Shown piece by piece: positions 1 to 64,000 of a stretch of 64,000 nt of DNA; the first letter of the stretch is position 1; every line of letters starts with the position of its first letter. The notes under the pieces were generated by a model. The model was given only the letters and a program-made list of their open reading frames with translations, was not told the DNA's origin and ran no database searches. The DNA comes from an uncultured Pseudokineococcus sp. (GTDB taxonomy: Bacteria; Actinomycetota; Actinomycetes; Actinomycetales; Quadrisphaeraceae): positions 1 through 64,000 of the forward strand of contig NZ_CANMAA010000008.1 in NCBI RefSeq assembly GCF_947495735.1, in the 5' to 3' direction. A program made the translations under genes and the position numbers.

Positions 1-382
1 GCTGTTCCGGTACATGGCTGAACTCCTGGGAGGTTGGACGCTGCCTTGCGGTGTCCAACTTTTGGGGGTCAGTCCAGTCATGGGTGCCCCCTCATCGCCG
101 GCTTCGATCATCTACTACGGGAGGGCGCGCGTTGATGGTCACGGTGTCCGCGGCACCGGTGGAGCGGTCGGGTTGGCAGCTCCCTCAGGGGGTGCCCCTC
201 TCCGGTTGGGGATCGACAGCGGGACGCTGTCCGGCCAGCGATCCGATGTGGCACAACCACTGGGGGAGAGGCAGCGCCGCCCTCCGGCGGCCGCGACCGT
301 GCCGCCACGCGGTCGGCATACGGAACGGGTCCCGGTCGTCGACACCCTAGCCAGCCGTAGTCGGTCGTAATACGCTCACCGC
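1..382. other. Intergenic left edge with possible IS3-type element end
   Basis: No convincing gene is seen in these 382 bases. Bases 33-39 and 53-59 form a GTTGGAC/GTCCAAC hairpin followed by TTTT. Read on the minus strand, bases 54-76 resemble the terminal sequence of IS3-family elements (TGGACTGACCCCCAAAAG style). No transposase reading frame is present in the window, so at most this is the outer end or a scar of an element lying to the left. The IS assignment rests on recall of such ends and is weak. Confidence 0.3.
371..376 (+). promoter_or_regulatory. -10 hexamer TACGCT for leaderless toxin gene
   Basis: TACGCT lies 6 bases before the GTG at 383, so the transcript would begin at or next to the start codon and no Shine-Dalgarno sequence is visible. 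The same TACGCT with a 6- or 7-base gap precedes the starts at 6488 and 48825. No clear -35 box is seen. Confidence 0.45.
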
Positions 383-685
383 GTGGAGCGGTTCGACGTC
401 GACGTTCTCGACGACGACGAGCCCTTCGAGGTCGACGGCCAGGTCGCCCACCTCTTCAAGCACCCGGGCCTGGGCCTCGAGGACGTCGAAGAGGCGTGGG
501 CGAGCGACCCGTTGTTCTACCCGGCCACCCCACCGGCGCACTGGCTGATGGTGGCCGAGGTCGCCGGGCGAGTGCTCACCGTGCCGCTCGCGCCATCGCG
601 CTCCGGCGACCATCGCCGCTGCCGACCCATCGGCTGCTACGAGGCAGCCGCCCACCTCGCACGCCGCTACCGGGAGGACCGATGA
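383..685 (+). CDS. BrnT-like toxin-type protein
   Basis: This 100-residue protein resembles the BrnT-like group of small RelE-fold proteins. Visible marks are an acidic N-terminus, a central FKHPGLGLEDVEEAW segment, PAHWLMVAEV and the basic PLAPSRSGDHRRCRPIGCYEA stretch near residue 75. In BrnT families the toxin is an mRNA-cleaving RNase held by a partner antitoxin; that activity is inferred, not shown. The GTG start has no ribosome site but sits behind a -10 box, so it is probably leaderless. Its stop overlaps the next start as ATGA, giving tight coupling to the RHH protein. Gene order toxin then antitoxin matches BrnT/BrnA. Confidence 0.7.
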   Translation: MERFDVDVLDDDEPFEVDGQVAHLFKHPGLGLEDVEEAWASDPLFYPATPPAHWLMVAEVAGRVLTVPLAPSRSGDHRRCRPIGCYEAAAHLARRYREDR

Positions 686-954
686 GCACCCACGACCAGG
701 AGCCCGCGGCGACGGCCCCGATGACGCCCGAGCAGGAGAACGCCTTCTACGCCGACCCGCACAACCAGACCCCCCAGGGACCGCCGGTCCGCCGCCGACG
801 AGGCGGCACCGCCAAGCTGAGCGACCCGGTGCCTGTGCGCTTCCCCGAGGACCTGCTGGAGCAGGTGCGCCAACGCGCCGCGGCGGACGACAGGTCCTTG
901 TCGAACTGGATCCGCCGGGCCGTGGAGCACGAACTCACCCGACCCGGCGCCTGA
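682..954 (+). CDS. Ribbon-helix-helix antitoxin
   Basis: This 90-residue protein has a flexible acidic N-terminus (residues 1-45) and a C-terminal ribbon-helix-helix DNA-binding domain. The strand is DPVPVRFPEDLLEQVRQRA, followed by a helix reading DDRSLSNWIRRAVEHEL. It starts at the ATG of an ATGA overlap with the BrnT-like gene. The likely role is to bind the toxin and autorepress the operon, by analogy with BrnA and CopG-type antitoxins. A longer upstream reading frame exists but runs over the toxin gene and is rejected. Confidence 0.72.
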   Translation: MSTHDQEPAATAPMTPEQENAFYADPHNQTPQGPPVRRRRGGTAKLSDPVPVRFPEDLLEQVRQRAAADDRSLSNWIRRAVEHELTRPGA

Positions 955-1090
955 AAGCCTGCCGACTGGCGATCCCCGGCGGACGCAGAGCGCTCCTCAC
1001 ACGCGGCGGCGTCAAGTCGCGACGCTGTCCTCGCCGCCGGGACGGGGAGAGCCTCTAGACCAAGTCGGGTGGGGGAACGTCGGGCTTCGG

Positions 1091-1555
1091 TCACCCTTCG
1101 TGCTGCTGCCGGAAGCGCTCCAGCGCCATCGGCCAGGCCTCGGCGAACTGGTCTCGGTAGGCAGCGGCGCCCTCGCCGTGGCGCTCCCAGTCGTCGTGGG
1201 TGACCGCGATGGTCGTGCCGCCGTCCTCGGCGGTGAAGCAGACGGTGACGGTGCTGGCCTGGGCGGGATCGGGGACCGGGCTCCGGTCGGCGGAGATCTG
1301 CCACGTGAAGGACAGCGACGTCGGCGGGTCCCAGCGCTGGATGCGGCCCCAGTCGATGCGGAAGCCGTGGGGGCCGGTCTCGGTGAGCAGTCCGCCGGGG
1401 CGGCAGTCCATGCCGATGGACTCCAGGAGAGCGGGCTGGGACCAGGTGAACTCGGCCGGCCACCAGGAGCCGAACCCGTCGGTGAACCTCGAGAAGGTCT
1501 CGTGCGGCGGGCTCGGGACGGTGACGGAAGCGGTCAGCGCTGGGACGTCGGCCAT
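1091..1555 (-). CDS. SRPBCC (AHSA1-like) domain protein
   Basis: A 154-residue START/SRPBCC-fold protein of the AHSA1 group. Marks are the opening ALTASVTVPSPPHETFSRFTDGFGSWWP, a middle GPHGFRIDWGRIQRWDPPTSLSFTW and the closing ERHGEGAAAYRDQFAEAWPMALERF, typical of this family (about 140-160 residues). Such proteins bind hydrophobic ligands in a deep pocket; no specific ligand can be assigned. ATG 1555 is preferred over the GTG three bases upstream; neither has a clear ribosome site. It lies downstream of and co-oriented with the HxlR gene but about 210 bases away, so an operon is possible but not evident. Confidence 0.75.
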   Translation of the reverse strand: MADVPALTASVTVPSPPHETFSRFTDGFGSWWPAEFTWSQPALLESIGMDCRPGGLLTETGPHGFRIDWGRIQRWDPPTSLSFTWQISADRSPVPDPAQASTVTVCFTAEDGGTTIAVTHDDWERHGEGAAAYRDQFAEAWPMALERFRQQHEG

Positions 1556-1768
1556 CACGGCACGGTAGGGCGGGCCCGTCGCCCGTGCCGCGTCCGGCCA
1601 GCGATGGGCTCGAGGAGCGTGCCGGATGCCGATCCCGAGTGGACGGCGGCGGGGGAGCGGCGGCGCCGCCGCCGAGGGGCGCAGTTTCGCCGGCAGGGGG
1701 GCGGTTGGCGGGACGGTGCCCTCAGCGCCACGGGGCGGTTGGCGGGTCCTCGTGCAGCGGTCGTGACC

Positions 1769-2149
1769 TCAGTCCTCGTGGGCGTCGTCATAGGCGCGCC
1801 GCGCCTCCTGGATGCGGGGCATCTGCACCTGCGCCCATGCCAGCAGCGCGTCGACGGGCTCGCGCAGCGTCTTGCCGAGCGGGGTGATGCGGTACTGCAC
1901 GGCGACCGGACGGGTGCTGATCACCTCCCGCTGGACGACGCCGTTGCGCTCGAGCCGGCGCAGCGTCGCGGTGAGCGACTTCTGCGTGACCGCGGGGATA
2001 GCGCGGCGCAGCTCGTCGAAGCGGCACGGCCGCTCGCACAGTTCGGCGAGGACGCCGAGGGACCAGGTGTCCAGGACCTGGTCGAGCAGCTCGCGGTGGG
2101 GGAGGTCGACGTGGAGGGCACCGGGGTGCGCTGGTGCGGTATCGGTCAT
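1769..2149 (-). CDS. HxlR family winged-helix regulator
   Basis: This 126-residue protein is an HxlR-type regulator. DQVLDTWSLGVLAELCERPCRFDELRRAIPAVTQKSLTATLRRLERNGVVQRE is the winged helix (about residues 23-76), and PVAVQYRITPLGKTL is the wing and linker that define the family. It lacks the N-terminal cysteine common in redox-sensing HxlR members, so the signal is unknown. It is divergent from the RidA gene at 2245, and a direct repeat between them may be its operator. It probably represses itself and the RidA-like gene, a common arrangement; this is inference. Confidence 0.88.
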   Translation of the reverse strand: MTDTAPAHPGALHVDLPHRELLDQVLDTWSLGVLAELCERPCRFDELRRAIPAVTQKSLTATLRRLERNGVVQREVISTRPVAVQYRITPLGKTLREPVDALLAWAQVQMPRIQEARRAYDDAHED

Positions 2150-2153
2150 GACA

Positions 2154-2181
2154 CCTGGTCTCCTCGAGGTGGCCTGGTCTC
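2154..2181. promoter_or_regulatory. Direct repeat, candidate HxlR operator
   Basis: CCTGGTCTC occurs at 2154-2162 and again at 2173-2181, a spacing of 19 bases, so both copies lie nearly on one helix face. It is placed between the HxlR start (2149) and the divergent RidA gene (2245), where an autoregulatory site is expected. Confidence 0.4.
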
Positions 2182-2244
2182 GTTGAAGTGCTCTGCCGGT
2201 GGTGACTACGAAGGGGGCGTCCGTCCCGACCAGAGGAGATCTCC

Positions 2245-2655
2245 GTGGCCGTCCAGCGCCTGACCCCCGAAGGCATGATGCAGCCCGTCCCGTACGCCCA
2301 CGTCGCCGTGGCCACCGGCACCCGGCAGGTCCACGTCGCCGGGCAGGTGGCCCGGACGCCCGACGGTCAGCCCGTCGCCGCTGGCGACCTCGCCGGGCAG
2401 GTGGCCCACGTCCTGCTCGCTACCGCCCGAGGCCTGGCTGCGGGCGGGGCCACGTACGACGACGTCGTCAGGCTCACCTTCTACGTCGCAGGGTGGGAGC
2501 CCGAGCAGATGGGTGCCTTCATGGCCGGGGTCGAGGCCGTGGCCGAGGAGGTGGGACTGCCGACGCCGATGCCGCCCGCGTCCCTGATCGGCGTCACGAT
2601 CCTGTTCGAACCCGACGTCCTCGTCGAGCTCGAGGCCACGGCAGTCCTCGACTGA
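2245..2655 (+). CDS. RidA family (YjgF/YER057c/UK114) protein
   Basis: A 136-residue RidA-fold protein. RidA hydrolyses reactive enamine/imine intermediates of pyridoxal enzymes, but many paralogues have other roles. Visible: PVPYAHVAVATGTRQVHVAGQVARTPDGQ at the N-terminus, TYDDVVRLTFYV in the middle and PPASLIGVTILFEPDVLVELEATAVLD at the C-terminus. The canonical arginine of the R-S-x-V/I-x-V segment is replaced here by S-L-I-G (PPASLIGV), which suggests a non-RidA1 subgroup. The GTG start has AGAGGAG eight bases upstream. It is divergent from the HxlR gene, which likely controls it. Confidence 0.88.
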   Translation: MAVQRLTPEGMMQPVPYAHVAVATGTRQVHVAGQVARTPDGQPVAAGDLAGQVAHVLLATARGLAAGGATYDDVVRLTFYVAGWEPEQMGAFMAGVEAVAEEVGLPTPMPPASLIGVTILFEPDVLVELEATAVLD

Positions 2656-2662
2656 CCAGCCC

Positions 2663-2693
2663 GCGTCCCAGCTGATGATCGGCTGCGGGACGC
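2663..2693. repeat. Dispersed hairpin repeat, copy A
   Basis: Arms GCGTCCC (2663-2669) and GGGACGC (2687-2693) flank a core reading AGCTGATGATCGGCTGC. Seventeen bases (2665-2681) match the copy at 7170-7186 at 16 positions. Related cores lie at 4462 and 5302. It may also act as a terminator after the RidA gene. Confidence 0.5.
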
Positions 2694-2792
2694 TGACCGG
2701 TCAACGGTTCTTCACGGGAGGGTGCCGCGGTGCCGCCGCCGAGGACCATGACGCGGGGCAGGGGCTGTCGGACGGTGGTGACAGCGGCCGGC

Positions 2793-3152
2793 TCAGAGTC
2801 GCGGGTGCTGCACCAGTGCGTCAGGGCCGACCTCGACGAAGTCTGACTCCTGCAGCGCTGCTGCCATGGCTGTGCCGTAGGTCTCGAACAGCGCGAGCAG
2901 GGCGGCATCCGTGGTGTTGCCGGTGACCACGAGCAGCAGCCGCCGCGGCGAGCCTTGGAGCAGGTGGCTGTCGCGGAAGTCGCGGTCCTTGGTGACCGCG
3001 ACCCGGTTCTGCTGGTCGGCAGCCTCACGGACCTCGCGGTCGGTGCTGGCGTTGCCGCGGGGCAGGTCGCTGGTGTGCACCACGTCATGCCCGGCGGTGC
3101 TGAGTGCTCGCGCCAGACGTATCGGCAGCTGCGCGTCGAGCAGCAGCCTCAC
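2793..3152 (-). CDS. DUF5615 PIN-like nuclease/toxin-type protein
   Basis: This 119-residue protein begins VRLLLDAQLPIRLARAL, the standard opening of DUF5615 PIN-like proteins, and continues GHDVVHTSDLPRG and AVTKDRDFRDSHLL. The acidic residues (D6, then D of VHTSDLP, then the DRDF pair) match the PIN-type metal-binding site. PIN domains cleave RNA; the target is unknown. The GTG start overlaps the stop of the DUF433 gene as GTGA. A longer upstream frame is only a shadow of the DUF433 gene. DUF433 followed by DUF5615 is a recurring toxin-antitoxin-like pair. Confidence 0.8.
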   Translation of the reverse strand: MRLLLDAQLPIRLARALSTAGHDVVHTSDLPRGNASTDREVREAADQQNRVAVTKDRDFRDSHLLQGSPRRLLLVVTGNTTDAALLALFETYGTAMAAALQESDFVEVGPDALVQHPRL

Positions 3153-3379
3153 GCCGCGCCGAGACTCACGCGCTGGCCCCCGACGGCCAGCGCGGCGAAC
3201 TCGAGCACCGCGAGCAGGTCTTCTCGCTCCAGGTCGGGGTGGTCCTGGAGGACCTCCTCGAAGGTCATCCCCGAGCCCAGCAGCTCCAGCAGCGTCTGCA
3301 CGGGGTAGCGCAGGCCGCGCACGGTCGGCTGGCCGTGGCACACGTGGGGGTCGGTGGTGATCCGCTGCAGCCTGGACAC
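3149..3379 (-). CDS. DUF433 antitoxin-type DNA-binding protein
   Basis: A 76-residue DUF433 protein, an HTH-type small protein. The family signature is clear: RITTDPHVCHGQPTVRGLRYPV, then LLELLGSGMTFEEVLQDHPDLEREDLLAVLEFA. It is the first gene of a coupled pair with the DUF5615 protein (4-bp overlap) and is the presumed antitoxin and autoregulator. The length is typical. The start is taken as GTG 3379 because it places the RITTDP motif near the N-terminus as usual. Confidence 0.82.
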   Translation of the reverse strand: MSRLQRITTDPHVCHGQPTVRGLRYPVQTLLELLGSGMTFEEVLQDHPDLEREDLLAVLEFAALAVGGQRVSLGAA

Positions 3380-3594
3380 GACGACGACGGTACCGCTGGG
3401 CGACTCCGCGAGGCGCTACCGCGAAGGGGCGTCACCGTCGTCGTCAAGCAGCTTCGTGCTGCTGCCGACCTCGGTGCGAGGACGCTCCGGGACTACCAGC
3501 AGTCGGTCGGCTATCGGTCACTTCGTCGGCTGGGCGGGTACTGAGTTGTCAGATCAGGTTGACGCTCGAGGACTTGTCAGTCCAGGCTGACGGT

Positions 3595-3837
3595 ATGGAC
3601 CTGGGCGACGTCACGGCGACGGCCACCCAGGCCGAGCCTCGTGAGGGACTGCGAACGGCGCTGGCCCTGCGGAGGCTGGCTGAACGACTCGAGGCCCTGC
3701 ATGTCCGGGCTGCCCGCGACCAGGGACTGTCCTGGGCCGACATCGCGGCCGAGCTGCAGGTCACTCGCCAGACCGTCCACAAGAAGCACGGCCGCGCGGA
3801 GCGGCCGCGACGAGGGGACAGCGATGCTCTTCTATGA
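3595..3837 (+). CDS. Small sigma-region-4-like HTH protein
   Basis: This 80-residue protein is mostly one helix-turn-helix: EALHVRAARDQGLSWADIAAELQVTRQTVHKKHGR resembles sigma-70 region 4 and related small actinobacterial HTH proteins. It opens MDLGDVTATATQ. ATG 3595 is chosen over an upstream in-frame start at 3559 because the protein then has the usual length. Its last 14 bases overlap the start of the Clp-N gene, so the two are probably co-translated. In related genomes such an HTH protein next to a Clp-N protein is a recurring pair; it may autoregulate the operon (inference). Confidence 0.75.
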   Translation: MDLGDVTATATQAEPREGLRTALALRRLAERLEALHVRAARDQGLSWADIAAELQVTRQTVHKKHGRAERPRRGDSDALL

Positions 3838-4435
3838 CGAGACCTTCTCCGAAGCCATGACCGCCGGCGGGCGCGAAGCCGAGCTGGCGGGCCGTCGAGC
3901 CATGGGCACCGAGCACCTGCTCCTCGGGCTGCTCATCGCACGCGGCCCCCTCGTGGACCCGGCTGTCCGAGCGGCGCCGGCGCTGAGCGAGCACTCGGTG
4001 CGCCAGGCGATCGAGCGCGGCCTCGACGACCTGCCCTACCTGCACCAGCTCGGGATCGACCCCGACCGTGTGCTCGCCTCCGCAGGTGCGCCCTCGGCCA
4101 GCCACCTGCTGATGTCGGGGAGCCACACCAACGACCTGCAGGCCGCGCTGGAGGCGGCGTCGCTGAAGCTGCACCAGCTGCGGAAGTCCGGCGCGCTCCC
4201 ACGGGAGCGGAAGGTGACCTCGGCGGTCGCGTGGATGACGGTCCTGGAACCGACCACGCGGGTCAGCCGACTGCTCGCCGCGATGGACGTCGACGCCGAC
4301 CACCTGCGCGACGCACTGCTCGGCGCCCTGGTCGTCGACGGCGCCCCGACGCCGCCCTGGCCGGAACGGGCGCGTCCCGGCGTCGTCAACCGGGGGTTCC
4401 AACGACTCTTCCGCCGACTCGACGTCGCCAGCTGA
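3824..4435 (+). CDS. Stand-alone Clp N-terminal domain protein
   Basis: A 203-residue protein with a Clp repeat (ClpA/ClpC N-domain) and no AAA+ module. Residues 1-40 carry FSEAMTAGGREAELAGRRAMGTEHLLLGLL, the Clp-N helix pair, and a second degenerate repeat follows about residues 105-180 (ALEAASLKLHQLRKSGA, RVSRLLAAMDVDADHLRDALL). Clp-N domains bind substrates or adaptors for Clp proteases. A protein made only of this domain could act as an adaptor, decoy or sensor. It overlaps the upstream HTH gene by 14 bases, so it is likely expressed with it. Confidence 0.82.
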   Translation: MLFYDETFSEAMTAGGREAELAGRRAMGTEHLLLGLLIARGPLVDPAVRAAPALSEHSVRQAIERGLDDLPYLHQLGIDPDRVLASAGAPSASHLLMSGSHTNDLQAALEAASLKLHQLRKSGALPRERKVTSAVAWMTVLEPTTRVSRLLAAMDVDADHLRDALLGALVVDGAPTPPWPERARPGVVNRGFQRLFRRLDVAS

Positions 4436-4441
4436 GTCGTC

Positions 4442-4669
4442 GCAGCCGCGCCACCGCTGACGGATCGACTGCAGGACGCCGACCGGGCCGAGGAGGACCC
4501 GCTCGTGCTCCATCTCGGCGCTCCCGCCGACGAGCAGCTGCTCGAGCGCCTGGTCGCAGCAGGCGGCACCCGCGTCATCGCGCGCAACCCCTGCCGGGAG
4601 CAGTGGGGCACCACCGTCGCCGACCCCGACGGGTACCGCCTCGTCCTGGACCACCGCACCTGGGGCTGA
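4442..4669 (+). pseudogene. C-terminal fragment of a VOC/glyoxalase protein
   Basis: A stop-free stretch ending at TGA 4667-4669 encodes LLERLVAAGGTRVIARNP, then EQWGTTVADPDGYRLVLDHRTWG. This is the typical C-terminal half of a vicinal-oxygen-chelate (glyoxalase/bleomycin resistance) protein. The first half of the domain, including the first metal-binding residue, is missing, and no good start codon lies upstream (only GTG 4505 inside). I read this as a gene remnant; a short expressed protein from 4505 cannot be excluded. Confidence 0.55.
4462..4479. repeat. Dispersed hairpin repeat core, copy B
   Basis: The sequence GGATCGACTGCAGGACGC matches the core and right arm of the repeat at 2663-2693 and the motifs at 5302 and 7170. 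Here the left arm is not conserved. It sits inside the VOC remnant. Confidence 0.35.
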
Positions 4670-4750
4670 GGCGTACCGCCCGGATCGGTGCGCCAGTCAA
4701 CGACCCCCGACCGGTACGCGTTGTCTTACGTCCTGTGGGACGCTGGAGCC

Positions 4751-4984
4751 ATGGCCGAGACGATCACCTTCCGTCCCGACGAGGACGCCCGCCGCGCCCT
4801 CGCCGCTCTCACCGCTGACGGCACCGCGGTCTCTTCCGCCGTGCGCTCGGCGCTGATCGACGCCGCACGCAACGCCGCGGCGCAACGACTGCGCGCCGAG
4901 GCGACAGCCCTGGCTGCCGACGAGCACGACCGCGCCGAGGCCGCGCAGGTGCTGCGCGACATGGAGACCCTGCGTGCGTGGTGA
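4751..4984 (+). CDS. MazE-like antitoxin
   Basis: A 77-residue protein: MAETITFRPDEDARRALAAL, then DGTAVSSAVRSALIDAAR, then a charged C-terminal helix. The N-terminus looks like a ribbon-helix-helix DNA-binding part, and the C-terminus would mask the toxin. ATG 4751 has GGAG six bases upstream and is preferred over the in-frame start at 4688. It overlaps the MazF-like gene by 11 bases, the classic antitoxin-toxin order. Confidence 0.78.
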   Translation: MAETITFRPDEDARRALAALTADGTAVSSAVRSALIDAARNAAAQRLRAEATALAADEHDRAEAAQVLRDMETLRAW

Positions 4985-5285
4985 CGTCTACCGCCTCAGG
5001 TCACCCCGCGGCACCCGGAGCCACGAGCAGTCGGGCGCGCGCTTCGCCGTCGTCGTCCAGTCCGACGAGCTGCCCCTGTCGACGTGGCTGGTCGCGCCGA
5101 CCTCGACATCAGCCCGCTCCGCGTCCTTCCGGCCAGAGGTCGAGGTGGACGGCCGTACCACCCTCGTCCTCGCCGAGCAGACCGCGGCCATCGACCCGGA
5201 GCGACTCGGAGCCGCGGCCGGCGCACTGTCCCTCGAGGAGATGCGGCGAGTCGACGCTGCCCTGCGAATCGTCCTCAGCCTGTAG
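4974..5285 (+). CDS. MazF/PemK-type toxin (mRNA interferase)
   Basis: A 103-residue PemK/MazF-fold protein: MRGDVYRLRSPRGTRSHEQSG, then RFAVVVQSDELPLSTWLVAPTSTS, then TTLVLAEQTAAIDPERL. The RGDVY opening and the loop with the basic residues before FAVV are typical of this RNase family, which cuts single-stranded mRNA at short sequences. Length is normal. GTG 4974 gives the full N-terminal strand; the GTG four bases later is out of frame. It is co-translated with the MazE-like antitoxin. Confidence 0.85.
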   Translation: MRGDVYRLRSPRGTRSHEQSGARFAVVVQSDELPLSTWLVAPTSTSARSASFRPEVEVDGRTTLVLAEQTAAIDPERLGAAAGALSLEEMRRVDAALRIVLSL

Positions 5286-5637
5286 GCCACCGGCCCGGCA
5301 GGCGATCGGCTGCTGGACGGTCGGGTGAGCCGCGCCGAGGCAGGTGAGCAGTCGCCGCTGAAGCGGGGTCGCACGCGCCTCCGCGCCTTCGCGGGCGTAT
5401 CCGCTCGAGGAAGCGCCATGGCTATCACCCTGTGGCCGTAGCCGTCTCCTGTGTGACCGTCGGCCTGCCGGCGGGTGATCTTGTTCGAGTGCAGGGGCGC
5501 CTTCGAGACGGGGGGCCTGACCTCGAGCCCGCGAGAACGCCCGTCAGGGAACGGGACCGCCGAACGTGGTGGTCGACGAGGACGGCGCGGGCGAGTGAGG
5601 CAGACCTCGCCCGCGCCGTCGGGCTCGGTCGTGCTGA
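5286..5637. other. Gene-free stretch with repeat and terminator
   Basis: No gene is seen. The stretch holds a copy of the dispersed repeat core (GCGATCGGCTGCTGGACG, 5302-5319) and, at its right end, the strong hairpin at 5581-5620. The rest shows no pattern I can name. Confidence 0.5.
5581..5620 (-). terminator. Hairpin terminator after the SDR gene
   Basis: Perfect 15-bp arms (GACGGCGCGGGCGAG at 5581-5595 and its complement at 5606-5620) with a 10-base loop, starting 18 bases past the stop of the minus-strand SDR gene. There is no T tract, as is usual for actinobacterial terminators. Confidence 0.7.
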
Positions 5638-6387
5638 TCAGATGCTCGTGTAGCCGCCGTCGATGAACCACTCGGCGCCGTTGACGTACGTGGCGGTGTC
5701 CGAGGCCAGGAGCAGGGCCGCCGACGCGACCTCGTCGGGGTCGCCGAGCCGCCCCGCCGGCAGCACCGTCTCGAACATCTCCACGAAGTCGTCCTGCTGG
5801 TCCTCGGGGACGACGCCGAGCAGGCCGGGGGTCCGGATCGGCCCCGGGCTCAGCACGTTGACCCGGAAACCGTTCTCTCGCGCGTTCAGCGTCCAGCTGC
5901 GGGCGAAGTTGCGCAGAGCCGCCTTCGTCGCGCCGTAGACCTCCAGGCCGCGGTCGGGACGCGTGGAGGTGCTCGACCCGACGAGGATCACCCAAGCCCC
6001 CTGCGAGAGGAGGGGCATCGCCTTCTGCACCCCGAACACCGCGCCCTTCACGTTCGTGGCGAACATGGCGTCGAACTGCTCCTCGGTGATGTCCCCGAGC
6101 ACGGCCGGCACCGCGCCGCCCGCGTTGGCCACCAGGACGTCGATGCGGCCCGACTGCCGGGCGACGACTTCGTAGAGGGCGTCGAGATCGGCCAGCTTCC
6201 CCACGTCGCAGCGCACCCCGACGGCCCGCGGCCCGAGCTCGGCGACCGCCGCGTCGATCTGAGCCTGCCGTCGGCCGGTCACGAAGACCTGCGCACCCTC
6301 GGCGACGAAGCGCCGGGCGATGGCCAACCCGATCCCGCTCGTCCCGCCGGTGACCACTGCCACCTTGTCGTCCAGAAGCCCACTCAT
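5638..6387 (-). CDS. Short-chain dehydrogenase/reductase
   Basis: A 249-residue classical SDR. TGGTSGIG near residues 13-20 is the NAD(P)-binding glycine motif. The acidic-free TGRR after the second strand suggests NADPH use. NAGG, the catalytic Ser in VGSSTS and the YxxxK pair in YGATK are all present. The C-terminus ends DGGYTSI as in many SDRs. Substrate is unknown. ATG 6387 (MSGLLDDKVAVVTGG) is chosen over an in-frame start 17 codons upstream, which would add an unrelated tail. It is divergent from the TetR gene at 6488, its probable regulator. Confidence 0.9.
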   Translation of the reverse strand: MSGLLDDKVAVVTGGTSGIGLAIARRFVAEGAQVFVTGRRQAQIDAAVAELGPRAVGVRCDVGKLADLDALYEVVARQSGRIDVLVANAGGAVPAVLGDITEEQFDAMFATNVKGAVFGVQKAMPLLSQGAWVILVGSSTSTRPDRGLEVYGATKAALRNFARSWTLNARENGFRVNVLSPGPIRTPGLLGVVPEDQQDDFVEMFETVLPAGRLGDPDEVASAALLLASDTATYVNGAEWFIDGGYTSI

Positions 6388-6431
6388 CGCCTGGTCACTC
6401 GCTCTCGCCGAAGTCCCGTTCTGGAATGAAG

Positions 6432-6458
6432 CGTCCACAACCTAGGGTCATCTGGACG
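6432..6458. promoter_or_regulatory. Inverted repeat, candidate TetR operator
   Basis: CGTCCA (6432-6437) and TGGACG (6453-6458) form an inverted repeat with a 15-base spacer in the gap between the divergent SDR and TetR genes. Position and symmetry suit an autoregulatory TetR site that also controls the SDR gene. Confidence 0.45.
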
Positions 6459-6475
6459 GTGCGGTCAAGAACGCC

Positions 6476-6481
6476 TACGCT
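6476..6481 (+). promoter_or_regulatory. -10 hexamer TACGCT for leaderless TetR gene
   Basis: TACGCT ends 6 bases before GTG 6488, the same arrangement as at 371/383. It implies a leaderless transcript. Confidence 0.45.
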
Positions 6482-6487
6482 GCCGGG

Positions 6488-7081
6488 GTGGCGCGGCCGA
6501 GGGAGTTCGACGAGGTGGACGTGCTGACCGCAGCGCGTGATCAGTTCTGGACGACCGGCTTCGCCGGCACCAGCATGGACGCGATCGCCTCGGCCACCGG
6601 CCTGGGCAAGGGCAGCCTGTACGGGGCGTTCGGCGGCAAGCGCGAGCTCTTCCACCGGGTGTTCGACGACCACTGCAGCGCGGCGATCTGCTCGGTGAGC
6701 CGCCAGCTGGGTGGGGACGACGAGCAGGCGTTCGAGCGGCTCGCCGCCTACCTGCTGGCCCACGCGACTGCTTGCGCCGAGCCCAGCCACCGCGGCTGCC
6801 TGCTGGCCAAGGGCACGGCCGAGCTGGCTGGGCACGACGAGGTGGTCGCGGCTCGCTCTCTGGAGGCTCTCGAAGGGATCCAGCGGGCCATCGCCGCTGA
6901 CCTGGAGGCGTGCCAGCGCAACGGCGACATCGACCCGGCCGCCGATGCGCAGCAGCTCGCCGGGCTGCTGCTGACCGTGCACCGCGGCCTGGAGGCTCTG
7001 GGCAAGGCAGGGGCTGAGGAGAGCACCCTGCGGGGTATCGCGGAGACGGCTCTGGCCGGCCTGCCGCGTTCGTCTCGATAG
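6488..7081 (+). CDS. TetR/AcrR family regulator
   Basis: A 197-residue TetR protein. Residues 1-50 hold the HTH: MARPREFDEVDVLTAARDQFW, TGFAGTSMDAIASATGLGKGSLYGAFGGKRELF. The C-terminal part, with HRGCLLAKGTAELAGHD, matches the TetR subgroup that controls neighbouring SDR or oxidoreductase genes. The GTG start is leaderless behind TACGCT. It is divergent from the SDR gene; an inverted repeat between them is a likely operator. The inducer is unknown. Confidence 0.9.
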   Translation: MARPREFDEVDVLTAARDQFWTTGFAGTSMDAIASATGLGKGSLYGAFGGKRELFHRVFDDHCSAAICSVSRQLGGDDEQAFERLAAYLLAHATACAEPSHRGCLLAKGTAELAGHDEVVAARSLEALEGIQRAIAADLEACQRNGDIDPAADAQQLAGLLLTVHRGLEALGKAGAEESTLRGIAETALAGLPRSSR

Positions 7082-7084
7082 CGC

Positions 7085-7180
7085 GAACGGCTGCCTCGTC
7101 GGGTGGCCCACCAGACGCCCGATGGCTTCACGGCGTCCATCGAGCTGCTGCTGGACGGCCTGACCGTCCGTCCCAGCTGA
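7085..7180 (+). pseudogene. Possible C-terminal remnant of a regulator
   Basis: A 31-codon stop-terminated stretch reads ERLPRRVAHQTPDGFTASIE then LLLDGLTVRPS. The last 20 residues look like the closing helix of many TetR-type regulators. It has no start codon and follows directly after the intact TetR gene in another frame. It may be the tail of a lost paralogue. Evidence is thin. Confidence 0.3.
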
Positions 7181-7198
7181 CGATCGTGCGCAGGACGC
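7170..7198. repeat. Dispersed hairpin repeat, copy D
   Basis: GTCCCAGCTGACGATCG (7170-7186) matches copy A at 2665-2681 at 16 of 17 positions, and the right side AGGACGC (7192-7198) matches too. Inner arms GTCC/GGAC can pair. Confidence 0.5.
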
Positions 7199-7230
7199 CC
7201 GAGAGGGCTGCCGGCTGGAGGCCGAGCCGA

Positions 7231-8055
7231 TCAGCAGAGCTGGTCCGTCATTCCCCGATTGCACTCGCCGAGGAGCGTGATGGTCGCGGTCGACCCATCG
7301 CGGTAGGTGACCTCGACCTCGATGCCGTCTGGGTCTGCGGCGTCCTCGAGCTCGTCGCCGGGGAACCAGAGTGCCCACGCGCCTGAGCTGACGGTCGCGA
7401 CGACGTCGCCGTGGTCCTCGCTCGGGTAGGTGACGCCGGCCACGTCGTCACCGGCGAGCCCCGTGAGCTCGGAGACGTCCCCGGCGTCGAGGGTGGCGGT
7501 GCCGGCGCTTCGGATGGTGAGCTCGTCGGGGCTGGGGAGAGGGCGTCCCTCACCAGTGCCCGCGGAGAAGCTGTCCGCCGCCGGCGCGGTCGACAGGCAG
7601 CTGGCGAGGAAGCCGTCCGCGCCGGTCAGGACCACCTGTGTCCAGTCGCCCCGGCGTTCGGCGATGGCGACGTCGGCGCCCCGCAGGCCGCCGATGGAGG
7701 GGGCGTTCTCCGCCAGGAGGTCGCGGCAGTCGCCTTCGGCCGTTGCGGTCTGCTCCGGCGAGAGGCCCGTCGGGTAGGCGGTCCAGCTCGCGAAGGCAGA
7801 GCTCTCGCCGAGGAGTGGGGGCAGTACCAGCAGGCCGGTCGTCGCGGCCGCCACGAGACCGCCGGCGACGCCGACTCGCCGTGCGGTGCGGGCACGAGGG
7901 CGCTGGGGGAGGCCTGTCTGCTGCGGCGTCGTGGTCGGGTCCGTGGCGAGGATGCGCTTGAGGTCGGCGGCGGCGCGGGTGCCGTCGTCGGCGGCGTCGG
8001 CGGTCGTGCGATCCAGGCTCTTGAGGGTGGCGTCGAGGTCACGTGTGCCGGTCAT
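7231..8055 (-). CDS. Membrane-anchored anti-sigma-like protein
   Basis: A 274-residue protein with a short N-terminal cytoplasmic part (DLDATLKSLDRTTADAADDG), one membrane segment about residues 60-80 (GVAGGLVAAATTGLLVLPPLL) and an extracytoplasmic domain with two Cys pairs (GDCRDLL, LASCLST, GECNRGM, ending QLC). It has no clear zinc-type anti-sigma (ZAS) motif. It overlaps the ECF sigma gene by 4 bases, the usual place for an anti-sigma or sensor partner. The function is inferred from context only. Confidence 0.65.
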   Translation of the reverse strand: MTGTRDLDATLKSLDRTTADAADDGTRAAADLKRILATDPTTTPQQTGLPQRPRARTARRVGVAGGLVAAATTGLLVLPPLLGESSAFASWTAYPTGLSPEQTATAEGDCRDLLAENAPSIGGLRGADVAIAERRGDWTQVVLTGADGFLASCLSTAPAADSFSAGTGEGRPLPSPDELTIRSAGTATLDAGDVSELTGLAGDDVAGVTYPSEDHGDVVATVSSGAWALWFPGDELEDAADPDGIEVEVTYRDGSTATITLLGECNRGMTDQLC

Positions 8056-8612
8056 GGGGTGCTCCTCGCGGTGGTCCTGGTCGCGGCAGGTGCTGCGGAC
8101 GGCTGGTGGTGCAGGTGCAGCCTCAGCGCCCGGCGGGCACGGGACAGGCGCAGGCGGAAGGCCACCGGTGAGATGTCCAGGACACGCGCGGCGCCGGGCG
8201 CGTCGAGCCCCTCGATGACGGCGAGCCCGAGCACCTCCTGGTGCCCTTCGGACAGTCGACGCCAGGCCCTGGCGAGGTCGACCCGGTCGAGGACGTCCTC
8301 GATGTCGTCGTGCCCCCCTTGGGCGGCGACCTCGTCCTCGGTCATCAGGCGCAGTCCCAGGGCGCGGCGGCGCCCGAGGCCGCGTCGCTGGTTCAGCAGG
8401 GCGTGGCGGGTGATGCCGTAGACCCAGGCGCGGGCATCGTCCAGCCCTGAGGGGACCTCCTCCAGGCGCCGCCAGACCACCAGGAAGGTGTCGGCGACGA
8501 CGTCCTCGGCGGCCTCGGAGCCGGCTCTGCGGCGCGCGAATCGCAGCAGCTGCGGACGCAGCTCGTCGTAGAGCAGCTCGAAGCGCTGCTCTCGGGTCGG
8601 TAGCGGGCTCAT
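8052..8612 (-). CDS. ECF RNA polymerase sigma factor
   Basis: A 186-residue ECF sigma factor with region 2 (FELLYDELRPQLLRFARRRA, AEDVVADTFLVVWRRLEEVP, ARAWVYGITRHALLNQRRG, residues about 10-75) and region 4 (LARAWRRLSEGHQEVLGLAVIEGLDAPGAARVLDISPVAFRLRLSRARRAL, residues about 110-165). It directs polymerase to a stress-type regulon, probably including its own operon. It is co-translated with the membrane protein downstream, its likely anti-sigma. The stretch upstream (8613-9050) should contain its promoter, but no ECF-type pair is evident. Confidence 0.92.
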   Translation of the reverse strand: MSPLPTREQRFELLYDELRPQLLRFARRRAGSEAAEDVVADTFLVVWRRLEEVPSGLDDARAWVYGITRHALLNQRRGLGRRRALGLRLMTEDEVAAQGGHDDIEDVLDRVDLARAWRRLSEGHQEVLGLAVIEGLDAPGAARVLDISPVAFRLRLSRARRALRLHLHHQPSAAPAATRTTARSTP

Positions 8613-9050
8613 GCCGGGCTCATGTCCGGATCAGCCTCGAGTGTGTCGCGGCCACCTGAGGTCGTCGCGGGTACGGGCGCTGGGACACCAGGGCAGAGGT
8701 CCACCACGAGCTCGGGTGGTTCCGCCTGGGCGACCGCTCGGTGACCTTCCACGTCGTCGAGCGCACCGCGACCCTGCGCGAGCAGCTCGTCGACGAGAGC
8801 GCCGTGCCCCGCTCCTGACCGCGGCCGCGCGCGGCGGACGGCGTACTCGAGGTGCTCCACGACCGCGATCAGCGCACGCCGTGCGCCCGCGAGTCGACAC
8901 GCAGGCGCGCCGCACCTCACCGGCCGGCGGTGGGTGCGCCAGCACCGCCAGAGCGGCGGTCTGCCGACAGGTCGGATGAGAAGTCGACACGTCGCCGACA
9001 CGATCGTGAGAAGACGGCACGTCGGATGAGACTCGACATCGGCTGCGGCG
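8613..9050. other. Gene-free stretch with short direct repeat
   Basis: No gene can be supported. An 11-base direct repeat GTCGGATGAGA occurs at 8971 and 9021. A plus-strand frame ending at TGA 8818 reads LGWFRLGDRSVTFHVVERTA then TLREQLVDES, which looks protein-like but has no recognisable family and no good start; it may be a gene remnant. Confidence 0.35.
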
Positions 9051-9749
9051 TCACCGGGCCGCCCAGAGGAGCCCGCGCTCGACGATCGTGCGCACCTGCG
9101 GCGTGCGCAGCACGTCCGGGTCGTGGCCGGGGGTGCAGACGAGGACGCGGCCCTCGCCCCACCGGCGGGTCCAGACCGCGGGCGACGTCACGGGTCGGTG
9201 CCAGGGATCCCCCGGGCGGACCGCCTGCGTCGTCGTGGCCAGCACGTCGACGTAGTCGTCGGTGAGCACCCAGTACTGCTCCGTGACGAGGTCGAAGCCG
9301 CCGAGGCCGGCGGTGACGGGGTGGTCCGCCGCGGCGGGGAGCATCTCGACGCGGTAGGGCACGTAGTCGTCCGCCGGCCCTCCCTCGCGCTCGGCCTCCG
9401 GCTTGCCGGGGTGGCAGGCGAACTGGCCGCCGACGAGGTGCAGGTAGTCCGAGGACGCGCGGTAGGAGTCGGCGATGCCGCCGTGCCAGCCCGCCAGGCC
9501 CGTCCCGGCGGCGACGGCGGAGCGCAGGCCCTCGAGCTCGCGGCTCTCGATGCTGGTCATCGTCATGCACTGCAGGACGAGGTCGACGCCGGCCATGTAG
9601 TCGGCCTCGGCGTAGACCGCCGTGGAGTCCTCCACGACCCGCACCGAGAAGCCGTTCGCCTCCAGGTGGGGGATGAACAGGTCGGTCGCCTCGACGGGGT
9701 GGTGGCCCTCCCAGCCGCCGCGGACGACGAGCGCGCTCCGGTCAGCCAC
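9051..9749 (-). CDS. ThuA domain protein
   Basis: A 232-residue ThuA-fold protein (class I glutamine-amidotransferase-like fold). Marks: ALVVRGGWEGHHPVEATDLF at the start, GTGLAGWHGGIADSYR in the middle and VLTDDYVDVLATTTQ, VWTRRWGEGRVLVCTPGHD, then RGLLWAAR at the end. ThuA proteins act in disaccharide (for example trehalose/sucrose 3-keto) metabolism and often sit beside Gfo/Idh/MocA oxidoreductases, as here (8-bp overlap with the upstream gene). The start GTG overlaps the stop of that gene, so the two are co-translated. Confidence 0.9.
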   Translation of the reverse strand: MADRSALVVRGGWEGHHPVEATDLFIPHLEANGFSVRVVEDSTAVYAEADYMAGVDLVLQCMTMTSIESRELEGLRSAVAAGTGLAGWHGGIADSYRASSDYLHLVGGQFACHPGKPEAEREGGPADDYVPYRVEMLPAAADHPVTAGLGGFDLVTEQYWVLTDDYVDVLATTTQAVRPGDPWHRPVTSPAVWTRRWGEGRVLVCTPGHDPDVLRTPQVRTIVERGLLWAAR

Positions 9750-10929
9750 GGCCGCCTCCCTCCCGGGCGCCGGGGGACGCCAGGTCGACCAGGCCGTCGA
9801 CCGCGGGCGGCCGCTCGCACGTCGTCGTGGTGGCCACGCCGCTGCCGCTGGCCGCGGCCCGCTCGAGCGAGGCCATGACGTCGACGACGTGCAGCGCCAG
9901 GTCGAGGGAGGCGCGGTGGGGCGCGCCCGCCCGCAGCGCGAGCGCCAGGTCGGCCAGACCCGTGCCGCGGCCCGCGCCGAGGTACCCGGCGCGGACGCCG
10001 ACGTCCTCCCAGCGCGCGCCCCGCAGCGGCTGCTCGGCCGCCCGGGCGACCTCGACGGCGCCCTCGAAGTAGTTCGGGTCCGGGACCGAGAGCGAGCCCT
10101 GCGTCCCGTGCACCTCCACGGGCGGCACGCGGGAGGCCCAGGTGTCGAAGCTCATGACGAGCGTGCTCACCGCGCCCGAGCTGTGCTCGAGCACCCCGGT
10201 GACGTGCGTGTCGACGCCGACCTCGACGCGCTCGCCCTCCCGCGGCCCGGAGCCGATGACCCGGCGCGGGCGCGGGCGCGTCGAAGCGCCCGTCACGCGC
10301 GCCACGGGGCCGAGCAGGTGCACCAGCGCGCTGAGGTGGTAGGGCCCCATGTCCTGGAGCGGGCCTCCTCCCGGCTGGTAGTAGAAGTCGGGCTGCGGGT
10401 GCCAGCGCTCGTGGCCCGGCGTCGCCATGACGGCCGTGGTGGCGAACGGCACGCCGATCTCGCCGGCGTCGAGCACCGCCCTGGCGGTCTGGACGCCCGT
10501 CCCCAGCACCGTGTCCGGCGCGCAGCCGACGCGCAGGCCGGCGTCCGCCGCGGCGCGCAGCACCTCCTCGCCGTCCGAGAGCGTCGTCGCGAGCGGCTTC
10601 TCGCTGTGGACGTGCTTCCCGGCGCCCAGGGCCCGCGCCGTGACGTCGGCGTGCCCGGCGGGCAGCGTCAGGTTGAGCACGACGTCGACGTCGTCCGCGG
10701 CGAGCAGGCCCGCGAGCGGGAGCGCGCGCGCCCCCTCGTGCTCGGCGGCGAGGGCGTCGGCGCGCTCGGGCACGGCGTCCGCGACGGCCGTGACCCGCAG
10801 CTGCGGCAGCCGGTGGAGGGTCGCCGAGTACTGGGCGCTGATGAAGCCGGCGCCGACGACCCCGACGCGCAGCGGCGCGGCGCCGTCGCCGTCGCCGAGG
10901 CGCCTGCCGCGCCCGTGGTGCTCCGCCAT
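9742..10929 (-). CDS. Gfo/Idh/MocA family oxidoreductase
   Basis: A 395-residue NAD(P)-dependent sugar oxidoreductase. The Rossmann motif GVVGAGFISAQYSATL is at about residues 23-38. The cofactor and catalytic motif reads EKPLATT, and the C-terminal domain has GGGPLQDMGPYHLSALVHLLG. The family oxidises or isomerises sugar C-OH groups; the partner ThuA protein suggests a 3-keto-glycoside type route. ATG 10929 is used; upstream reading belongs to other frames. It is divergent from the GH43 gene and shares the operator region at 11103. Together they look like a plant polysaccharide use cluster (inference). Confidence 0.9.
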   Translation of the reverse strand: MAEHHGRGRRLGDGDGAAPLRVGVVGAGFISAQYSATLHRLPQLRVTAVADAVPERADALAAEHEGARALPLAGLLAADDVDVVLNLTLPAGHADVTARALGAGKHVHSEKPLATTLSDGEEVLRAAADAGLRVGCAPDTVLGTGVQTARAVLDAGEIGVPFATTAVMATPGHERWHPQPDFYYQPGGGPLQDMGPYHLSALVHLLGPVARVTGASTRPRPRRVIGSGPREGERVEVGVDTHVTGVLEHSSGAVSTLVMSFDTWASRVPPVEVHGTQGSLSVPDPNYFEGAVEVARAAEQPLRGARWEDVGVRAGYLGAGRGTGLADLALALRAGAPHRASLDLALHVVDVMASLERAAASGSGVATTTTCERPPAVDGLVDLASPGAREGGGRG

Positions 10930-11102
10930 CGCAGCCTCCCGAGGGTGCGCTGCTGCGGTGCAGCGCTCCGGTGGCGACCACCGAGGTGGCCCGGACGTAG
11001 GTCTCGCTCTCGGGGCCATCGTGCCCCGCCCCGGGGCCCGCGCCGCTCGCGCCCCGCGCGACGGCTTGACCCGGCACCCGCGCGAGTTGCACCCTAGGAC
11101 CG

Positions 11103-11120
11103 GTTTACAACGATGTAGAC
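11103..11120. promoter_or_regulatory. LacI-family operator-like palindrome
   Basis: GTTTACAACGATGTAGAC is an 18-base imperfect palindrome around a central CG; 14 of 18 positions are symmetric. This is the form of GalR/LacI-family operators. It lies 17 bases before the GH43 start and in the gap shared with the Gfo/Idh/MocA operon. No LacI regulator is encoded in this window. Confidence 0.6.
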
Positions 11121-11136
11121 GACCTGAGGAGCGCTC

Positions 11137-12444
11137 GTGAGCCATCCCCGCCGCACCGTCCGCCGGTCCTTCGCCGTCGCGCTGGCCGCCACCGCCCTGC
11201 TCGCGCCAGCGGGCGCAGCCGTCGGCGCGGCGCCCCCGGCGCCGTCCGAGGACCCGACCGTCGTGGTCGACGGCGTCGACACCGGCGTCCCCGACCGCGT
11301 GCTCGAGAGCGGCGCCCGGATCTCCGACGCGCTGCAGGTCGAGGGGGGCTGGGCCGACCGCCCGTCCTTCCAGCGGCACGTCACCGCCGAGCTCTCCGAC
11401 CTGCGCCGCGACGGCGTCATCTCCCCGCGCGAGATCGGGGCGATCCGCTCCGCCGCCGCGCGCTCCGACATCGGCACCGCGGCGGGCGAGCAGCCGCCCC
11501 GCGGGAAGCTCGAGATGACCGGCGCCGCGGGCGACTACGTCGCCGGGGTGGTCGACGACCCGGTGCACGACCCGACGCTCTTCGAGGACGACGGCACCTA
11601 CTACGTCTTCTCCACGGGCATCGCGAACGCCGACGACCCGGGCGGCGTGTTCGCCCGCCGGTCCGTCGGCTCGCTGGCCGGCCCCTGGGAGTCGCTCGGC
11701 GAGATCGAGCTGCCGGCGTGGACCCTCGACTACGGCGTCGGCCACCTGTGGGCGCCGCACGTCGTCGAGCGCGACGGCGTCTTCCACCTCTACTACAGCG
11801 CCTCGTCCTTCGGGTCGAACCGCTCGGGCATCGGCCACGCCAGCACGCGGACGCCGGGCGACCTCGACAGCTGGGTCGACAGCGGCCCGATCTTCACCAG
11901 CGCCCCCGGCGACCCGTACAACGCCATCGACCCGATGGTCTACGAGGGCGACGACGGGCAGTGGCAGCTGGCCTTCGGCTCGTTCTGGACCGGCCTGCAG
12001 GTGACCGACCTCGAGGACATGACGGAGCCCGTCGGGCCGGTCGAGAACATCGCCCGCCACCCGGAGGACCCGCCCAACCCCATCGAGAACCCGCAGGTCT
12101 TCCAGCACGGCCGGTACTGGTACCTGACGGCGGCGTGGGACTTCTGCTGCCAGGGCGTGAGCAGCACGTACAAGACGGTCGTGGGGCGCTCCGACTCCCC
12201 GACCGGGCCCTTCGTCGACCGCGACGGCGTCCCGATGCTGGAGGGCGGCGGCACGGTCCTGATCGAGAGCCGCGGGGACCAGGTCGGCACCGGGGCGCTC
12301 GACGTCCTCGAGGACCGCGGGCTGCTGTACGGCGTGCACCACTACTACGACGCCTCGACCGGCGGGACGATCCGCATGCAGGTCCGCGAGGTCGAGTGGG
12401 AGGACGGCTGGCCCGTCTTCCCGCTCGGCCCCGACGAGGGCTGA
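11137..12444 (+). CDS. Secreted GH43 family glycosidase (arabinanase-like)
   Basis: A 435-residue protein with a signal peptide (RRSFAVALAATALLAPAGAAVGA) and an N-terminal extension to about residue 130, then a five-bladed GH43 beta-propeller. The catalytic base is the Asp of VHDPTLF (about residue 145). The pKa-modulating Asp is in AIDPMV (about 265), and the acid Glu is in NPIENPQVF (about 315). GVGHLWAPHVVERDGVFHLYYSASSFG is typical of endo-arabinanases. It would cut arabinan side chains outside the cell. GTG 11137 has GAGGAG eight bases upstream. It is probably repressed through the LacI-type operator just before it. Confidence 0.9.
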   Translation: MSHPRRTVRRSFAVALAATALLAPAGAAVGAAPPAPSEDPTVVVDGVDTGVPDRVLESGARISDALQVEGGWADRPSFQRHVTAELSDLRRDGVISPREIGAIRSAAARSDIGTAAGEQPPRGKLEMTGAAGDYVAGVVDDPVHDPTLFEDDGTYYVFSTGIANADDPGGVFARRSVGSLAGPWESLGEIELPAWTLDYGVGHLWAPHVVERDGVFHLYYSASSFGSNRSGIGHASTRTPGDLDSWVDSGPIFTSAPGDPYNAIDPMVYEGDDGQWQLAFGSFWTGLQVTDLEDMTEPVGPVENIARHPEDPPNPIENPQVFQHGRYWYLTAAWDFCCQGVSSTYKTVVGRSDSPTGPFVDRDGVPMLEGGGTVLIESRGDQVGTGALDVLEDRGLLYGVHHYYDASTGGTIRMQVREVEWEDGWPVFPLGPDEG

Positions 12445-12452
12445 CGCACTCA

Positions 12453-12490
12453 CCCGCCCGGTCCCGCGCCCAGGTGCGGGACCGGGCGGG
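12453..12490. terminator. Bidirectional hairpin terminator
   Basis: Perfect 15-bp arms (CCCGCCCGGTCCCGC at 12453-12467, complement at 12476-12490) with an 8-base loop, between the convergent GH43 and SpoIIE-type genes. Confidence 0.75.
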
Positions 12491-12496
12491 CGCCGG

Positions 12497-14302
12497 TCAG
12501 CGGTGGCCCGGGCCGGCCTCGGGCGGGCGGGGCCGGCCCTGCGGGTGGGCGCGCACGGCGAGCAGCGCGACGTCGTCGCCCCCGTGGCCGCCGACCATGT
12601 CGGCCAGCAGCGCGTCGGTCAGCGCCTGCAGCGGCAGGTGGCCGTGGCGCTCCACCGCCCGCCGCAGGTCCTCCATCCCCGTGCGCACGGGGCGGTCGCG
12701 GCGCTCGACGAGGCCGTCGGTGTACAGGAGCAGGGTCGAGCCCTCGTGCAGGAGCGCCTCGTGGTCGCGGCGGGCGGTGCCGGCGCGCACGCCCAGCATC
12801 AGGTCGCTGGCGCCCTCGAGCAGGCGGGCGGAGCCGTCGGGCTCGAGCAGGACCGGCGGCGGGTGGCCCGCGCTGGACCACCGCAGCCGCCGCAGCCCCG
12901 CCGCGGCGTCCTCGGAGGACTGCTCGACGCGCGCGAGGACGCAGGTCGCGAGGCAGGTGACGTGCAGCCCCGGCATGGCCTCGTCGACGCGCTCGAGGAC
13001 GTGGCTCGGCGGCTGGCTGTGGGCCCACGCCATGCTCCGCAGCAGCGAGCGCAGCTGCCCCATGGACGCCGCCGCGCGCATGTCGTGCCCCACGACGTCG
13101 CCGATGACGAGGTTCGTGGCCCCGTCGGGCATGACGACGGCGTCGTACCAGTCGCCGCCGACCTCCGCGCCGTCGGCCGCGGGCACGTAGCGGGCGACGA
13201 GGTGGAGCCGCTCGGGCTGCGGCAGCTCGGTGAGCATCGCCTCCTGCAGCACCCGAGCCGTCGAGCGCTGCTCCGCGAGCAGCTGCGCCCGGGCGACGGC
13301 CTGGGCCGTGTAGCTCGTCATGGCCGCCACGACGTCGCGCGTCGCGTCGTCGAGCCCGCCGGCCTCGGACCAGGTGAGCACCAGCGCACCCAGCACCCGG
13401 TCCCCGACCTCCAGCGGCAGCACGAGGACGGCGCCCGTCGCGGCCGCCGCGCACATCTCGGTGGTCGGGTAGCTCGCGAAGAGGGCCTCGCGGTCGTCCG
13501 CCACGACGGCGGCGCGGCGCCTGACGGCCCAGGCGACGGCGTCCTGGAGGTCCAGGCGACGCTCGGTCGTCGCGGTCTCCCCCGGGACGTCGGGGCAGAC
13601 GGCGACGATCCGGCTCCGTCCGGCGTCGAGCAGGTGCAGGTCCGCGGTGGTCGTGCCGAGCCCGGCGCGCGCGAGCGGGGCGACGGCGCGGACGACGTCA
13701 CCGGGCGAGGAGGTGCGCGCCAGGCCCTCGGAGAGGCCGAGCAGGAGGCGCGAGTGCAGGTCGGCCGCGTCGGCCCGGCGCCGCCCGACCTCGGAGACCT
13801 CCAGCGCGCTCCCGGAGCGGTCGCGCAGCTGGCGCAGCGCCAGCTCCGAGGAGCACGAGTCCGCCAGGTCGGCGAGCACCTGGAGGTCGCGCTCGTCCCA
13901 GGACCGCGGTCGGTCGTCGATGGCGCACAGGGAGCCCACGACGGTCCCGTCCGCGTCCCGCAGCGGGTAGCCGGCGTACGCGACGACGCCGAGGTCGTCC
14001 ACGGCGAGCGAGCCGGCGAGCTCGGCCACCTCCCGGACGTCGCGCACGGCGAGCGGCGCCCGCGTCCGCACCACGTGCTGGCACACCGAGTGCGTCAGCG
14101 GGGTCGAGCGCCGCTCCTGCCAGGGCTCCGGCAGGCCGAGCGCCCCGGGGAGCACCTGACCTGCGCGCGAGACGAGGGAGACCAGTGCGGTCGGCACGCC
14201 GAGCTGCGCGCGCACGAGCCGGGCGTAGCGGTCGAAGGCCGCGTCGGCGGTCGCCGGCAGGGGGGTGCTCTCGGGCAGGCCCGCTCCTGCCCGGTCGCTC
14301 AC
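12497..14302 (-). CDS. GAF-GAF-SpoIIE (PPM) serine phosphatase
   Basis: A 601-residue signalling protein. Residues about 20-165 form a GAF domain (VPTALVSLVSRAGQVLPGALG, SVCQHVV, YAGYPLRDADGTVVGSLCAID). Residues about 185-345 form a second GAF, and about 375-590 a PP2C SpoIIE domain. The metal-binding residues are in GGDWYDAV, GDVVGHD, TDGLVER and GGDDVALLAV. Such proteins dephosphorylate anti-anti-sigma factors of the STAS type, so this one likely tunes a stress sigma factor whose partners are not in this window. The GTG start is chosen because it precedes the first GAF helix. Confidence 0.92.
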   Translation of the reverse strand: MSDRAGAGLPESTPLPATADAAFDRYARLVRAQLGVPTALVSLVSRAGQVLPGALGLPEPWQERRSTPLTHSVCQHVVRTRAPLAVRDVREVAELAGSLAVDDLGVVAYAGYPLRDADGTVVGSLCAIDDRPRSWDERDLQVLADLADSCSSELALRQLRDRSGSALEVSEVGRRRADAADLHSRLLLGLSEGLARTSSPGDVVRAVAPLARAGLGTTTADLHLLDAGRSRIVAVCPDVPGETATTERRLDLQDAVAWAVRRRAAVVADDREALFASYPTTEMCAAAATGAVLVLPLEVGDRVLGALVLTWSEAGGLDDATRDVVAAMTSYTAQAVARAQLLAEQRSTARVLQEAMLTELPQPERLHLVARYVPAADGAEVGGDWYDAVVMPDGATNLVIGDVVGHDMRAAASMGQLRSLLRSMAWAHSQPPSHVLERVDEAMPGLHVTCLATCVLARVEQSSEDAAAGLRRLRWSSAGHPPPVLLEPDGSARLLEGASDLMLGVRAGTARRDHEALLHEGSTLLLYTDGLVERRDRPVRTGMEDLRRAVERHGHLPLQALTDALLADMVGGHGGDDVALLAVRAHPQGRPRPPEAGPGHR

Positions 14303-14417
14303 CCGAGGATCATGCCCTGCCCGCCTCCGGGCGCCGTCACCCGTCCGGCCGCACCCGCACCGGTGACCGGTGCAGGCTGTGGTGGATCGTGCCGCGGGCC
14401 GCGCCGAGGGCTACCCC

Positions 14418-15377
14418 ATGGACGTGGAGACCCCGGTGCCGCGCACCACCGATCCGGCGGCCGCCCCCCGCTCGGGGCCCGGGGGGACGGGTCTGGAGGG
14501 GGCCGTGGTCACGAGCACCCCCGCGCTCGTGTGCGTCATCGGCGCCGACGGGCGGATCCTGCTGTGGAACCCGGCGCTCGAGCGGTCCACGGGGTGGTGC
14601 GCCGAGGAGGTCGTGGGCCGCAGCTTCTTCGACGTGCTCGTCGTGCCGCACGAGCTCGAGCTGGCGCGGGAGTTCGTCGACGACGCCGTCCGCACCGGCA
14701 CGGCCGACCCCCAGGAGGGCGGCTGGCTGGACCGCTGGGGCGGCGTCCGCCAGGTCTCGATGGTCAACAGCGTCCTGCGGGGCGAGGACGGCCGGGCCCT
14801 GGGCATCGCCTGCGTCGGGGTCGACGTGACCGAGCGGCGCCGCGAGGAGGCGCGCCTGCGCGAGGCGGCGGCGAGCGACCCCCTCACGGGCCTGCGCAAC
14901 CGGACGGCGCTCATGGCGGCGCTGTCCGTCGCGCTGGCCGCGCCGGTGCCCGGTTCGACGGGCGCGCCGGCACCCGGCGGGACGGGCGTGCTGTTCTGCG
15001 ACCTCGACCGCTTCAAGGCGGCCAACGACACGCACGGCCACGACGTCGGCGACCACCTGCTGCGCCAGGTCGCCGAGCGGCTGCTCGCCCTGGTCGGCCC
15101 CGACGACGTCGTCGGCCGGCTCGGCGGGGACGAGTTCGTCGTCGTGCTCCCGGGGGCGGACGCCGCGCGCCTCTCCACGACGAGGTGCGCCGTCGACGAC
15201 GCGCTGGGGCTGCCCTACGTGACCCCGCACGGGTCCGTGCTGCTCGGCGCGAGCGTCGGCGCCGCCCTGGGGCACCCCGGCGCGGACGGCGAGCGCCTGC
15301 TGGCCGCCGCGGACCGGCACATGTACGGCATCAAGAGCCAGCGGCGGCGGGCGCGCCGGGTGCCCGAGCCGCGCTGA
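14418..15377 (+). CDS. PAS-GGDEF diguanylate cyclase
   Basis: A 319-residue cytosolic protein. A PAS domain spans residues about 25-140 (TSTPALVCVIGADGRILLWN, VVGRSFFDVLV, GIACVGVDVTERR). The GGDEF domain spans residues about 150-305, with DPLTGLRNRTALM, CDLDRFKAANDTHGHDVGD and RLGGDEFVVVLPG. The GGDEF motif is intact (about residue 236), so it should make c-di-GMP. No RxxD inhibitory site is seen before it. ATG 14418 is used; an in-frame GTG at 14370 would add an unconserved tail. It is transcribed away from the SpoIIE-type gene and followed by a GC-rich tandem repeat. Confidence 0.9.
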   Translation: MDVETPVPRTTDPAAAPRSGPGGTGLEGAVVTSTPALVCVIGADGRILLWNPALERSTGWCAEEVVGRSFFDVLVVPHELELAREFVDDAVRTGTADPQEGGWLDRWGGVRQVSMVNSVLRGEDGRALGIACVGVDVTERRREEARLREAAASDPLTGLRNRTALMAALSVALAAPVPGSTGAPAPGGTGVLFCDLDRFKAANDTHGHDVGDHLLRQVAERLLALVGPDDVVGRLGGDEFVVVLPGADAARLSTTRCAVDDALGLPYVTPHGSVLLGASVGAALGHPGADGERLLAAADRHMYGIKSQRRRARRVPEPR

Positions 15378-15384
15378 GGACCCC

Positions 15385-15506
15385 CCGCGCCGAGCACCCC
15401 GCCGCGCCGAGCACCCCGCCGCGCCGAGCACCCCGCCGCGCCGAGCACCCCGGCCGCGCCGAGCACCCCGGCCGCGCCGCTACCACCCCGCCGCGCCGAG
15501 CACCCC
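15385..15506. repeat. 17-18 bp tandem repeat (minisatellite)
   Basis: About seven copies of a unit reading GCCGCGCCGAGCACCCC, some with one extra G and one copy degenerate (GCTACCACCCC near 15480). It lies between the PAS-GGDEF gene and the GNAT gene. Each unit could pair weakly with its neighbour, but no coding role is seen. Confidence 0.9.
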
Positions 15507-15539
15507 GGCCGCGCCGGGGGAGCGCGGCATGCTGGCGGG

Positions 15540-16070
15540 GTGGACAGCGACCTGCCGGCGGAGCTCGGGACGCGCCGCGGCCCGGGGCGCGTGCGCCGCG
15601 CCGTGAGCGACGACGTCCCCGCGCTGGTGGCCCTGCTGGCCGACGACGTGCTCGGGGCGACCAGGGAGTCCGGCGACCCGGCCCCTCACGACCTGGCCCC
15701 GTACGAGCGGGCGTTCGCAGCGGTCGACGCCGACCCGGCGCACCTGCTCGTCGTCGCCGAGGTCGACGGCGAGGTGGCGGGCACGCTGCAGCTGACCGTC
15801 CTGCCGGGCCTGTCGCGCCGGGGGGCTCTGCGGGCGCAGGTCGAGGGCGTGCGGGTCGCCGCGGCGCACCGCTCGTCCGGGCTGGGCAGCGCGCTGGTCA
15901 CCTGGGCCGCCGACGAGGCCCGCCGCCGCGGCTGCGCCCTCCTGCAGCTGACGACCGACGCGCGGCGCGTGGACGCCCACCGCTTCTACGAGCGGCTCGG
16001 CTTCGAGCGCTCGCACGTCGGCTTCGAGCTCCCGCTCGACCGGGGTGAGCCGGGCCGGCCCCGGGGGTGA
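15540..16070 (+). CDS. GNAT family N-acetyltransferase
   Basis: A 176-residue GNAT enzyme. RVRRAVSDDVPALVALLADD is the N-terminal strand-helix. LLVVAEVDGEVAGTLQLTVL, VEGVRVAAAHRSSGLGSALV (acetyl-CoA pyrophosphate loop RSSGLG) and FYERLGFERSHVGFEL complete the fold. It transfers acetyl from acetyl-CoA to an unknown amine. The GTG start places 18 residues before the fold. The gene is convergent with arsR across a small hairpin. Confidence 0.88.
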   Translation: MDSDLPAELGTRRGPGRVRRAVSDDVPALVALLADDVLGATRESGDPAPHDLAPYERAFAAVDADPAHLLVVAEVDGEVAGTLQLTVLPGLSRRGALRAQVEGVRVAAAHRSSGLGSALVTWAADEARRRGCALLQLTTDARRVDAHRFYERLGFERSHVGFELPLDRGEPGRPRG

Positions 16071-16103
16071 GGGCTCGCGGTCAGGGCCGAGGCGGCCGCA
16101 GGT

Positions 16104-16122
16104 CGGGGTCCTGCGGACCCCG
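16104..16122. terminator. Short hairpin between GNAT gene and arsR
   Basis: CGGGGTCC and GGACCCCG pair over 8 bp with a 3-base loop, directly after the arsR stop (minus strand) and past the GNAT stop (plus strand). Confidence 0.55.
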
Positions 16123-16124
16123 GA

Positions 16125-16502
16125 TCAGCGCCGCGGGCCCGACCCGCCGCTGCTGCGCAGGGCGTCGGCGACGGCGTCGAGGGCGCCCGGCACGAGGGCG
16201 TAGAACGCCCAGGAGCCGCGGCGCTCGCGCGTGAGCAGCCCGGCGTCGACGAGCGTCTTGAGGTGGTGGCTGACCGTCGGCTGGCTCAGCCCCACCGGCT
16301 CGGTGAGGTCGCAGACGCACGCCTCCGCCTCGTCGGTCGAGGCGATGAGGGAGAGCAGCCGCAGCCGGGCGGGGTCCGCGAGGGCCTTGAGGGTCCGCGC
16401 GAGCTCCCCCGCCGCCGCGGCGGGCAGGGGTGCGGCGGTGACGGGCGTGCGGCAGCAGCCCGCGACGTCGCGGGCCGGCGCGGGGGCCGTCGTCGTGCTC
16501 AT
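16125..16502 (-). CDS. arsR: ArsR-type arsenic-sensing repressor
   Basis: A 125-residue SmtB/ArsR repressor. ALADPARLRLLSLIASTDEA leads to the metal-binding CVCDL at the start of the alpha-3 helix. The winged helix is VGLSQPTVSHHLKTLVDAGLLTRERRGSWAFYAL. A further Cys pair (GCC near residue 16) at the N-terminus may complete the As(III) site, as in the Corynebacterium-type ArsR. It is divergent from acr3-arsC, and twin ATCGAC-N4-GTCGAT sites lie between, so arsenite release of repression is expected. Confidence 0.93.
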   Translation of the reverse strand: MSTTTAPAPARDVAGCCRTPVTAAPLPAAAAGELARTLKALADPARLRLLSLIASTDEAEACVCDLTEPVGLSQPTVSHHLKTLVDAGLLTRERRGSWAFYALVPGALDAVADALRSSGGSGPRR

Positions 16503-16521
16503 CGCCGGAGGCTACGTCGCG

Positions 16522-16584
16522 ACATCGACGACTGTCGATGTTGACGGACCCCCGAGGCGCCGGGCAGCATCGACGGTGGTCGAT
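16522..16584. promoter_or_regulatory. Twin ArsR operators
   Basis: ATCGAC-N4-GTCGAT occurs twice, at 16524-16539 (extended to a perfect 8-bp inverted repeat ACATCGAC/GTCGATGT, 16522-16541) and at 16569-16584. The copies are 45 bases apart. Both lie in the arsR/acr3 gap, one near each gene. Confidence 0.75.
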
Positions 16585-16617
16585 CACCCGACGGCTGCCC
16601 CGACCGCGGAGGACCCC

Positions 16618-17748
16618 GTGAGCGACGCCGTCTCCGAGACCGCCCGACCCGCGCCCCCGGACGCGCCGGTCCTGCAGCGCCTGTCGGTGCTCGACCGCTT
16701 CCTGCCCGTGTGGATCGTGCTGGCCATGGCCGCCGGCCTGCTGCTCGGCCGGTTCGTGCCCGGCCTCGACGACGCCCTCGAGGCGATCACGGTCGGCGAC
16801 GTCAGCCTGCCGATCGCGATCGGGCTGCTGCTGATGATGTACCCGGTGCTTGCGAAGGTCCGGTACTCCGAGACCGGCCGCGTCACCGGCGACCGCCGGC
16901 TGGTCGTCGCCTCGCTGGTCCTCAACTGGGTCGTCGGCCCGGCGCTGATGTTCGCCCTCGCCTGGGTGATGCTTCCGGACTCCCCGGAGTTCCGGACCGG
17001 CCTGGTCATCGTCGGGCTCGCCCGCTGCATCGCGATGGTGCTGATCTGGAACGACCTGTCCTGCGGCGACCGCGAGGCCGCCGCGGTGCTCGTGGCGATC
17101 AACTCGGTCTTCCAGGTGGTCGCCTTCGCCGGCCTCGGCTGGTTCTACCTCGAGGTCCTGCCCGGCTGGCTGGGCCTTCCGACGGCGTCCGCGGACTTCT
17201 CCGTCGGCGCGATCCTCGTCTCGGTGCTGGTCTTCCTCGGCATCCCGCTGGTGGCGGGGTTCCTGACCCGCACGCTGGGCGAGCGGGCCCGCGGCCGCGA
17301 GTGGTACGAGTCGCGCTTCCTGCCGCGCATCGGGCCGGTGGCCCTCTACGGCCTGCTGTTCACGATCGTCATGCTCTTCGCGCTGCAGGGCGAGGCCATC
17401 ACGTCCTCCCCCCTCGACGTCGCGCGCATCGCGCTGCCGCTGCTGGCCTACTTCGTGCTGATGTTCGGCGGCTCGTTCCTGCTCGGCATGCGCCTGGGCC
17501 TCGGCTACGCGAAGACGTCGACGCTCGCGTTCACGGCCAGCGGCAACAACTTCGAGCTCGCCATCGCCGTGGCCATCGGCACGTTCGGCGTCACCTCGGG
17601 CCAGGCGCTCGCCGGCGTCGTGGGCCCGCTGATCGAGGTGCCCGTGCTCGTCGGCCTCGTGTACGTCGCCCTCTGGGCCGGGCGGCGCTTCTTCCCCGGC
17701 GACCCGACGGCCCCCGCCCCCACCGACCCCCGAGGAGCCACCCGATGA
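16618..17748 (+). CDS. acr3: Arsenite efflux permease, ACR3 family
   Basis: A 376-residue protein with about ten membrane helices, matching ACR3 (arsenical resistance-3) length. Key motifs are GLARCIAMVLIWNDLSCGD, containing the Cys essential for As(OH)3 transport, and FTASGNNFELAIAVAIGTFGV with the conserved NNFELAIAV helix. It exports arsenite using the proton gradient. GTG 16618 has GCGGAGG upstream; the longer frame reaching back to 16231 overlaps the operators and arsR and is rejected. The stop overlaps the arsC start as ATGA. Confidence 0.93.
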   Translation: MSDAVSETARPAPPDAPVLQRLSVLDRFLPVWIVLAMAAGLLLGRFVPGLDDALEAITVGDVSLPIAIGLLLMMYPVLAKVRYSETGRVTGDRRLVVASLVLNWVVGPALMFALAWVMLPDSPEFRTGLVIVGLARCIAMVLIWNDLSCGDREAAAVLVAINSVFQVVAFAGLGWFYLEVLPGWLGLPTASADFSVGAILVSVLVFLGIPLVAGFLTRTLGERARGREWYESRFLPRIGPVALYGLLFTIVMLFALQGEAITSSPLDVARIALPLLAYFVLMFGGSFLLGMRLGLGYAKTSTLAFTASGNNFELAIAVAIGTFGVTSGQALAGVVGPLIEVPVLVGLVYVALWAGRRFFPGDPTAPAPTDPRGATR

Positions 17749-18155
17749 GCGAGCGCCCCAGCGTCCTGTACGTCTGCGTCCACAACGCCGGCCGCAGCCA
17801 GATGGCCGCCGGCTTCACCGCCGCCCTGTCCGGCGGCGCCGTCGAGGTGCGCTCGGCGGGGTCGATGCCGGCCGAGCAGATCAACCCGACCGCCGTCGAG
17901 GCCATGGCCGAGGTCGGCATCGACCTCACCGCCGAGCAGCCGAAGGTGCTCACGACCGAGGCCGTGCGGGCCTCCGACGCCGTCATCACCATGGGCTGCG
18001 GCGACGCCTGCCCGATCTTCCCGGGCAAGCGCTACGAGGACTGGGCGCTCGAGGACCCGGCCGGCCAGGGCCTGGAGGCCGTCCGGCCGATCCGCGACGA
18101 GATCCGCCGCCGCGTCGAGGCGCTGCTCGCCGACCTGCTGCCCGACCGGTCCTGA
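17745..18155 (+). CDS. arsC: Arsenate reductase, LMW-phosphatase type (mycothiol-linked)
   Basis: A 136-residue low-molecular-weight phosphatase-fold arsenate reductase. The P-loop is CVHNAGRS (about residues 11-18). Later Cys residues in MGCGDACPIFPGKRYEDWALEDPAGQ match the actinobacterial ArsC1/ArsC2 group that uses mycothiol and mycoredoxin. It reduces arsenate to arsenite for export by Acr3, with which it is co-translated. Confidence 0.92.
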   Translation: MSERPSVLYVCVHNAGRSQMAAGFTAALSGGAVEVRSAGSMPAEQINPTAVEAMAEVGIDLTAEQPKVLTTEAVRASDAVITMGCGDACPIFPGKRYEDWALEDPAGQGLEAVRPIRDEIRRRVEALLADLLPDRS

Positions 18156-18334
18156 CGACGGACGGGGACGCCGGCCGCCCCTGACGGCCGCCCCTGACGA
18201 CGGGCGGGACGGCGGTCGGGGCCACGGACGGGTGGCGTCCCGGAGCCCGGGTGCGACGAGTCCCCGTGGGGGAGACGCTAGATCGACCTCGCGCCGGGCT
18301 CACGCCCGCGCGACACCGATCGTTGGAGGACACC

Positions 18335-18808
18335 ATGGGGCACTTCGGACGACATCTGGTCGGCGGCCTGCTCGCCGGCGCCGCCGGCACCACCGCGCTC
18401 AACACCGTGACGTACCTCGACATGGTGGTCCAGGGGCGCGGCGCCAGCAGCACCCCCGAGCAGACCGTCGAGGCGATCAGCGAGCGCACCGGCGTCGCGA
18501 TCCCCGGGGACGACGACGCTCGCAGCGCCCGCACCAGCGGCCTGGGCGCCCTGACGGGCATCGGTGCGGGGCTGGCCGCCGGCGCGGTCTACGGCGCCCT
18601 GCGCGGCCTCGGCCACCGCCCCGGCCTCCTCGGCGGCACGGCCGTCAGCGGCCTGCTCGCGATGCTCGGCGGCAACGTGCCCATGACCGCCCTGGGGGTC
18701 ACCGACCCGCGCACGTGGCCCGCGAGCAGCTGGGCCAGCGACGTCGTCCCCCACCTCGCCTACGGCCTGGTCACCGCCGTGACGGCCCGCGCGGTCGAGC
18801 GGGTCTGA
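18335..18808 (+). CDS. Conserved small membrane protein, function unknown
   Basis: A 157-residue protein with glycine-rich membrane segments: LVGGLLAGAAGTTALNTVTYLDM, ALTGIGAGLAAGAVYGALRGLG, LLGGTAVSGLLAMLGGNVPMTALGV, and a C-terminal amphipathic part. I do not recognise a named family with certainty. Similar proteins occur widely in actinobacteria. ATG 18335 has TTGGAGG six to seven bases upstream. It is monocistronic, between arsC and a hydrolase gene. Confidence 0.72.
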   Translation: MGHFGRHLVGGLLAGAAGTTALNTVTYLDMVVQGRGASSTPEQTVEAISERTGVAIPGDDDARSARTSGLGALTGIGAGLAAGAVYGALRGLGHRPGLLGGTAVSGLLAMLGGNVPMTALGVTDPRTWPASSWASDVVPHLAYGLVTAVTARAVERV

Positions 18809-18863
18809 CCCGACCAGGTCCCCGGCGGCGGGAGCACCCCCCGCGACCCGCGATCCTTGACGG

Positions 18864-19949
18864 GTGATCCCCGACGCGCGCCGACTCCGCCGGGCGGAGG
18901 ACGGCGCGCTCGACCTCCTGGGGCGGGTGCTCGCCGCCGTCCCCGTGCCCGCCGCACTGCGCCTGCCCGGGACGGTGGAGCTGCCGGGACCGGGGCACCG
19001 CACTGCGCGGCTGCCGTTCACGCGCCACGAGCGCCGGCGCTCCCTGCTGCGGCGGGCGGCTGCGCTCGCGCTCCCGGGCGCCGCGCTCGGGGCGAGCTAC
19101 CTCGTCGTCGTCCGCCGGCCCGCGGGCGGGGACGTGGTCGCGCGCATGACCCACCGCGAGTCCGACCCGGCGACCCCGGGCACGCCCCGGCGGAGGGAGG
19201 CGTCCGCGGCGGAGGGCGGGGCCCTCCCGCCCGTCGACCGGCCGCCCGTCGACCTGCCTCCCGTCGACCTGCCGCCCGTCGTCCTGGTGCACGGCCTGGG
19301 GATGTCGAGCACGTCGATGGGTCCGCTCGTGCGCGCCCTCGGCGGCTCGACGCGGGCCCTGGCGCCGGACCTGCCCGGGTACGGCCGCAGCCCGCAGCCG
19401 CGGACCGGCATGCTCGACGTCGCCCAGCTCGCCGACGCCGTCGTCGCCTGGATGCGCCTGCGCGGCGTGGGGCCCGCCGTCCTCGTCGGGCACTCCCTGG
19501 GCGCCCAGGTCGCCGGGGAGGTGGCCCTGCGGGCGCCCGACCTGGTGCTGCGCCTCGTCGTCGTCGCCCCCACCGGCGACCCGGCCCGCCCCAGCGTGCG
19601 AGACCTGGCGGGCCGCCTGGCGCAGGACGCGCTGGAGGAGAGGCCCTCGCTGTGGCTCGTCGCGGGGCTGGACTACGTGCGCGCCGGCCCGGGGCAGATG
19701 GTCGCGCTCATGCGCCGGGCCCTGCAGCGCGCGCGGCAGGAGCTCGACGGCCGGCTCGCCGTCCCGCTGCTCGTCGTCCGCGGCGATCGCGACCCGGTGT
19801 GCCGCCAGGAGTGGTGCGACCAGCTGGCGGCCTCGGTGGACGACGGTCGGTCCGCCGTCGTGGCGGGTGCCCACGGGGTCGCCTTCGACGCGCCGCCCGA
19901 GCTCGTGCGCCTGGTGCTCGACGAGGTGCGCGCGGCGGCGGCGGGCTAG
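18864..19949 (+). CDS. Alpha/beta hydrolase
   Basis: A 361-residue alpha/beta hydrolase with an unusual N-terminal part (about 140 residues). This part includes a possible membrane segment (AAALALPGAALGASYLVVV) and the repeat PPVDRPPVDLPPVDLPPV. The core has the oxyanion loop VHGLG, the nucleophile elbow GHSLGAQ (Ser about residue 212), an Asp in RGDRDPV and the His in AGAHGVAF. The substrate is unknown. The stop TAG overlaps the opposing PAP2 stop so that the four bases CTAG serve both genes. Confidence 0.85.
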   Translation: MIPDARRLRRAEDGALDLLGRVLAAVPVPAALRLPGTVELPGPGHRTARLPFTRHERRRSLLRRAAALALPGAALGASYLVVVRRPAGGDVVARMTHRESDPATPGTPRRREASAAEGGALPPVDRPPVDLPPVDLPPVVLVHGLGMSSTSMGPLVRALGGSTRALAPDLPGYGRSPQPRTGMLDVAQLADAVVAWMRLRGVGPAVLVGHSLGAQVAGEVALRAPDLVLRLVVVAPTGDPARPSVRDLAGRLAQDALEERPSLWLVAGLDYVRAGPGQMVALMRRALQRARQELDGRLAVPLLVVRGDRDPVCRQEWCDQLAASVDDGRSAVVAGAHGVAFDAPPELVRLVLDEVRAAAAG

Positions 19950-20824
19950 GAGCCCTCGCGCCGGACGGCGTCCTCGGCCGGGCCGTCCGCCCGCTCCCGG
20001 GGGGCGCGGCGCCGGGGCCTCGACACGAGCGCCACCGCGCTCACGGCGACGGCGCCGACGACCGCGCCCGCCACCAGGTCGCTGACCCAGTGGTAGCCCA
20101 GGTAGAGGGACACCGAGGACATCAGGGCGACGGGCGCGACGGCCGCGGGCACGGCCCACCGGATGCGCACGACGACCCGGGAGTAGCCGGAGAGCAGGAG
20201 CAGGGCGCCGAGCACCCCCATGGCGACGTTGGCCGTGTGGCCGGAGGGGAAGATCAGCCCCACGGGCCAGTCGTGGGCGAACAGGTCGCCGTCGCCGGTG
20301 ACGGGGCGCGCGCGCCCCGTCGTCGTCTTGAGCGCGCCCACCACGGCCGTGGTCAGCAGTGCCAGGACGACGACCTCGAGGACGGGGCGCAGCGTCCGGC
20401 GCCGCCGCGCCAGGACCACGGCGAGCAGCGACAGCGGGGGCAGGACGAACCAGCGGGCGCCCATGTGGTCCAGGACCGTGGCCGCGGCCACCCCTCCCGG
20501 CCAGCGCCCGCGCAGGTCGAGGGCCTGGACCGCGTCGTCGAGGCGGCTGAGGGGGCCCCCGGACCACAGGTCCGCGACGACGGCCAGCAGCACGGCGAGG
20601 CCGACGACCACGACCGTCGCGTGCAGGCGCAGGGGGCGGGCCGAGGCCGCCAGGGGCCGGCGCGGCTCCCGCGCTGCGGGCACGGGCGCGTCGCGGCGCT
20701 CGCGGTCCGCGGGTCCCTCAGCGGCGGGCACCTGCTGCGGGCGCCCCGCCGACGGCTCCGCCGGGCGCGGTCCTCGACGCCCCGTGGGGGATCCGCCGGT
20801 CGGCGAGACCTCACGCAGCGTCAA
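19946..20824 (-). CDS. PAP2 family phosphatase, membrane-bound
   Basis: A 292-residue integral membrane phosphatidic-acid-phosphatase-2 protein. After a proline/arginine-rich N-terminus (about 70 residues) come about six helices. The three catalytic motifs are present: KTTTGRARP, PSGHTAN and SVSLYLGYHWVSD. It dephosphorylates lipid or polyprenyl phosphates at the outer face of the membrane. It is convergent with the hydrolase gene. Confidence 0.92.
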   Translation of the reverse strand: MTLREVSPTGGSPTGRRGPRPAEPSAGRPQQVPAAEGPADRERRDAPVPAAREPRRPLAASARPLRLHATVVVVGLAVLLAVVADLWSGGPLSRLDDAVQALDLRGRWPGGVAAATVLDHMGARWFVLPPLSLLAVVLARRRRTLRPVLEVVVLALLTTAVVGALKTTTGRARPVTGDGDLFAHDWPVGLIFPSGHTANVAMGVLGALLLLSGYSRVVVRIRWAVPAAVAPVALMSSVSLYLGYHWVSDLVAGAVVGAVAVSAVALVSRPRRRAPRERADGPAEDAVRREGS

Positions 20825-20951
20825 GGTCCTCCTCCAGGCGGTCCACCGGCCGTGAGCGGCGCCCGAGCGGCGCGCGGTCGTCCACCGGCCCGAGGACCGT
20901 ACGTCGGGAGCGAGCGCTCCGCAGGTCGACCTCGGGCCGCTGCGCGCGCGG

Positions 20952-22319
20952 TCAGCCCCGCAGGACGGCCCAGCCGTGGGGCGGCAGGTGCACGGTGGAG
21001 CCCTCGAGCCGCGCGCCGTCGCCGGCGAGCACCTCGCGGGCGCCGGGCGCCTCGAGGCCCACGGCCTCGTCCTCGAGGGAGAGGGCGAGCAGCAGCCGCT
21101 CGGTGCCGCCGTCCTCGCCCCCTCGGCCCGCCGGGTCCTCGGACGCGACGACGAGGCGGCGGTTCTCCACCGACAGCACCGACGGGCGCGCCGTGTGCAG
21201 CCAGCGGTGGCGGCGGCGCAGCGCGAGCAGCTCCTGGTGGCGGTGGAAGAGCGGCAGCCCGACGGGGGAGAGGTCGCCGGGCGCGGCGGGGAAGGCCGGC
21301 CGGACGTCGTCGTCGCCGCCCTCGCGGTCCTCCTTGACGCCGCGGTAGCCGTGCTCGTCGCCGTAGTAGACCGACGGCGTCCCGCCCACGGCGAGCAGCA
21401 CCGCGAGGGCGTGGACGAGGTGCCGGGAGTCGGTGAGGCGGCTGGCGATGCGGGTCACGTCGTGGTTGCCGACGAAGGTCTGCGGCGTGAAGGACCCGAG
21501 GAACTCGGCGTGCCGGCCGAGGGCGTGGCTGAGCTCCCAGAGGTTGCCCTCCTCGAGGCTCGACCAGACCGCCTTCCACAGCTCGTACTGCGTGACGGCG
21601 TCGAGGTGCCCCTCGCGCACGAGCCCGGCGTAGTCGCCGTGGATGACCTCGCCCAGCAGGTAGGCGTCGGGATGGCGCTCGCGCACGCGGTCGGCCACCT
21701 GCGCCCAGAAGGCCGACGGGACGGCGTAGGCGGCGTCCAGGCGCCAGCCGTCGACGCCCCGGTCGAGCCAGTGCGTCATCACCTCGGCGACGTGGTCGAC
21801 GACCTCCGGCGAGGAGTGGTCGAGCGCCACGAGGTGGTGGTGGCCCTCGAAGTCGTCGTGGTCGGGCTCGACGCCGGGCTGCCACTCCCCCTGCGGCCAG
21901 CGCAGCCGGAACCAGGAGGCCGTCGGCGCGGTCGGCCCCTGCTCGAGCACCGCGCGGAAGGCCCAGTGGTCGCGCCCGACGTGGTTGAAGACGCCGTCGA
22001 GCAGGACCCGGACGCCCCGGGCGCGGGCCGCGTCCAGCAGGGCCGCGAGGTCGTCGTCGTCGCCGAGGCGGGGGTCGACGCGCAGGTGGTCGACCGTGTC
22101 GTACCCGTGCGTCGAGGAGGCGAACACCGGCCCGAGCAGCAGGCCGTTGGCGCCCAGCGCCAGCAGGTGGTCGAGCCAGGCCGTCAGGTGCGGCAGGCGG
22201 TGGGTGACCGGCGCCTGCGGGTCCCCCGCCCTCTCGGCGCCCGTGAAGCCCAGCGGGTAGACGTGCCAGAAGACGGCGTCGGCCACCCAGTCCGGGCCCT
22301 CGACCCTCGTGCTGCTCAT
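20952..22319 (-). CDS. GH13 alpha-amylase family enzyme
   Basis: A 455-residue GH13 protein with a TIM barrel. LLDGVFNHVGRDH is region I, and DGWRLDAAYAV carries the nucleophile Asp. LLGEVIHGD carries the acid Glu, and FVGNHDVTRIAS carries the third carboxylate. The C-terminal beta domain is short (about 80 residues). It resembles intracellular cyclomaltodextrinase/neopullulanase-like enzymes; no signal peptide is present. ATG 22319 (MSSTRVEGPDW) is chosen over a start six codons upstream. Confidence 0.92.
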   Translation of the reverse strand: MSSTRVEGPDWVADAVFWHVYPLGFTGAERAGDPQAPVTHRLPHLTAWLDHLLALGANGLLLGPVFASSTHGYDTVDHLRVDPRLGDDDDLAALLDAARARGVRVLLDGVFNHVGRDHWAFRAVLEQGPTAPTASWFRLRWPQGEWQPGVEPDHDDFEGHHHLVALDHSSPEVVDHVAEVMTHWLDRGVDGWRLDAAYAVPSAFWAQVADRVRERHPDAYLLGEVIHGDYAGLVREGHLDAVTQYELWKAVWSSLEEGNLWELSHALGRHAEFLGSFTPQTFVGNHDVTRIASRLTDSRHLVHALAVLLAVGGTPSVYYGDEHGYRGVKEDREGGDDDVRPAFPAAPGDLSPVGLPLFHRHQELLALRRRHRWLHTARPSVLSVENRRLVVASEDPAGRGGEDGGTERLLLALSLEDEAVGLEAPGAREVLAGDGARLEGSTVHLPPHGWAVLRG

Positions 22320-22386
22320 GGACCCACCCTCCCGCACGCGCGGGAGCGCCTCGACCCGGGCGCCGGGCGCCCCCGGGCGCGAGCCG

Positions 22387-23832
22387 TCAGTCCTGGTCGG
22401 CGTGCTCGTACGAGGTCGGCGCGGAGTCGAGCAGCTGGCGGGCGGCGACGCCGATGACGGCGCTGTAGGTGGGGTAGGCGTACTCCACGCGCGCCAGCAC
22501 GGCGACGTCGACGCCCGCGGCCATCGCGGTCGTCACCGCCTGCACGACCTCGACGGCGCTCTCCCCGACGGCGTGCGCGCCCAGCAGCTGCTCGCGGCGG
22601 CCGTCGGCGACGAGCTTGAGGAAGCCGCGGGTGCGGTCGTCGATGACGGGGCGCTCCATGCTCGCGAAGGGCACGAGGGCCACGACGCAGCCGGGGTCGC
22701 GCTCGCGGGCCTGCTCCTCGGTGAGCCCGACGTCGGCGTAGTCCGGGTCGGTGAACCCGCCGGCGGGCAGCAGCTCGTGGCGGCGGCTGCGGCGCGGCCC
22801 CAGGACGGCGTTGACGGCGGCGTCCTCGGCCTCGCGGTGCGCGGCCTGGACGAGCATCGCCTCCTGGTTGGCGTCGCCGACGGCGTAGACGTGCTCGAGG
22901 TTGGTCCGCAGGTGCTCGTCCACGCCGATGCCGCGCGCGGTGTGCTCGATCCCGGCGGCGTCCAGCCCGAGCCCCTCCAGGGACGCCGGCCAGCCCGTGC
23001 TGGTGATGACGACGTCGAAGACCTCCGAGCGCTCCTGCCCGCCGTCGGCCTCGCCGTCCGTCCAGGTCAGGCGCACGCCCTCGCCGTCGCGCTCCAGCGA
23101 GGCGATGCCCGCCACACCGGTGCGCACGCGCACGCCCTGGGCGACGAAGGCCTCCTGGACGGCGGCGGAGACGTCCGCGTCGGTCTGGGCGAGGATCCGC
23201 GGGGCCACCTCCAGGAGGGTGACCTCGCTGCCGAGCGCGGCGAAGACCGTGACGAGCTGCGCGCCGGTGTTGCCGGCGCCCACGACGGCCAGGCGCCGGG
23301 GGATCGCCGGCAGGTCGAGCACCTCCTCCGGCAGCACGGCCAGCTCCGCGCCGGGCACGGGCAGGCGGCGGGAGTGGCCGCCGACGGCGAGGACCACCGA
23401 GCGGCCGCGCAGGCGGCGCCCGGTGTCCTCCAGCTCGACCTCGTGGGGCCCGGTGAGGCGGGCGCGCCCCTCGAGCACGAGGTCGACGCCGGCGTCGGCC
23501 AGCTTCTCCGGCTCGGCCTTGGCCGCCTGGACCCGCTCGATCGTCTCCCGGACGCGGGCGACCGTCCGGGTCCAGTCGACGGGCTGCTCGGTGACGGCGA
23601 TGCCGTACTCCCCGGCCTGGCGCACCTCGCGCACCAGGCGCGCGGTCCTGGCCAGGACCCGCGTCGGGACGCAGCCGGTGTTGACGCACGTGCCGCCGGT
23701 GCGCCGGGCCTCGACCAGGGCCGTGCGGGCCCCGAGGCCGGCGGCGCGCAGGGCCGCCGCCGTCCCGGCGGGCCCGCCCCCGATGACGAGGACGTCGTAG
23801 CTCTCGGGCTCCTGGGCGCTGGTCTCGCTCAC
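22387..23832 (-). CDS. FAD-dependent pyridine nucleotide-disulfide oxidoreductase
   Basis: A 481-residue class I flavin disulfide reductase related to mercuric reductase and lipoamide dehydrogenase. It has the FAD motif GGGPAGTAAALRA, the redox pair CVNTGC, the NAD(P) motif GAGNTGAQLV, the FAD ribityl motif YAVGDAN and the dimer domain. The C-terminal active His of lipoamide dehydrogenase (HAHPT) is replaced by YAYPT, as in MerA-like enzymes, but there is no C-terminal Cys pair. It is thus neither a normal E3 nor MerA; the substrate is unknown. GTG 23832 is preferred; an in-frame GTG at 23847 is possible. Confidence 0.88.
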   Translation of the reverse strand: MSETSAQEPESYDVLVIGGGPAGTAAALRAAGLGARTALVEARRTGGTCVNTGCVPTRVLARTARLVREVRQAGEYGIAVTEQPVDWTRTVARVRETIERVQAAKAEPEKLADAGVDLVLEGRARLTGPHEVELEDTGRRLRGRSVVLAVGGHSRRLPVPGAELAVLPEEVLDLPAIPRRLAVVGAGNTGAQLVTVFAALGSEVTLLEVAPRILAQTDADVSAAVQEAFVAQGVRVRTGVAGIASLERDGEGVRLTWTDGEADGGQERSEVFDVVITSTGWPASLEGLGLDAAGIEHTARGIGVDEHLRTNLEHVYAVGDANQEAMLVQAAHREAEDAAVNAVLGPRRSRRHELLPAGGFTDPDYADVGLTEEQARERDPGCVVALVPFASMERPVIDDRTRGFLKLVADGRREQLLGAHAVGESAVEVVQAVTTAMAAGVDVAVLARVEYAYPTYSAVIGVAARQLLDSAPTSYEHADQD

Positions 23833-23899
23833 GCCCGCCAGGATCACCCGGCGGGCCGGGAGCCGCCCGACGGGCGGCCACCGGCGGGCTCGGCGCGGC

Positions 23900-25000
23900 T
23901 CAGCGCAGCTGCGCGGACAGCGGGCAGGTGTAGGCGTCGCGGGCGCGCAGGCCCATCACGTTGAGGTGCGCCACCACGGCCGCCATGGCGCCCACGTAGG
24001 TCGTCTCCGCGTAGGCGAGGCCGCGCTCGGCGCAGAACGCCTTGACGATCGGCTGCGCCCGGCGCAGCTGGGGCCGGGGCATGCTCGGGAACAGGTGGTG
24101 CTCGATCTGCAGGTCGAGCCCGCCCATGCCGAGGTGCACGAGCGGGCCGCCGCGGACGTTGCGCGACATGAGCACCTGGCGGGAGAGGAAGTCGATCTTC
24201 GCGCTCTTCGGCACGATCGGCATGCCCGTGTGGTTGGGCGCGAAGGCGCCGCCCATGGCCACGCCGAGCAGCGCGAGGTGGACGCCGACGAAGGCGGCGG
24301 CCTTGCCGGGGCTCAGGACGACCAGCAGCAGCGTGAGGTAGGCGGCCCAGTGCGCGCCGATGAGGGCGAGGTCCACGGCGCGGCGCTTGACCTTCCCCCC
24401 GGACAGCAGGGCGCGCGCGCTCTCCACGTGCAGGTTGGCGCCCTCCAGCAGCAGGAGCGGGAAGAAGAACCAGCCCTGGTGCTCGGTGAGCCAGGTGCCG
24501 ACGCGGCCGCGCGGGGCGTCCGCGGCGGGCTCGGTGAAGGCGAAGACCTTGGAGTCGATGTCGCCGTCGACGCCGATCGTGTTGGGCGCCTGGTGGTGGC
24601 GGTTGTGCTTGCCGAGCCACCAGCCGTAGCTGAGCCCCGAGGCGAGGCAGGCCATGCCCCGCCCGGCGACCTCGTTGGCGCGCGCGGAGGCGAAGATCTG
24701 CCGGTGCGCGCCGTCGTGGCCGAGGAAGGCGCACTGGGCGACGACCAGCGCGAGCGCGCCGGCGAGCAGCAGCACGAGCCAGCTGTCGCCGAGCAGGACG
24801 ACGCCGGCGGCGATCGCGGCGAGGGCGAGCACCGCGGTGCTCATGCGCCACCAGTAGTAGCCGCGACGGCGCTCGAGCAGCCCCTCGGCGCGGATCTGCC
24901 GGGAGAGCTCGGCGTAGGCGGTGGTCGCGCGGTGGCGAGGGGCCAGGGGGGCCGGCGACGGGCCGGCGGGCAGGGGGGAGTGCTGGTCGATCGCGGTCAC
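23900..25000 (-). CDS. Membrane fatty acid desaturase
   Basis: A 366-residue membrane di-iron desaturase. The three histidine boxes are HDGAH, HNRHH and QIEHH. The Gln in the last box is a mark of front-end (delta-5/delta-6-like) acyl-lipid or acyl-CoA desaturases, here without a cytochrome b5 domain. Four to six helices surround the boxes. It would add a double bond to a membrane fatty acyl chain. It is divergent from the GGDEF gene at 25204. Confidence 0.92.
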   Translation of the reverse strand: MTAIDQHSPLPAGPSPAPLAPRHRATTAYAELSRQIRAEGLLERRRGYYWWRMSTAVLALAAIAAGVVLLGDSWLVLLLAGALALVVAQCAFLGHDGAHRQIFASARANEVAGRGMACLASGLSYGWWLGKHNRHHQAPNTIGVDGDIDSKVFAFTEPAADAPRGRVGTWLTEHQGWFFFPLLLLEGANLHVESARALLSGGKVKRRAVDLALIGAHWAAYLTLLLVVLSPGKAAAFVGVHLALLGVAMGGAFAPNHTGMPIVPKSAKIDFLSRQVLMSRNVRGGPLVHLGMGGLDLQIEHHLFPSMPRPQLRRAQPIVKAFCAERGLAYAETTYVGAMAAVVAHLNVMGLRARDAYTCPLSAQLR

Positions 25001-25068
25001 GGGGGTGCTCCCGGGGGGCGTGCGGTGCGCGTGCGGCGCCGGTCCGCAGCGGCCTGGCTCCGGGCGGG

Positions 25069-25203
25069 TCCGGGTCCGAGAGGCGAGACGACTACCTCAC
25101 GAGAGTGGCACGGGGCGTCGAGAGGTGCGCGCGGGAGGGCGCCGACCGGGTGGTCGGCGGCGCGGGGCGTCAAGGGGGCGCCGCGCCGTGCCGACCGCAG
25201 GAC
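25069..25203 (+). promoter_or_regulatory. FliA-like promoter before GGDEF gene (boxes 25169-25197)
   Basis: Within this gap GTCAAG (25169-25174) and GCCGACCG (25190-25197) are separated by 15 bases, matching the sigma-28 (FliA) layout of a TCAAG-like -35 and GCCGA-type -10. The expected transcript start falls at about 25204, which is a GTG codon, so the message would be leaderless. The same layout occurs at 39329-39357. Confidence 0.55.
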
Positions 25204-26406
25204 GTGGGCAGCAGCGGGGGCGGTGGGGCGGCGACGGCGCGCGGGGCGCGGTCCGTGCCCGCGGAGGTGGCGCGCCAGGTGGTGCTGGCGGTCCTCGGCA
25301 GCACCGTCGCCGTCCTGCTCACGGCGGCGGCCCTGCGCGCGGCCGGCGGGCCCGACGTCCCGGTCCTGCCGCAGGTCCTGGCCTGGTCGTTCGTCATGGG
25401 CGTCCGCGTCAACGCCGTCCAGCGCCTGCTCGGCGGCCCCGACCTCACCCGGCGCACGGTCCTGCGCCAGCTCAACGGGTGCGCCAGCATCACCGTGGCG
25501 CTCGCCCTCGGCGGCTTCGCGGTCCTGGTGCCCGCCGCGTGCAGCCTCGTGACCGCCGTCCACGCCCAGTGGGACGAGCGCCCGTCCGCCTGGACCGGGG
25601 TCCTCGCCTCGGTGGTGCTCACGGCCGCCACCCAGGCCGCGGTCCTCACGGGAGCGGCCCCCTCGGTGGTGCCGCCGGCCACGGGCGCGCTCCTCGCCGT
25701 GGCCGCGCTGCTGCTCGCCGCGGGGACCTCCGCCAACCTGGCGGTGGTGGCGCGCCACCGGCGCGCGGCCGACGCGGCCCTGGGGCAGGAGCGGGCCCGG
25801 CGCGACGCCGAGCTCCAGCACGCGCTCGACCACGACGCGCTGACCGGGGCGCTCGGGCGCCGGGGCCTCGGCCGCAGGCTGGCCGCGTCCCCCCGCGGGT
25901 GCGGCGCCGGTGGCGCGGCCGCGCTCGTCCTCGACCTCGACGGCTTCAAGCCGGTCAACGACCGCCACGGCCACGTCGTCGGCGACGCCGTGCTCGTCGC
26001 CGTCGTCGAGCGCTTCCGCCGCGCCCTCCCGGCAGAGGCGCTGCTCGCACGCACCGGGGGCGACGAGTTCGCGGTCGTCGTGCCCGGCGTCGGGAGCGCG
26101 GCGGAGGCCGACGCCATCGCCCGGCGCTTGGAGGCGTGCCTGGCCGCGCCCGTCGTCGTGGGCGACCTCGTCGTCTCCGTCGGCGTCAGCGTCGGGTCCA
26201 CCTGGACGGCGGGGCGCCCGAGCGCCGAGCAGCTCCTCCTCGAGGCGGACGCCGCGATGTACGCGGTCAAGCGCGGCCGCCACGGGCGCGCCCCTGCCTC
26301 CGCCCCAGCCCCCGCCTCAGTCCCCGACGAGGACCCCTGCTCAGCCCCCGACGAGGACCCAGGCGCCGGCGTCCCCCGGCAGCACGCCGTCCTCGACGGG
26401 CGCTGA
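25204..26406 (+). CDS. Membrane GGDEF diguanylate cyclase
   Basis: A protein of about 400 residues with five to six membrane helices (from VVLAVLGSTVAVLLTAAALRA to ALLAVAALLLAAGTSANLAVV) and a GGDEF domain (about residues 210-365). The motifs are HDALTGALGRRGLG, LDLDGFKPVNDRHGHVVGDA and RTGGDEFAVVVPG, so catalysis is likely; no inhibitory RxxD is seen. The start is uncertain: GTG 25204 is chosen because a FliA-like promoter would place the transcript start there; GTG 25105 and 25255 are alternatives. The C-terminal tail repeats DEDP units and overlaps the opposing GH13 gene by 66 bases. Confidence 0.85.
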   Translation: MGSSGGGGAATARGARSVPAEVARQVVLAVLGSTVAVLLTAAALRAAGGPDVPVLPQVLAWSFVMGVRVNAVQRLLGGPDLTRRTVLRQLNGCASITVALALGGFAVLVPAACSLVTAVHAQWDERPSAWTGVLASVVLTAATQAAVLTGAAPSVVPPATGALLAVAALLLAAGTSANLAVVARHRRAADAALGQERARRDAELQHALDHDALTGALGRRGLGRRLAASPRGCGAGGAAALVLDLDGFKPVNDRHGHVVGDAVLVAVVERFRRALPAEALLARTGGDEFAVVVPGVGSAAEADAIARRLEACLAAPVVVGDLVVSVGVSVGSTWTAGRPSAEQLLLEADAAMYAVKRGRHGRAPASAPAPASVPDEDPCSAPDEDPGAGVPRQHAVLDGR

Positions 26407-28089
26407 GGCGACGAGCACGCGCGCGCCCGCCGGCAGCGCGACGGGGTCGGCGCCGAGGTTGACCCAGCTCTGCAGCGCCGTGCCCTCGCGGGCGAGGGCC
26501 AGCACGTCCGGCGACGGCGTCGGCAGCCACCGCATCGGCCCCGCGCCCGCGAGGTGCTCGCGGCGCAGGGCGAGCAGTCGGCGGTACAGCGACAGGGTGG
26601 AGGAGGGGTCGCCGTCCTGGGCCTGCGCGCTCAGCGCCGCCCAGCCCGCCGGCTGGGGCAGGTGCGGTGGCGCGCTCGGGCTCCCGTCGGGCCGCGTCGG
26701 CGGGGAGAAGCCGAACGGCGGGGCGTCGCCGGACCACGGCAGCGGCACCCGCGAGCCCTCGCGCCCCGGGTCGGTGCCGCCGGAGCGCGCGAAGATCGGG
26801 TCGGTCCTCAGCGCGGCGGGGAGGTCCTCGACCTCCTCCAGGCCCAGCTCCTCGCCGAGGTAGACGTACAGGACGCCGGGCAGCGACGCCGTCAGCACCA
26901 CCGCGGCCCGCGCGCGGCGCCGCCCCAGCGCGAGGTCGGGCACCTCGTCGGGCCAGCGCGCCCGCTCGGTCTCGTTGGTCCCCTTCTCCGCCCACTGGCT
27001 GCGGGCGTAGCGCGTCGCCTGGCGGACGACGTCGTGGTTGGTGAGCACCCACGCGCACGGCGCGCCCGTCAGCCCCGCCATCGCCAGGGACCGGTCGACG
27101 ACGTCGCGCCACGGCCGCGCCCGCCAGGCCACGTGCAGCGGCTCGAACTCGAAGGCGGTGTGCAGCTCGTCGGGGCGCAGGTACAGCGGCAGCCGCTCGG
27201 CCCGCCGCGCCGGCCACGCCTCGGCGACGAAGACCCGCGGCGGGTCGTAGGAGTCCGCGAGCGCCCGCCACTCGCGCCAGACGTCGTGCACCTCGTCCTG
27301 GTCCCAGCCCGGGTGCTCCTCGGTCCGCCGGTCGCGGCCCTCGGCGTCGGGCAGGCCCGGTGCCTTCACGAGCCCGTGCGCCACGTCGACGCGGAACCCG
27401 TCGACGCCCCGGTCGAACCAGAAGCGCAGGACGTCGAGCATCTCCTCGTGCACCTCGCGGTTCGACCAGTCCAGGTCGGGCTGCTCGGGCGCGAACAGGT
27501 GCAGGTACCAGTCACCGGGCTCGCCGTCGGGCGTCGTCGTGCGGGTCCAGGCGGGCCCGCGGAAGCAGCTCTCCCAGTCGTTGGGCGGCAGCTCGCCGTG
27601 CTCGCCGCGCCCGGGCCGGAAGAGGTACCGCGCGCGGGCGGCCCCGTCCCCGGCCAGCGCCGCGCGGAACCACGCGTGCTGGTCGCTCGTGTGGTTCGGG
27701 ACGACGTCGAGCAGCACCCGCAGGCCCAGCGCGTGGGCCTCGCGCACCAGCGCCTCGGCGTCCTCGAGCTCGCCGTAGCGCGGGTCCAGCGCCCGGTAGT
27801 CAGCGACGTCGTAGCCGGCGTCGACCATCGGCGAGGCGTACCAGGGGTTGACCCACACGGCGTCGACGCCGAGGGCGGCCAGGTGCCCCAGGCGCGCGCG
27901 CAGCCCGGCGACGTCGCCCACGCCGTCGCCGTCGCCGTCGGCGAACGAGCGCAGCACCACCTGGTAGACGACCGCCGTCCGCCACCACTCGCGCCCGGCG
28001 TCGGGCGCGACCTCCAGCGGCGCGACCGCGGCGTCGAGCGACGGGTCGGGGACCGGCTCGGGGGTGGGGGAGGCGTTCGGCTCGCGCAC
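26341..28089 (-). CDS. GH13 alpha-glucosidase
   Basis: A 582-residue GH13 enzyme of the oligo-1,6-glucosidase/alpha-glucosidase group. It opens WWRTAVVYQVVLRSFADGDG. LLDVVPNHTSDQH is region I, and DGFRVDVAHGL carries the nucleophile Asp. VFVAEAWPA carries the acid Glu, and WVLTNHDVVR carries the third acid. The typical DSDGDGVGDVAGL-like calcium loop (DGDGDGVGDVAGL) is present. It releases glucose from short alpha-glucans inside the cell. GTG 28089 is the first plausible start; the open frame extends far upstream but through the opposing nuclease gene. It overlaps the GGDEF gene at its 3' end. Confidence 0.92.
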   Translation of the reverse strand: MREPNASPTPEPVPDPSLDAAVAPLEVAPDAGREWWRTAVVYQVVLRSFADGDGDGVGDVAGLRARLGHLAALGVDAVWVNPWYASPMVDAGYDVADYRALDPRYGELEDAEALVREAHALGLRVLLDVVPNHTSDQHAWFRAALAGDGAARARYLFRPGRGEHGELPPNDWESCFRGPAWTRTTTPDGEPGDWYLHLFAPEQPDLDWSNREVHEEMLDVLRFWFDRGVDGFRVDVAHGLVKAPGLPDAEGRDRRTEEHPGWDQDEVHDVWREWRALADSYDPPRVFVAEAWPARRAERLPLYLRPDELHTAFEFEPLHVAWRARPWRDVVDRSLAMAGLTGAPCAWVLTNHDVVRQATRYARSQWAEKGTNETERARWPDEVPDLALGRRRARAAVVLTASLPGVLYVYLGEELGLEEVEDLPAALRTDPIFARSGGTDPGREGSRVPLPWSGDAPPFGFSPPTRPDGSPSAPPHLPQPAGWAALSAQAQDGDPSSTLSLYRRLLALRREHLAGAGPMRWLPTPSPDVLALAREGTALQSWVNLGADPVALPAGARVLVASAPVEDGVLPGDAGAWVLVGG

Positions 28090-28121
28090 GCGGCCATCGT
28101 CACGCAGACCCCGCCACCTGG

Positions 28122-28161
28122 TCGACGGAGGTGACCGCGCACGGTCACCTCCGTCGCACAG
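28122..28161. repeat. Palindromic repeat, copy 1 (left of nuclease gene)
   Basis: A 34-bp palindrome (28123-28156, arms CGACGGAGGTGACCG and CGGTCACCTCCGTCG, with one central mismatch) in a 40-base block that recurs at 29159-29198 with one difference. It lies between the divergent GH13 and nuclease genes. Confidence 0.95.
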
Positions 28162-28217
28162 CTCCGCCGTCCACAGGCCTCCGGCGCGACGCCGCGGCGT
28201 GCGGGACGCTGGCGCGG

Positions 28218-29171
28218 GTGCGCAGGCGCGAGGTCCCCGAGGAGGTGGCCCGGCTCGCCCGCGCGCAGGCCGGCTGCGTCGCGCGGGCCCAGCTGCGCGC
28301 GCACGGCCTGGGGCCCGACGTCGTGCGCCGGCGGGTCGGGGCGGGGCTGTGGCGGGCGCTCGGCCCGCACGTCGTGGTCCTGCACGCCGGCCCGCTCGAC
28401 GTCGGCGCCCGCCGCGCCGCCGCGGTGCTGCACGCCGGCCCGAGCGCGGCGCTCGGGGCGTGGACGGCGCTCGCGGTCCACGGCCTCGGCGGCTGGGAGA
28501 GGGCGGACGCGCACCTCGTGCTGCCGCCCGGGCGCAGCCGGGGACCGCTCGAGGGGGCGGTGCACCACGTGTCCCGGCGCTGCCGGGCCGAGGACGTCGT
28601 CGTGCGCGACGGGCTGCGCGTCCACCGCGTCGAGCGCGCCGCCGTCGACGCCGCGGCGTGGTCGCCCTCGGGCCGCGCGGCGGGCGGCCTCCTCGCGGCC
28701 GTCGTGCAGCAGCGCCTGAGCACGCCGGCGCGGCTGCGGACGGCGCTGGACGCCGCCGGTGGCCTGCGCGGCGTCGCGGAGCTGCGGGCGGTGCTCGACG
28801 ACCTGGACGGGGGGTCGCAGGCGATGTCGGAGGTCGACCTGGTGCGGCTGTGCCGCCGGAACGGCCTGCCCGTGCCGGTGCGCCAGGGCGTGCGCCACGA
28901 CGCCGCGGGACGCCGCCGCTACCTCGACGCCGAGTGGGAGCTGGCGGACGGGCGCCGCGTCCTCCTCGAGGTCGACGGCGTCGGGCACCTCGACCCCGCG
29001 CGCTGGTACGACGACCTGCTGCGCGCCGCCGAGGTGAGCCGACCCGGCGAGGTGGTGCTGCGGCTCCCGGCCCGGGCGCTGCGCACCGACGGGGCGCGCG
29101 TGGTGGCGCTGCTCCGGGCCCACCTCGCACCGGACCCGTCCTGCCCGAGCGGACCTGCTCGACGGAGGTGA
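28218..29171 (+). CDS. VSR-like (DUF559-type) nuclease with N-terminal winged helix
   Basis: A 317-residue protein. Residues 1-60 (EVPEEVARLARAQAGCVARA, then QLRAHGLGPDVVRRRVGAGLWR) form an AbiEi-type winged helix. Residues about 205-305 form a VSR/DUF559-like nuclease fold: SEVDLVRLCRRNGLPVPVRQ, then RRRYLDAEWELADGRRVLLE, then VDGVGHLDPARWYDDLLRAA. The E-D-E-V residues in YLDAEW and LLEVDG are the likely metal site. GTG 28218 begins VRRREVPEEV; the frame is open back into palindrome copy 1. The TGA stop lies inside palindrome copy 2. Function is unknown; such genes are common in actinobacteria and are thought to be nucleases or antitoxin-like proteins. Confidence 0.8.
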   Translation: MRRREVPEEVARLARAQAGCVARAQLRAHGLGPDVVRRRVGAGLWRALGPHVVVLHAGPLDVGARRAAAVLHAGPSAALGAWTALAVHGLGGWERADAHLVLPPGRSRGPLEGAVHHVSRRCRAEDVVVRDGLRVHRVERAAVDAAAWSPSGRAAGGLLAAVVQQRLSTPARLRTALDAAGGLRGVAELRAVLDDLDGGSQAMSEVDLVRLCRRNGLPVPVRQGVRHDAAGRRRYLDAEWELADGRRVLLEVDGVGHLDPARWYDDLLRAAEVSRPGEVVLRLPARALRTDGARVVALLRAHLAPDPSCPSGPARRR

Positions 29172-29198
29172 CCGTGCACGGTCACCTCCGTCGCACAG
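29159..29198. repeat. Palindromic repeat, copy 2 (over nuclease stop codon)
   Basis: A perfect 34-bp palindrome at 29160-29193 with centre TGCA. The nuclease stop TGA is bases 29169-29171, inside the left arm. Thirty-nine of 40 bases match copy 1. As RNA it would fold into a strong hairpin and could act as a terminator. Confidence 0.95.
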
Positions 29199-29262
29199 GT
29201 CGGGCGCACAGGGTCGGCGCACGGGTCGGCGCACGGGTCGGGCGCACGGGTCGGGCGCGCGG
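29192..29262. repeat. 12-13 bp tandem repeat
   Basis: About five units of the type CGCACGGGTCGGG (variants GCACAGGTCGGG and GCACAGGGTCGG) run from the end of palindrome copy 2 to just before the photolyase-like gene. Confidence 0.85.
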
Positions 29263-29291
29263 CTGTCGGTGGCGCGGGTGACGATCGGGCG

Positions 29292-30515
29292 GTGCCGCTC
29301 CTGCCCAGCCCTCCGACCGACCGCGACGGCGCCGTCGCGTGGGTCGCCGAGCACCTCTCCCACCTGACCTGCGACGAGCCGCCCGCGTACGGGACGTCGC
29401 GCTTCCGCGGCGGGCAGGCGGCGGCCGACGCGGCGCTGGCCTCGCTCGACCTCACGGGGTACGCGCGCCGCCGCAGCACCGTGCTGCCCGAGGCGCAGCG
29501 CGGCGCCAGCCGGCTGAGCCCGTACATCCGCCACGGCCTGCTGCCGCTGCCCGACGTCTGGGACGCCGCGGCCGCCGCGCCGCCGCGCGACCGCCAGCGC
29601 TTCCGCGACGAGCTGCAGTGGCAGGAGTACGCCCGCCACCTCTACGCCCGCGTGGGCCGCGACCTGCGCGAGCCCCTGCGCGCCGGCTCGCCCGTGCCCT
29701 CGCCCGGCGCGCCCCCGTGGCGCGACGCGCCCTGGCCGGAGCGCATGGCCTGCATGGCCGCGACGACGGGCGAGCTCCACGAGCACGGCTGGCTGGTCAA
29801 CCAGACGCGCATGTGGCTGGCCTCGCAGTGGTCGGTGCGCGCGGGCGCGGACTGGCGCGAGGGCCGCGACGAGATGTACCGCCACCTCCTGGACGGCTCG
29901 CCCGCCGCCAACGGCCTCGGCTGGCAGTGGTCGGCCGGGACGGCGACGGGCAAGGTCTACGGCTTCAGCCGCTGGCAGGTGGAGAAGCGGGCGCCGCAGC
30001 TGTGCCGCTCGTGCCCGCTGCGCGACGCCTGCCCCGTCCAGGACTGGCCGGAGGCGCAGTCCGGCGCCCGGCTCGAGGGCCCGCCCGGGCTCGGCGGCGG
30101 CCCCACGGACGCCGGCCCGCGCCGGCCCGAGGTCACCGGCGAGCCGGAGGCCGTCTGGCTGACCGCGGAGTCTCTCGGCGACACCGACCCGGCCCTGGTC
30201 GCGCACCCCGACGTCCCGGCCGTCTTCGGCTTCGACGAGCCGCTGCTGGCCCGGCTGCGCCTGTCGGGCAAGCGCCTGGTCTTCCTCGCGGAGACGCTCG
30301 CGGAGCTGGGCGCGCAGGTCCACCTCGGCGACCCCGTCACCGAGCTGGCCGGCCGCCGGCTCGCGACGACGTGGACCTACCCGCCGGGGTGGCGCCGCCG
30401 GGCCGACCGGCTCGACGTCGTCGCCCTGCACCCGTGGCCGTGGCTGCGCCGGCCGGGCTCGGGCTCGGTCCGCTCCTTCTCCGCCTGGGTGCGCACCGCG
30501 CCCGGGCGCGGCTGA
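29292..30515 (+). CDS. Photolyase/cryptochrome-like protein with permuted domain order
   Basis: A 407-residue protein. Residues about 1-235 are the alpha-helical FAD-binding domain of photolyases. The motifs are [26 protein letters not shown], and [13 protein letters not shown] then [20 protein letters not shown] and [17 protein letters not shown] Cys cluster [10 protein letters not shown] follows, which may bind iron-sulfur or zinc. Residues about 280-350 ([63 protein letters not shown]) resemble the N-terminal alpha/beta domain of normal photolyases. The order is therefore reversed, and that domain is short. Substrate (DNA repair or light sensing) is unknown. It is followed 10 bases later by a DUF2256 gene. 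Confidence 0.82.
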
Positions 30516-30525
30516 GGGTGCTCCC

Positions 30526-30966
30526 GTGAGCAGGGGAGGCAGCAGGACGGGTCGGGGCTCGGCGCGCGACGCGCTGCCCACCAAGCCGTGCGCGGTGTGC
30601 GGGCGCACCATCACGTGGCGCAGGGCGTGGGAGCGCGACTGGGACGACGTCCGGTACTGCTCCGACGCGTGCCGGCGCACCGGCGTCTCCCCGGTCGACG
30701 CCGACCTCGAGGCCGCCGTCCTGCGCCTGCTGGACGCGCGGGGCGAGGGGAGGACCATCTGCCCGTCCGAGGCCGCGCGCGCCGTCGGGGGCGAGGACTG
30801 GCGCCCGCTCATGGAGCCGGCGCGGGCCGCCGCCCGGCGCCTCGTGGTGGCCGGCGACGTGGAGATCACCCAGGGCGGGGCCGTCGTCGACCCCTCGACG
30901 GCGCGGGGCCCGATCCGCGTGCGCAGGGTGCGGCGCCCGCCCGAGCCCGAGCGGGTCCCCCGGTGA
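30526..30966 (+). CDS. DUF2256 and DUF3253 fusion protein
   Basis: A 146-residue protein. Residues about 19-55 are DUF2256: [20 protein letters not shown] then [11 protein letters not shown], a four-Cys zinc-ribbon-like motif. Residues about 60-125 are DUF3253, a winged-helix-like domain ([40 protein letters not shown]). DUF2256 genes often lie beside photolyase/cryptochrome genes, as here, 10 bases downstream in one operon. The likely role is as a nucleic-acid-binding partner of that protein (inference). Confidence 0.88.
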
Positions 30967-31067
30967 GGTGAGCCCCGGGCGTCGACCCGTCGCCGCTGCG
31001 GGGCGCCTCGTCGACCGCTCCGTGCTGCCGGGTGCCGGGAGTCGACGACGACGTCGTCCTGCGCCGC

Positions 31068-31406
31068 TCAGCCCGCGGGCGTGACGTCCGTGTCTCCCGC
31101 GGGCGAGGTGCCGTAGTGCTGGTACAGCGCGACGGAGTCGGCGTGCGAGACGTGCTCGACCTCCTCGGCCGCGGGGGCGCTGAGCAGGCGGTCCGCGGTG
31201 ACGGCGAGGTGCAGCCGCCCGTCGCGGACGTCGGCGTCCGCCAGCGGCGCGAGGCGCTCCAGGCCGGCGACGCGCACGACCGCCCACTCCGGGCGCCCGG
31301 TGTGGTCGTCGTCGAAGACGCCGGTCACCGGGCCCAGGGGGGCCCCGTCGGCGTCGACGGCGGGCGTCCCGGGCAGGCCTGCGCCCACCTCCTCGGTGAT
31401 CGGCAC
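31068..31406 (-). CDS. PRC-barrel domain protein
   Basis: A 112-residue protein with a PRC-barrel-like beta domain: PAVDADGAPLGPVTGVFDDD, RPEWAVVRVAGLERLAPLAD, then DGRLHLAVTADRLLSAPAAE and the C-terminal SVALYQHYGTSP. It resembles actinobacterial stress-type PRC-barrel proteins of unknown exact role. GTG 31406 is chosen because AGGAGG lies five bases upstream of it; a GTG at 31421 is also in frame. Confidence 0.78.
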   Translation of the reverse strand: MPITEEVGAGLPGTPAVDADGAPLGPVTGVFDDDHTGRPEWAVVRVAGLERLAPLADADVRDGRLHLAVTADRLLSAPAAEEVEHVSHADSVALYQHYGTSPAGDTDVTPAG

Positions 31407-31630
31407 GAGCTCCTCCTGCACGTCCTGTCGTCGTCGTGGTCGCTGGGCTCGGCCCCGACGGCGGTCCGGGTCGATCCTCGCGGCATCGCCGCCCGCGCGC
31501 GCGCCGTGGTCGGCGCCGCACCCCCCGCCCGCACGGGCGGGGGTCGCGGGCACCATGATCACGAGCGTCCCACCCAGCGCCCGGCCGTCGTCCGGGGCAC
31601 TGTGGGGGGCTCGCAGCAGGAGGAGGTCGC

Positions 31631-32365
31631 GTGGGGGACGAGGCCGGCCGGAAGGCCGCCGGGCAGAGCGGCGCGACGCGCCGCCCTCCGGGGCTCTCTC
31701 GCGCCGCCGTGCTGGACGCCGCCCTGGACATCGTCGACCGCCGCGGGATCGGCGACCTGTCGATGCGCAAGCTCGGCGCCGCCCTGCACGTGGAGGCCAT
31801 GGCGCTGTACCGGTACGTCCAGAGCCGGGAGGCGCTGCTGGACGGCCTCGTGGACCGCGTCATGGACGACCTGTACGCCGACCCGTCGACGCTGCTGCGC
31901 CCGGAGGACGACTGGCGCGACTTCCTGCAGCGGGTCGCGGCGGGGGTGCGCCGCATCGCCCAGCAGCACCCCCAGCTGTTCCCGCTGGTGGCCACGAGGC
32001 CGCCGGCGGCTCCGTGGATCCGCCCGCCGCTGCGCAGCCTGCGCTGGGTCGAGGGCTTCCTCTCGGGCCTGCAGGAGCGCGGCTTCACCGAGGACGGCGC
32101 GATCTACGCCTACCGGGCGTTCGCCACCTTCCTCGTCGGACACCTCCTGCTCGAGGTGTCCGCCCGCGGCGTCGACCCGGTGCCCGCCGCCGCGAGCGAC
32201 GAGCCGGCGCCCGAGGTCGACCTCACCGCCTACCCCGTCCTGAGCCGCCTAGCGCCGAGGCTGGCGGTCGAGGACCTCGACGAGGAGTTCGCCCACTCGC
32301 TGGGGAACCTGCTCGACCGCATCGGCGAGAACTCCCGGCTCGCGCGTCCCGCGGCGCGGGGTTAG
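31631..32365 (+). CDS. TetR family regulator (TetR_C type)
   Basis: A 244-residue TetR protein. The HTH is at residues about 22-70 (LSRAAVLDAALDIVDRRGIG, DLSMRKLGAALHVEAMALYR). The C-terminal ligand domain is of the TetR_C_1 type seen in tetracycline-repressor-like proteins (FLVGHLLLEVSARG). GTG 31631 has AGGAGGAGG just upstream. It precedes the Asp23/AmaP operon by 73 bases in the same direction, and may regulate it, although the gap also holds a promoter-like TTACGGTGTAA. Confidence 0.88.
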   Translation: MGDEAGRKAAGQSGATRRPPGLSRAAVLDAALDIVDRRGIGDLSMRKLGAALHVEAMALYRYVQSREALLDGLVDRVMDDLYADPSTLLRPEDDWRDFLQRVAAGVRRIAQQHPQLFPLVATRPPAAPWIRPPLRSLRWVEGFLSGLQERGFTEDGAIYAYRAFATFLVGHLLLEVSARGVDPVPAAASDEPAPEVDLTAYPVLSRLAPRLAVEDLDEEFAHSLGNLLDRIGENSRLARPAARG

Positions 32366-32438
32366 CGTCACGAGGCGCCGTCCTTACGGTGTAAATCGCT
32401 GACTGCCGCGGTGCGCCGCGGAGAACAGGACGAAGAGC

Positions 32439-32912
32439 ATGAGCGAGTCCCCCAGCACCGGCTCGTCGGCCGCGGGCACCGCCGCGCGGGCCGCGACCCC
32501 GAGCGTCCTCGTCACCGACGAGGGCCGCACGTCCATCGCGGACGGCGTCGTGGCCAAGATCGCCGGCCTCGCGGCTCGCGAGGTCAACGGCGTGCACGCC
32601 CTCGGCGGCGGCGCGGCCCGCGCCATCGGCACCCTGCGCGAGCGCATCCCCGGCGGCCGCACGAACCACAGCCAGGGCATCGCGGTCGAGGTGGGCGAGC
32701 GCGAGGCCGCCGTCGACATCGCCCTCATCGCCGAGTACGGCGTGTCCATCGCCGACCTCGCCTCCGGCGTCCGGCGCAACGTCATCACCTCGGTGGAGCG
32801 CATGACCGGCCTGTCCGTCACGGAGGTCAACATCGACGTCAACGACGTCCACCTCCCCGAGGACGACGAGCCGGACGAGAGCGCCGAGCCGCTCCCCGCG
32901 CGCGTCCAGTGA
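32439..32912 (+). CDS. Asp23/Gls24 family envelope stress protein
   Basis: A 157-residue Asp23/Gls24 protein: SIADGVVAKIAGLAAREVNG, GIAVEVGEREAAVDIALIAEYGVSIADLA, RRNVITSVERMTGLSVTEVN and IDVNDVHLP are the family core. These proteins form a layer at the membrane, anchored by AmaP, and support envelope integrity. It is the first gene of a run of six with 4-8 bp overlaps or short gaps (32439-35169), ending with the AmaP-like protein. Confidence 0.92.
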   Translation: MSESPSTGSSAAGTAARAATPSVLVTDEGRTSIADGVVAKIAGLAAREVNGVHALGGGAARAIGTLRERIPGGRTNHSQGIAVEVGEREAAVDIALIAEYGVSIADLASGVRRNVITSVERMTGLSVTEVNIDVNDVHLPEDDEPDESAEPLPARVQ

Positions 32913-33328
32913 CGCGCGCGCCCGGCGCGACGTCGTCGCCCGGGCCCGCCCGGGCGGCGGGTTCGGGCGGCGCCTCCGCTGCCCCCGAGCCCGCTGCCCC
33001 GGCGCTGCGCGACCAGCAGCCCGACGCGGCCGAGGTCGTGCGGGACGCCGTCCTCGCGGTGCCCGGGGTGGTGTCCCTCTCCGCCGGCGCGCTCGGCGAG
33101 GTGGGCACGCACCTGCCGGGCCGGCGCGTGGCCGGCGTCCGGCTCACCGAGGACGAGGTCGAGGTCCACGTCGTCGCCGAGCTCGGCACGCCCGTCCACC
33201 TCACCTCCGCCCGCGTCCACCGGGTCCTGGCGGGCCTGGCCCCGGTGAGCGGCCGGCGGGCCCACGTCGTCGTCGACGACGTCCTCGACCCGGCCGCATC
33301 GGGTCGGCCCGCCCCTCCCGCGGCCTAG
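32909..33328 (+). CDS. Asp23-operon hypothetical protein
   Basis: A 139-residue protein. After a Pro/Ala-rich N-terminus, residues about 40-125 (DAAEVVRDAVLAVPGVVSLS, VAGVRLTEDEVEVHVVAELG, VHRVLAGLAPVSGRRAHVVV) have the strand pattern of a degenerate Asp23 domain. The GTG start overlaps the previous stop as GTGA, so it is co-translated with the Asp23 gene. It is followed by a 105-base gap before the next small gene. Confidence 0.75.
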   Translation: MTRAPGATSSPGPARAAGSGGASAAPEPAAPALRDQQPDAAEVVRDAVLAVPGVVSLSAGALGEVGTHLPGRRVAGVRLTEDEVEVHVVAELGTPVHLTSARVHRVLAGLAPVSGRRAHVVVDDVLDPAASGRPAPPAA

Positions 33329-33433
33329 CCCGCACCGCACCGCACGGCGTCCGGCGCACCCCGACGGCCGCCCGCCCGACCCCCTCGTGGAGCACCGGAC
33401 CACCGGGCTCCCGCCTCGAGACCGGAGCACGCC

Positions 33434-33613
33434 ATGCCCACCTCCTCCGTCGGCCTCCTCGCCGGCCTGCTGCTCGCCCTCGTGGCCGCCATCGGCGGCT
33501 TCGGCTACTTCCTCCTGGCGGTCGTGCTCGGGGCGATCGGCCTGGGCGTCGGGGCGCTCCTGGAGGGCAAGCTCGACCTGGCCGCCCTCACGGGCGGCCG
33601 CGGCCGTGGCTGA
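33434..33613 (+). CDS. Small two-helix membrane protein (DUF2273-like)
   Basis: A 59-residue protein: MPTSSVGLLAGLLLALVAAI, then GGFGYFLLAVVLGAIGLGVG, then ALLEGKLDLAALTGGRGRG. Two membrane helices and a short basic tail match the size and place of DUF2273 proteins in Asp23 operons. The next gene starts 8 bases before its stop. No strong ribosome site is seen beyond the GGAGCACGCC leader. Confidence 0.8.
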   Translation: MPTSSVGLLAGLLLALVAAIGGFGYFLLAVVLGAIGLGVGALLEGKLDLAALTGGRGRG

Positions 33614-34007
33614 GACCGCCACGGCGCTCCCCACCCCCGTCGCGGACGTCGGCGGACCCGCTGAGCGGGGCTCGCTGCAGATCGCCGACCGCGCGCTGTC
33701 GAAGATCGTCACCGCGGCGGCGCGCGAGGTGGACGGCGTCGCCCCCAGCGGGTCGCAGGCCCTCGGCGGCCTCCTCGGCTCGGGCTACCCGAGCGTCGAG
33801 CTCGAGTCCGCGGGCTCCCGGGTGCGCGTCCAGGTGGACGTCGCGACCCTGTGGCCGCACCCCGCGGCGCGCGTCGCGGCGGACGTCCGCTCGGCGGTCG
33901 CCCGGCGCCTCGACGAGCTCGCGGCCGTGCACGCCGACTCGGTCGCCGTCACCGTCCGCGACGTCGTGCGCCCGACCGCGCGCGGCAGGGGGCCGAGGGT
34001 CCGATGA
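33606..34007 (+). CDS. Second Asp23/Gls24 family protein
   Basis: A 133-residue Asp23 paralogue: LQIADRALSKIVTAAAREVD, GLLGSGYPSVELESAGSRVR, VQVDVATLWPHPAARVAADV, AVTVRDVVRPTARG. It starts at GTG 33606 inside the end of the DUF2273-like gene and stops in an ATGA overlap with the next. It presumably assembles with the first Asp23 protein at the membrane. Confidence 0.88.
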   Translation: MAETATALPTPVADVGGPAERGSLQIADRALSKIVTAAAREVDGVAPSGSQALGGLLGSGYPSVELESAGSRVRVQVDVATLWPHPAARVAADVRSAVARRLDELAAVHADSVAVTVRDVVRPTARGRGPRVR

Positions 34008-34588
34008 GCAGCCCGGTGGACGCCGGAGCGATGGCTCCGCGCACCGAGGACGAGCGCGCGCCCCTGCGCGGGGCCAAGGAGCGGACCGGCTCCGGGGTCG
34101 TGCCCGTCCTCGGCGTGCTGATGTCCCTGCTCCTGCTGGGCCTCGCCGTCGCCCTCGTCCGCGACGCGCTCGTGCTGCTGGGCGTGCTCGGGGGCGCGCC
34201 CTGGCTGCAGACGGCGGTCGAGGCGGTCCGCGGCACGGCCCCGGCGACCTGGACGGCCCCCGCGGGAGCGGCCCTGGCGCTGCTCGGGCTGTGGCTGCTG
34301 AGCCGGGCCTTCGCGCGGCGGAGCCGCGACGAGCTGCGCCTGCGCTCGCGCACGGCCGTCACCACCCGGCCCCGCGACGTCGCCCGGCTGTCGTCGGCGG
34401 CGGCCCGGGACGTCGACGGGGTCCTGCGCGCCCGCACGTCGGCCACCCGCCGGGCGGTCTCGGTCGCCGTCACGACGACCGGCGGGGAGTCGGTGGGCGC
34501 CGCCGTGCAGCAGGCGGTCACCGACCGCCTCGCGCCGCTGGAGCGCCGTCCGTCCGTGCGCGTGCGGGTCGAGGGGGGGCAGCCGTGA
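34004..34588 (+). CDS. Asp23-operon membrane protein (DUF6286-like)
   Basis: A 194-residue protein with two membrane helices (VLGVLMSLLLLGLAVALVRD and PAGAALALLGLWLLSRAFA). A C-terminal cytoplasmic domain (VARLSSAAARDVDGVLRART, AVSVAVTTTGGESVGAAVQQ) looks Asp23-related. This two-helix plus Asp23-like layout resembles the DUF6286 proteins of actinobacterial Asp23 operons. It is co-translated on both sides (ATGA, GTGA). Confidence 0.78.
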   Translation: MSSPVDAGAMAPRTEDERAPLRGAKERTGSGVVPVLGVLMSLLLLGLAVALVRDALVLLGVLGGAPWLQTAVEAVRGTAPATWTAPAGAALALLGLWLLSRAFARRSRDELRLRSRTAVTTRPRDVARLSSAAARDVDGVLRARTSATRRAVSVAVTTTGGESVGAAVQQAVTDRLAPLERRPSVRVRVEGGQP

Positions 34589-35169
34589 TCAAGCGCAGCG
34601 TGCTGGGCGTGGACCGGCTGGCCGCCTTCGTGGCGGGCCTGCTCCTGCTCGCCCTCGGCACGGCCCTGGTCCTGTGGTGGGGCGGCTGGCTCGTGCGCCT
34701 GTGGCCCCAGGCGCCGGACGAGCTGACCCTGCGGACGGCCACGGACGCCTTCGCGGCGCCGTGGTGGGCGGGCGCCAGCCTGGTGGCGGGCGTCGTGCTC
34801 GGCCTGCTGGCGCTGTGGTGGCTCCTCGCCCACCGCCCCCACCGCAGCACCGGCCCCGTGCGCCTGCAGGGCTCGGACGGCTCCGGCGGGCTGCTGCTCG
34901 AGGGGTCCGCCGCCGTCTCGACGGCGGCGGACGTGCTGGAGGACGCCCACGGCGTCCGCTCGGCCCGCGGCCGGCTGGTGCGCGACCGCGGCGAGCTCGT
35001 CGCCGAGGTCTCCGCCGTGGTGGAGCCCACGGCCGACCTGGAGCGCGTCGCCTCCGCGGCCGAGGAGGTCCTCACCGACCTCGCCGTCGTGCTGGGGCGC
35101 CCCGACATCCGGGGGCGCGTGCGCCTCGCCGTCGCCCGCGACGTCCGCCGGGAGGCGCGCGTCCAGTGA
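34585..35169 (+). CDS. amaP: Alkaline shock response membrane anchor AmaP-like
   Basis: A 194-residue protein with two N-terminal membrane helices (LAAFVAGLLLLALGTALVLW, ASLVAGVVLGLLALWWLLAH) and a cytoplasmic domain (STAADVLEDAHGVRSARGRL, VAEVSAVVEPTADLERVASA). This matches AmaP, which tethers Asp23 to the membrane. It is the last gene of the operon, starting in a GTGA overlap. Confidence 0.85.
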   Translation: MIKRSVLGVDRLAAFVAGLLLLALGTALVLWWGGWLVRLWPQAPDELTLRTATDAFAAPWWAGASLVAGVVLGLLALWWLLAHRPHRSTGPVRLQGSDGSGGLLLEGSAAVSTAADVLEDAHGVRSARGRLVRDRGELVAEVSAVVEPTADLERVASAAEEVLTDLAVVLGRPDIRGRVRLAVARDVRREARVQ

Positions 35170-35323
35170 CCGGCGGCCCCGGGAGGGCTCGGCCGGGCGC
35201 GCGCGACGGGCGGCGCTGAGGGCACCCGCGCGCGGTTACGGTGAGCACCTCCCGGGGCAGCCGTCCTCGGGGCACCGGCGCCGGTGCGGGTCAGCCCGTC
35301 ACGGCCGACGACGGGGGAGAGCC

Positions 35324-36712
35324 CTGGAGACCATCGACGACTGGACGCAGACGCTCGGGGCCGGAGCGCTGCTCGGCATCGCGGCGGTCGCCATCGCCGT
35401 CCTGCTGCTGCTCATCATCCGCTTCAAGGTGCACGCGTTCATCGCGCTCGTGCTCGTCAGCCTCCTGACGGCCTTCGCGACGGGCATCCCGTCGCAGTTC
35501 GTCATCCCCACGCTCACGACGGGCTTCGGCTCCACCCTCGCGAGCGTCGCGCTCCTCGTGGGCCTCGGGGCGATGCTCGGCCGCCTCGTCGAGGTGAGCG
35601 GTGGCGCGCAGGCGCTCGCCGACTCGCTCATCAACCGCTTCGGGGAGCAGCGGGCGCCGCTGGCGCTCGGCATCACGTCGCTCATCTTCGGCTTCCCGAT
35701 CTTCTTCGACGCGGGCCTCGTGGTCCTGCTGCCGATCGTCTTCACCGTGGCGCGTCGCCTCGGCGGCGGCGTCCTGCGCTACGCGCTGCCGACGGCCGGC
35801 GCCTTCTCCGTGATGCACATCCTCGTGCCGCCCCACCCCGGCCCCGTGGCCGCATCCGGGCTGCTCGACGCGAACGTCGGCCTGGTCCTGCTCGTCGGCC
35901 TCGTCATCGCCCTGCCGACCTGGTACCTGTCCAGCTACCTGTTCGGCCTGTGGGCGGGCAGGCGCATCGTGCTCGGCGTGCCGAACATCCTCTCGGGCGG
36001 CGAGGAGCGCGAGCCCGACGCGAACCCGCCGAGCCCCGGGCTCGTCATCGGCCTGCTCCTGCTGCCCCTGGTGCTCATCTTCCTCGAGACCGGGCTCAAC
36101 ACGCTGACCTCGGCGGGCGTCCTCGACGGCTCCGCGGGCTGGGTCAACCTGCTGCGCGTCTTCGGGGCCACGCCGGTCGCCCTGCTCATCACGGTGCTCG
36201 TCGCCTCGTACGTGCTCGGCACCCGCCGCGGCCGCGGCGGCGAGGTCGTCCAGGGCCTGCTGGACAGCGCCCTCGGGCCCGTGTGCGCGATCATCCTCAT
36301 CACCGGCGCCGGCGGGATGTTCGGCGGCGTCCTGCGCGCCAGCGGCATCGGCGACGCCCTCGCCGACGCCCTGGGCGACATCGGGCTGCCGATCGTCGTG
36401 GCGGCCTTCGTCATCTCGACCCTCCTGCGCGTAGCCCAGGGCTCCGCGACGGTGGCCCTCACCACGGCGGCCGCCCTGGTCCAGCCCGCCGTCGCCGCCG
36501 GTGGCTACACCGAGCTGCAGGTCGTCGCCATCGTCCTGGCCCTGGCCGCCGGCTCGGTGATGCTGAGCCACGTCAACGACTCGGGCTTCTGGCTCGTCGG
36601 CCGCTTCCTCGAGATGGACGTCAAGACGACGCTGAAGACCTGGACGGTGCTCGAGACGCTGCTCGGGCTCATCGCCTTCGCCCTGGCCGCGGTGGTCTTC
36701 GCCCTCGGGTAG
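35324..36712 (+). CDS. GntP family gluconate/sugar-acid permease, probable CTG start
   Basis: A 462-residue membrane permease with about 12 helices. Marks: FGFPIFFDAGLVVLLPIVF, HILVPPHPGPVAASGLLDAN, ITGAGGMFGGVLRASGIGDA and HVNDSGFWLVGRFLEMDVKT, all typical of GntP. These carriers take up gluconate or related acids with protons. No ATG, GTG or TTG lies in frame before 35429, which would remove the first helix. Reading from CTG 35324 gives LETIDDWTQTLGAGALLGIA with a helix and the normal family length, and GGGGGAGA lies just upstream. The CTG start is inference from conservation. Confidence 0.85.
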   Translation: METIDDWTQTLGAGALLGIAAVAIAVLLLLIIRFKVHAFIALVLVSLLTAFATGIPSQFVIPTLTTGFGSTLASVALLVGLGAMLGRLVEVSGGAQALADSLINRFGEQRAPLALGITSLIFGFPIFFDAGLVVLLPIVFTVARRLGGGVLRYALPTAGAFSVMHILVPPHPGPVAASGLLDANVGLVLLVGLVIALPTWYLSSYLFGLWAGRRIVLGVPNILSGGEEREPDANPPSPGLVIGLLLLPLVLIFLETGLNTLTSAGVLDGSAGWVNLLRVFGATPVALLITVLVASYVLGTRRGRGGEVVQGLLDSALGPVCAIILITGAGGMFGGVLRASGIGDALADALGDIGLPIVVAAFVISTLLRVAQGSATVALTTAAALVQPAVAAGGYTELQVVAIVLALAAGSVMLSHVNDSGFWLVGRFLEMDVKTTLKTWTVLETLLGLIAFALAAVVFALG

Positions 36713-36748
36713 CCCCCGACCCCCCCGACCCCCGACCCTGCGAGCCGC

Positions 36749-36782
36749 GACGGCCCCGACCCCCAGCGGGGTCGGGGCCGTC
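36749..36782. terminator. Strong bidirectional terminator
   Basis: Perfect 15-bp arms (GACGGCCCCGACCCC at 36749-36763, complement at 36768-36782) with loop CAGC, between the convergent gntP-type and OsmC genes. Confidence 0.85.
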
Positions 36783-36798
36783 GTCGTGCCGGGCGGGC

Positions 36799-37242
36799 TC
36801 AGGACTCGAGCGCGGCGTCCAGGGTGATGTCGACGCCGGTGAGCGCCTTGCTCACGGGGCAGCCGGTCTTGGCCGACTGCGCGGCGCGCTCGAAGCCGTC
36901 GGCGTCCAGGCCCTCGACCTCGCCGCGGACCACGAGCACGATCCCGGTGAGCCGGAAGCCGCCGTTCGCCTCGTCCGGGCCGAGCGAGACGTCCGCGCGC
37001 ACCTCGAGGCTGTGCGGCGTGCCGCCGGCCTCGGCGATGACGTTCGAGAGCTGCATCGCGAAGCACGCGGAGTGCGCCGCGGCGATCAGCTCCTCGGGGC
37101 TCGTGGTGCCCCCGGCGTCGTCCGCTGCCCGCTTCGGGAACGAGACGTCGTAGGTGCCGACCTTCGAGCTGGAGAGCTCGACCTGGCCGGAGCCGTCCTG
37201 CAGGCCGCCGTTCCAGGCGGTGCGAGCGGTGCGCGTGGGCAT
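36799..37242 (-). CDS. OsmC family peroxiredoxin
   Basis: A 147-residue OsmC protein. It opens TARTAWNGGLQDGSGQVELS. The two redox Cys are in HSACFAMQLSNVI and in KTGCPVSKAL, with the conserved Glu (PEELIAAAHSACF) before the first. OsmC reduces organic peroxides with thiol donors. ATG 37242 has AGGAGG (on the coding strand) seven bases before it. Confidence 0.93.
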   Translation of the reverse strand: MPTRTARTAWNGGLQDGSGQVELSSSKVGTYDVSFPKRAADDAGGTTSPEELIAAAHSACFAMQLSNVIAEAGGTPHSLEVRADVSLGPDEANGGFRLTGIVLVVRGEVEGLDADGFERAAQSAKTGCPVSKALTGVDITLDAALES

Positions 37243-37516
37243 GGGTCCTCCTGCGGTCGGCGCCGGAGCGACCGGCGCCTGTCTGGGTCCACCGGGGCGT
37301 GCACCACCCGCCGCGGCGGCGAGGTGGCCGAGGACTCGAACCCCGTCGGCGCGCCGCCGCTTCCCGCTGGGCCGGACGGGCGGCGCGGCCCCGCGCGGGC
37401 GGGGCGTCCGGGTGGGACCCCCGCGGGGGTGGTGACCCGCGGCGGTGGGCCCCGCCACGGTGGGCGCCGCGCCGACCACCGGCGGCGATCCCGCCCAGCC
37501 CTCGCAGGAGCAGACC

Positions 37517-39262
37517 GTGACCGACACCGCACGCCCCCCCGCCGTCCCCGACCCCCGGCTGCGAGCCCGCCCGGGCGCGCGACCGCGCGCCGCCGCCGGC
37601 CTCGCGCTGGTCACCGCCGCGGGCCTGCTGGCCCCCCTGGCCGCTGCGCCCGCCGCCGCGGCCGCGGGCGCCTCCGCCGACGCCTCCACCGACGTCCGGG
37701 CCGACGTCCGGGCCCCGGGCCGCCTGGCGCCGCTCGAGGACACCTGGGGCGACGACACGACGCGGGAGGACGAGGCCGCCAGCCGGGCCACGGGGACGTG
37801 GTCCGCCCCGGCCGACCAGGGCTCGGCGTTCGTCCTCACCCGGGAGACGGGGGCCCAGGCGGTGTGGGCGATGCCCGCCGCCGACGGCGGCCCGACCACA
37901 GGCCGGGGCGTCGGCGTCGCGATCCTCGACACCGGCATCGCCCCCGTCGCGGGGCTCGACGCGCCGGGCGCGGTGGTCGAGGGGCCGGACCTGTCGCTGG
38001 AGTCGCAGTCCCCCGCGCTGCGGGGCCTGGACGGCTTCGGGCACGGCACCCACATGGCGGGGCTCGTCGGAGGGCGCGACGCCGAGCTCGAGCTCGGCGA
38101 GGAGGTGAGCCCCGAGCGCTTCTCCGGCATGGCCCCGGGCGCGACGCTCGTCGACGTCAAGCTCGGCACGGCCGACGGCGCCGTCGACGTCAGCCAGGTC
38201 GTCGCCGCGCTCGACTGGGTGGTCGAGCACCGCGCGGAGACGGGCGTGCGCGTCGTCAACCTCTCCTACGGCACCGGCTCGACCCAGCCCGCGGACCTCG
38301 ACCCGCTGGCCCACGCGGTCGAGAGCGCGTGGCGCGCCGGGGTCGTCGTCGTCGTGGCGGCCGGGAACGACGGCGAGGGCGGCCCCTCGCCGCTGACCAT
38401 GCCCGCCGCCGACCCGTGGGTCCTCGCCGTGGGCTCCTCCGACCACCGGGGGACCCCGTCCCGGGCGGACGACGCGGTCGGGGCGTGGACGAGCAGCGGC
38501 ACGGACGCGCGGCGCCCCGACCTGCTGGCGCCCGGCAAGTCCGTCGTGAGCCTGCGCGTGCCCGGCTCGCTGGCCGACGTCGAGCACCCCGAGGGCCGGG
38601 TGACGGGCGACGCCGAGGGCCGCTTCTTCCGCGGCACCGGCACGTCGCAGTCCGCGGCGGTCGTGTCCGGCGCGGCGGCCCTCCTGCTCCAGCGCGACCC
38701 CTCGCTGACGCCCGACCAGGTCAAGGGCCTGCTGGTCGCCAGCGCCGAGCCCCTGGCCGGGGACGGCTCGCCCGTCCAGGGGGCGGGCGAGCTGGACGTG
38801 CTCGGCGCCGTCCAGCTCCTCGACGCGCAGCGCGCGGCGGGCGGGGTGCCCGCGCACGCCCAGCAGCACGCCGTCTCCACGGGGCTCGGCTCCCTGGAGG
38901 CCTCCCGCGGCGGGGTCCACGTCGTCGACCCCGGCACCGGTGCCGCGCTGACCGGTGAGCAGGACGTCTTCGGCGTCGCGTGGGACGCCCCGTCGTGGGC
39001 GGCGGCCTCCAGCGCCGGCACGGCCTGGGACGGCGGCGCCTGGCGCGGCTCGGTCTGGGCAGCCGACGGGTGGGCCGGCCCCGGCGCGTGGGGGTCGGTG
39101 GAGTGGCAGGGCGCCAGCTGGACGGGCCGCTCGTGGCGGAGCACCTCCTGGACCTCGGCGGTGTGGGAGGGCCGGTCCTGGCGGGACCAGTCCTGGACAG
39201 GGCGCTCGTGGCGGGACGAGTCCTGGTCGGGACGGTCGTGGCGGGGCTACCAGGCCTGGTAG
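37517..39262 (+). CDS. Secreted subtilisin-like protease (S8) with Trp-pentad tail
   Basis: A 581-residue protein with a signal peptide (AAAGLALVTAAGLLAPLAAAPAAAAA region, about residues 30-55) and an S8 domain (about residues 110-440). The catalytic Asp is in AILDTGIAP (about 137), the His in GHGTHMAG (about 175), the oxyanion Asn in AAGNDG, and the Ser in GTGTSQSAA (about 376). After a linker, the last about 90 residues hold 17-18 Trp, nearly all spaced every five residues (SWTGRSWRSTSWTSAVW type). The tail may bind cell wall or be a secretion or anchoring signal. GTG 37517 has GCAGGAG seven bases upstream. Confidence 0.9.
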   Translation: MTDTARPPAVPDPRLRARPGARPRAAAGLALVTAAGLLAPLAAAPAAAAAGASADASTDVRADVRAPGRLAPLEDTWGDDTTREDEAASRATGTWSAPADQGSAFVLTRETGAQAVWAMPAADGGPTTGRGVGVAILDTGIAPVAGLDAPGAVVEGPDLSLESQSPALRGLDGFGHGTHMAGLVGGRDAELELGEEVSPERFSGMAPGATLVDVKLGTADGAVDVSQVVAALDWVVEHRAETGVRVVNLSYGTGSTQPADLDPLAHAVESAWRAGVVVVVAAGNDGEGGPSPLTMPAADPWVLAVGSSDHRGTPSRADDAVGAWTSSGTDARRPDLLAPGKSVVSLRVPGSLADVEHPEGRVTGDAEGRFFRGTGTSQSAAVVSGAAALLLQRDPSLTPDQVKGLLVASAEPLAGDGSPVQGAGELDVLGAVQLLDAQRAAGGVPAHAQQHAVSTGLGSLEASRGGVHVVDPGTGAALTGEQDVFGVAWDAPSWAAASSAGTAWDGGAWRGSVWAADGWAGPGAWGSVEWQGASWTGRSWRSTSWTSAVWEGRSWRDQSWTGRSWRDESWSGRSWRGYQAW

Positions 39263-39275
39263 CCCCTCCCCGGGC

Positions 39276-39304
39276 GGGGCGGTCGGGAGACCCTCGACCG
39301 CCCC
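39276..39304 (+). terminator. Hairpin terminator after the subtilase gene
   Basis: GGGGCGGTCG (39276-39285) pairs with CGACCGCCCC (39295-39304) around a 9-base loop, 13 bases after the subtilase stop. Confidence 0.65.
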
Positions 39305-39328
39305 GGGGGACACGTCCCTCGGAAAGGG

Positions 39329-39357
39329 CTCAAGCCGGGCGGCCTGCGCGCCGATGC
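39329..39357 (+). promoter_or_regulatory. FliA-like promoter before GGDEF-EAL gene
   Basis: CTCAAG (39329-39334) and GCCGATGC (39350-39357) with a 15-base spacer match the sigma-28 layout. The next base region (about 39364) is the GTG start at 39365, so the transcript would be leaderless. The same layout lies before the GGDEF gene at 25204. Confidence 0.6.
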
Positions 39358-39364
39358 ACGACGC

Positions 39365-41887
39365 GTGGAGACGATGCGCGCAGGCATCCCGGCGCCCCTG
39401 CGGCCCTGGGGCGTCGCCGTCCTGTGCGCGCTGCTGCTCGCGCTCGCCGTCTGCGCCGCGTCCGCCGCGCCGGAGGCGCCGCTCGTCGCCTCCCCCCTCC
39501 CGTGGTGGGCCCTCGTCCCGGCGTTCGTCCTCGCCGAGCAGCTGGTCGCCCACGTCCAGGTGCGGCGGGAGCTCCTGACCGTCTCGCTGCGCGAGGTGCC
39601 GCTCGTCGCGGGCCTCTTCCTGCTCACCCCGGCCGAGCTGGTCGCGGCCGGGGTGCTCGGCGCCGCGGCGTCCATGGCGCTGCTGCGGCCGGGGGCGCTG
39701 AAGGCCGGCTTCAACGTCTGCCTGGTCGCCCTGGAGACGGCGCTGGCCGCCTGGCTCCTGCAGGCGCTGCTCGGGGGGGCGCCGCTGGGGAGCGGGACCG
39801 CGGCTCTCGCCGTGCTCGCGACCGTCCTGGCCGTCGACCTCGTGAGCGCGCTCGCCGTCACCGCCGTCGTGTGGGTCGTCTCGGGGCGCATCGACCGCGG
39901 GGTGCTGCGGGACTCGCTGACCGTGGGCGCGGTCTCGGCGGCGGCCAGCGCGAGCGTCACGCTGCTCGTGCTGACCCTCGCCCAGGACCGGCCCGGGGCC
40001 CTCGTGCCCCTCGCCGTCGTCGTCCTCGTGCTGCTGGCGGCCCACCGCGGGCACGCGAAGCTGCGGCGCGACCACGAGCGCCTGGAGGACGTGCACCGGC
40101 TCGCCGCGCGCTTCAGCTCCTCCACCACCGGGCGGCGGGCGCTGGCCGAGCTCGTCCTGCGCGAGGCGCGCGACGTCATGAGCGCGACCACGGCGGAGAT
40201 GGTCTGGGAGGTCGCCGACGGCTCGTCCTGCGGCTGGATGCGGCTGGACGGCGACCGGGTGGTCTGCGAGGCCGCTCCCCCCGACGACCCGTGGTGGTCA
40301 GCGGTGCGGACGGGGGGCCAGCCGGTGCTCCGGGCGGCGGAGCACGGCCGGGGCCCCTCCCTGGCCGTGCCCCTGGGCAGCCACGACCAGCAGTGGGGCG
40401 TGCTCGTGGTCGACGACCGCAGCCGCGCCCTCGGCCCGTACACCGCGGCGGACGTCCGGCAGCTGCGGCTGGTCGCCGACCAGGCCGGCGTCGCCCTCCA
40501 GCGGGCGCGCCTGACCGAGCTGCTGCGCACCGACCTCGCCGAGCAGGAGCGCGCGGCGTCCACCGACGCCCTGACCGGCACGCCCAACCGCACCGGTCTC
40601 CTCCGGCGCCTGGACGAGGCGCTGCGGGACGGCCCGGCCACCGTCCTCGTGGTCGACCTCGACGGCTTCTCCGACGTGAACGAGGCGCTGGGGCACGACG
40701 TGGGGGACCAGGCCCTGCGCGCCGTCGTGCGCCGCCTGGAGCGGGGCCCGGGGCCGGCCGGCGCCGTCGTCGCCCGCCTCGGCGACGACGAGTTCGGCGT
40801 GCTCCTGCCCGGTCTCACGGGCACCGAGGAGGTCGTCCGCTGCGCCGAGGCGCTGCTGGCGGGCGTGGGCGAGGCCGAGGCGGGCGACCCGCCGGTGGAC
40901 CTGTCGGCCACGGGGGGCCTGGCCGTCGGCGGGCCCGAGGACGACGCGGCGGCCCTGGTCCACCGCGCGGAGACCGCCCTCGCGGGGGCCCGCGCGGACC
41001 ACCACCCCCTCCGGATCTGGTCGGCGCGCGACGAGGCCAGGACGGCGCGCCGCCTCGCCCTCGTGGGCGCCCTGCGGGTCGCCATCAGCGCCGGCGACCT
41101 CGACGTCGCCTACCAGCCGGTCGTCGAGCCCGTGAGCGGGTCGCTGCTGGGCGCCGAGGCGCTCGTGCGCTGGACGAGCTGCGAGCACGGGCGCGTGGGG
41201 CCCGACGAGTTCATCCCCCTCGCCGAGCGCTCCGGCCTCGTCCAGCCGCTGACGGAGGTGGTGCTCCGCCGCGCGCTGGCGGACGCCGCGCGCTGGCGCC
41301 GGCAGCACCCGGGCTTCGTCGTCGCGGTGAACCTGTCCACGCGCGTGCTGCAGCACTCCGGCTGCGCCGCCGGCGTCGCCGCGGCGCTCGCCGAGGCGGG
41401 CCTGCCGGCGTCGGCCCTCGTGCTCGAGATCACCGAGACGGCCGCGCTCGTCGACCTCGAGCAGTCGCTGCTGGCGCTGGGGGAGCTGCGCGCCCTCGGC
41501 GTGCGCCTGTCGGTGGACGACTTCGGCACCGGGCACTCCTCGCTGTCCTACCTGCAGGTGCTGCCCGTGGGGGAGGTCAAGATCGACCGCAGCTTCGTCG
41601 CGACCATGCTCGAGGACGCCGGCAGCGCGGCCATCGTGCGCGCCGCCGTCCGGCTGGGGCAGGACCTCGGCATGCACCTGGTCGCCGAGGGCGTCGAGGA
41701 CGCGGAGACGCTGGCGGCCCTCGCCCGCCTGGGCGTGGACGCGGTGCAGGGCTACCACGTCGCCCGCCCGATGCCCGCGGCCGACTTCGACGAGTGGGCG
41801 CGGGGGCGCCGCTGCCCCGCGCTGCCCGCCCCGCGCGCCGCGACGGCGGTCGGCGCGGCGCCGGACCGCGCGAGCGGCACCGCGTGA
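39365..41887 (+). CDS. Membrane GAF-GGDEF-EAL c-di-GMP protein
   Basis: An 840-residue protein. Residues about 1-220 hold membrane helices of the MASE type. Residues about 240-385 form a GAF-like domain, about 395-560 a GGDEF domain, and about 565-820 an EAL domain. The GGDEF signature is RLGDDEFGVLLPG (GDDEF, about residue 473), so cyclase activity is doubtful. The EAL motif (GAEALVRW, about 597), EITET, DDFGTGHSS, KIDRS and AEGVE are intact, so it should hydrolyse c-di-GMP. The GTG start is leaderless behind a FliA-like promoter; ATG 39374 is an alternative. It is co-translated with the next GGDEF gene. Confidence 0.93.
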   Translation: METMRAGIPAPLRPWGVAVLCALLLALAVCAASAAPEAPLVASPLPWWALVPAFVLAEQLVAHVQVRRELLTVSLREVPLVAGLFLLTPAELVAAGVLGAAASMALLRPGALKAGFNVCLVALETALAAWLLQALLGGAPLGSGTAALAVLATVLAVDLVSALAVTAVVWVVSGRIDRGVLRDSLTVGAVSAAASASVTLLVLTLAQDRPGALVPLAVVVLVLLAAHRGHAKLRRDHERLEDVHRLAARFSSSTTGRRALAELVLREARDVMSATTAEMVWEVADGSSCGWMRLDGDRVVCEAAPPDDPWWSAVRTGGQPVLRAAEHGRGPSLAVPLGSHDQQWGVLVVDDRSRALGPYTAADVRQLRLVADQAGVALQRARLTELLRTDLAEQERAASTDALTGTPNRTGLLRRLDEALRDGPATVLVVDLDGFSDVNEALGHDVGDQALRAVVRRLERGPGPAGAVVARLGDDEFGVLLPGLTGTEEVVRCAEALLAGVGEAEAGDPPVDLSATGGLAVGGPEDDAAALVHRAETALAGARADHHPLRIWSARDEARTARRLALVGALRVAISAGDLDVAYQPVVEPVSGSLLGAEALVRWTSCEHGRVGPDEFIPLAERSGLVQPLTEVVLRRALADAARWRRQHPGFVVAVNLSTRVLQHSGCAAGVAAALAEAGLPASALVLEITETAALVDLEQSLLALGELRALGVRLSVDDFGTGHSSLSYLQVLPVGEVKIDRSFVATMLEDAGSAAIVRAAVRLGQDLGMHLVAEGVEDAETLAALARLGVDAVQGYHVARPMPAADFDEWARGRRCPALPAPRAATAVGAAPDRASGTA

Positions 41888-43431
41888 GCGCGGCGCCGGG
41901 ACGCCGGGCCGTGGTGCCGCTCGTCGCCGGGGCCGCGGTGCTGGGGCTGGGCTCGCTCGTCGTCCCCGAGGGCCCGCGGCTGGCGGCGGGCACGGGGATG
42001 TCGGTGCTGCTGCAGCTGGCGGCCGCGGTGGTCGTGGTCGCGGGGCTGCGCGCCGCCCCGGCGCGCCGGCGCGTCCTGGTGCCCCTGCTGGGGGCCCTGG
42101 TGCTGTGGGCCCTCGGCATGCTCGGCGTCCTCCTCGAGGTGCTCCTGACGGGGGAGCCGTCCTTCCCCTCCGCGGTCGAGGGCCTGTTCGTCGCCGCCTT
42201 CCTCGGCTTCGCCGCCGCGGTGCTGCTGGACCTGGACGCCGGGGCCGCGACGCGCCCCCGCGCGGTCGTGGCGCTCGAGACGGTGGTGCTCGTGGGCGGC
42301 GGCGTCAGCGGGGCCGCCGGCGTGATCGCCGCCGCGCTGCTGCTCGGCGCCGTCGGCGCCGTCGTCGCGCTCGGCCTCCTCCACGCCGGCGTCTGGGCGA
42401 CGCTGCTCGTGCTCGTCGTCGTCCAGTGCGCCCGCCGCACGAGGCCCTGGGACGCGCGCTCGGGGGCGCTCCTCGCAGGACTGGCGCTCATGGTCGTCTC
42501 CGACGCCGCCCTCTTCGTCGCCGCCGGGGACTTCGGCGAGGCCGCCGGGCTCCTGCGCCTCGCGGTGTCCGAGTCGGGTCTCCTGCTCCTCGCGCTCGCC
42601 CTGTCCCGCCCGCCGTCGCCCGCCTCGTGGGGGACGAGCGGGGTGGGCGTCCCCGCCGTCGTCGCCGCCTCCACGACGGCGCTCGGCCTGCTGGCGGTCC
42701 GGCCCGCGCTGCCCGCCCCCTTCGGCGGGTACGTGGCGGGCACGGCGCTGACGACCTCCCTCGCCGCGACGGCGCTCCTGGGGCTGGCGCTCGCGGGCGC
42801 CCGCTCCGCCTCCGCGGCCCACGCGCTGGCGCGCACCGACGAGCTCACCGGGGCGGCCAACCGCCGAGCCCTGCGCGAGGAGGTGGCCCGCCCCGGGGCC
42901 GGCGGCGTGCTGGGACTGGTCCTGGTGGACCTCGACGGCTTCAAGCAGGTCAACGACGAGCACGGGCACGCGGCGGGCGACGCCGTCCTCGTCGCCACGG
43001 CCCACCGGCTGCGGGCGGCGGCCGGGCCGGGCGACCTCGTCGTGCGGCTCGGCGGCGACGAGTTCGCCGTCCTCGTCCGCGGGGCGGCGGCGTCCGAGGC
43101 CGGCGTCGAGGCCCTGGCGCGGCGGTGCCGCACCGCGCTGGCGGCGCCCCTGGCCCTCGGCGAGGTCGTGCTCGCGGTGGACGGCTCGCTCGGGACCGCG
43201 CGGCGCCTGCTCGGCGGACGCACCCGCGACGACGCCGAGGAGGCCCTGGACGCCCTGCTCCGCCAGGCGGACCGGGCCATGTACGCCGTCAAGGCCGCCC
43301 GGGCGGCCCGGCCCCCCCGACCGCGCCGCTCGGTCGAGCCGGGGGAGGCCGAGGGTGTCAGCGCGCCAGGAGCTGCTGGGCGCGCCGCGTGCCCAGCAGG
43401 CCGCGCAGGTAGTCCCGGTTGCGGGCGCTGA
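41884..43431 (+). CDS. Membrane GGDEF diguanylate cyclase
   Basis: A 515-residue protein with about eight membrane helices in residues 1-300 and a GGDEF domain at about residues 315-490. The motifs are DELTGAANRRALREEV, VDLDGFKQVNDEHGHAAGDA and RLGGDEFAVLVRG, all intact. No inhibitory RxxD is seen. The start overlaps the previous stop (GTGA), so a likely phosphodiesterase and a likely cyclase are made together. Its 3' end overlaps the opposing isomerase gene by 74 bases. Confidence 0.9.
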   Translation: MSAAPGRRAVVPLVAGAAVLGLGSLVVPEGPRLAAGTGMSVLLQLAAAVVVVAGLRAAPARRRVLVPLLGALVLWALGMLGVLLEVLLTGEPSFPSAVEGLFVAAFLGFAAAVLLDLDAGAATRPRAVVALETVVLVGGGVSGAAGVIAAALLLGAVGAVVALGLLHAGVWATLLVLVVVQCARRTRPWDARSGALLAGLALMVVSDAALFVAAGDFGEAAGLLRLAVSESGLLLLALALSRPPSPASWGTSGVGVPAVVAASTTALGLLAVRPALPAPFGGYVAGTALTTSLAATALLGLALAGARSASAAHALARTDELTGAANRRALREEVARPGAGGVLGLVLVDLDGFKQVNDEHGHAAGDAVLVATAHRLRAAAGPGDLVVRLGGDEFAVLVRGAAASEAGVEALARRCRTALAAPLALGEVVLAVDGSLGTARRLLGGRTRDDAEEALDALLRQADRAMYAVKAARAARPPRPRRSVEPGEAEGVSAPGAAGRAACPAGRAGSPGCGR

Positions 43432-44329
43432 CGGACAGGCCGTCGCCGCCGTAGTGCTCGCAGGTGACGGGGCCGCGGAAGCCGTGCTCGAGCGCGTCCA
43501 TGAGCATGGTGCGGTAGCTCATGACGCCGGTCTCCAGCGGCGCGGGCGCCGTGCTGATGGCGCCGGTCGTCGCGTCCTCGGTGCGCAGGTAGTTCTTCGC
43601 GTGCCAGAAGTTGGTGTGCGGGAGCACCTTGGCCGCCATCTCCTGCCAGCGCTCGACGGGGCGGTGCAGGCGCTGGAGGTTGCCCAGGTCGGGGTTGAGG
43701 CCCACCTCGGGCAGGTCGACGTCGGTGACGAAGCGCACCGCGTCGTCGGCCGTGCCCAGGTAGGTGTCCTCGTACATCTCCAGGGAGAGCACCATCCCGG
43801 TCCCGGCGGCGTGCCGGCCCAGCTCGCGCACGCGCTCCACCGCGAGCCGGTAGGTGTCGGGGTCGTCCGAGTCCACCGGTCCCTGGGCGGTCCAGAACCA
43901 CTGGGCCTCCCGCTGGGCCGGCGCCAGCGCCCGGAAGAAGCCGATGTTGAAGACCTGCGCGCCCACGGCCGCGGCGGCGTCGATGCCCCGGTGCAGCGTG
44001 GCCATGTTCTCCTCGCCGCGCTCGGGGTCCACGGGGCTCTCGCGGGCCGTGGAGACCGCGGGCACGCGCAGGCCGAGGTCGGCCACGACGTCGCGGAACT
44101 CCTGCAGGCGCTGCGGGCTGAGGTCGCCCAGGCGCAGCCAGGAGTCCGTCGGGTCGACGCAGTCGAAGCCCGCGTCCGCGACGTCGCCGAGGGCCAGGGC
44201 CCAGCCCTCGGCGCTCTGGTCCTGCACCGAGGTGCCGTCCGCGAGGGTGGCCGGGTACTGGATCATCGCCGCGGCGATGGGCCAGTCGTCCGGTCCGGTC
44301 GGGGTCGTGCCGGGCTGGGTGGGAGCCAC
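43358..44329 (-). CDS. Sugar phosphate isomerase/epimerase-type TIM barrel
   Basis: A 323-residue xylose-isomerase-like TIM-barrel (AP_endonuc_2) protein. Marks: MIQYPATLADGTSVQDQSAE, DVADAGFDCVDPTDSWLRLG, TGMVLSLEMYEDTYLGTADD with the metal Glu, EVGLNPDLGNL with the metal Asp, HTNFWHAKNYLR and GFRGPVTCEHYGGDGLSVSA. It would isomerise or epimerise a sugar; the substrate is unknown. GTG 44329 has a perfect AGGAGG on the coding strand; longer upstream frames are rejected. It is divergent from the AEC transporter gene. Confidence 0.85.
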   Translation of the reverse strand: MAPTQPGTTPTGPDDWPIAAAMIQYPATLADGTSVQDQSAEGWALALGDVADAGFDCVDPTDSWLRLGDLSPQRLQEFRDVVADLGLRVPAVSTARESPVDPERGEENMATLHRGIDAAAAVGAQVFNIGFFRALAPAQREAQWFWTAQGPVDSDDPDTYRLAVERVRELGRHAAGTGMVLSLEMYEDTYLGTADDAVRFVTDVDLPEVGLNPDLGNLQRLHRPVERWQEMAAKVLPHTNFWHAKNYLRTEDATTGAISTAPAPLETGVMSYRTMLMDALEHGFRGPVTCEHYGGDGLSVSARNRDYLRGLLGTRRAQQLLAR

Positions 44330-44417
44330 GGTGCCTCCTGGGGTCGGTGCTCGGGTGGGCGGGCTCCGCACAGCCTCTACCATCGTCGCGCCGAGGGGCG
44401 GCGTCGGGGAGGTCGGG

Positions 44418-45347
44418 GTGCAGGGGGTCACCGACGGCTTCGCGACCATCCTGCTCGTCATCGCGGTGGGCGCCCTGGTGGCGCACCTGCGCGTCGTCGA
44501 CGAGGGCGGCCAGGCGGTCCTGTCGCGCGTGGCCTTCACGGTGGCCAGCCCCGCCCTCATGGTCGTCGTGCTCGCGGACGCCGACGTCTCCCGCCTGTTC
44601 ACCGGCTACGTCGGGGCGATCGCCGCCGGCCTGGTCGTGACGGCGACCACCTACCTCCTCGTCGCGCGCCTCCTGCTGCGGCGCGACCTCACCGGGACCA
44701 CGGTCGGGCTGCTGTGCACGGGCTACCTCAACGCCGGCAACCTGGGGCTGCCGGTGGCCGCCTACGTGCTCGGCGACGCGGCGCTCATGGCGCCGGTGCT
44801 GCTGCTGCAGATGCTCGTCCTGCAGCCGCTCGCGCTGGCGGCCCTGGACCGGGGCGCGGACGACCGTCGCTCGTCGGCGCTGCGCCTGCTCACGGTGCCG
44901 GTGCGCAACCCCATCACCGTCGGGGCGCTGACCGGCGTGGCGCTGGGCCTCACGGACGTGCAGCTGCCGACGGCGGTCGCCGCCCCGCTGGGCCTGGTGG
45001 CCGACATGGCGGTGCCCACCATGCTGCTCGCCTTCGGCGTCTCCCTGCGGCTCGGTCCGCTGCCGGGGCGCGGGAGCTCGGTGCCCGAGCTGGCGCTCGT
45101 CACGGGGCTCAAGGTGGTCGTGCAGCCCGCGGTGGCGTGGGCGGTGGCCGGCCCGCTCCTCGGCCTGCCGGACGAGGACGTGCTCGCCGCCACGGTCATC
45201 TCGGCGCTGCCCACGGCGCAGAACGTCTTCGTGCTGACGTCCCGCTACAGCACCGGGAGGGCGCTGCTCACCGCCCGCGACGCGATCGCGCTGTCGACGC
45301 TCGCGTCCGTCCCGGTGATGGTGGGGCTGTCCGGCCTCCTCCTGTGA
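44418..45347 (+). CDS. AEC family auxin-efflux-carrier-type transporter
   Basis: A 309-residue membrane protein with about ten helices: FATILLVIAVGALVAHLRVV, TGYLNAGNLGLPVAAYVLGD, RNPITVGALTGVALGLTDVQ, ATVISALPTAQNVFVLTSRY. The two broken-helix motifs NAGNLGLP and LPTAQNVF are AEC signatures. Bacterial members export or import small carboxylates. GTG 44418 has GGGGAGG upstream. Confidence 0.88.
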   Translation: MQGVTDGFATILLVIAVGALVAHLRVVDEGGQAVLSRVAFTVASPALMVVVLADADVSRLFTGYVGAIAAGLVVTATTYLLVARLLLRRDLTGTTVGLLCTGYLNAGNLGLPVAAYVLGDAALMAPVLLLQMLVLQPLALAALDRGADDRRSSALRLLTVPVRNPITVGALTGVALGLTDVQLPTAVAAPLGLVADMAVPTMLLAFGVSLRLGPLPGRGSSVPELALVTGLKVVVQPAVAWAVAGPLLGLPDEDVLAATVISALPTAQNVFVLTSRYSTGRALLTARDAIALSTLASVPVMVGLSGLLL

Positions 45348-45380
45348 CGCCCGCGCCGTCCCCGCCGCAGCGCGGAGGCC

Positions 45381-46841
45381 TCACTGCAGCGCGGAGGTGA
45401 GCCGCGCGAGGTCCTCGAGGACGCGCTGGCGGCGCGGGCGCTCCGACCACTCCTGCGCGCTCAGCAGGTGGCTGACCTCGCGGCGTCCCGCCTCGGACGC
45501 GCGCACGGCCGCCGTGGGGCCCGTGCCGCGCACGACGAGCGAGATCTCCAGGTCCAGCTCGAAGGAGCGGATGTCCATGTTGGCCGATCCGAGCATGACG
45601 ACGTCGTCGTCGACGGTGATGTGCTTGGCGTGCAGCACGGTCGGGGCCGGGTAGAGCCAGATGCGCACGCCCGCCTCGAGCAGCGCGTCGTAGTAGGAGC
45701 GCTGGGCGCGCGTGGTGACGGCCTTGTCGGCGATCTCGCCGGTGTAGAGCTCGACCTCCACCCCGCTCAGCGCCGCCGACGTGACGGCGTGCAGGAGCGA
45801 CTCGTCCGGCACGAAGTAGGGCGTCGTGATGGCGACGCGCCGCTGCGCGCCGCTGACGAGCGCCGTCGTCATGCGCAGGGCGCTCTGCCGGTCCAGGCCC
45901 GGGCCGCTCGGGACGACCTGCACGAGGTCGTCCCCGCGCGGCGCGGGCGGGTGCTCGGCGAGCGGCGGCGGCTCGCCCGCCTCGCTGCGCCAGTCGGCGG
46001 CGAAGACGGCCTCCACCGCGGCGACGGCCGGGCCCTCGAGGTGCACGAGCACGTCCTGCCACCGCAGGCCCTTGCGCCGGTTCGAGCGCTTCTCGTAGCT
46101 CGGGTCGATGAGGTTGAGCGAGCCGACGAGGGCCACCTCGTGGTCGACGACGACGATCTTGCGGTGGTTGCGCAGGTCGGGGCGCTGGTAGCGGCCCCTC
46201 AGCGGCTGGACGGGGAGCGAGTACCGCCACTCGACGCCGGCCTCGTCGAGGACGCGCCGGGCCCGCTTCCAGCCCGGGTAGGGCAGGCAGCCGAGGTGGT
46301 CGGCGAGGACCCGCACCTGCACGCCGCGGCGGTGGGCGCGCACGACCGCGTCGAGGACGGGCCTCGTCGTGCCGTCGAGGGCCAGCGTGTAGTACTCGAC
46401 GTGCAGGGTCTCCCGCGCGCCGTCGACCACCTCGACGAGGTGGCGGACCTGGTCCTCGATGCCGAGGACCACCTCCACGCGCCCCCCGCGCAGCAGGGGC
46501 GCGGCGCCGAGCGCGCCCATCAGCCGGGTGAGGCCGCCCAGCCAGGTCGGCTCGGGGTCGTGCTCGACGAGGTCGGGCACCTCCGGCGCCCTCTCCGCGA
46601 AGCGCTCGCTCGCGAGCGCCTGGTCCCGCTGGCGCTCGCGGGGCAGGTCGGGCCGCCCGATCACCAGGTAGGCGAGACCGCCGAGGATCGGCAGGAAGAA
46701 GATCGCGAGCAGCCACGCCAGCCCCGCGCTGGGGAGGCGGCCCCGGGGCACCGACACCAGCGCGAGCACGCGGATCGCCATGTCGACGACCAGCAGGACG
46801 GAGCCGACCTGCGCGGGGAGCTGGAAGAGGTCGGCGATCAC
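45381..46841 (-). CDS. cls: Cardiolipin synthase (phospholipase D superfamily)
   Basis: A 486-residue protein with two N-terminal membrane helices (residues about 15-65), then two phospholipase-D HKD motifs. The motifs are NHRKIVVVDHEVALVGSLNL (about residue 228) and HAKHITVDDDVVMLGSANMD (about residue 410). It condenses phosphatidylglycerol or CDP-diacylglycerol into cardiolipin at the membrane. GTG 46841 overlaps the TrmH stop as GTGA, so the two are co-translated. Confidence 0.93.
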   Translation of the reverse strand: MIADLFQLPAQVGSVLLVVDMAIRVLALVSVPRGRLPSAGLAWLLAIFFLPILGGLAYLVIGRPDLPRERQRDQALASERFAERAPEVPDLVEHDPEPTWLGGLTRLMGALGAAPLLRGGRVEVVLGIEDQVRHLVEVVDGARETLHVEYYTLALDGTTRPVLDAVVRAHRRGVQVRVLADHLGCLPYPGWKRARRVLDEAGVEWRYSLPVQPLRGRYQRPDLRNHRKIVVVDHEVALVGSLNLIDPSYEKRSNRRKGLRWQDVLVHLEGPAVAAVEAVFAADWRSEAGEPPPLAEHPPAPRGDDLVQVVPSGPGLDRQSALRMTTALVSGAQRRVAITTPYFVPDESLLHAVTSAALSGVEVELYTGEIADKAVTTRAQRSYYDALLEAGVRIWLYPAPTVLHAKHITVDDDVVMLGSANMDIRSFELDLEISLVVRGTGPTAAVRASEAGRREVSHLLSAQEWSERPRRQRVLEDLARLTSALQ

Positions 46842-47701
46842 GCGGGGCCGCTCCGCCGGCGCGGGAACCTCCGCTGTCGCGCGACCTCGTACAGGGCCAC
46901 CCCGGCGGTCGCCGCGGCGTTGAGGGAGCTGGCGGACCCGCCGATCGGGATGCCCGCCACGTCGTCGCAGGCGCGGCGCCAGGCCGCGCTCATGCCCGTG
47001 GCCTCGGTGCCGACCACGAGCACCACCGGACCCGTGAGGTCGAGCGCGTCCAGGTCCTGCGCGCCCCCCTCGTCCGTGCCCACCACGCGCAGCGGGACGC
47101 CGCGGTCGCGGTGGCGCTGCACCCAGGCCAGCACCTCCGACGGCGCCGGGACGGCGACGACGGGCACGGCCAGCATCGAGCCGGTCGACGCCCGCAGGGC
47201 CCGCGAGTCCGTCGGGTCGGCCGAGCGCCCGCAGACGACGACGCCGTCGGCGCCCAGGGCGTCCGCCGAGCGCACCGACGAGCCGAGGTTGCCGGGGCTG
47301 GCCGGGCGGTCCAGGACGAGCACGAGCGCGTCGGGGCCCACGGGGATGCGGTCCAGGTCGTCGGGGCGCGTGCGCGCGACGAGGACGAGCTCGACGCCCT
47401 CCTCGCCGTCCTCGGGCTCCTTCTCGGCGAGGACGGCGAGGAGCTCCGGCGCCATCCGCGCGCGGACGGCGTCGGGGTCGGCCTCGTCCCACACGCGCTG
47501 GGCCCAGGGGCTGAGCGTCCGGTCCAGCGGCGCGAGCACGGCGGCCAGCGGCCAGTCGCGCTCCAGCGCCGCGCTGACCGGCCGCACCCCCTGCACGAGC
47601 ATCTCGCCCTGGCGGTGGCGCTTGGAGCGGTTGCCCCGGAGGGCCTCCCACTGCTGGAAGCGCGCGTTGCGGGTCGTGATGCGCAGGACGTCGGTGGGCA
47701 T
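46838..47701 (-). CDS. TrmH/SpoU family RNA 2'-O-methyltransferase
   Basis: A 287-residue SPOUT RNA methyltransferase. The N-terminal substrate-binding part is NARFQQWEALRGNRSKRHRQ, then GEMLVQGVRPV. The three SPOUT motifs are RPASPGNLGSSVRSADALGA, LVVGTEATGMS and IPIGGSASSLNAAATAGVAL. It methylates a ribose in rRNA or tRNA. ATG 47701 is the first good start. Pairing with cls in one operon is unusual but shown by the 4-bp overlap. Confidence 0.9.
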   Translation of the reverse strand: MPTDVLRITTRNARFQQWEALRGNRSKRHRQGEMLVQGVRPVSAALERDWPLAAVLAPLDRTLSPWAQRVWDEADPDAVRARMAPELLAVLAEKEPEDGEEGVELVLVARTRPDDLDRIPVGPDALVLVLDRPASPGNLGSSVRSADALGADGVVVCGRSADPTDSRALRASTGSMLAVPVVAVPAPSEVLAWVQRHRDRGVPLRVVGTDEGGAQDLDALDLTGPVVLVVGTEATGMSAAWRRACDDVAGIPIGGSASSLNAAATAGVALYEVARQRRFPRRRSGPA

Positions 47702-47871
47702 GGGCGAAGGCTCCCAGACGCGGGGCCGCCGAGCCGCCCCGCGCACCGCGGCCCCGCCGGGAGCGCGGCTGCGGGTGCGCGGGACGCGGCGCGGTGCTGG
47801 GGTCGGGGAGCGCACCACGCCCCGGGGGCCGAGGACGACCCCGGGACGCCCCCACCGGAAGGACGCCCGCC

Positions 47872-48726
47872 ATGCCGAAGCTCCTCGTCTCCCGCGACGA
47901 CCGCACCGACGTCGAGATCAGCTACGAGGACCTGGGCACCGGGCGCCCGGTCGTGCTCGTCCACGGGTGGCCGCTGTCGGGCCGCTCGTGGGAGGCCCAG
48001 GTGCCGGCGCTCGTCGGCGCCGGCTACCGCGTCATCACCTACGACCGCCGCGGCTTCGGCGACTCCTCCCGCCCGTGGCACGGGTACGACTACGACACCC
48101 TCGCCGCCGACCTGCACGCCCTGCTGGAGCACCTGGACGTGCGCGACGCCGCGCTCGTCGGCTTCTCGATGGGCGGCGGCGAGGTCGTGCGCTACCTGGC
48201 GCGGCACGGCACCGAGCGGGCCAGCCGGGAGGTGCTGGCCTCCGCCGTCCCGCCGTACCTCCACGCCACCGACGACAACCCCGACGGCGGGCTGGACGAC
48301 GCGACGATCGATCAGTTCCAGCAGGGCGTCGCCTCCGACCGCCCGGACTTCCTCGAGACCTTCACCGAGCGGTTCTTCACCGCCGACGGCCGGGTCGTGG
48401 TGAGCGAGGCCCAGCGCCGCGCCACCTGGGACGAGGCGGTGAGGGCCTCCCCGAAGGCGACCTACGACTGCATCGCGACGTTCGGCCTCACGGACCTCCG
48501 CGACGACGTCCGGGCGGTCACCGTGCCGACGCTCGTCATCCACGGGGACTCCGACGCGGTCGTGCCGTTCGAGGTCAGCGGGAGGCGCTCGGCCGAGATG
48601 GTCGAGGGCTGCGAGCTCGTCGTCGTCGAGGGCGGGCCGCACGGCGTCAACGTCTCGCACGCCCGGCAGTTCAACGCGGCGCTGCTCGACTTCCTGGGCG
48701 GGCGGACCACCGCGGCGCGCGACTGA
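47872..48726 (+). CDS. Alpha/beta hydrolase (chloroperoxidase-like)
   Basis: A 284-residue alpha/beta hydrolase of the cofactor-free haloperoxidase/esterase group. HGWPLSGRSWEAQVPALVGA is the oxyanion loop, and DRRGFGDSSRPWHGYDYDTL is typical. The nucleophile is Ser in GFSMGGGEVVRYLARHG (about residue 99). The Asp is in HGDSDAVVPFE, and the His is in EGGPHGVNVSHA. Natural activity is probably ester or lactone hydrolysis. ATG 47872 has GGAAGG 12 bases upstream. Confidence 0.9.
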   Translation: MPKLLVSRDDRTDVEISYEDLGTGRPVVLVHGWPLSGRSWEAQVPALVGAGYRVITYDRRGFGDSSRPWHGYDYDTLAADLHALLEHLDVRDAALVGFSMGGGEVVRYLARHGTERASREVLASAVPPYLHATDDNPDGGLDDATIDQFQQGVASDRPDFLETFTERFFTADGRVVVSEAQRRATWDEAVRASPKATYDCIATFGLTDLRDDVRAVTVPTLVIHGDSDAVVPFEVSGRRSAEMVEGCELVVVEGGPHGVNVSHARQFNAALLDFLGGRTTAARD

Positions 48727-48811
48727 CGGGCGGCGCGGGGCGGGAGGGCCCGGCGCCCGCTGCGGCGGCCGGGCGCCGGCCCTCGCCCCCGCGGAGGGGG
48801 CGGGCCGCGCC

Positions 48812-48863
48812 TACGCTCGGTGCCGTGAGCGGGCCGACGACCTCCGGCGGTGCCGCGCGATGA
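48812..48863 (+). promoter_or_regulatory. -10 box and 12-codon leader ORF before mscS
   Basis: TACGCT (48812-48817) lies seven bases before GTG 48825, which opens a 12-codon leaderless frame (VSGPTTSGGAAR). Its TGA (48861-48863) overlaps the ATG of the MscS gene (48860). This may couple MscS translation to a short leader, or simply be the leader of the message. Confidence 0.35.
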
Positions 48864-49873
48864 GCCTCCTCGCGGTCCTCGCCACCACCCCCGACCTCGT
48901 GGCCACCGAGTCGGGCGCCGTCCAGGTGCTCGGCGTGACGCTCGTCGGCGTCAGCGTCACGACGGCCGTCAAGCTCCTCTTCTCCGGGCTGCTCGTCGTC
49001 GCGGTGCTCCTCCTGCGCGCCGGCGTCATGCTCGCCCTGCGGCGCGTCCTCGGCGGCGAGGTGGCCGATCCGCGGCGCTTCTGGGCGCGGCAGGGCGTGG
49101 CGGTCGTCACCGCCGTCGTCCTGGTGCTCGGGGCGGTCTCCATCTGGGTCACCCCCGAGACCGACGTCTCCACCGGCATCGGGCTGATCAGCGCCGGCCT
49201 CGCGTTCGCGCTGCAGCAGGTGATCGTGTCGCTGGCCGCCTACGTCGTCATCCTGCGCGGCGACACCTTCGGCGTCGGCGACCGCATCGAGCTCGGCGGC
49301 GTGCGCGGCGACGTGGTCCGCCTGGGCTTCCTGCGCACGACGATCATGGAGATGGGGCGCCCGCCCGCCGTGGCCGGCTCGGACGGCGCCTCGTGGGTGC
49401 ACGCCCGCCAGTACACCGGGCGCCTGGTCACCGTCAGCAACGGCGTGATCTTCCAGGAGCCCGTCTCCAACTACACCCGCGACTTCCCCTACCTGTGGGA
49501 GGAGGTCGTGCTGGCGGTGCCCTACACGGCGGACCGGGGGCGGGCGGAGGAGATCCTGCTGGCGGCCGCGCACGACCACGCCGTCGTGGGGGACCAGGAG
49601 GCCGAGTGGGCCCTGGCCCGCATGCGCGCGCGCTACGCCATGGCCGACGCCTCGCTGGACCCGGCCGTCTACTGGCGGATCACCGAGTCGTGGCTGGAGC
49701 TGTCCGTGCGCTTCCTCGTGCCGCACCGCGGGGTGCGCGAGGTCAAGGACGCCATGGCGCGCCAGGTGCTGGCCGGCTTCGACGCGGCGGGCATCGCCGT
49801 CGGGGCGCCGACCTCCGTGGACGTCGTCGGCGTGCCCCCGCTGCGGCGGGCCGAGCCGGCGCCGGAGGGCTGA
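48860..49873 (+). CDS. MscS-type mechanosensitive channel
   Basis: A 337-residue MscS-family protein. Three to four N-terminal helices are followed by the pore-lining region (STGIGLISAGLAFALQQVIV, SLAAYVVILRGDTFGVGDRI) and the beta domain (GGVRGDVVRLGFLRTTIMEM, GRLVTVSNGVIFQEPVSNYT). The C-terminal domain includes EVVLAVPYTADRGRAEEILL. It opens on membrane tension to release solutes. ATG 48860 is used. Confidence 0.92.
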   Translation: MSLLAVLATTPDLVATESGAVQVLGVTLVGVSVTTAVKLLFSGLLVVAVLLLRAGVMLALRRVLGGEVADPRRFWARQGVAVVTAVVLVLGAVSIWVTPETDVSTGIGLISAGLAFALQQVIVSLAAYVVILRGDTFGVGDRIELGGVRGDVVRLGFLRTTIMEMGRPPAVAGSDGASWVHARQYTGRLVTVSNGVIFQEPVSNYTRDFPYLWEEVVLAVPYTADRGRAEEILLAAAHDHAVVGDQEAEWALARMRARYAMADASLDPAVYWRITESWLELSVRFLVPHRGVREVKDAMARQVLAGFDAAGIAVGAPTSVDVVGVPPLRRAEPAPEG

Positions 49874-49881
49874 GGCCCCGC

Positions 49882-49950
49882 CTCAGGGGCCGGCGTCTCA
49901 GGGGGCCGGCGTCTCAGGGGGCCGGCGTCTCAGGGGGCCGGCGACTCAGC
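49882..49950. repeat. 17-bp tandem repeat carrying modC stop-codon sequence
   Basis: Four to five units of the type CTCAGGGGGCCGGCGT run from 49882 to the modC end. On the minus strand each unit reads CGCCGGCCCCCTGAG, close to the last codons and stop of modC (CGGCCCGCTGAG). It looks like slippage copies of the 3' end of that gene. Confidence 0.85.
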
Positions 49951-51058
49951 GGGCCGGGCGGACGAGCACCCCGGCGGCCCCGGTGACGACGACGGCCTCC
50001 CGGCGCCCGGGCACGACGCCGCGCGCCGCGGCCTGCGCGAGGGGGACGTCGACGGCCGGGCCGGGCCAGGCGCCGTCGTCCGCGCCGCGCAGGCGCACCA
50101 CCTCGCCGCGGGGCTCGACGGCGACGACGTCCAGCGCGAGGTCGCCGGGGCTCCCCGGCGGGGCGAGGGCGAGCGCGGAGGGGGGCACCGCGGCGGCGGC
50201 CGGCTCGCCCTGGCGGCACCCGGGCGCGAGGGCCCCGGGCAGCACGCGGCCCGAGGGCAGCACCAGCCCGCCGCGGGCCGCGGTGCCGCGCAGGCGCCCC
50301 AGCCCGGCCAGGCGGGCGGGGAAGGGCGTCCGGGGCGCCGCGAGCACCTCGGCGGCCGGCCCCTCCTCGACGACGCGCCCGCCGTCGACGACGACGGCGC
50401 GGTCGGCGAGGGCCAGGACGTCCAGCGGGTCGTGGGTGACGAGCAGCGCCGAGCGCCCGTCGGCGCGCAGGACCTCGCGCAGCAGCTGGCGCAGCGCCGG
50501 CGCGGCGGCGACGTCGAGGGCGGCGAGCGGCTCGTCCAGCAGGAGCAGGCGCGGCTCGGCGGCCAGCGCCCGGGCGAGCGCGACCCGCTGCGCCTGGCCG
50601 CCGGACAGCTGCGCCGGGCGCCGGTCGGCGAGGGAGCCGGCGCCGACGCGCTCGAGCCACCGGGCGGCGCCCGCGCGTGCGGCCGTGCGGCCCGCGCCCC
50701 GGGCCCGCGGGGCGAAGGCGGCGTTGTCCAGCGCCGTCAGGTGGCCGAACAGCAGCGGGTCCTGCGCCAGCAGCGCCGTCCGGCGACGGTGGGGTGCGAC
50801 CCACGTGCGCGTGCGCCCGTCGTCCCCGGCGTCGGCCAGCACGTCGTCGTCCAGGACGACGCGGCCGCGGTCGGGGCGCAGCAGGCCGGCGACCAGGCCG
50901 AGCGCGGTGGACTTGCCCGCGCCGTTGGGTCCGAGGAGGGCGACCACCTCGCCGGGGCGCACGGCGAGGTCCACCTCGAGGCCGCGCGCGTCGACGGCGG
51001 CGGCCAGGTGCAGGCCTCCTGAGCGCGGCGCGGGGGTGGTGCCCGCCCCGCTCGTCAC
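49946..51058 (-). CDS. modC: Molybdate ABC transporter ATP-binding protein
   Basis: A 370-residue ABC ATPase with the Walker [10 protein letters not shown] (about residue 43), the Q-loop AQDPLLFG, the signature [16 protein letters not shown], the Walker [13 protein letters not shown], the H-loop THDPLDV and a C-terminal TOBE-like molybdate domain (about residues 285-365). It powers molybdate uptake through ModB. The GTG start overlaps modB by 4 bases. Confidence 0.93.
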
Positions 51059-51861
51059 AGGGCCGGCCGGCCGCGCACGGCCACGACGACGGCGGCCGCG
51101 ACGACGACGAGCAGCAGCGCCAGCGCGACCGCGGCGTCGGGGTCGGTCTCGCGCTGCAGGTAGACCTCCAGCGGCAGGGTGCGGGTGGTGCCCTGCAGGC
51201 TGCCCGCGAACGTCAGCGTGGCGCCGAACTCGCCGAGGGCGCGGGCGAAGGACAGGACGGCGCCGGAGACGAGCCCCGGCAGCACGACCGGGAGGGTGAC
51301 CCGGCGCAGCACCGTCCACGGGCCCGCGCCGAGGACGGCGGCGACCTCCTCGTGGCGCCGCCCCGCCGTCCGCAGGGCGCCCTCGAGGCTGACGACGAGG
51401 AACGGCAGCGCCACGAAGGTCTGCGCGAGCACGACCGCCGCGGTGGTGAACGCGACCGAGACGCCGAGCGCCTCGAGCTGCCCTCCCAGCAGCCCGCGCC
51501 GCCCGAACGCGTAGAGCAGCGCGAGGCCGCCGACGACCGGCGGCAGCACGAGCGGCAGCAGGACGAGCGAGCGCAGCACGTGCAGGCCGGGCAGCGCCGT
51601 CCGCGCGAGCACCAGCGCCATCGGCACGCCGAGCAGGACGCACAGCGCGGTGGCCGCCGACGCGGTGCGCAGGCTGAGCGCCAGCGCCGCGCGCGAGGAC
51701 TCGCTGGTCAGGAGGGCGGGCAGCTCGGCCCACGGCACGCGCGCGACGAGCGCGACCAGCGGCAGCAGCACGAGCAGCGCGCCGACCGCCGCCGGCACCA
51801 GGACCCAGCGCGGCAGCTCGGCGCCGGTGCTCGCGGGGCGCGCTGGCCGGGCGCCCCTCAC
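51055..51861 (-). CDS. modB: Molybdate ABC transporter permease
   Basis: A 268-residue permease with five to six helices and the ABC coupling loop [41 protein letters not shown] and [20 protein letters not shown] are ModB signatures. The GTG start overlaps the modA stop as GTGA. The longer upstream frame runs through modA and is rejected. Confidence 0.93.
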
Positions 51862-52748
51862 GGGCCGCCGGGCGGGCCGAAGCCCGCGTCGGCGAGCACC
51901 CGCTGCCCCTCGGCGCCCGTCAGCAGCGCGACGAGGGCCGCGGCGGCGTCCGGCTCGGTCGCGTCCGCCAGGACGGCGACCGGGTAGGCGTTGACGGCGG
52001 CGCCCGCCTCCGGGACCTCGACCTCGCGCACGGCGTCCCCCGCGCGCCGGGCGTCGGTGGCGTAGACGACGCCCGCGTCGGCCTGCCCGCTCGTGACCTT
52101 GCCGAGCACGTCGGTGACCGAGCCCTCCTCGCTCACGGGGTGCAGCGCGACGCCGGTGGCCTCCTCGAGCTGCTCGGTGGCGGCGCCGCACGGCACCTGC
52201 GGCGCGCAGACGACGACGTCGGTGCCCGGGCGCGCGAGGTCGGCGAAGGAGCCGACGCCCGCCGGGTCGTCGGGCGGGGTCACGACGGTGAGCGTGTTCG
52301 TGGCGACGACCTCGGGGGCGCCCGCCACGAGCCCGGCGTCGACCACCCGCTGCATCGTCGCCTCGTCGGCGGTGACGAGGACGTCGGCGGGGGCGCCCTG
52401 CTCGACCTGGGCGGCCAGCTCGGAGGAGCCGGCGTGGCTGGTCCGCACGGTCAGCCCCGGGTGCTGCTGCTCCAGCGCCGCGGCCAGGTCGTCGACGACC
52501 TCGGTCAGCGACGCCGCCGCGAAGACCGTGAGCGTGCCCGACAGCTCGTCCGGCACCGGGGTGCCGGGCGCGGTGGCCTCCGCGGCGGGCAGGCCGGGCG
52601 CGGCGTCGCCCGTGCCGTCGTCGTCACCGGCGCCGGCGCAGGCGGTGAGCACGAGGAGGGACGAGCTGAGGGCGACGGCCCGGAGGCCGGCGGTGCGCGG
52701 CCGCACGAGGCAGCCCGCCGTGCGGCGTCCCTGCTTCGGCGCTCTCAC
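51858..52748 (-). CDS. modA: Molybdate-binding lipoprotein
   Basis: A 296-residue solute-binding protein. The signal peptide ends in the lipobox LTAC, giving a lipid-anchored Cys. [20 protein letters not shown] opens the ModA fold, with [20 protein letters not shown] and [20 protein letters not shown] typical. It binds molybdate or tungstate outside the membrane. GTG 52748 overlaps the regulator stop as GTGA. Confidence 0.93.
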
Positions 52749-53152
52749 GAGGCGCCGCGGGGCGTCTCGACGACGACCGTCGTCGCCTTCACGACGGCGA
52801 CGGCCACCCGCCCGGGCTCGAGCTGCAGCTCCCGGGCGGCGTCGGCGCTCATCAGCGAGACGACGGAGTGCGGGCCGCACTGGACCTCCACCTGCGCCAT
52901 CACGCCGTCGACGACGACGCGCGTCACGAGCCCGACGAAGCGGTTGCGCGCCGACCGGGCCACACCGGTGGGGTCGCTCGCCGGCGCCGCCGCGTGCTCC
53001 CGGGCGTGGGCCGCGAGCGCGGCGCCGTCCACGACGAGGCGGCCGGCGTCGTCCTTGGAGGCCTCCAGGGCGCCGGCGTCCACCCAGCGGCGCACCGTGT
53101 CGTCGCTGACGCCGAGCAGGTCGGCGGCCTCGCGGATCCGGAAGTGCGGCAC
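52745..53152 (-). CDS. HTH-TOBE molybdate-responsive regulator/Mop-like protein
   Basis: A 135-residue protein. Residues 1-50 are a MerR/excisionase-type HTH (FRIREAADLLGVSDDTVRRW, VDAGALEASKDDAGRLVVDG). Residues about 65-132 are a TOBE/Mop domain (RNRFVGLVTRVVVDGVMAQV, LMSADAARELQLEPGRVAVA). The TOBE domain binds molybdate, so it probably senses molybdate and controls the operon it heads, or stores molybdate. It is the first of four co-translated genes. Confidence 0.9.
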   Translation of the reverse strand: MPHFRIREAADLLGVSDDTVRRWVDAGALEASKDDAGRLVVDGAALAAHAREHAAAPASDPTGVARSARNRFVGLVTRVVVDGVMAQVEVQCGPHSVVSLMSADAARELQLEPGRVAVAVVKATTVVVETPRGAS

Positions 53153-53293
53153 GAAGAGGAGCCTATCGCCGCAGGTGCGGACTCACGAGGTCCGCGAGGG
53201 GCGACGTGCGGCCGTCACGCCGGGGCCGCCCGGGGAGGGCGAGCTGCGCCGCGGCGCCGGTCCGCGCGCCGCGGCGGTGCGGGGGAGGACGCA

Positions 53294-53337
53294 CGAGGAC
53301 CGGTCGGCAGCGCTCGCGCGCCGCGGACCGGTCCTCG
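53294..53337 (-). terminator. Hairpin after the DoxX gene
   Basis: CGAGGACCGGTC (53294-53305) and its complement (53326-53337) are perfect 12-bp arms around a GC-rich 20-base loop, just past the DoxX stop (minus strand). Confidence 0.65.
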
Positions 53338-53348
53338 GGGTGGGTCTG

Positions 53349-53942
53349 TCAGGCGCCGGTGGACTGCGCCTGCTCGGCGGCCTGGACCTGCTCGGGCTCG
53401 CTGGTCTCCTGCTTCGCCGCCGCGGCGGCGACGACCTTGCGGCGCTGGGTGATGACGTGCGCGGCGGCGAGGCCGAAGACGGGGAGCACCGCCGCCGCCA
53501 TCCAGGGGCGGTTGAGGCGGTCGCCCAGGAGGGCGTCGAGGGAGTAGCGGCCGGGGCCGCCGACGGCCAGGGCGGAGCCCACGGTCGCGAGGACGGCGTT
53601 GTACTCGAAGCCGCCGTCCGTCGCCCAGAAGCCGGCGGGGCCGTGGACGGTGCCCGCGGTCGCCATCGTGGCGGCCGTCGCGGCGCCGGCGACGGGCGTG
53701 CCGAGGCCCAGCGCGAGGGCGACGCCGCCGCCGGCCTCGCCGAGGCCCGCGAGCAGCGCGCTGCGGCGGCCGGGCGTGAAGCCCATGGACTCCATCGCGC
53801 CACCGGTGGCCTCGAGGCCGTAGCCGCCGAACCAGCCGAAGAGCTTCTGGGCGCCGTGGGCGAACAGCGTGCCGCCGACACCCGCGCGCAGCGCCAGGAG
53901 GCCGAGGTCGGTGCGCTTCGTGCTCGTGCGGAGGTGCGTCAT
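53349..53942 (-). CDS. DoxX family membrane protein
   Basis: A 197-residue DoxX protein with four helices: TDLGLLALRAGVGGTLFAHG then AQKLFGWFGGYG is the family opening. GFTPGRRSALLAGLGEAGGG, VALALGLGTPVAGAATAATM and the end ALLGDRLNRPWMAAAVLPVF follow. A Glu/Ala-rich cytoplasmic tail closes it. DoxX proteins are linked to quinone or redox stress; the exact role is unknown. It is divergent from the HNH gene. Confidence 0.9.
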   Translation of the reverse strand: MTHLRTSTKRTDLGLLALRAGVGGTLFAHGAQKLFGWFGGYGLEATGGAMESMGFTPGRRSALLAGLGEAGGGVALALGLGTPVAGAATAATMATAGTVHGPAGFWATDGGFEYNAVLATVGSALAVGGPGRYSLDALLGDRLNRPWMAAAVLPVFGLAAAHVITQRRKVVAAAAAKQETSEPEQVQAAEQAQSTGA

Positions 53943-54421
53943 GGGTTCTCCTCGCCGGTCCGGCGCGTCGCCGGCCTGCTGATGTGCTGGCTCGCGAGCG
54001 TGCGGCTTCGCGAGGTGGGTGGGGCGACGTCCATGGCGCCGTGACCGAGGGTACGCACGGTTAGTTGAGTGCGCAAGTAGCGGGCGCCGGACATGCCGTC
54101 ACGGGGGCGCCCCCACGATGCGCGCCCGGGGTGGCGGGCGCGCGGTCGGGCGGACCCGCGGCGCCTCCGGGGCGCGGCGGTCGTCCACAGGTCGACGAGG
54201 AGCACTGGTCGCAGCTCATCTCGAGGGGTAGCCTAAGACTCGTTCGAACACGTGTTCGACACGGTGGCGGGAGGTGGCAGGGCTGACGACGTCGCGTCGC
54301 GCAGCTGCCTCTGGCGCGCCGGCGAGCCCGGGTCCTGGCCGAGGAGATCAGGGCCGAGGAGGCGGAGCGGTCGCGGGCGTGGGCGCGCACGCTGCGCCGG
54401 GTCGCCGACCTCGTCGAGGAG
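53943..54421. other. Divergent gap with LexA box and broken N-terminal coding
   Basis: This stretch lies between DoxX and the DUF222-HNH gene. Its right part (about 54252-54421) looks like coding sequence for the N-terminus of the HNH protein but in three successive frames: MFDTVAGGG (from GTG 54252), then GLTTSRRAAAS (frame of GTG 54274), then ARRRARVLAEEIRAEEAERS (frame of the main gene). The left part shows nothing I can name. Confidence 0.45.
54244..54259. promoter_or_regulatory. LexA (SOS) box
   Basis: TCGAACACGTGTTCGA is a perfect palindrome that matches the actinobacterial LexA consensus TCGAAC-N4-GTTCGA exactly. It lies before the DUF222-HNH gene, as is known for several 13E12-repeat genes of mycobacteria. 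Confidence 0.88.
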
Positions 54422-56572
54422 ATGGGCCGCCCCGGTGGTCCTCCCGGCGCCCTGGCTCCCGGCTCCCCCGGCGGAGGGGCGCCCGAGGGCGTCGACCCGG
54501 TCGGCGACCCCCGCGAGGCCGCCGCCGCGGAGCTGGCCGGGGCGCTGCGGATGACGCTGAGCGCGGCGAGCAGGGTCGTCGAGCAGGCCGTGGCGCTGAC
54601 GGAGGCGCTGCCCACCACGTTGAGCGCCCTCGAGGCCGGGCGCCTCGACCAGGCCCGTGCGCGGGTGGTGGTCGACGGCACCGCCGCGCTGGCGCCCGCC
54701 GACGCCCGCGTCGTCGACGCCCAGCTGGCGCCGTCGCTGGGGCCGCTGACCACGGCGCAGCTGGCCGCGAGGATCCGCTACCTGGTGGCCCGGCTGGTGC
54801 CCGACGCGGCTCGTCGTCGCAGCAGGAGGGCGACGTGCGAGCGCGGGGTGCGCCTGTTCCCGCTCGAGGACGGCATGGCCCAGCTGACCGCCACGGGTCC
54901 CGCCCTCGACCTGGTCGCCGTCGCGGAGCGGCTCACCGCCGCGGCGCAGCAGCGCCTGGGCCCGCACGGGCGCACCGACCCCCACGCCGCCACGTCCGCC
55001 GGTCTGGCGGGGCCGGACCTCCTCGCCGGCGCCGGCTCGGCCGTCGACGGCGGTGCGCTGCCCGACCGGCGTCGGATGGACGCCCGTCGTTTCGACGCCC
55101 TCGTCGACCTGGTGCTCGCTCCTGCTGCCCCCGGACGGTCGTCGTGTCCGCCAGCCCACCGCGACGCGGCCGCCGACGCCGACCCCGGCGTGCTGGAGGG
55201 CGGCGCAGCACTCGCCGGCGCGGAGGCGCCCGCCGGCGTGCACCGCGGCGCGCGCGGTGGCGCGGGTGCCTGTCACGGCCCCCAGGTCGTCGTCGCGCTG
55301 ACCACGCTGGCGGGTCTGGACGACGAGCCCGCTCAGCTCGCGGGCCACGGCGCGGTCCCGGTCGAGCAGGTGCGCGAGCTCCTCGCCGCCGGCCACCCCT
55401 ACCGCCGGGCCCTCGTCGACCCCTGGACCGGTCAGCTGCTCGGCCTCGACGGCCACCTCAGCCATCCGGCCGTCCCACCCGCCGACCCACCGCGGACGCC
55501 GCGTCCCCGACGCGGGGAGCCCGGGCAGGACGAGGCTCCACCGCTGCCGAGCGAGCTGCCGCGCGGGTCGGCGGCGCCGCGCCGGGCGACGGCGCCGGTC
55601 GGGGACCCCGCACCACCACCGGAGCCGGCCGAGCCCTCGGCCGGCGTCCGCCCCGTCCCCTCCGCCTTCGCGGCTGCGCCTGCTGCTCGGCCGGCCACGT
55701 CGGGCTGCCCGGTCGCCGCCCGCGGCGGTGGCCCGTACGCGCCCTCGCTCCCGCTGGCCCGGTTCGTGCGGCTCCGCGTCCAGCGCTGCACGTTCCCCGG
55801 CTGCCGCACGCCCGCCACCCGGTGCGACCTCGACCACCGCATCCCCTACGCCGACGGCGGGCCCACGTGCGAGTGCAACCTCGAGCCCAAGTGCCGTCGC
55901 CACCACCTCGCCAAGCACCGGTACGGCTGGAGCGACGAGCGCCTGGTGGACGACCCCCGCGACACCGGCACGCGATGGACCTCGCCCCTCGGCCAGGTCC
56001 TCGAGTCACCCGGTGAACCGCTGCTGCCCCTCCCGCCCGAGGGAGGGGTGCGCCGGGGAGCCGTCGACGCCCGGGGCGCCGACCCGCAGGGCGGCAGCGC
56101 GACGGGCGCCGAGGCCACGGACGTCGGTGCTCCAGACGCTGGTGCGTCGGACGCCGAGGCCACGAACGCTGGTGCCACGGACGTCGGCGCCCCGGGCGAC
56201 GCACCGGGGGCGTCGCATGACCGGCGCGGGGCAGCGCTGGGTGCCGCGGCGCTCGGCGGGTACCGGCTCGTCCGCACGACGCGCACCGGTGCGGGCGGCT
56301 GCGCCGGGGCTCCGGTCGCGCGCGTCCGCCCGTGCCGCGGCACGGACGTCGCCGACCTCGGCGGGTCGGTGGAGCTCAGCCGGTCGCTCGCCGTCGGGCA
56401 CCCCTACCGCGCCGACACCGCGACCGAGGACGCGCGCCGCACGCGCGCCGAGCACGCCCGGCAGGTGGCGCAGCGGGAGGCGGAGGAGGCAGGAGCCGTC
56501 CGGCGAGCGGCGGAGGCCGCCGGGCGAGCTCGCACCCGGGCGAGGCGTGAGGACGACCCGCCGCCCTTCTGA
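54422..56572 (+). CDS. DUF222-HNH endonuclease (13E12 family)
   Basis: A 716-residue protein from ATG 54422. DUF222 covers residues about 30-330 (AELAGALRMTLSAASRVVEQ, VALTEALPTTLSALEAGRLD, AELRHPYRRALVD-like GHPYRRALVDPWTGQLLG). An HNH domain lies at about residues 445-500 (CTFPGCRTPATRCDLDHRIP, YADGGPTCECNLEPKCRRHH, LAKHRYGW), and a low-complexity tail follows with repeated ATDVGAP/ASDAEA units. The HNH Cys and His are present, so DNA cutting is possible. The true N-terminus is unclear: coding-like sequence runs upstream to 54252 but in other frames. It sits behind a LexA box and is likely SOS-induced. Confidence 0.85.
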   Translation: MGRPGGPPGALAPGSPGGGAPEGVDPVGDPREAAAAELAGALRMTLSAASRVVEQAVALTEALPTTLSALEAGRLDQARARVVVDGTAALAPADARVVDAQLAPSLGPLTTAQLAARIRYLVARLVPDAARRRSRRATCERGVRLFPLEDGMAQLTATGPALDLVAVAERLTAAAQQRLGPHGRTDPHAATSAGLAGPDLLAGAGSAVDGGALPDRRRMDARRFDALVDLVLAPAAPGRSSCPPAHRDAAADADPGVLEGGAALAGAEAPAGVHRGARGGAGACHGPQVVVALTTLAGLDDEPAQLAGHGAVPVEQVRELLAAGHPYRRALVDPWTGQLLGLDGHLSHPAVPPADPPRTPRPRRGEPGQDEAPPLPSELPRGSAAPRRATAPVGDPAPPPEPAEPSAGVRPVPSAFAAAPAARPATSGCPVAARGGGPYAPSLPLARFVRLRVQRCTFPGCRTPATRCDLDHRIPYADGGPTCECNLEPKCRRHHLAKHRYGWSDERLVDDPRDTGTRWTSPLGQVLESPGEPLLPLPPEGGVRRGAVDARGADPQGGSATGAEATDVGAPDAGASDAEATNAGATDVGAPGDAPGASHDRRGAALGAAALGGYRLVRTTRTGAGGCAGAPVARVRPCRGTDVADLGGSVELSRSLAVGHPYRADTATEDARRTRAEHARQVAQREAEEAGAVRRAAEAAGRARTRARREDDPPPF

Positions 56573-56658
56573 GGCAGCCGGGTCCCGGTGCCCGAGCTGC
56601 GGGGCCTCGACGGCGCCGCGGTCCGGTGGCCGCTCGCGCTCGCGCGCACACTGGGTCG

Positions 56659-57189
56659 GTGACCCGTGCTGCGAGCCGTCAGCCCCTGCCCGTCGGCCCC
56701 GGGCAGGAGTCGGTGTGGGACTACCCGCGACCGCCGGCCCTCGTCCGCAGCGACCGCCTCGTCGAGGTGCGCCTGCGCGAGGGCGGCCCGCTGCTGGCGA
56801 CGACGCGACGCGCGTGGCGGGTGCTCGAGACGAGCCACCCGCCGACCTGGTACGTGCCCCGCGAGGACGTCCTCGACGGCGTGCTGGCGCTCTCGGACGC
56901 CCCGTCGACCGGGTGCGAGTGGAAGGGCCGGGCCACCTACTGGGACGTCGCCGAGCCCTCCAGCAGCACCGGTGCTCCCGCGCCCCGGCGGGCCGGCGCG
57001 TGGACCTACGAGGAGCCGACGCCGCGCTTCCGCGAGCTCGCCGGAGCCGTGGCGTTCTCGCCGTCCCAGGTCGTCGCGACGGTCGACGGCGAGCGGGTCC
57101 GCCCCCAGGAGGGCGGCTTCTACGGCGGCTGGGTCACCGACGACGTCGTGGGCCCCTTCAAGGGCGGCCCCGGTACCTGGGGCTGGTGA
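56659..57189 (+). CDS. DUF427 domain protein
   Basis: A 176-residue DUF427 protein: SVWDYPRPPALVRSDRLVEV, TTRRAWRVLETSHPPTWYVP, CEWKGRATYWDVAEP, GAVAFSPSQVVATVDGERV, and the end GGFYGGWVTDDVVGPFKGGP. The family (about 90-170 residues) has a beta-rich fold of unknown function. GTG 56659 is chosen for length; no strong ribosome site is seen. It follows the HNH gene by 86 bases. Confidence 0.88.
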   Translation: MTRAASRQPLPVGPGQESVWDYPRPPALVRSDRLVEVRLREGGPLLATTRRAWRVLETSHPPTWYVPREDVLDGVLALSDAPSTGCEWKGRATYWDVAEPSSSTGAPAPRRAGAWTYEEPTPRFRELAGAVAFSPSQVVATVDGERVRPQEGGFYGGWVTDDVVGPFKGGPGTWGW

Positions 57190-57219
57190 CCTGGCACCTG
57201 CTCCGGCGTGCCGGCGGGG

Positions 57220-57621
57220 TCAGTGCGCGGCAGGTGCGCGCACGGCGAGCACGGGGCGGGTCGCGGCGAGCAGCACCCGCTGGGCCGTGCTGCCCATGAG
57301 CAGCTTGCCGACCGACGAGCGCCGGCGCAGGGCGATGACCACGACGGAGGCGTCCACCTCGTCGGCGACGCGGAGCAGCTCGTCGGCGGCGTCTCCCTCG
57401 TGCGCCTGCCGGCGGACGTGGAGGGGGATCCCCGCCTCCGCGGCGCGGGACCGCAGGCCGGAGACGGCCTCGTCGCCCACGGCGTCGGTGCTGACGCTGG
57501 CGCCGGAGCGCGGCGTGTTGAGGACCACGAGGTCCTCGCCGCGCCGGCGCGCCTCCTCGAGGGCGGCGGCGAAGGCGGCCTCTCCCCGGGCTGTGGGCAG
57601 GTATCCGACGAGGACGGTCAC
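57220..57621 (-). CDS. Universal stress protein (UspA)
   Basis: A 133-residue UspA-fold protein: VTVLVGYLPTARGEAAFAAA, LVVLNTPRSG, ADEVDASVVVIALRRRSSVG and KLLMGSTAQRVLLAATRPVL. The ATP-binding motif (GSTAQRVLLAATRPV) is intact. It is co-translated with tctA (GTGA overlap), so it is the last gene of the transporter operon. Confidence 0.9.
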   Translation of the reverse strand: MTVLVGYLPTARGEAAFAAALEEARRRGEDLVVLNTPRSGASVSTDAVGDEAVSGLRSRAAEAGIPLHVRRQAHEGDAADELLRVADEVDASVVVIALRRRSSVGKLLMGSTAQRVLLAATRPVLAVRAPAAH

Positions 57622-59159
57622 ACGAGCTCCTTGGTGTCGGGGCGACCGCCGCTGCGGTCGTCGTCGCGCGGGCCGCCGCGGCGGCCCCGCAGCAGGCGCG
57701 TGGTGAGGGGCAGCAGGACGACGACGGCGAAGGCGGCGAAGAGCACGCCCGAGATCGGTCGGGTGAGGAATCCGGTCGGGTCGCCGTCGAAGAGGAGCAG
57801 CGAGCGCCGCAGGTTGCTCTCCAGCAGCGAGCCCAGCACGAAGGCGAGCACGAGCGGGCCGGGGTCGAATCCCGCCTTCTTCATCAGGTAGCCCAGGACG
57901 CCGAAGGCGACGACGAGCCCGATGTCGAAGACGCTGCTGCGGACGGTGTAGACGCCGACCAGGGTCACCATCACGGTGATCGGGGCCAGGATCGCCCCCC
58001 GCACCTGCAGCACGCGGACGAAGATCCCGACCATGGGGATGCTCATGATGAGCAGCAGGATGTTGCCCACGTACATCGAGTTGATGACGCCCCAGAAGAG
58101 CTCGGGGTCCTCGTCCACCAGGCGGGGGCCCGGCGTCACCCCCTGGACGAGCAGGGCGCCGAAGATGACGGCCATCGTGGCGTTGGCGGGGATGCCGAGG
58201 GTCAGCAGCGGGATGAACGACGACGTGGCGGCGGCGTTGTTGGCCGTCTCCGGCGCGGCGACCCCCTCGATCGCGCCCTTGCCGAAGCGCTCTGGCGTCT
58301 TCGACCGCCTCTTCTCGAGCGCGTAGGCCGCCAGCGACGACAGGACCGCACCGCCGCCGGGGAGGATGCCGAGGACGAAGCCGATGACCGACCCCCGGCC
58401 GATGGCCCCGCTCGCCTGGCGCATGTCCGCACGGTCGGGCCAGACGCGCGTCAGCGTCGGGGGCGCCTGCACGCGGCGGTGGCGCTCCTCGAGCGCGTGG
58501 AGGATCTCCCCCAGGCCGAAGAGCCCCATGGCGATGGGCACGAAGTCGATGCCGTCGGCGAGGTTGAGGTCGCCGAAGGTGAAGCGCTGAGCCCCGGTGA
58601 AGCCGTCGCGGCCCACGGTGGCGAGCAGGAGGCCGACGCAGGCCGCCGCCAGGGCCTTCACGCGGCCCCCTCCGCTGACCGTGGCCACCAGCAGGATGCC
58701 CAGGAGCGCCAGGGCGGTGTACTCCGGCGGACCGAAGTCGAGGGCGAAGGAGGCCACGACCGGGGCGACGAAGGACAGCGCGACGATGGAGACGGTCCCG
58801 CCGACGAAGCTGCCGATGGCGGCGATGCCGAGGGCCTTGCCGGCGCGGCCCTGGCAGGCCATCGCGTAGCCGTCGAAGACCGTCACCACGGACGACGCCT
58901 CGCCGGGCAGGCGCAGCAGGACCGACGTGATGGTGCCGCCGTACTGGGCCCCGTAGAAGATGCCGGCCAGCATGATCACCGACGTCACGGGCTCGAGCCC
59001 GATGGTCAGCGGCAGCAGGACGGCGATCGTCGCCGCCGGACCCAGGCCGGGCAGGACCCCGATGAGCATGCCGACGACGACGCCGACCAGGCAGTAGAGC
59101 AGGTTCTGCGGCTCCAGCACGACGGCGAAGCCCTGCAGGACCGGGGTGAGCTGGTCCAC
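57618..59159 (-). CDS. tctA: Tripartite tricarboxylate transporter large permease
   Basis: A 513-residue TctA protein with about 12 helices. GVLPGLGPAATIAVLLPLTI, FYGAQYGGTITSVLLRLPGE, ALALLGILLVATVSG, GVAAPETANNAAATSSFIPL and TLGIPANATMAVIFGALLVQ are family hallmarks. It is the channel subunit of a sodium- or proton-driven carboxylate importer, working with TctB and TctC. GTG 59159 has GGAGG on the coding strand. Confidence 0.94.
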   Translation of the reverse strand: MDQLTPVLQGFAVVLEPQNLLYCLVGVVVGMLIGVLPGLGPAATIAVLLPLTIGLEPVTSVIMLAGIFYGAQYGGTITSVLLRLPGEASSVVTVFDGYAMACQGRAGKALGIAAIGSFVGGTVSIVALSFVAPVVASFALDFGPPEYTALALLGILLVATVSGGGRVKALAAACVGLLLATVGRDGFTGAQRFTFGDLNLADGIDFVPIAMGLFGLGEILHALEERHRRVQAPPTLTRVWPDRADMRQASGAIGRGSVIGFVLGILPGGGAVLSSLAAYALEKRRSKTPERFGKGAIEGVAAPETANNAAATSSFIPLLTLGIPANATMAVIFGALLVQGVTPGPRLVDEDPELFWGVINSMYVGNILLLIMSIPMVGIFVRVLQVRGAILAPITVMVTLVGVYTVRSSVFDIGLVVAFGVLGYLMKKAGFDPGPLVLAFVLGSLLESNLRRSLLLFDGDPTGFLTRPISGVLFAAFAVVVLLPLTTRLLRGRRGGPRDDDRSGGRPDTKELV

Positions 59160-59255
59160 TGGACCTCCTCCGCGTCAGCCCGTCGCGGGACGGCGGGCCG
59201 GGGGTGTGTGCCGGGCGGCGACGGACGTCACCGCGGGGTCGGTGCTCGTGGTGCG

Positions 59256-59891
59256 TCAGAACAGGTGGGGGACGCCGACGCCGAGCGCACCGACGAAGAC
59301 GGCGTAGAAGGCCGCGACGATGCCCAGGCTCACGAGCACCGAGGTGCGCCAGCCCTCGCCGCCCAGCCAGCGCAGCCACACGAAGCACAGCAGCGCGCCC
59401 GGGATCTCGAAGCCGATCCGACCGATGAGCGCGGTGAAGGCCACCATCGTGCCGATGCCGGCCACGACCCCCAGCGCCTCGCGGGGGAAGCGCTCGGCGT
59501 CGGCGGTGCGGCGGGCTCCGGCGACCAGCGCCAGGCCGAAGACGACCACGACCAGGCCCAGCGCGAAGGGCCACGTGCCGGCGCCTGGCTCGCGCGCGGA
59601 GCCGATGCCGAGGGCCAGGGAGCTGACGACCGTCGCGACGCCGAGGCCCGTGACGAGCACGGCCACGACGAGGTTGGCGACCGTGCCGGCCGGCGGTGGC
59701 GGCTCCTCGTCCAGCGGGGCGTCGGCGGCGTCGAGGGCCTCCTGCACCGTCGGCGTCTCGGGGACGTCCGACGGGTGGTCCCCGGCGTCCCGCTCCGTCC
59801 CCACGGCCGCCGCTTCCGCGCGCTGGTCCTCGGCCGGGGACGGGCGTCCCGCGGGCGTGCTCCCGGCACGCCCGGTCGTGCGACGGCTCAC
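59256..59891 (-). CDS. tctB: Tripartite tricarboxylate transporter small permease
   Basis: A 211-residue TctB protein with four helices after an extra Pro/Glu-rich N-terminus of about 65 residues (longer than usual). ANLVVAVLVTGLGVATVVSS, GAGTWPFALGLVVVVFGLAL and GFEIPGALLCFVWLRWLGGE are typical. The GTG start overlaps the tctC stop as GTGA; a 96-base gap separates it from tctA. Confidence 0.88.
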   Translation of the reverse strand: MSRRTTGRAGSTPAGRPSPAEDQRAEAAAVGTERDAGDHPSDVPETPTVQEALDAADAPLDEEPPPPAGTVANLVVAVLVTGLGVATVVSSLALGIGSAREPGAGTWPFALGLVVVVFGLALVAGARRTADAERFPREALGVVAGIGTMVAFTALIGRIGFEIPGALLCFVWLRWLGGEGWRTSVLVSLGIVAAFYAVFVGALGVGVPHLF

Positions 59892-60916
59892 TGCTCGCCG
59901 AGCTCGATCCCGTACTCGTCGGCCAGCGCGCCGTAGGAGGAGAGGTTCTCCGTCCAGGCGGTGGTGACCTCCTCGCCCGCGACCTCGTTCGGCACGAGCA
60001 GGCGGGAGGAGTTGAACTCCTGGTAGCTCGGGTCGGCGAAGGCGGCGTCGAAGGCGTCCCGGAGGGTGGAGACGGCCTCTTCGGGCGTCCCACCGGGGGC
60101 GACGACCGCGCGGGACTGCTGGACGACGGCGCTCGGGTAGCCGGCCTCCTCGGCGGTCGGCACGTCCGGGAAGCCTTCGTTGCGCTCGTCGGCGAAGGTC
60201 ACCAGGGGTGTGAGCTCGCCCGCCTCGATCTGCTCGGCGGCCTCGCCCAGCTGGACGGAGGCGATGTCCACCTGGCCACCGAGCACGGCGGTCAGCGTGG
60301 GCGACCCGCCGTCGAAGGGCACCGCGGTGCCCTCCACGCCGGCCTCCCCGAGCAGCAGCGCGGTGCTGAGCTGGCTCCCGGTGCCGACGCCCGTGGTGCC
60401 GTAGGACAGGGAGTCGCGCCCCGCGAGGTCGTCGACGGAGGTGATGCCCGAGTCCGCGGAGGTCACGAGGACGTAGTCGTCCTGCGAGATGCCGGTGACG
60501 ACGGTGTAGTCGGTGATGTCGACGGCCTCCTCCTCGCCGACGGCGAGGGGCGTGATGTAGGCCAGGCTCCCGACGAAGACCATGATCGTCTGGCCGTCCG
60601 GCTCGGCCTGCGCCAGCTGCTCCGCGGCGATGGCCCCGTTGGCGCCGGGCACGTTCTCCACGCTCACGGGGACGCCGAGCTCGTCGGAGGCGATGTCGGC
60701 GAGGGCGCGGCCGATGAGGTCGGTGCTGCCGCCCGGGTCCTGCCCGACGAGCATCGTCACCGGGCCGTCCGGGAAGGCCGCGCCGCCCTCGCCGGCGGTG
60801 GCGTCACCCCCGCCACCGCCGCCCCCGCCGACGTTGCCGCCGCATCCGGTGAGCGCGACGCCGAGCGCCGCGGTGGTCAGGGCAGCGGCTGCGCGCCGAG
60901 CGGTGGTCCAGGTCAT
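59888..60916 (-). CDS. tctC: Tripartite tricarboxylate transporter binding lipoprotein
   Basis: A 342-residue solute-binding protein. A signal peptide with the lipobox LTGC is followed by a glycine run and the TctC fold. GPVTMLVGQDPGGSTDLIGR is the conserved opening, with VPVSVENVPGANGAIAAEQL and LSYGTTGVGTGSQLSTALLL. It binds a di- or tricarboxylate outside the cell. Its neighbours (glucarate-type dehydratase and aldehyde dehydrogenase) suggest a hexaric acid. It is divergent from LysR. Confidence 0.93.
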   Translation of the reverse strand: MTWTTARRAAAALTTAALGVALTGCGGNVGGGGGGGGDATAGEGGAAFPDGPVTMLVGQDPGGSTDLIGRALADIASDELGVPVSVENVPGANGAIAAEQLAQAEPDGQTIMVFVGSLAYITPLAVGEEEAVDITDYTVVTGISQDDYVLVTSADSGITSVDDLAGRDSLSYGTTGVGTGSQLSTALLLGEAGVEGTAVPFDGGSPTLTAVLGGQVDIASVQLGEAAEQIEAGELTPLVTFADERNEGFPDVPTAEEAGYPSAVVQQSRAVVAPGGTPEEAVSTLRDAFDAAFADPSYQEFNSSRLLVPNEVAGEEVTTAWTENLSSYGALADEYGIELGEQ

Positions 60917-61009
60917 GTCGTCCTCCTCGTCGAGAGCGTCCTGGCCGCCCCTCCGCGACCGGCGGCCGGGGTGCCGAGCGCGAGGCTAGGCAGCGGGACC
61001 GATGCTCGT

Positions 61010-61029
61010 CCATGAGCGATGGGGCATGG
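61010..61029. promoter_or_regulatory. Palindrome CCATG-N10-CATGG, candidate LysR site
   Basis: CCATG (61010-61014) and CATGG (61025-61029) are symmetric around 10 bases, between the divergent tctC and LysR genes. Further right, TACCTT (61035-61040) lies nine bases before ATG 61050 and may be the -10 box of a leaderless lysR transcript. Confidence 0.4.
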
Positions 61030-61049
61030 TGCGATACCTTCGCGGCATC

Positions 61050-61976
61050 ATGCTCTCCCTCGACCAGGTCCGGTGCTTCGTCGCCGTCGCCGACGAGCTG
61101 CACTTCGGCCGCGCGGCGGCGGCGCTCCACATGACCCAGCCCCCGCTGAGCCGCGCGGTGCAGAAGCTCGAGCGCGTCGTGGGCGCGCAGCTGCTCGAGC
61201 GGGACAGCCGCCAGGTGCGCCTGACGCCGGCGGGCGAGGTCTTCCTCGTCGACGCCCGGCGCCTGCTCGACCTCGCCGGTACGGCTCCGGTGCTCGCGCG
61301 GCGCGTGGCCGAGGGCGCCCGCGGGGCGCTGCGCGTCGGCTTCACGGCGGCCTCGGCGTACCGCGTGCTCGGTGACGTCGTGGAGCGGTTGACGGCCTCG
61401 CTGCCCGAGGTGCACCTCGAGCTGTCCGAGATGGTCACGGGCGAGCAGGTCGCCGGCCTGCTGGGCGGCGACCTGGACCTCGGGCTCGCGCGCCCGCCCT
61501 TCGACCGCTCTGCCTTCGCCTCGCGGCTGCTGCGGCGCGAGCCCCTGCTGGTGGCGCTCCCGCTGGGGCACCCGCTCGCCGCGGGCGGTGACGCGGAGCG
61601 ACCGGGGGCGGAGGGGGCGGCGGAGCCGCTGGACCCCGAGGAGCTGGTCGACGAGCCGCTCGTGCAGTACTCGCCGGTGCGCGCCCGGTACTTCCACGAC
61701 CTCGTCCTCGCCTCGGTGCCCGTCCGGCACGACCGCGTCGTCCACACGGTGAGCCAGGTCCTCTCCGTGCTCCTGCTGGTGCAGGCGGGTCGCGGGGTCG
61801 CCGTGGTGCCCGAGTCGGCCCTCGCGCTCGGCCTCGAGGGCGTGGCTTACCGGCGCCTCCGGACCCGCCGCCCCGAGCCCGTGGAGGTGCACCTGCTGTG
61901 GGCGCGCGAGGCGGCGAACCCGGTCCTGCCGCGAGCGCTCGCCGCGCTGGCGGCCGTGCCGACCACCGGCGGCTGA
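61050..61976 (+). CDS. LysR family regulator of the sugar-acid locus
   Basis: A 308-residue LysR protein. The HTH is at residues about 1-60 (MLSLDQVRCFVAVADELHFG, RAAAALHMTQPPLSRAVQKL). The effector domain opens with GALRVGFTAASAYRVLGDVV. It lies between tctCBA and the dehydratase/dehydrogenase genes, so it probably activates both on binding the acid substrate. ATG 61050 (MLSLDQVRCF) is preferred over a start 16 codons upstream. Confidence 0.9.
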   Translation: MLSLDQVRCFVAVADELHFGRAAAALHMTQPPLSRAVQKLERVVGAQLLERDSRQVRLTPAGEVFLVDARRLLDLAGTAPVLARRVAEGARGALRVGFTAASAYRVLGDVVERLTASLPEVHLELSEMVTGEQVAGLLGGDLDLGLARPPFDRSAFASRLLRREPLLVALPLGHPLAAGGDAERPGAEGAAEPLDPEELVDEPLVQYSPVRARYFHDLVLASVPVRHDRVVHTVSQVLSVLLLVQAGRGVAVVPESALALGLEGVAYRRLRTRRPEPVEVHLLWAREAANPVLPRALAALAAVPTTGG

Positions 61977-62135
61977 GGACGGGCGTCCCGCAGCGCCCGC
62001 TCCAGCTCGCAGGCGATGCCCGCCGTGCATCGGTTCATGCCCAACGACTCTTGGACAGGCATCACCGGCCTGCCTAGCGTTCGCGGGGCGCCCGGTCCCG
62101 GGCGGCGAGGACCCCGATGCGAGGAGGCATCCTCC

Positions 62136-63077
62136 GTGCCCCAGCCCGCCCTGACACGCCGACCGGCGCTCTCGCCCCAGGACCTGAAGGCGCAGCTGCC
62201 GACGGGGCTGCTCTCCTTCCCCGTCACGCTCTTCGACGACCAGCTGCAGGTGGACGAGCCTCGCTACCGCGAGCACCTGGCGTGGCTGTCCGGGTACCCG
62301 GTCGCGGGCCTGTTCGCGGCGGGGGGGACGGGGGAGGGCTTCTCCATGTCGAGCTCGGAGGTCGACCGGGTCGTCCGCGCCGCCGTGGGCGAGGTCGCCG
62401 GTCGGGTGCCGGTCCTGGCGCCCGCCACGGGCAGCACCGTCAACGCCGTCGAGATGGCCCGGGCGGCGCAGGAAGCCGGCGCCAGCGGCCTCCTCCTCAT
62501 GCCGCCCTACCTCACCGAGGCCAGCCAGCAGGGTCTCGCCGACCACGTCAGCGCCGTGTGCGCGGCCAGCGACCTGGGCGTCGTCCTCTACAGCCGCGCC
62601 AACGCCGTGGTCGAGGCCGAGACGGTGGACCGCATCGCGGACCACAACCCCACGCTCGTCGGCCTGAAGGACGGTGTCGGCGACGTCGAGCGCATGACGC
62701 GCACGTACGCCCGCCTCGGCGACCGGCTCGTCTACGTGGGCGGCCTGCCCACGGCCGAGACCTTCGCCCTCCCGCTGCTCGAGCTCGGGGTCAGCACCTA
62801 CTCGTCGGCGATCTTCAACTTCGCGCCGGCCTGGGCCCTCGACTTCTTCGACGCCGTCCGTCGCCGCGACCGCGAGGGCGTGTACGCGCGCCTGAACGAC
62901 TTCGTCCTCCCCTACCTCGACATCCGCGACCGCCAGCGCGGCTACGCGGTGTCCATCATCAAGGCGGGGCTGACGGCCGCGGGCCGTGACGGCGGGCGCG
63001 TGCGCCCGCCCCTGACCGACCTCACCGAGACCGAGCGGGCCGAGCTCGCCGTCCTGGTGGGCAGGGTCGTGGACTGA
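62136..63077 (+). CDS. kdgD: 5-dehydro-4-deoxyglucarate dehydratase
   Basis: A 313-residue DHDPS-family TIM barrel of the KdgD type. [60 protein letters not shown], then [12 protein letters not shown] with the conserved Tyr and [13 protein letters not shown] with the Schiff-base Lys. It converts 5-keto-4-deoxyglucarate to 2-oxoglutarate semialdehyde, water and CO2. GTG 62136 has AGGAGG seven bases upstream. The next gene, an aldehyde dehydrogenase, completes the route to 2-oxoglutarate. Confidence 0.9.
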
Positions 63078-63158
63078 CGCCCCGCCCCGCGCCACGCGCG
63101 GGCCCCGCACCGCACGGCACCACACCGCTTCCGCACGAACGGGCACCGAGGAGACGAC

Positions 63159-64000
63159 GTGACGACGACGCACGAGAGCACCGACGCCCCCGAGGAGCGC
63201 CTGACGGCGACGGGCTCCTCGCTCGTCGCCGGGGAGGAGGTGCGGGGTGACGCGGGCGAGCTGCGCGCGGTCGACCCGTCGACCGGCGAGCCGGTCGGCC
63301 CCGTCTTCGCCCTCGTCGGGACCGACGTCGTGGAGCGTGCGACGCGCGCTGCCGCGGACGCCTTCCCGGTCTACCGCGACCTCGAGCCCGCGGCCCGGGC
63401 CGCCTTCCTGCGCCGCGCCGCGGACGAGGTCGAGGCCGTCGGCGACGAGGTGGTGCGCCTCGCCGGCCTCGAGACGGGGCTGCCCGCCGGCCGCCTGGCT
63501 GGCGAGCTGGGGCGCACGGTCGGCCAGCTGCGCCTGTTCGCCGACGTCGTCGAGCAGGGCGACCACCTGCGGGCGCGCCTCGACACGGCGCAGCCGGACC
63601 GCACGCCCCTGCCCAGGCCGGACCTGCGCCTCGTCCACGTCCCGGTCGGGCCGGTCGCGGTCTTCGGGGCGAGCAACTTCCCGCTGGCCTTCTCCGTGGC
63701 CGGCGGTGACACCGCCGCCGCGCTCGCGGCGGGCTGCCCCGTGGTCGTCAAGGCCCACGGCGCCCACCCCGCGACGTCGGAGCTCGTCGGCCGGGCGGTG
63801 GCGCGGGCGGTCGCCGCCGAGGGCCTGCCCGGGGGCGTCTTCTCGCTCCTGTTCGGCCCGGGCACGGAGGTCGGCCAGGCGCTGGTCGCCGACCCGCGCA
63901 TCACGTCCGTGGGCTTCACCGGGTCGCGATCAGGCGGTCGGGCTCTCATGGCGGCCGCCGCGGCGCGGCCCGTGCCGATCCCCGTCCACGCCGAGATGTC
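63159..64000 (+). CDS. 2-oxoglutarate semialdehyde dehydrogenase (ALDH), 3' end cut off
   Basis: The window holds the first 280 residues of an NADP-type aldehyde dehydrogenase, open to the end. Visible: DPSTGEPVGPVFALV, DLEPAARAAFLRRAADEVEA, then VPVGPVAVFGASNFPLAFSV with the ALDH N-site, then AGCPVVVKAHGAHPATSELV. SVGFTGSRSGGRALM carries the GxTGS loop, and HAEMS holds the catalytic Glu. It should oxidise the semialdehyde made by KdgD to 2-oxoglutarate. The start is GTG 63159, preceded by GAGGAG. Confidence 0.9.
   Translation, partial: MTTTHESTDAPEERLTATGSSLVAGEEVRGDAGELRAVDPSTGEPVGPVFALVGTDVVERATRAAADAFPVYRDLEPAARAAFLRRAADEVEAVGDEVVRLAGLETGLPAGRLAGELGRTVGQLRLFADVVEQGDHLRARLDTAQPDRTPLPRPDLRLVHVPVGPVAVFGASNFPLAFSVAGGDTAAALAAGCPVVVKAHGAHPATSELVGRAVARAVAAEGLPGGVFSLLFGPGTEVGQALVADPRITSVGFTGSRSGGRALMAAAAARPVPIPVHAEM

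Follow-up and report, generated by a model that had tools for sequence, protein, structure and literature searches.

To our knowledge, wherever REP-like repeats have an enzyme dedicated to them, it is a Y1 HUH transposase. A further class, the CGTC-tagged REPs, comes mainly from alphaproteobacteria. On the nuclease side, we know of no tested function for the DUF559-type family. Excerpts of two papers describe the REPtron as an enzyme gene in the chromosome that has its own palindromes on both sides and further, mostly intergenic copies of them dispersed elsewhere (PMC3733652; PMC8266576), and an excerpt of the first describes CGTC-tagged REPs as a class said to lack a dedicated transposase (PMC3733652). 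In the AbiE type IV toxin–antitoxin system, as excerpted, the AbiEi protein of Streptococcus agalactiae binds two 23-bp inverted repeats that lie 3 bp apart, Rv2827c binds similar repeats, and neither of the two proteins bound the repeats of the other (PMC7319586).

Here we describe a little-studied nuclease gene that, in many actinobacteria, lies between two 40–60-letter palindromes of its own and looks like part of a second, independently evolved palindromic-repeat system. The starting point was a single locus in the window, by which we mean the whole 64-kb stretch of DNA that was analysed, from an uncultured Pseudokineococcus genome (G000). The arrangement resembles a REPtron in its palindrome-flanked chromosomal enzyme gene and dispersed copies, and it resembles the CGTC-tagged REPs, as excerpted, in having palindromic repeats without a RAYT (PMC3733652). 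The CGTC tag is a feature of those repeats, however, and a relation between them and the palindromes described here has no support in our data. Among the matches listed, a search of the open-licence PMC literature contained no report of DUF559 or AbiEi nucleases joined to palindromic repeats.

A nuclease gene bracketed by two copies of one palindrome

The locus lies between genes for an alpha-amylase and an FAD_binding_7 protein and contains the following features.

28115–28164, no strand: upstream palindrome, type A, with its centre some 80 bp ahead of the nuclease start (hairpin z −6.4)
28218–29171, plus strand: nuclease gene, 317 aa, AbiEi fold plus DUF559/endonuclease-like domain (coding model, homologs, profile, structure model)
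28218–28808, plus strand: part encoding the AbiEi antitoxin fold, residues 1–197 (structure matches to 6y8q and 1zel, PADLOC AbiEi model)
28815–29138, plus strand: part encoding the PD-(D/E)XK-like nuclease domain, residues 200–307 (3hrl match, DUF559 in homologs, kept residues)
29152–29201, no strand: downstream palindrome, type A, whose left arm encodes the last codons and the TGA (hairpin z −7.3)

Direct comparison within the window bore out the earlier note, made from the sequence alone, in its two central observations: near-identical blocks stand on either side of the nuclease gene (28122–28161 and 29159–29198, with 39 of 40 bases equal), and the nuclease stop codon (TGA, 29169–29171) falls in the left arm of the second copy. 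The palindrome that the note had put at 34 bp is a palindrome but a longer one, of about 50 bp, with the 40-base blocks as its core. The second copy pairs at 23 of 25 positions and the first less perfectly; relative to shuffles, the hairpin folds have z values of −7.3 (29150–29203) and −6.4 (28113–28166), respectively. No RNA family matched between 28000 and 29400 at E up to 1.

The 32-base core occurs at only two places in the 64-kb window at up to 3 mismatches, and at none in 100 shuffles. The note's statement that there is no other copy is thus correct for the window but not for the genome, where seven places were found at up to 3 mismatches and ten with a covariance model. Palindromes with 17 or more pairs and no more than 3 mismatches are rare in the window: there are four, two of them being the bracket pair; the other two (12451–12492 and 53294–53337) are unrelated to it in sequence.

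The reading frame is open from 28131, that is, back into the first palindrome copy, as had been noted, but the gene itself most likely starts past that copy. The codon model places the start at 28218 and the match to the nuclease profile sets in at 28227, which most likely puts the first copy 5′ of the gene and not within it.

The protein joins an AbiEi fold to an endonuclease-like domain

The window protein is an AbiEi antitoxin fold (residues 1–197) fused to a DUF559/endonuclease-like domain. In comparisons of its predicted structure (mean pLDDT 84), residues 1–197 matched 6y8q (Z 11.5, rmsd 4.2, 185 aligned) and Rv2827c (1zel; Z 8.0, rmsd 5.0, 198 aligned), and the PADLOC AbiEi model matched all 16 aligned homologs. 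Residues 200–307 matched the endonuclease-like protein 3hrl both by profile (E 4e-4) and by structure (Z 4.8, rmsd 4.5, 81 aligned). DUF559 (PF04480) matched 5 of 16 homologs with E values of at most 0.1, the lowest being 5e-7, although it is not in the window protein's own table, and NCBIfam gave no match for the window protein. The C-terminal domain thus resembles the DUF559, REase_MTES_1575 and NGO0050 endonuclease-like proteins through weak but consistent matches; here, in contrast to proteins of that type, it is fused to AbiEi and tied to palindromes.

Four acidic residues of this domain are well kept among the 75 homologs that carry the bracket described below: E205 and D237 in all 75, E251 in 64 and D253 in 62. 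These may be PD-(D/E)XK-type catalytic residues. The earlier label "VSR-like" proves loose, since the AbiEi-like part makes up over half of the protein and what remains weakly matches DUF559-type models. No Vsr model or structure appears among the matches listed for the domain and structure searches, a result that excludes nothing.

The likeness to AbiE extends to the scale of the repeats, the two 23-bp repeats with their 3-bp gap being about the size of the palindrome (PMC7319586, as excerpted). The system differs from AbiE in three respects: no AbiEii toxin gene adjoins the nuclease at the window locus, where the neighbours are the amylase and FAD_binding_7 genes; the protein has an extra C-terminal nuclease domain; and the palindrome is found at the gene end and elsewhere as well.

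The bracket recurs across the nuclease family

The nuclease family is widespread: of 297 genomes sampled across the order, 189 contain a match (E up to 1e-20). We compared the flanks of 94 homologs and found that most of these nuclease genes are flanked by a repeat of their own: 75 of 94 are bracketed (8 of 11 in the genus and 67 of 83 outside it), against 2 of 301 control genes. The test takes the best local alignment between upstream and downstream flank in either orientation, at a score of at least 20, and does not require a palindrome; by this measure 19 of the 94 are unbracketed. A smaller first control gave 0 of 41 genes at the same score. Homologs outside the genus were picked by search score rather than by palindromes and are only part of all profile matches, and some homologs come from sister species and are not independent. 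Matches covering fewer than 200 profile positions, identical copies and one locus with a short flank (L209) were dropped from the homolog counts, and genes or ends within 300–400 bp of a nuclease were dropped from the controls.

One of the two control genes that pass, in L262, seemingly belongs to another palindromic family: this long Oerskovia gene (12929–16402) is bracketed by a different inverted-repeat family with a CATGCGGTT core and has the top control score, 43.

The shared flank blocks exceed shuffled blocks in self-complementarity (median 0.35 against 0.13). Ten of the 11 genus homologs have a strong palindrome at one or both gene ends, as do 29 of 84 homologs outside the genus, 11 of them on both sides. 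Strict palindromes lie near the upstream end of 19 of these 84 homologs versus 7 of 218 control ends, and near the downstream end of 21 of 84 versus 3 of 134, the control ends being taken from the same loci as the homologs. The centre of the downstream copy is close to the stop codon: its median position relative to the stop is +36, and it is at most 25 bases away in 25 of 75 loci.

The palindromes themselves are lineage-specific, as exemplified by those of Oerskovia turbata (L170), Isoptericola luteus (L162), Actinotalea soli (L160) and Gordonia species (L166, L167, L169 and L173). An outer motif, TGTCAG/CTGACA, is common to L029, L160, L162, L163 and L170 despite different inner arms, and is possibly a conserved part of recognition.

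Palindromes follow their nucleases

Across the 75 bracketed loci, the more alike two nucleases are, the more alike their palindromes tend to be (Mantel r 0.46; 0 of 2000 permutations). Median palindrome similarity is 0.85 above 80% nuclease identity (10 pairs), 0.45 at 70–80% (15 pairs) and 0.14–0.17 below 55%. Shared descent alone would give such a trend too, and a stronger point is therefore that paralogs within G000 (L025 and L054) have different palindromes whereas orthologs of two species agree (L042 with L054, and L026 with L027).

Copy numbers within a genus provide a second view of this pairing. Seven Oerskovia genomes were searched for half-sites with a pattern that came from the first genome, which favours that genome but not the second. 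The two genomes with 100% and 90% identical nucleases have 83 and 102 half-sites; three genomes with no nuclease or a 30% fragment have 21, 20 and 6; and two with a 58% homolog have 2 and 3. Outside the genus, and leaving aside G221 and G261 (which are G315 and G313 again), the count is 0 in the 17 genomes besides G299. The sister genus g2, probably Kineococcus, speaks against such a pairing: G009 and G012 lack a close nuclease yet contain 23 and 36 half-sites, and G007, G011 and G010, which have one, contain 35, 25 and 15.

The Pseudokineococcus genomes G001 (Pseudokineococcus marinus JCM 14547) and G003 (uncultured) contain two palindrome subtypes, A and B, with a common centre (L080–L119). 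The bracketed nuclease that belongs to type B is present in G001 and G003, and the mean pairwise identities of the type B copies there are 0.91 and 0.90. Type A copies, for which no intact bracketed partner was seen in these two genomes, have mean identities of 0.83 and 0.80, with the caveat that copies were assigned to type A by how well they fitted a consensus, so that diverged ones are included. In G000, where the partner nuclease is present, type A copies have an identity of 0.86, between the type A and type B values of the other two genomes. At one orthologous gene (L021/L106), the upstream copy is A-like in G000 and B in G003, as if the types had been exchanged in place.

Dispersed copies lie mostly between genes and close to stop codons

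Cognate palindromes are dispersed in all three groups examined. The covariance model was built from the ten G000 copies, which match it by construction; eight of these ten places are solo and intergenic. Among the genus sisters, it gave 45 strand matches in G001 and 54 in G003. G002 has one weak match (E 0.003), and the closest nuclease there, a homolog at 63%, has a different palindrome. Matches outside the genus are weak (best 2.7e-5, in G004).

The 49 solo copies of G000, G001 and G003 comprise 20 in tandem gaps, 18 in convergent gaps, 8 in divergent gaps, 1 in a gene and 2 at the edge of a stretch. The earlier note had named, as the finding that would speak against it, a palindrome beside many unrelated genes without a link to the nuclease. 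Solo copies do adjoin unrelated genes, but the nuclease link is strong.

Two further observations concern the repeats themselves. A different 60-bp near-perfect palindrome (L094 1082–1141; L114 1057–1116) is identical in G001 and G003 and lies 4 bp from the stop of the next gene. In Oerskovia, palindromes are often doublets with a 63-bp spacing, at nuclease and solo sites alike (L259 14556–14660; L260 5950–6055; L264 2844–2948 and 3995–4099; L268 3035–3140), so the spreading unit may be a pair.

These placements bear on the possibility that the protein is simply a regulator with a regulon. Its AbiEi-like half would bind the palindromes as operators, the upstream copy would serve autoregulation, solo copies would be operators or protein-bound terminators, and the nuclease half would have some other role, with nothing mobile. 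AbiEi and Rv2827c are described, in the excerpted source, as binding inverted repeats in their own promoters (PMC7319586), and the regulon would also account for stable sites: the solo sites within 100 kb compared between two Oerskovia species are all common to both (8 of 8), and at L102/L080 the intergenic DNA immediately preceding the palindrome is less well conserved than the palindrome itself. Autoregulation, on the other hand, needs no second copy over the stop codon. Furthermore, of the 46 solo copies that could be classified, 38 are in tandem gaps or in convergent ones (18 in the latter), which are poor places for operators, and half-site counts range from 2 to 102 within one genus. We thus consider a regulon unlikely.

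The cassette has changed place without a clean insertion

The earlier note had suggested a small mobile unit, an idea that the data support only in part. In its favour, the ortholog of the nuclease (71%) stands at different loci in sister genomes and has thus changed place. The G000 cassette lies between the amylase and FAD_binding_7 genes, where G001 and G003 have a gene for a 385-aa epimerase-like protein; in G002 an epimerase-like gene also precedes the FAD_binding_7 gene, and the amylase is about 12 kb off. The G003 ortholog lies between OYE-like and MFS-like genes, where G000 has a DsbA-like gene (the OYE, MFS, DsbA and epimerase labels were read from the sequences, without a family search). 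In the comparison of G000 with G003 and G001, no nuclease was found at either cassette site in the other species. The change of place thus came with an exchange of neighbours rather than as a clean insertion.

Comparisons of individual palindrome sites weigh against the mobile unit. The solo sites are old: with all eight Oerskovia sites shared, no insertion edge and no recent insertion is visible there. The two species differ at the left end of the Oerskovia nuclease, where a lone palindrome in one corresponds to a doublet in the other. Among the Pseudokineococcus genomes, a site present in G003 and missing in G001 (L109/L091) has ragged edges, as does the presence/absence comparison of L100/L084, and window positions 49874–49945 and L020 are too diverged from the sisters for an empty/filled reading. 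No clean empty/filled pair was found among the sites compared, which were rearranged or ragged, and no target duplication was seen at them.

These results are relevant to the idea that palindrome, nuclease and palindrome move as one IS-like transposon and that solo palindromes are relics or short non-autonomous derivatives. In its favour, the palindromes are terminal and the ortholog stands at different loci, with each site lacking it in the other species. However, G000 has no near-identical second copy of the whole cassette (the nearest paralogs share 60–61% of their amino acids), and a plasmid search of 72,556 records was negative at E up to 1e-10; among phages, one unannotated record matches with 36% identity. 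The epimerase-like and DsbA-like genes in the other species also make the neighbours differ in a way that is no simple split of one locus. A transposon of this type is accordingly quite improbable.

No match to the known REP enzyme in 12 genomes

Known REP elements are thought to be spread by a transposase (excerpts of PMC3733652 and PMC8266576), and a RAYT or IS200/IS605-type enzyme could likewise have spread these palindromes with the nuclease as a bystander. The Y1 HUH (RAYT-type) transposase family PF01797 has no match in any of 12 genomes, whereas 5 of 14 control genomes match; the known REP enzyme is thus unavailable in the 12 genomes, and RAYT was rejected as the palindrome enzyme. Given also that the bracket follows the nuclease family, we regard a separate transposase as very unlikely.

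Similar considerations set the locus apart from REPtrons. The enzyme here is AbiEi plus a DUF559-like domain, the palindromes are 40–60 bp long, and the GTAG tag occurs in 1 of the 10 G000 copies, the set examined for it, at an edge. Without the defining Y1 enzyme and, in G000, the GTAG tag, we do not class the nuclease system as a REPtron.

The least credible account is that the palindromes are plain terminator hairpins next to genes and have no particular connection with the nuclease. Although 30 of 38 solo copies with an adjoining gene end lie −2 to 40 bp from the stop codon, none of the ten G000 copies has a T-run (the 10 bases on each side contain no more than 2 T), a shared sequence of about 50 bp recurs at unrelated loci of G000, and the bracket separates nuclease homologs from control genes.

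A palindrome-directed nuclease as the preferred reading

We favour, with a probability of somewhat under 60%, a REP/RAYT-like module with a different and unrelated enzyme, in which a palindrome-bracketed AbiEi–nuclease recognises, cuts and spreads its palindrome. As anatomy, the earlier proposal of a REP-like target or nuclease/hairpin module has good support, given the bracket in 75 of 94 homologs and the dispersed cognate copies in three groups.

Recognition of the palindrome by the AbiEi half is likely by analogy, since AbiEi binds paired 23-bp inverted repeats whose 49-bp layout approximates that of the bracket palindrome (PMC7319586, as excerpted). An AbiEi-type fold would recognise the 40–60-bp palindrome with one arm per AbiEi unit, and the upstream copy would probably also autoregulate the nuclease gene. 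The nuclease half, we infer, cuts at the palindrome and so drives the copying that spreads it. It may nick or cut the palindrome as a duplex or as a cruciform, and repair of the break would occasionally, over long times, copy the palindrome into new intergenic sites. Solo copies would persist while the cognate nuclease is present and decay after its loss.

Several observations fit this preferred reading poorly: the half-sites without a close nuclease in genus g2, the eight of eight shared Oerskovia sites, the ragged sites in sister genomes, the type A identity in G000 and the 19 of 94 unbracketed homologs.

A broader version of the same reading is that AbiEi–DUF559 proteins are sequence-specific nucleases directed to palindromes, each maintaining its own palindrome and spreading it in the chromosomes of actinobacteria. 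They would form a second, independently evolved bacterial palindromic-repeat system that converged with RAYT/REPIN when a toxin–antitoxin repressor fold became a nuclease that propagates repeats. We advance this only tentatively, at slightly less than even odds. On this account, a widespread family without a known function would gain a testable one, and its members would provide dozens of natural nuclease/target pairs with different sequences. The system would also be an independent example of the ways in which chromosomes come to retain selfish palindromes.
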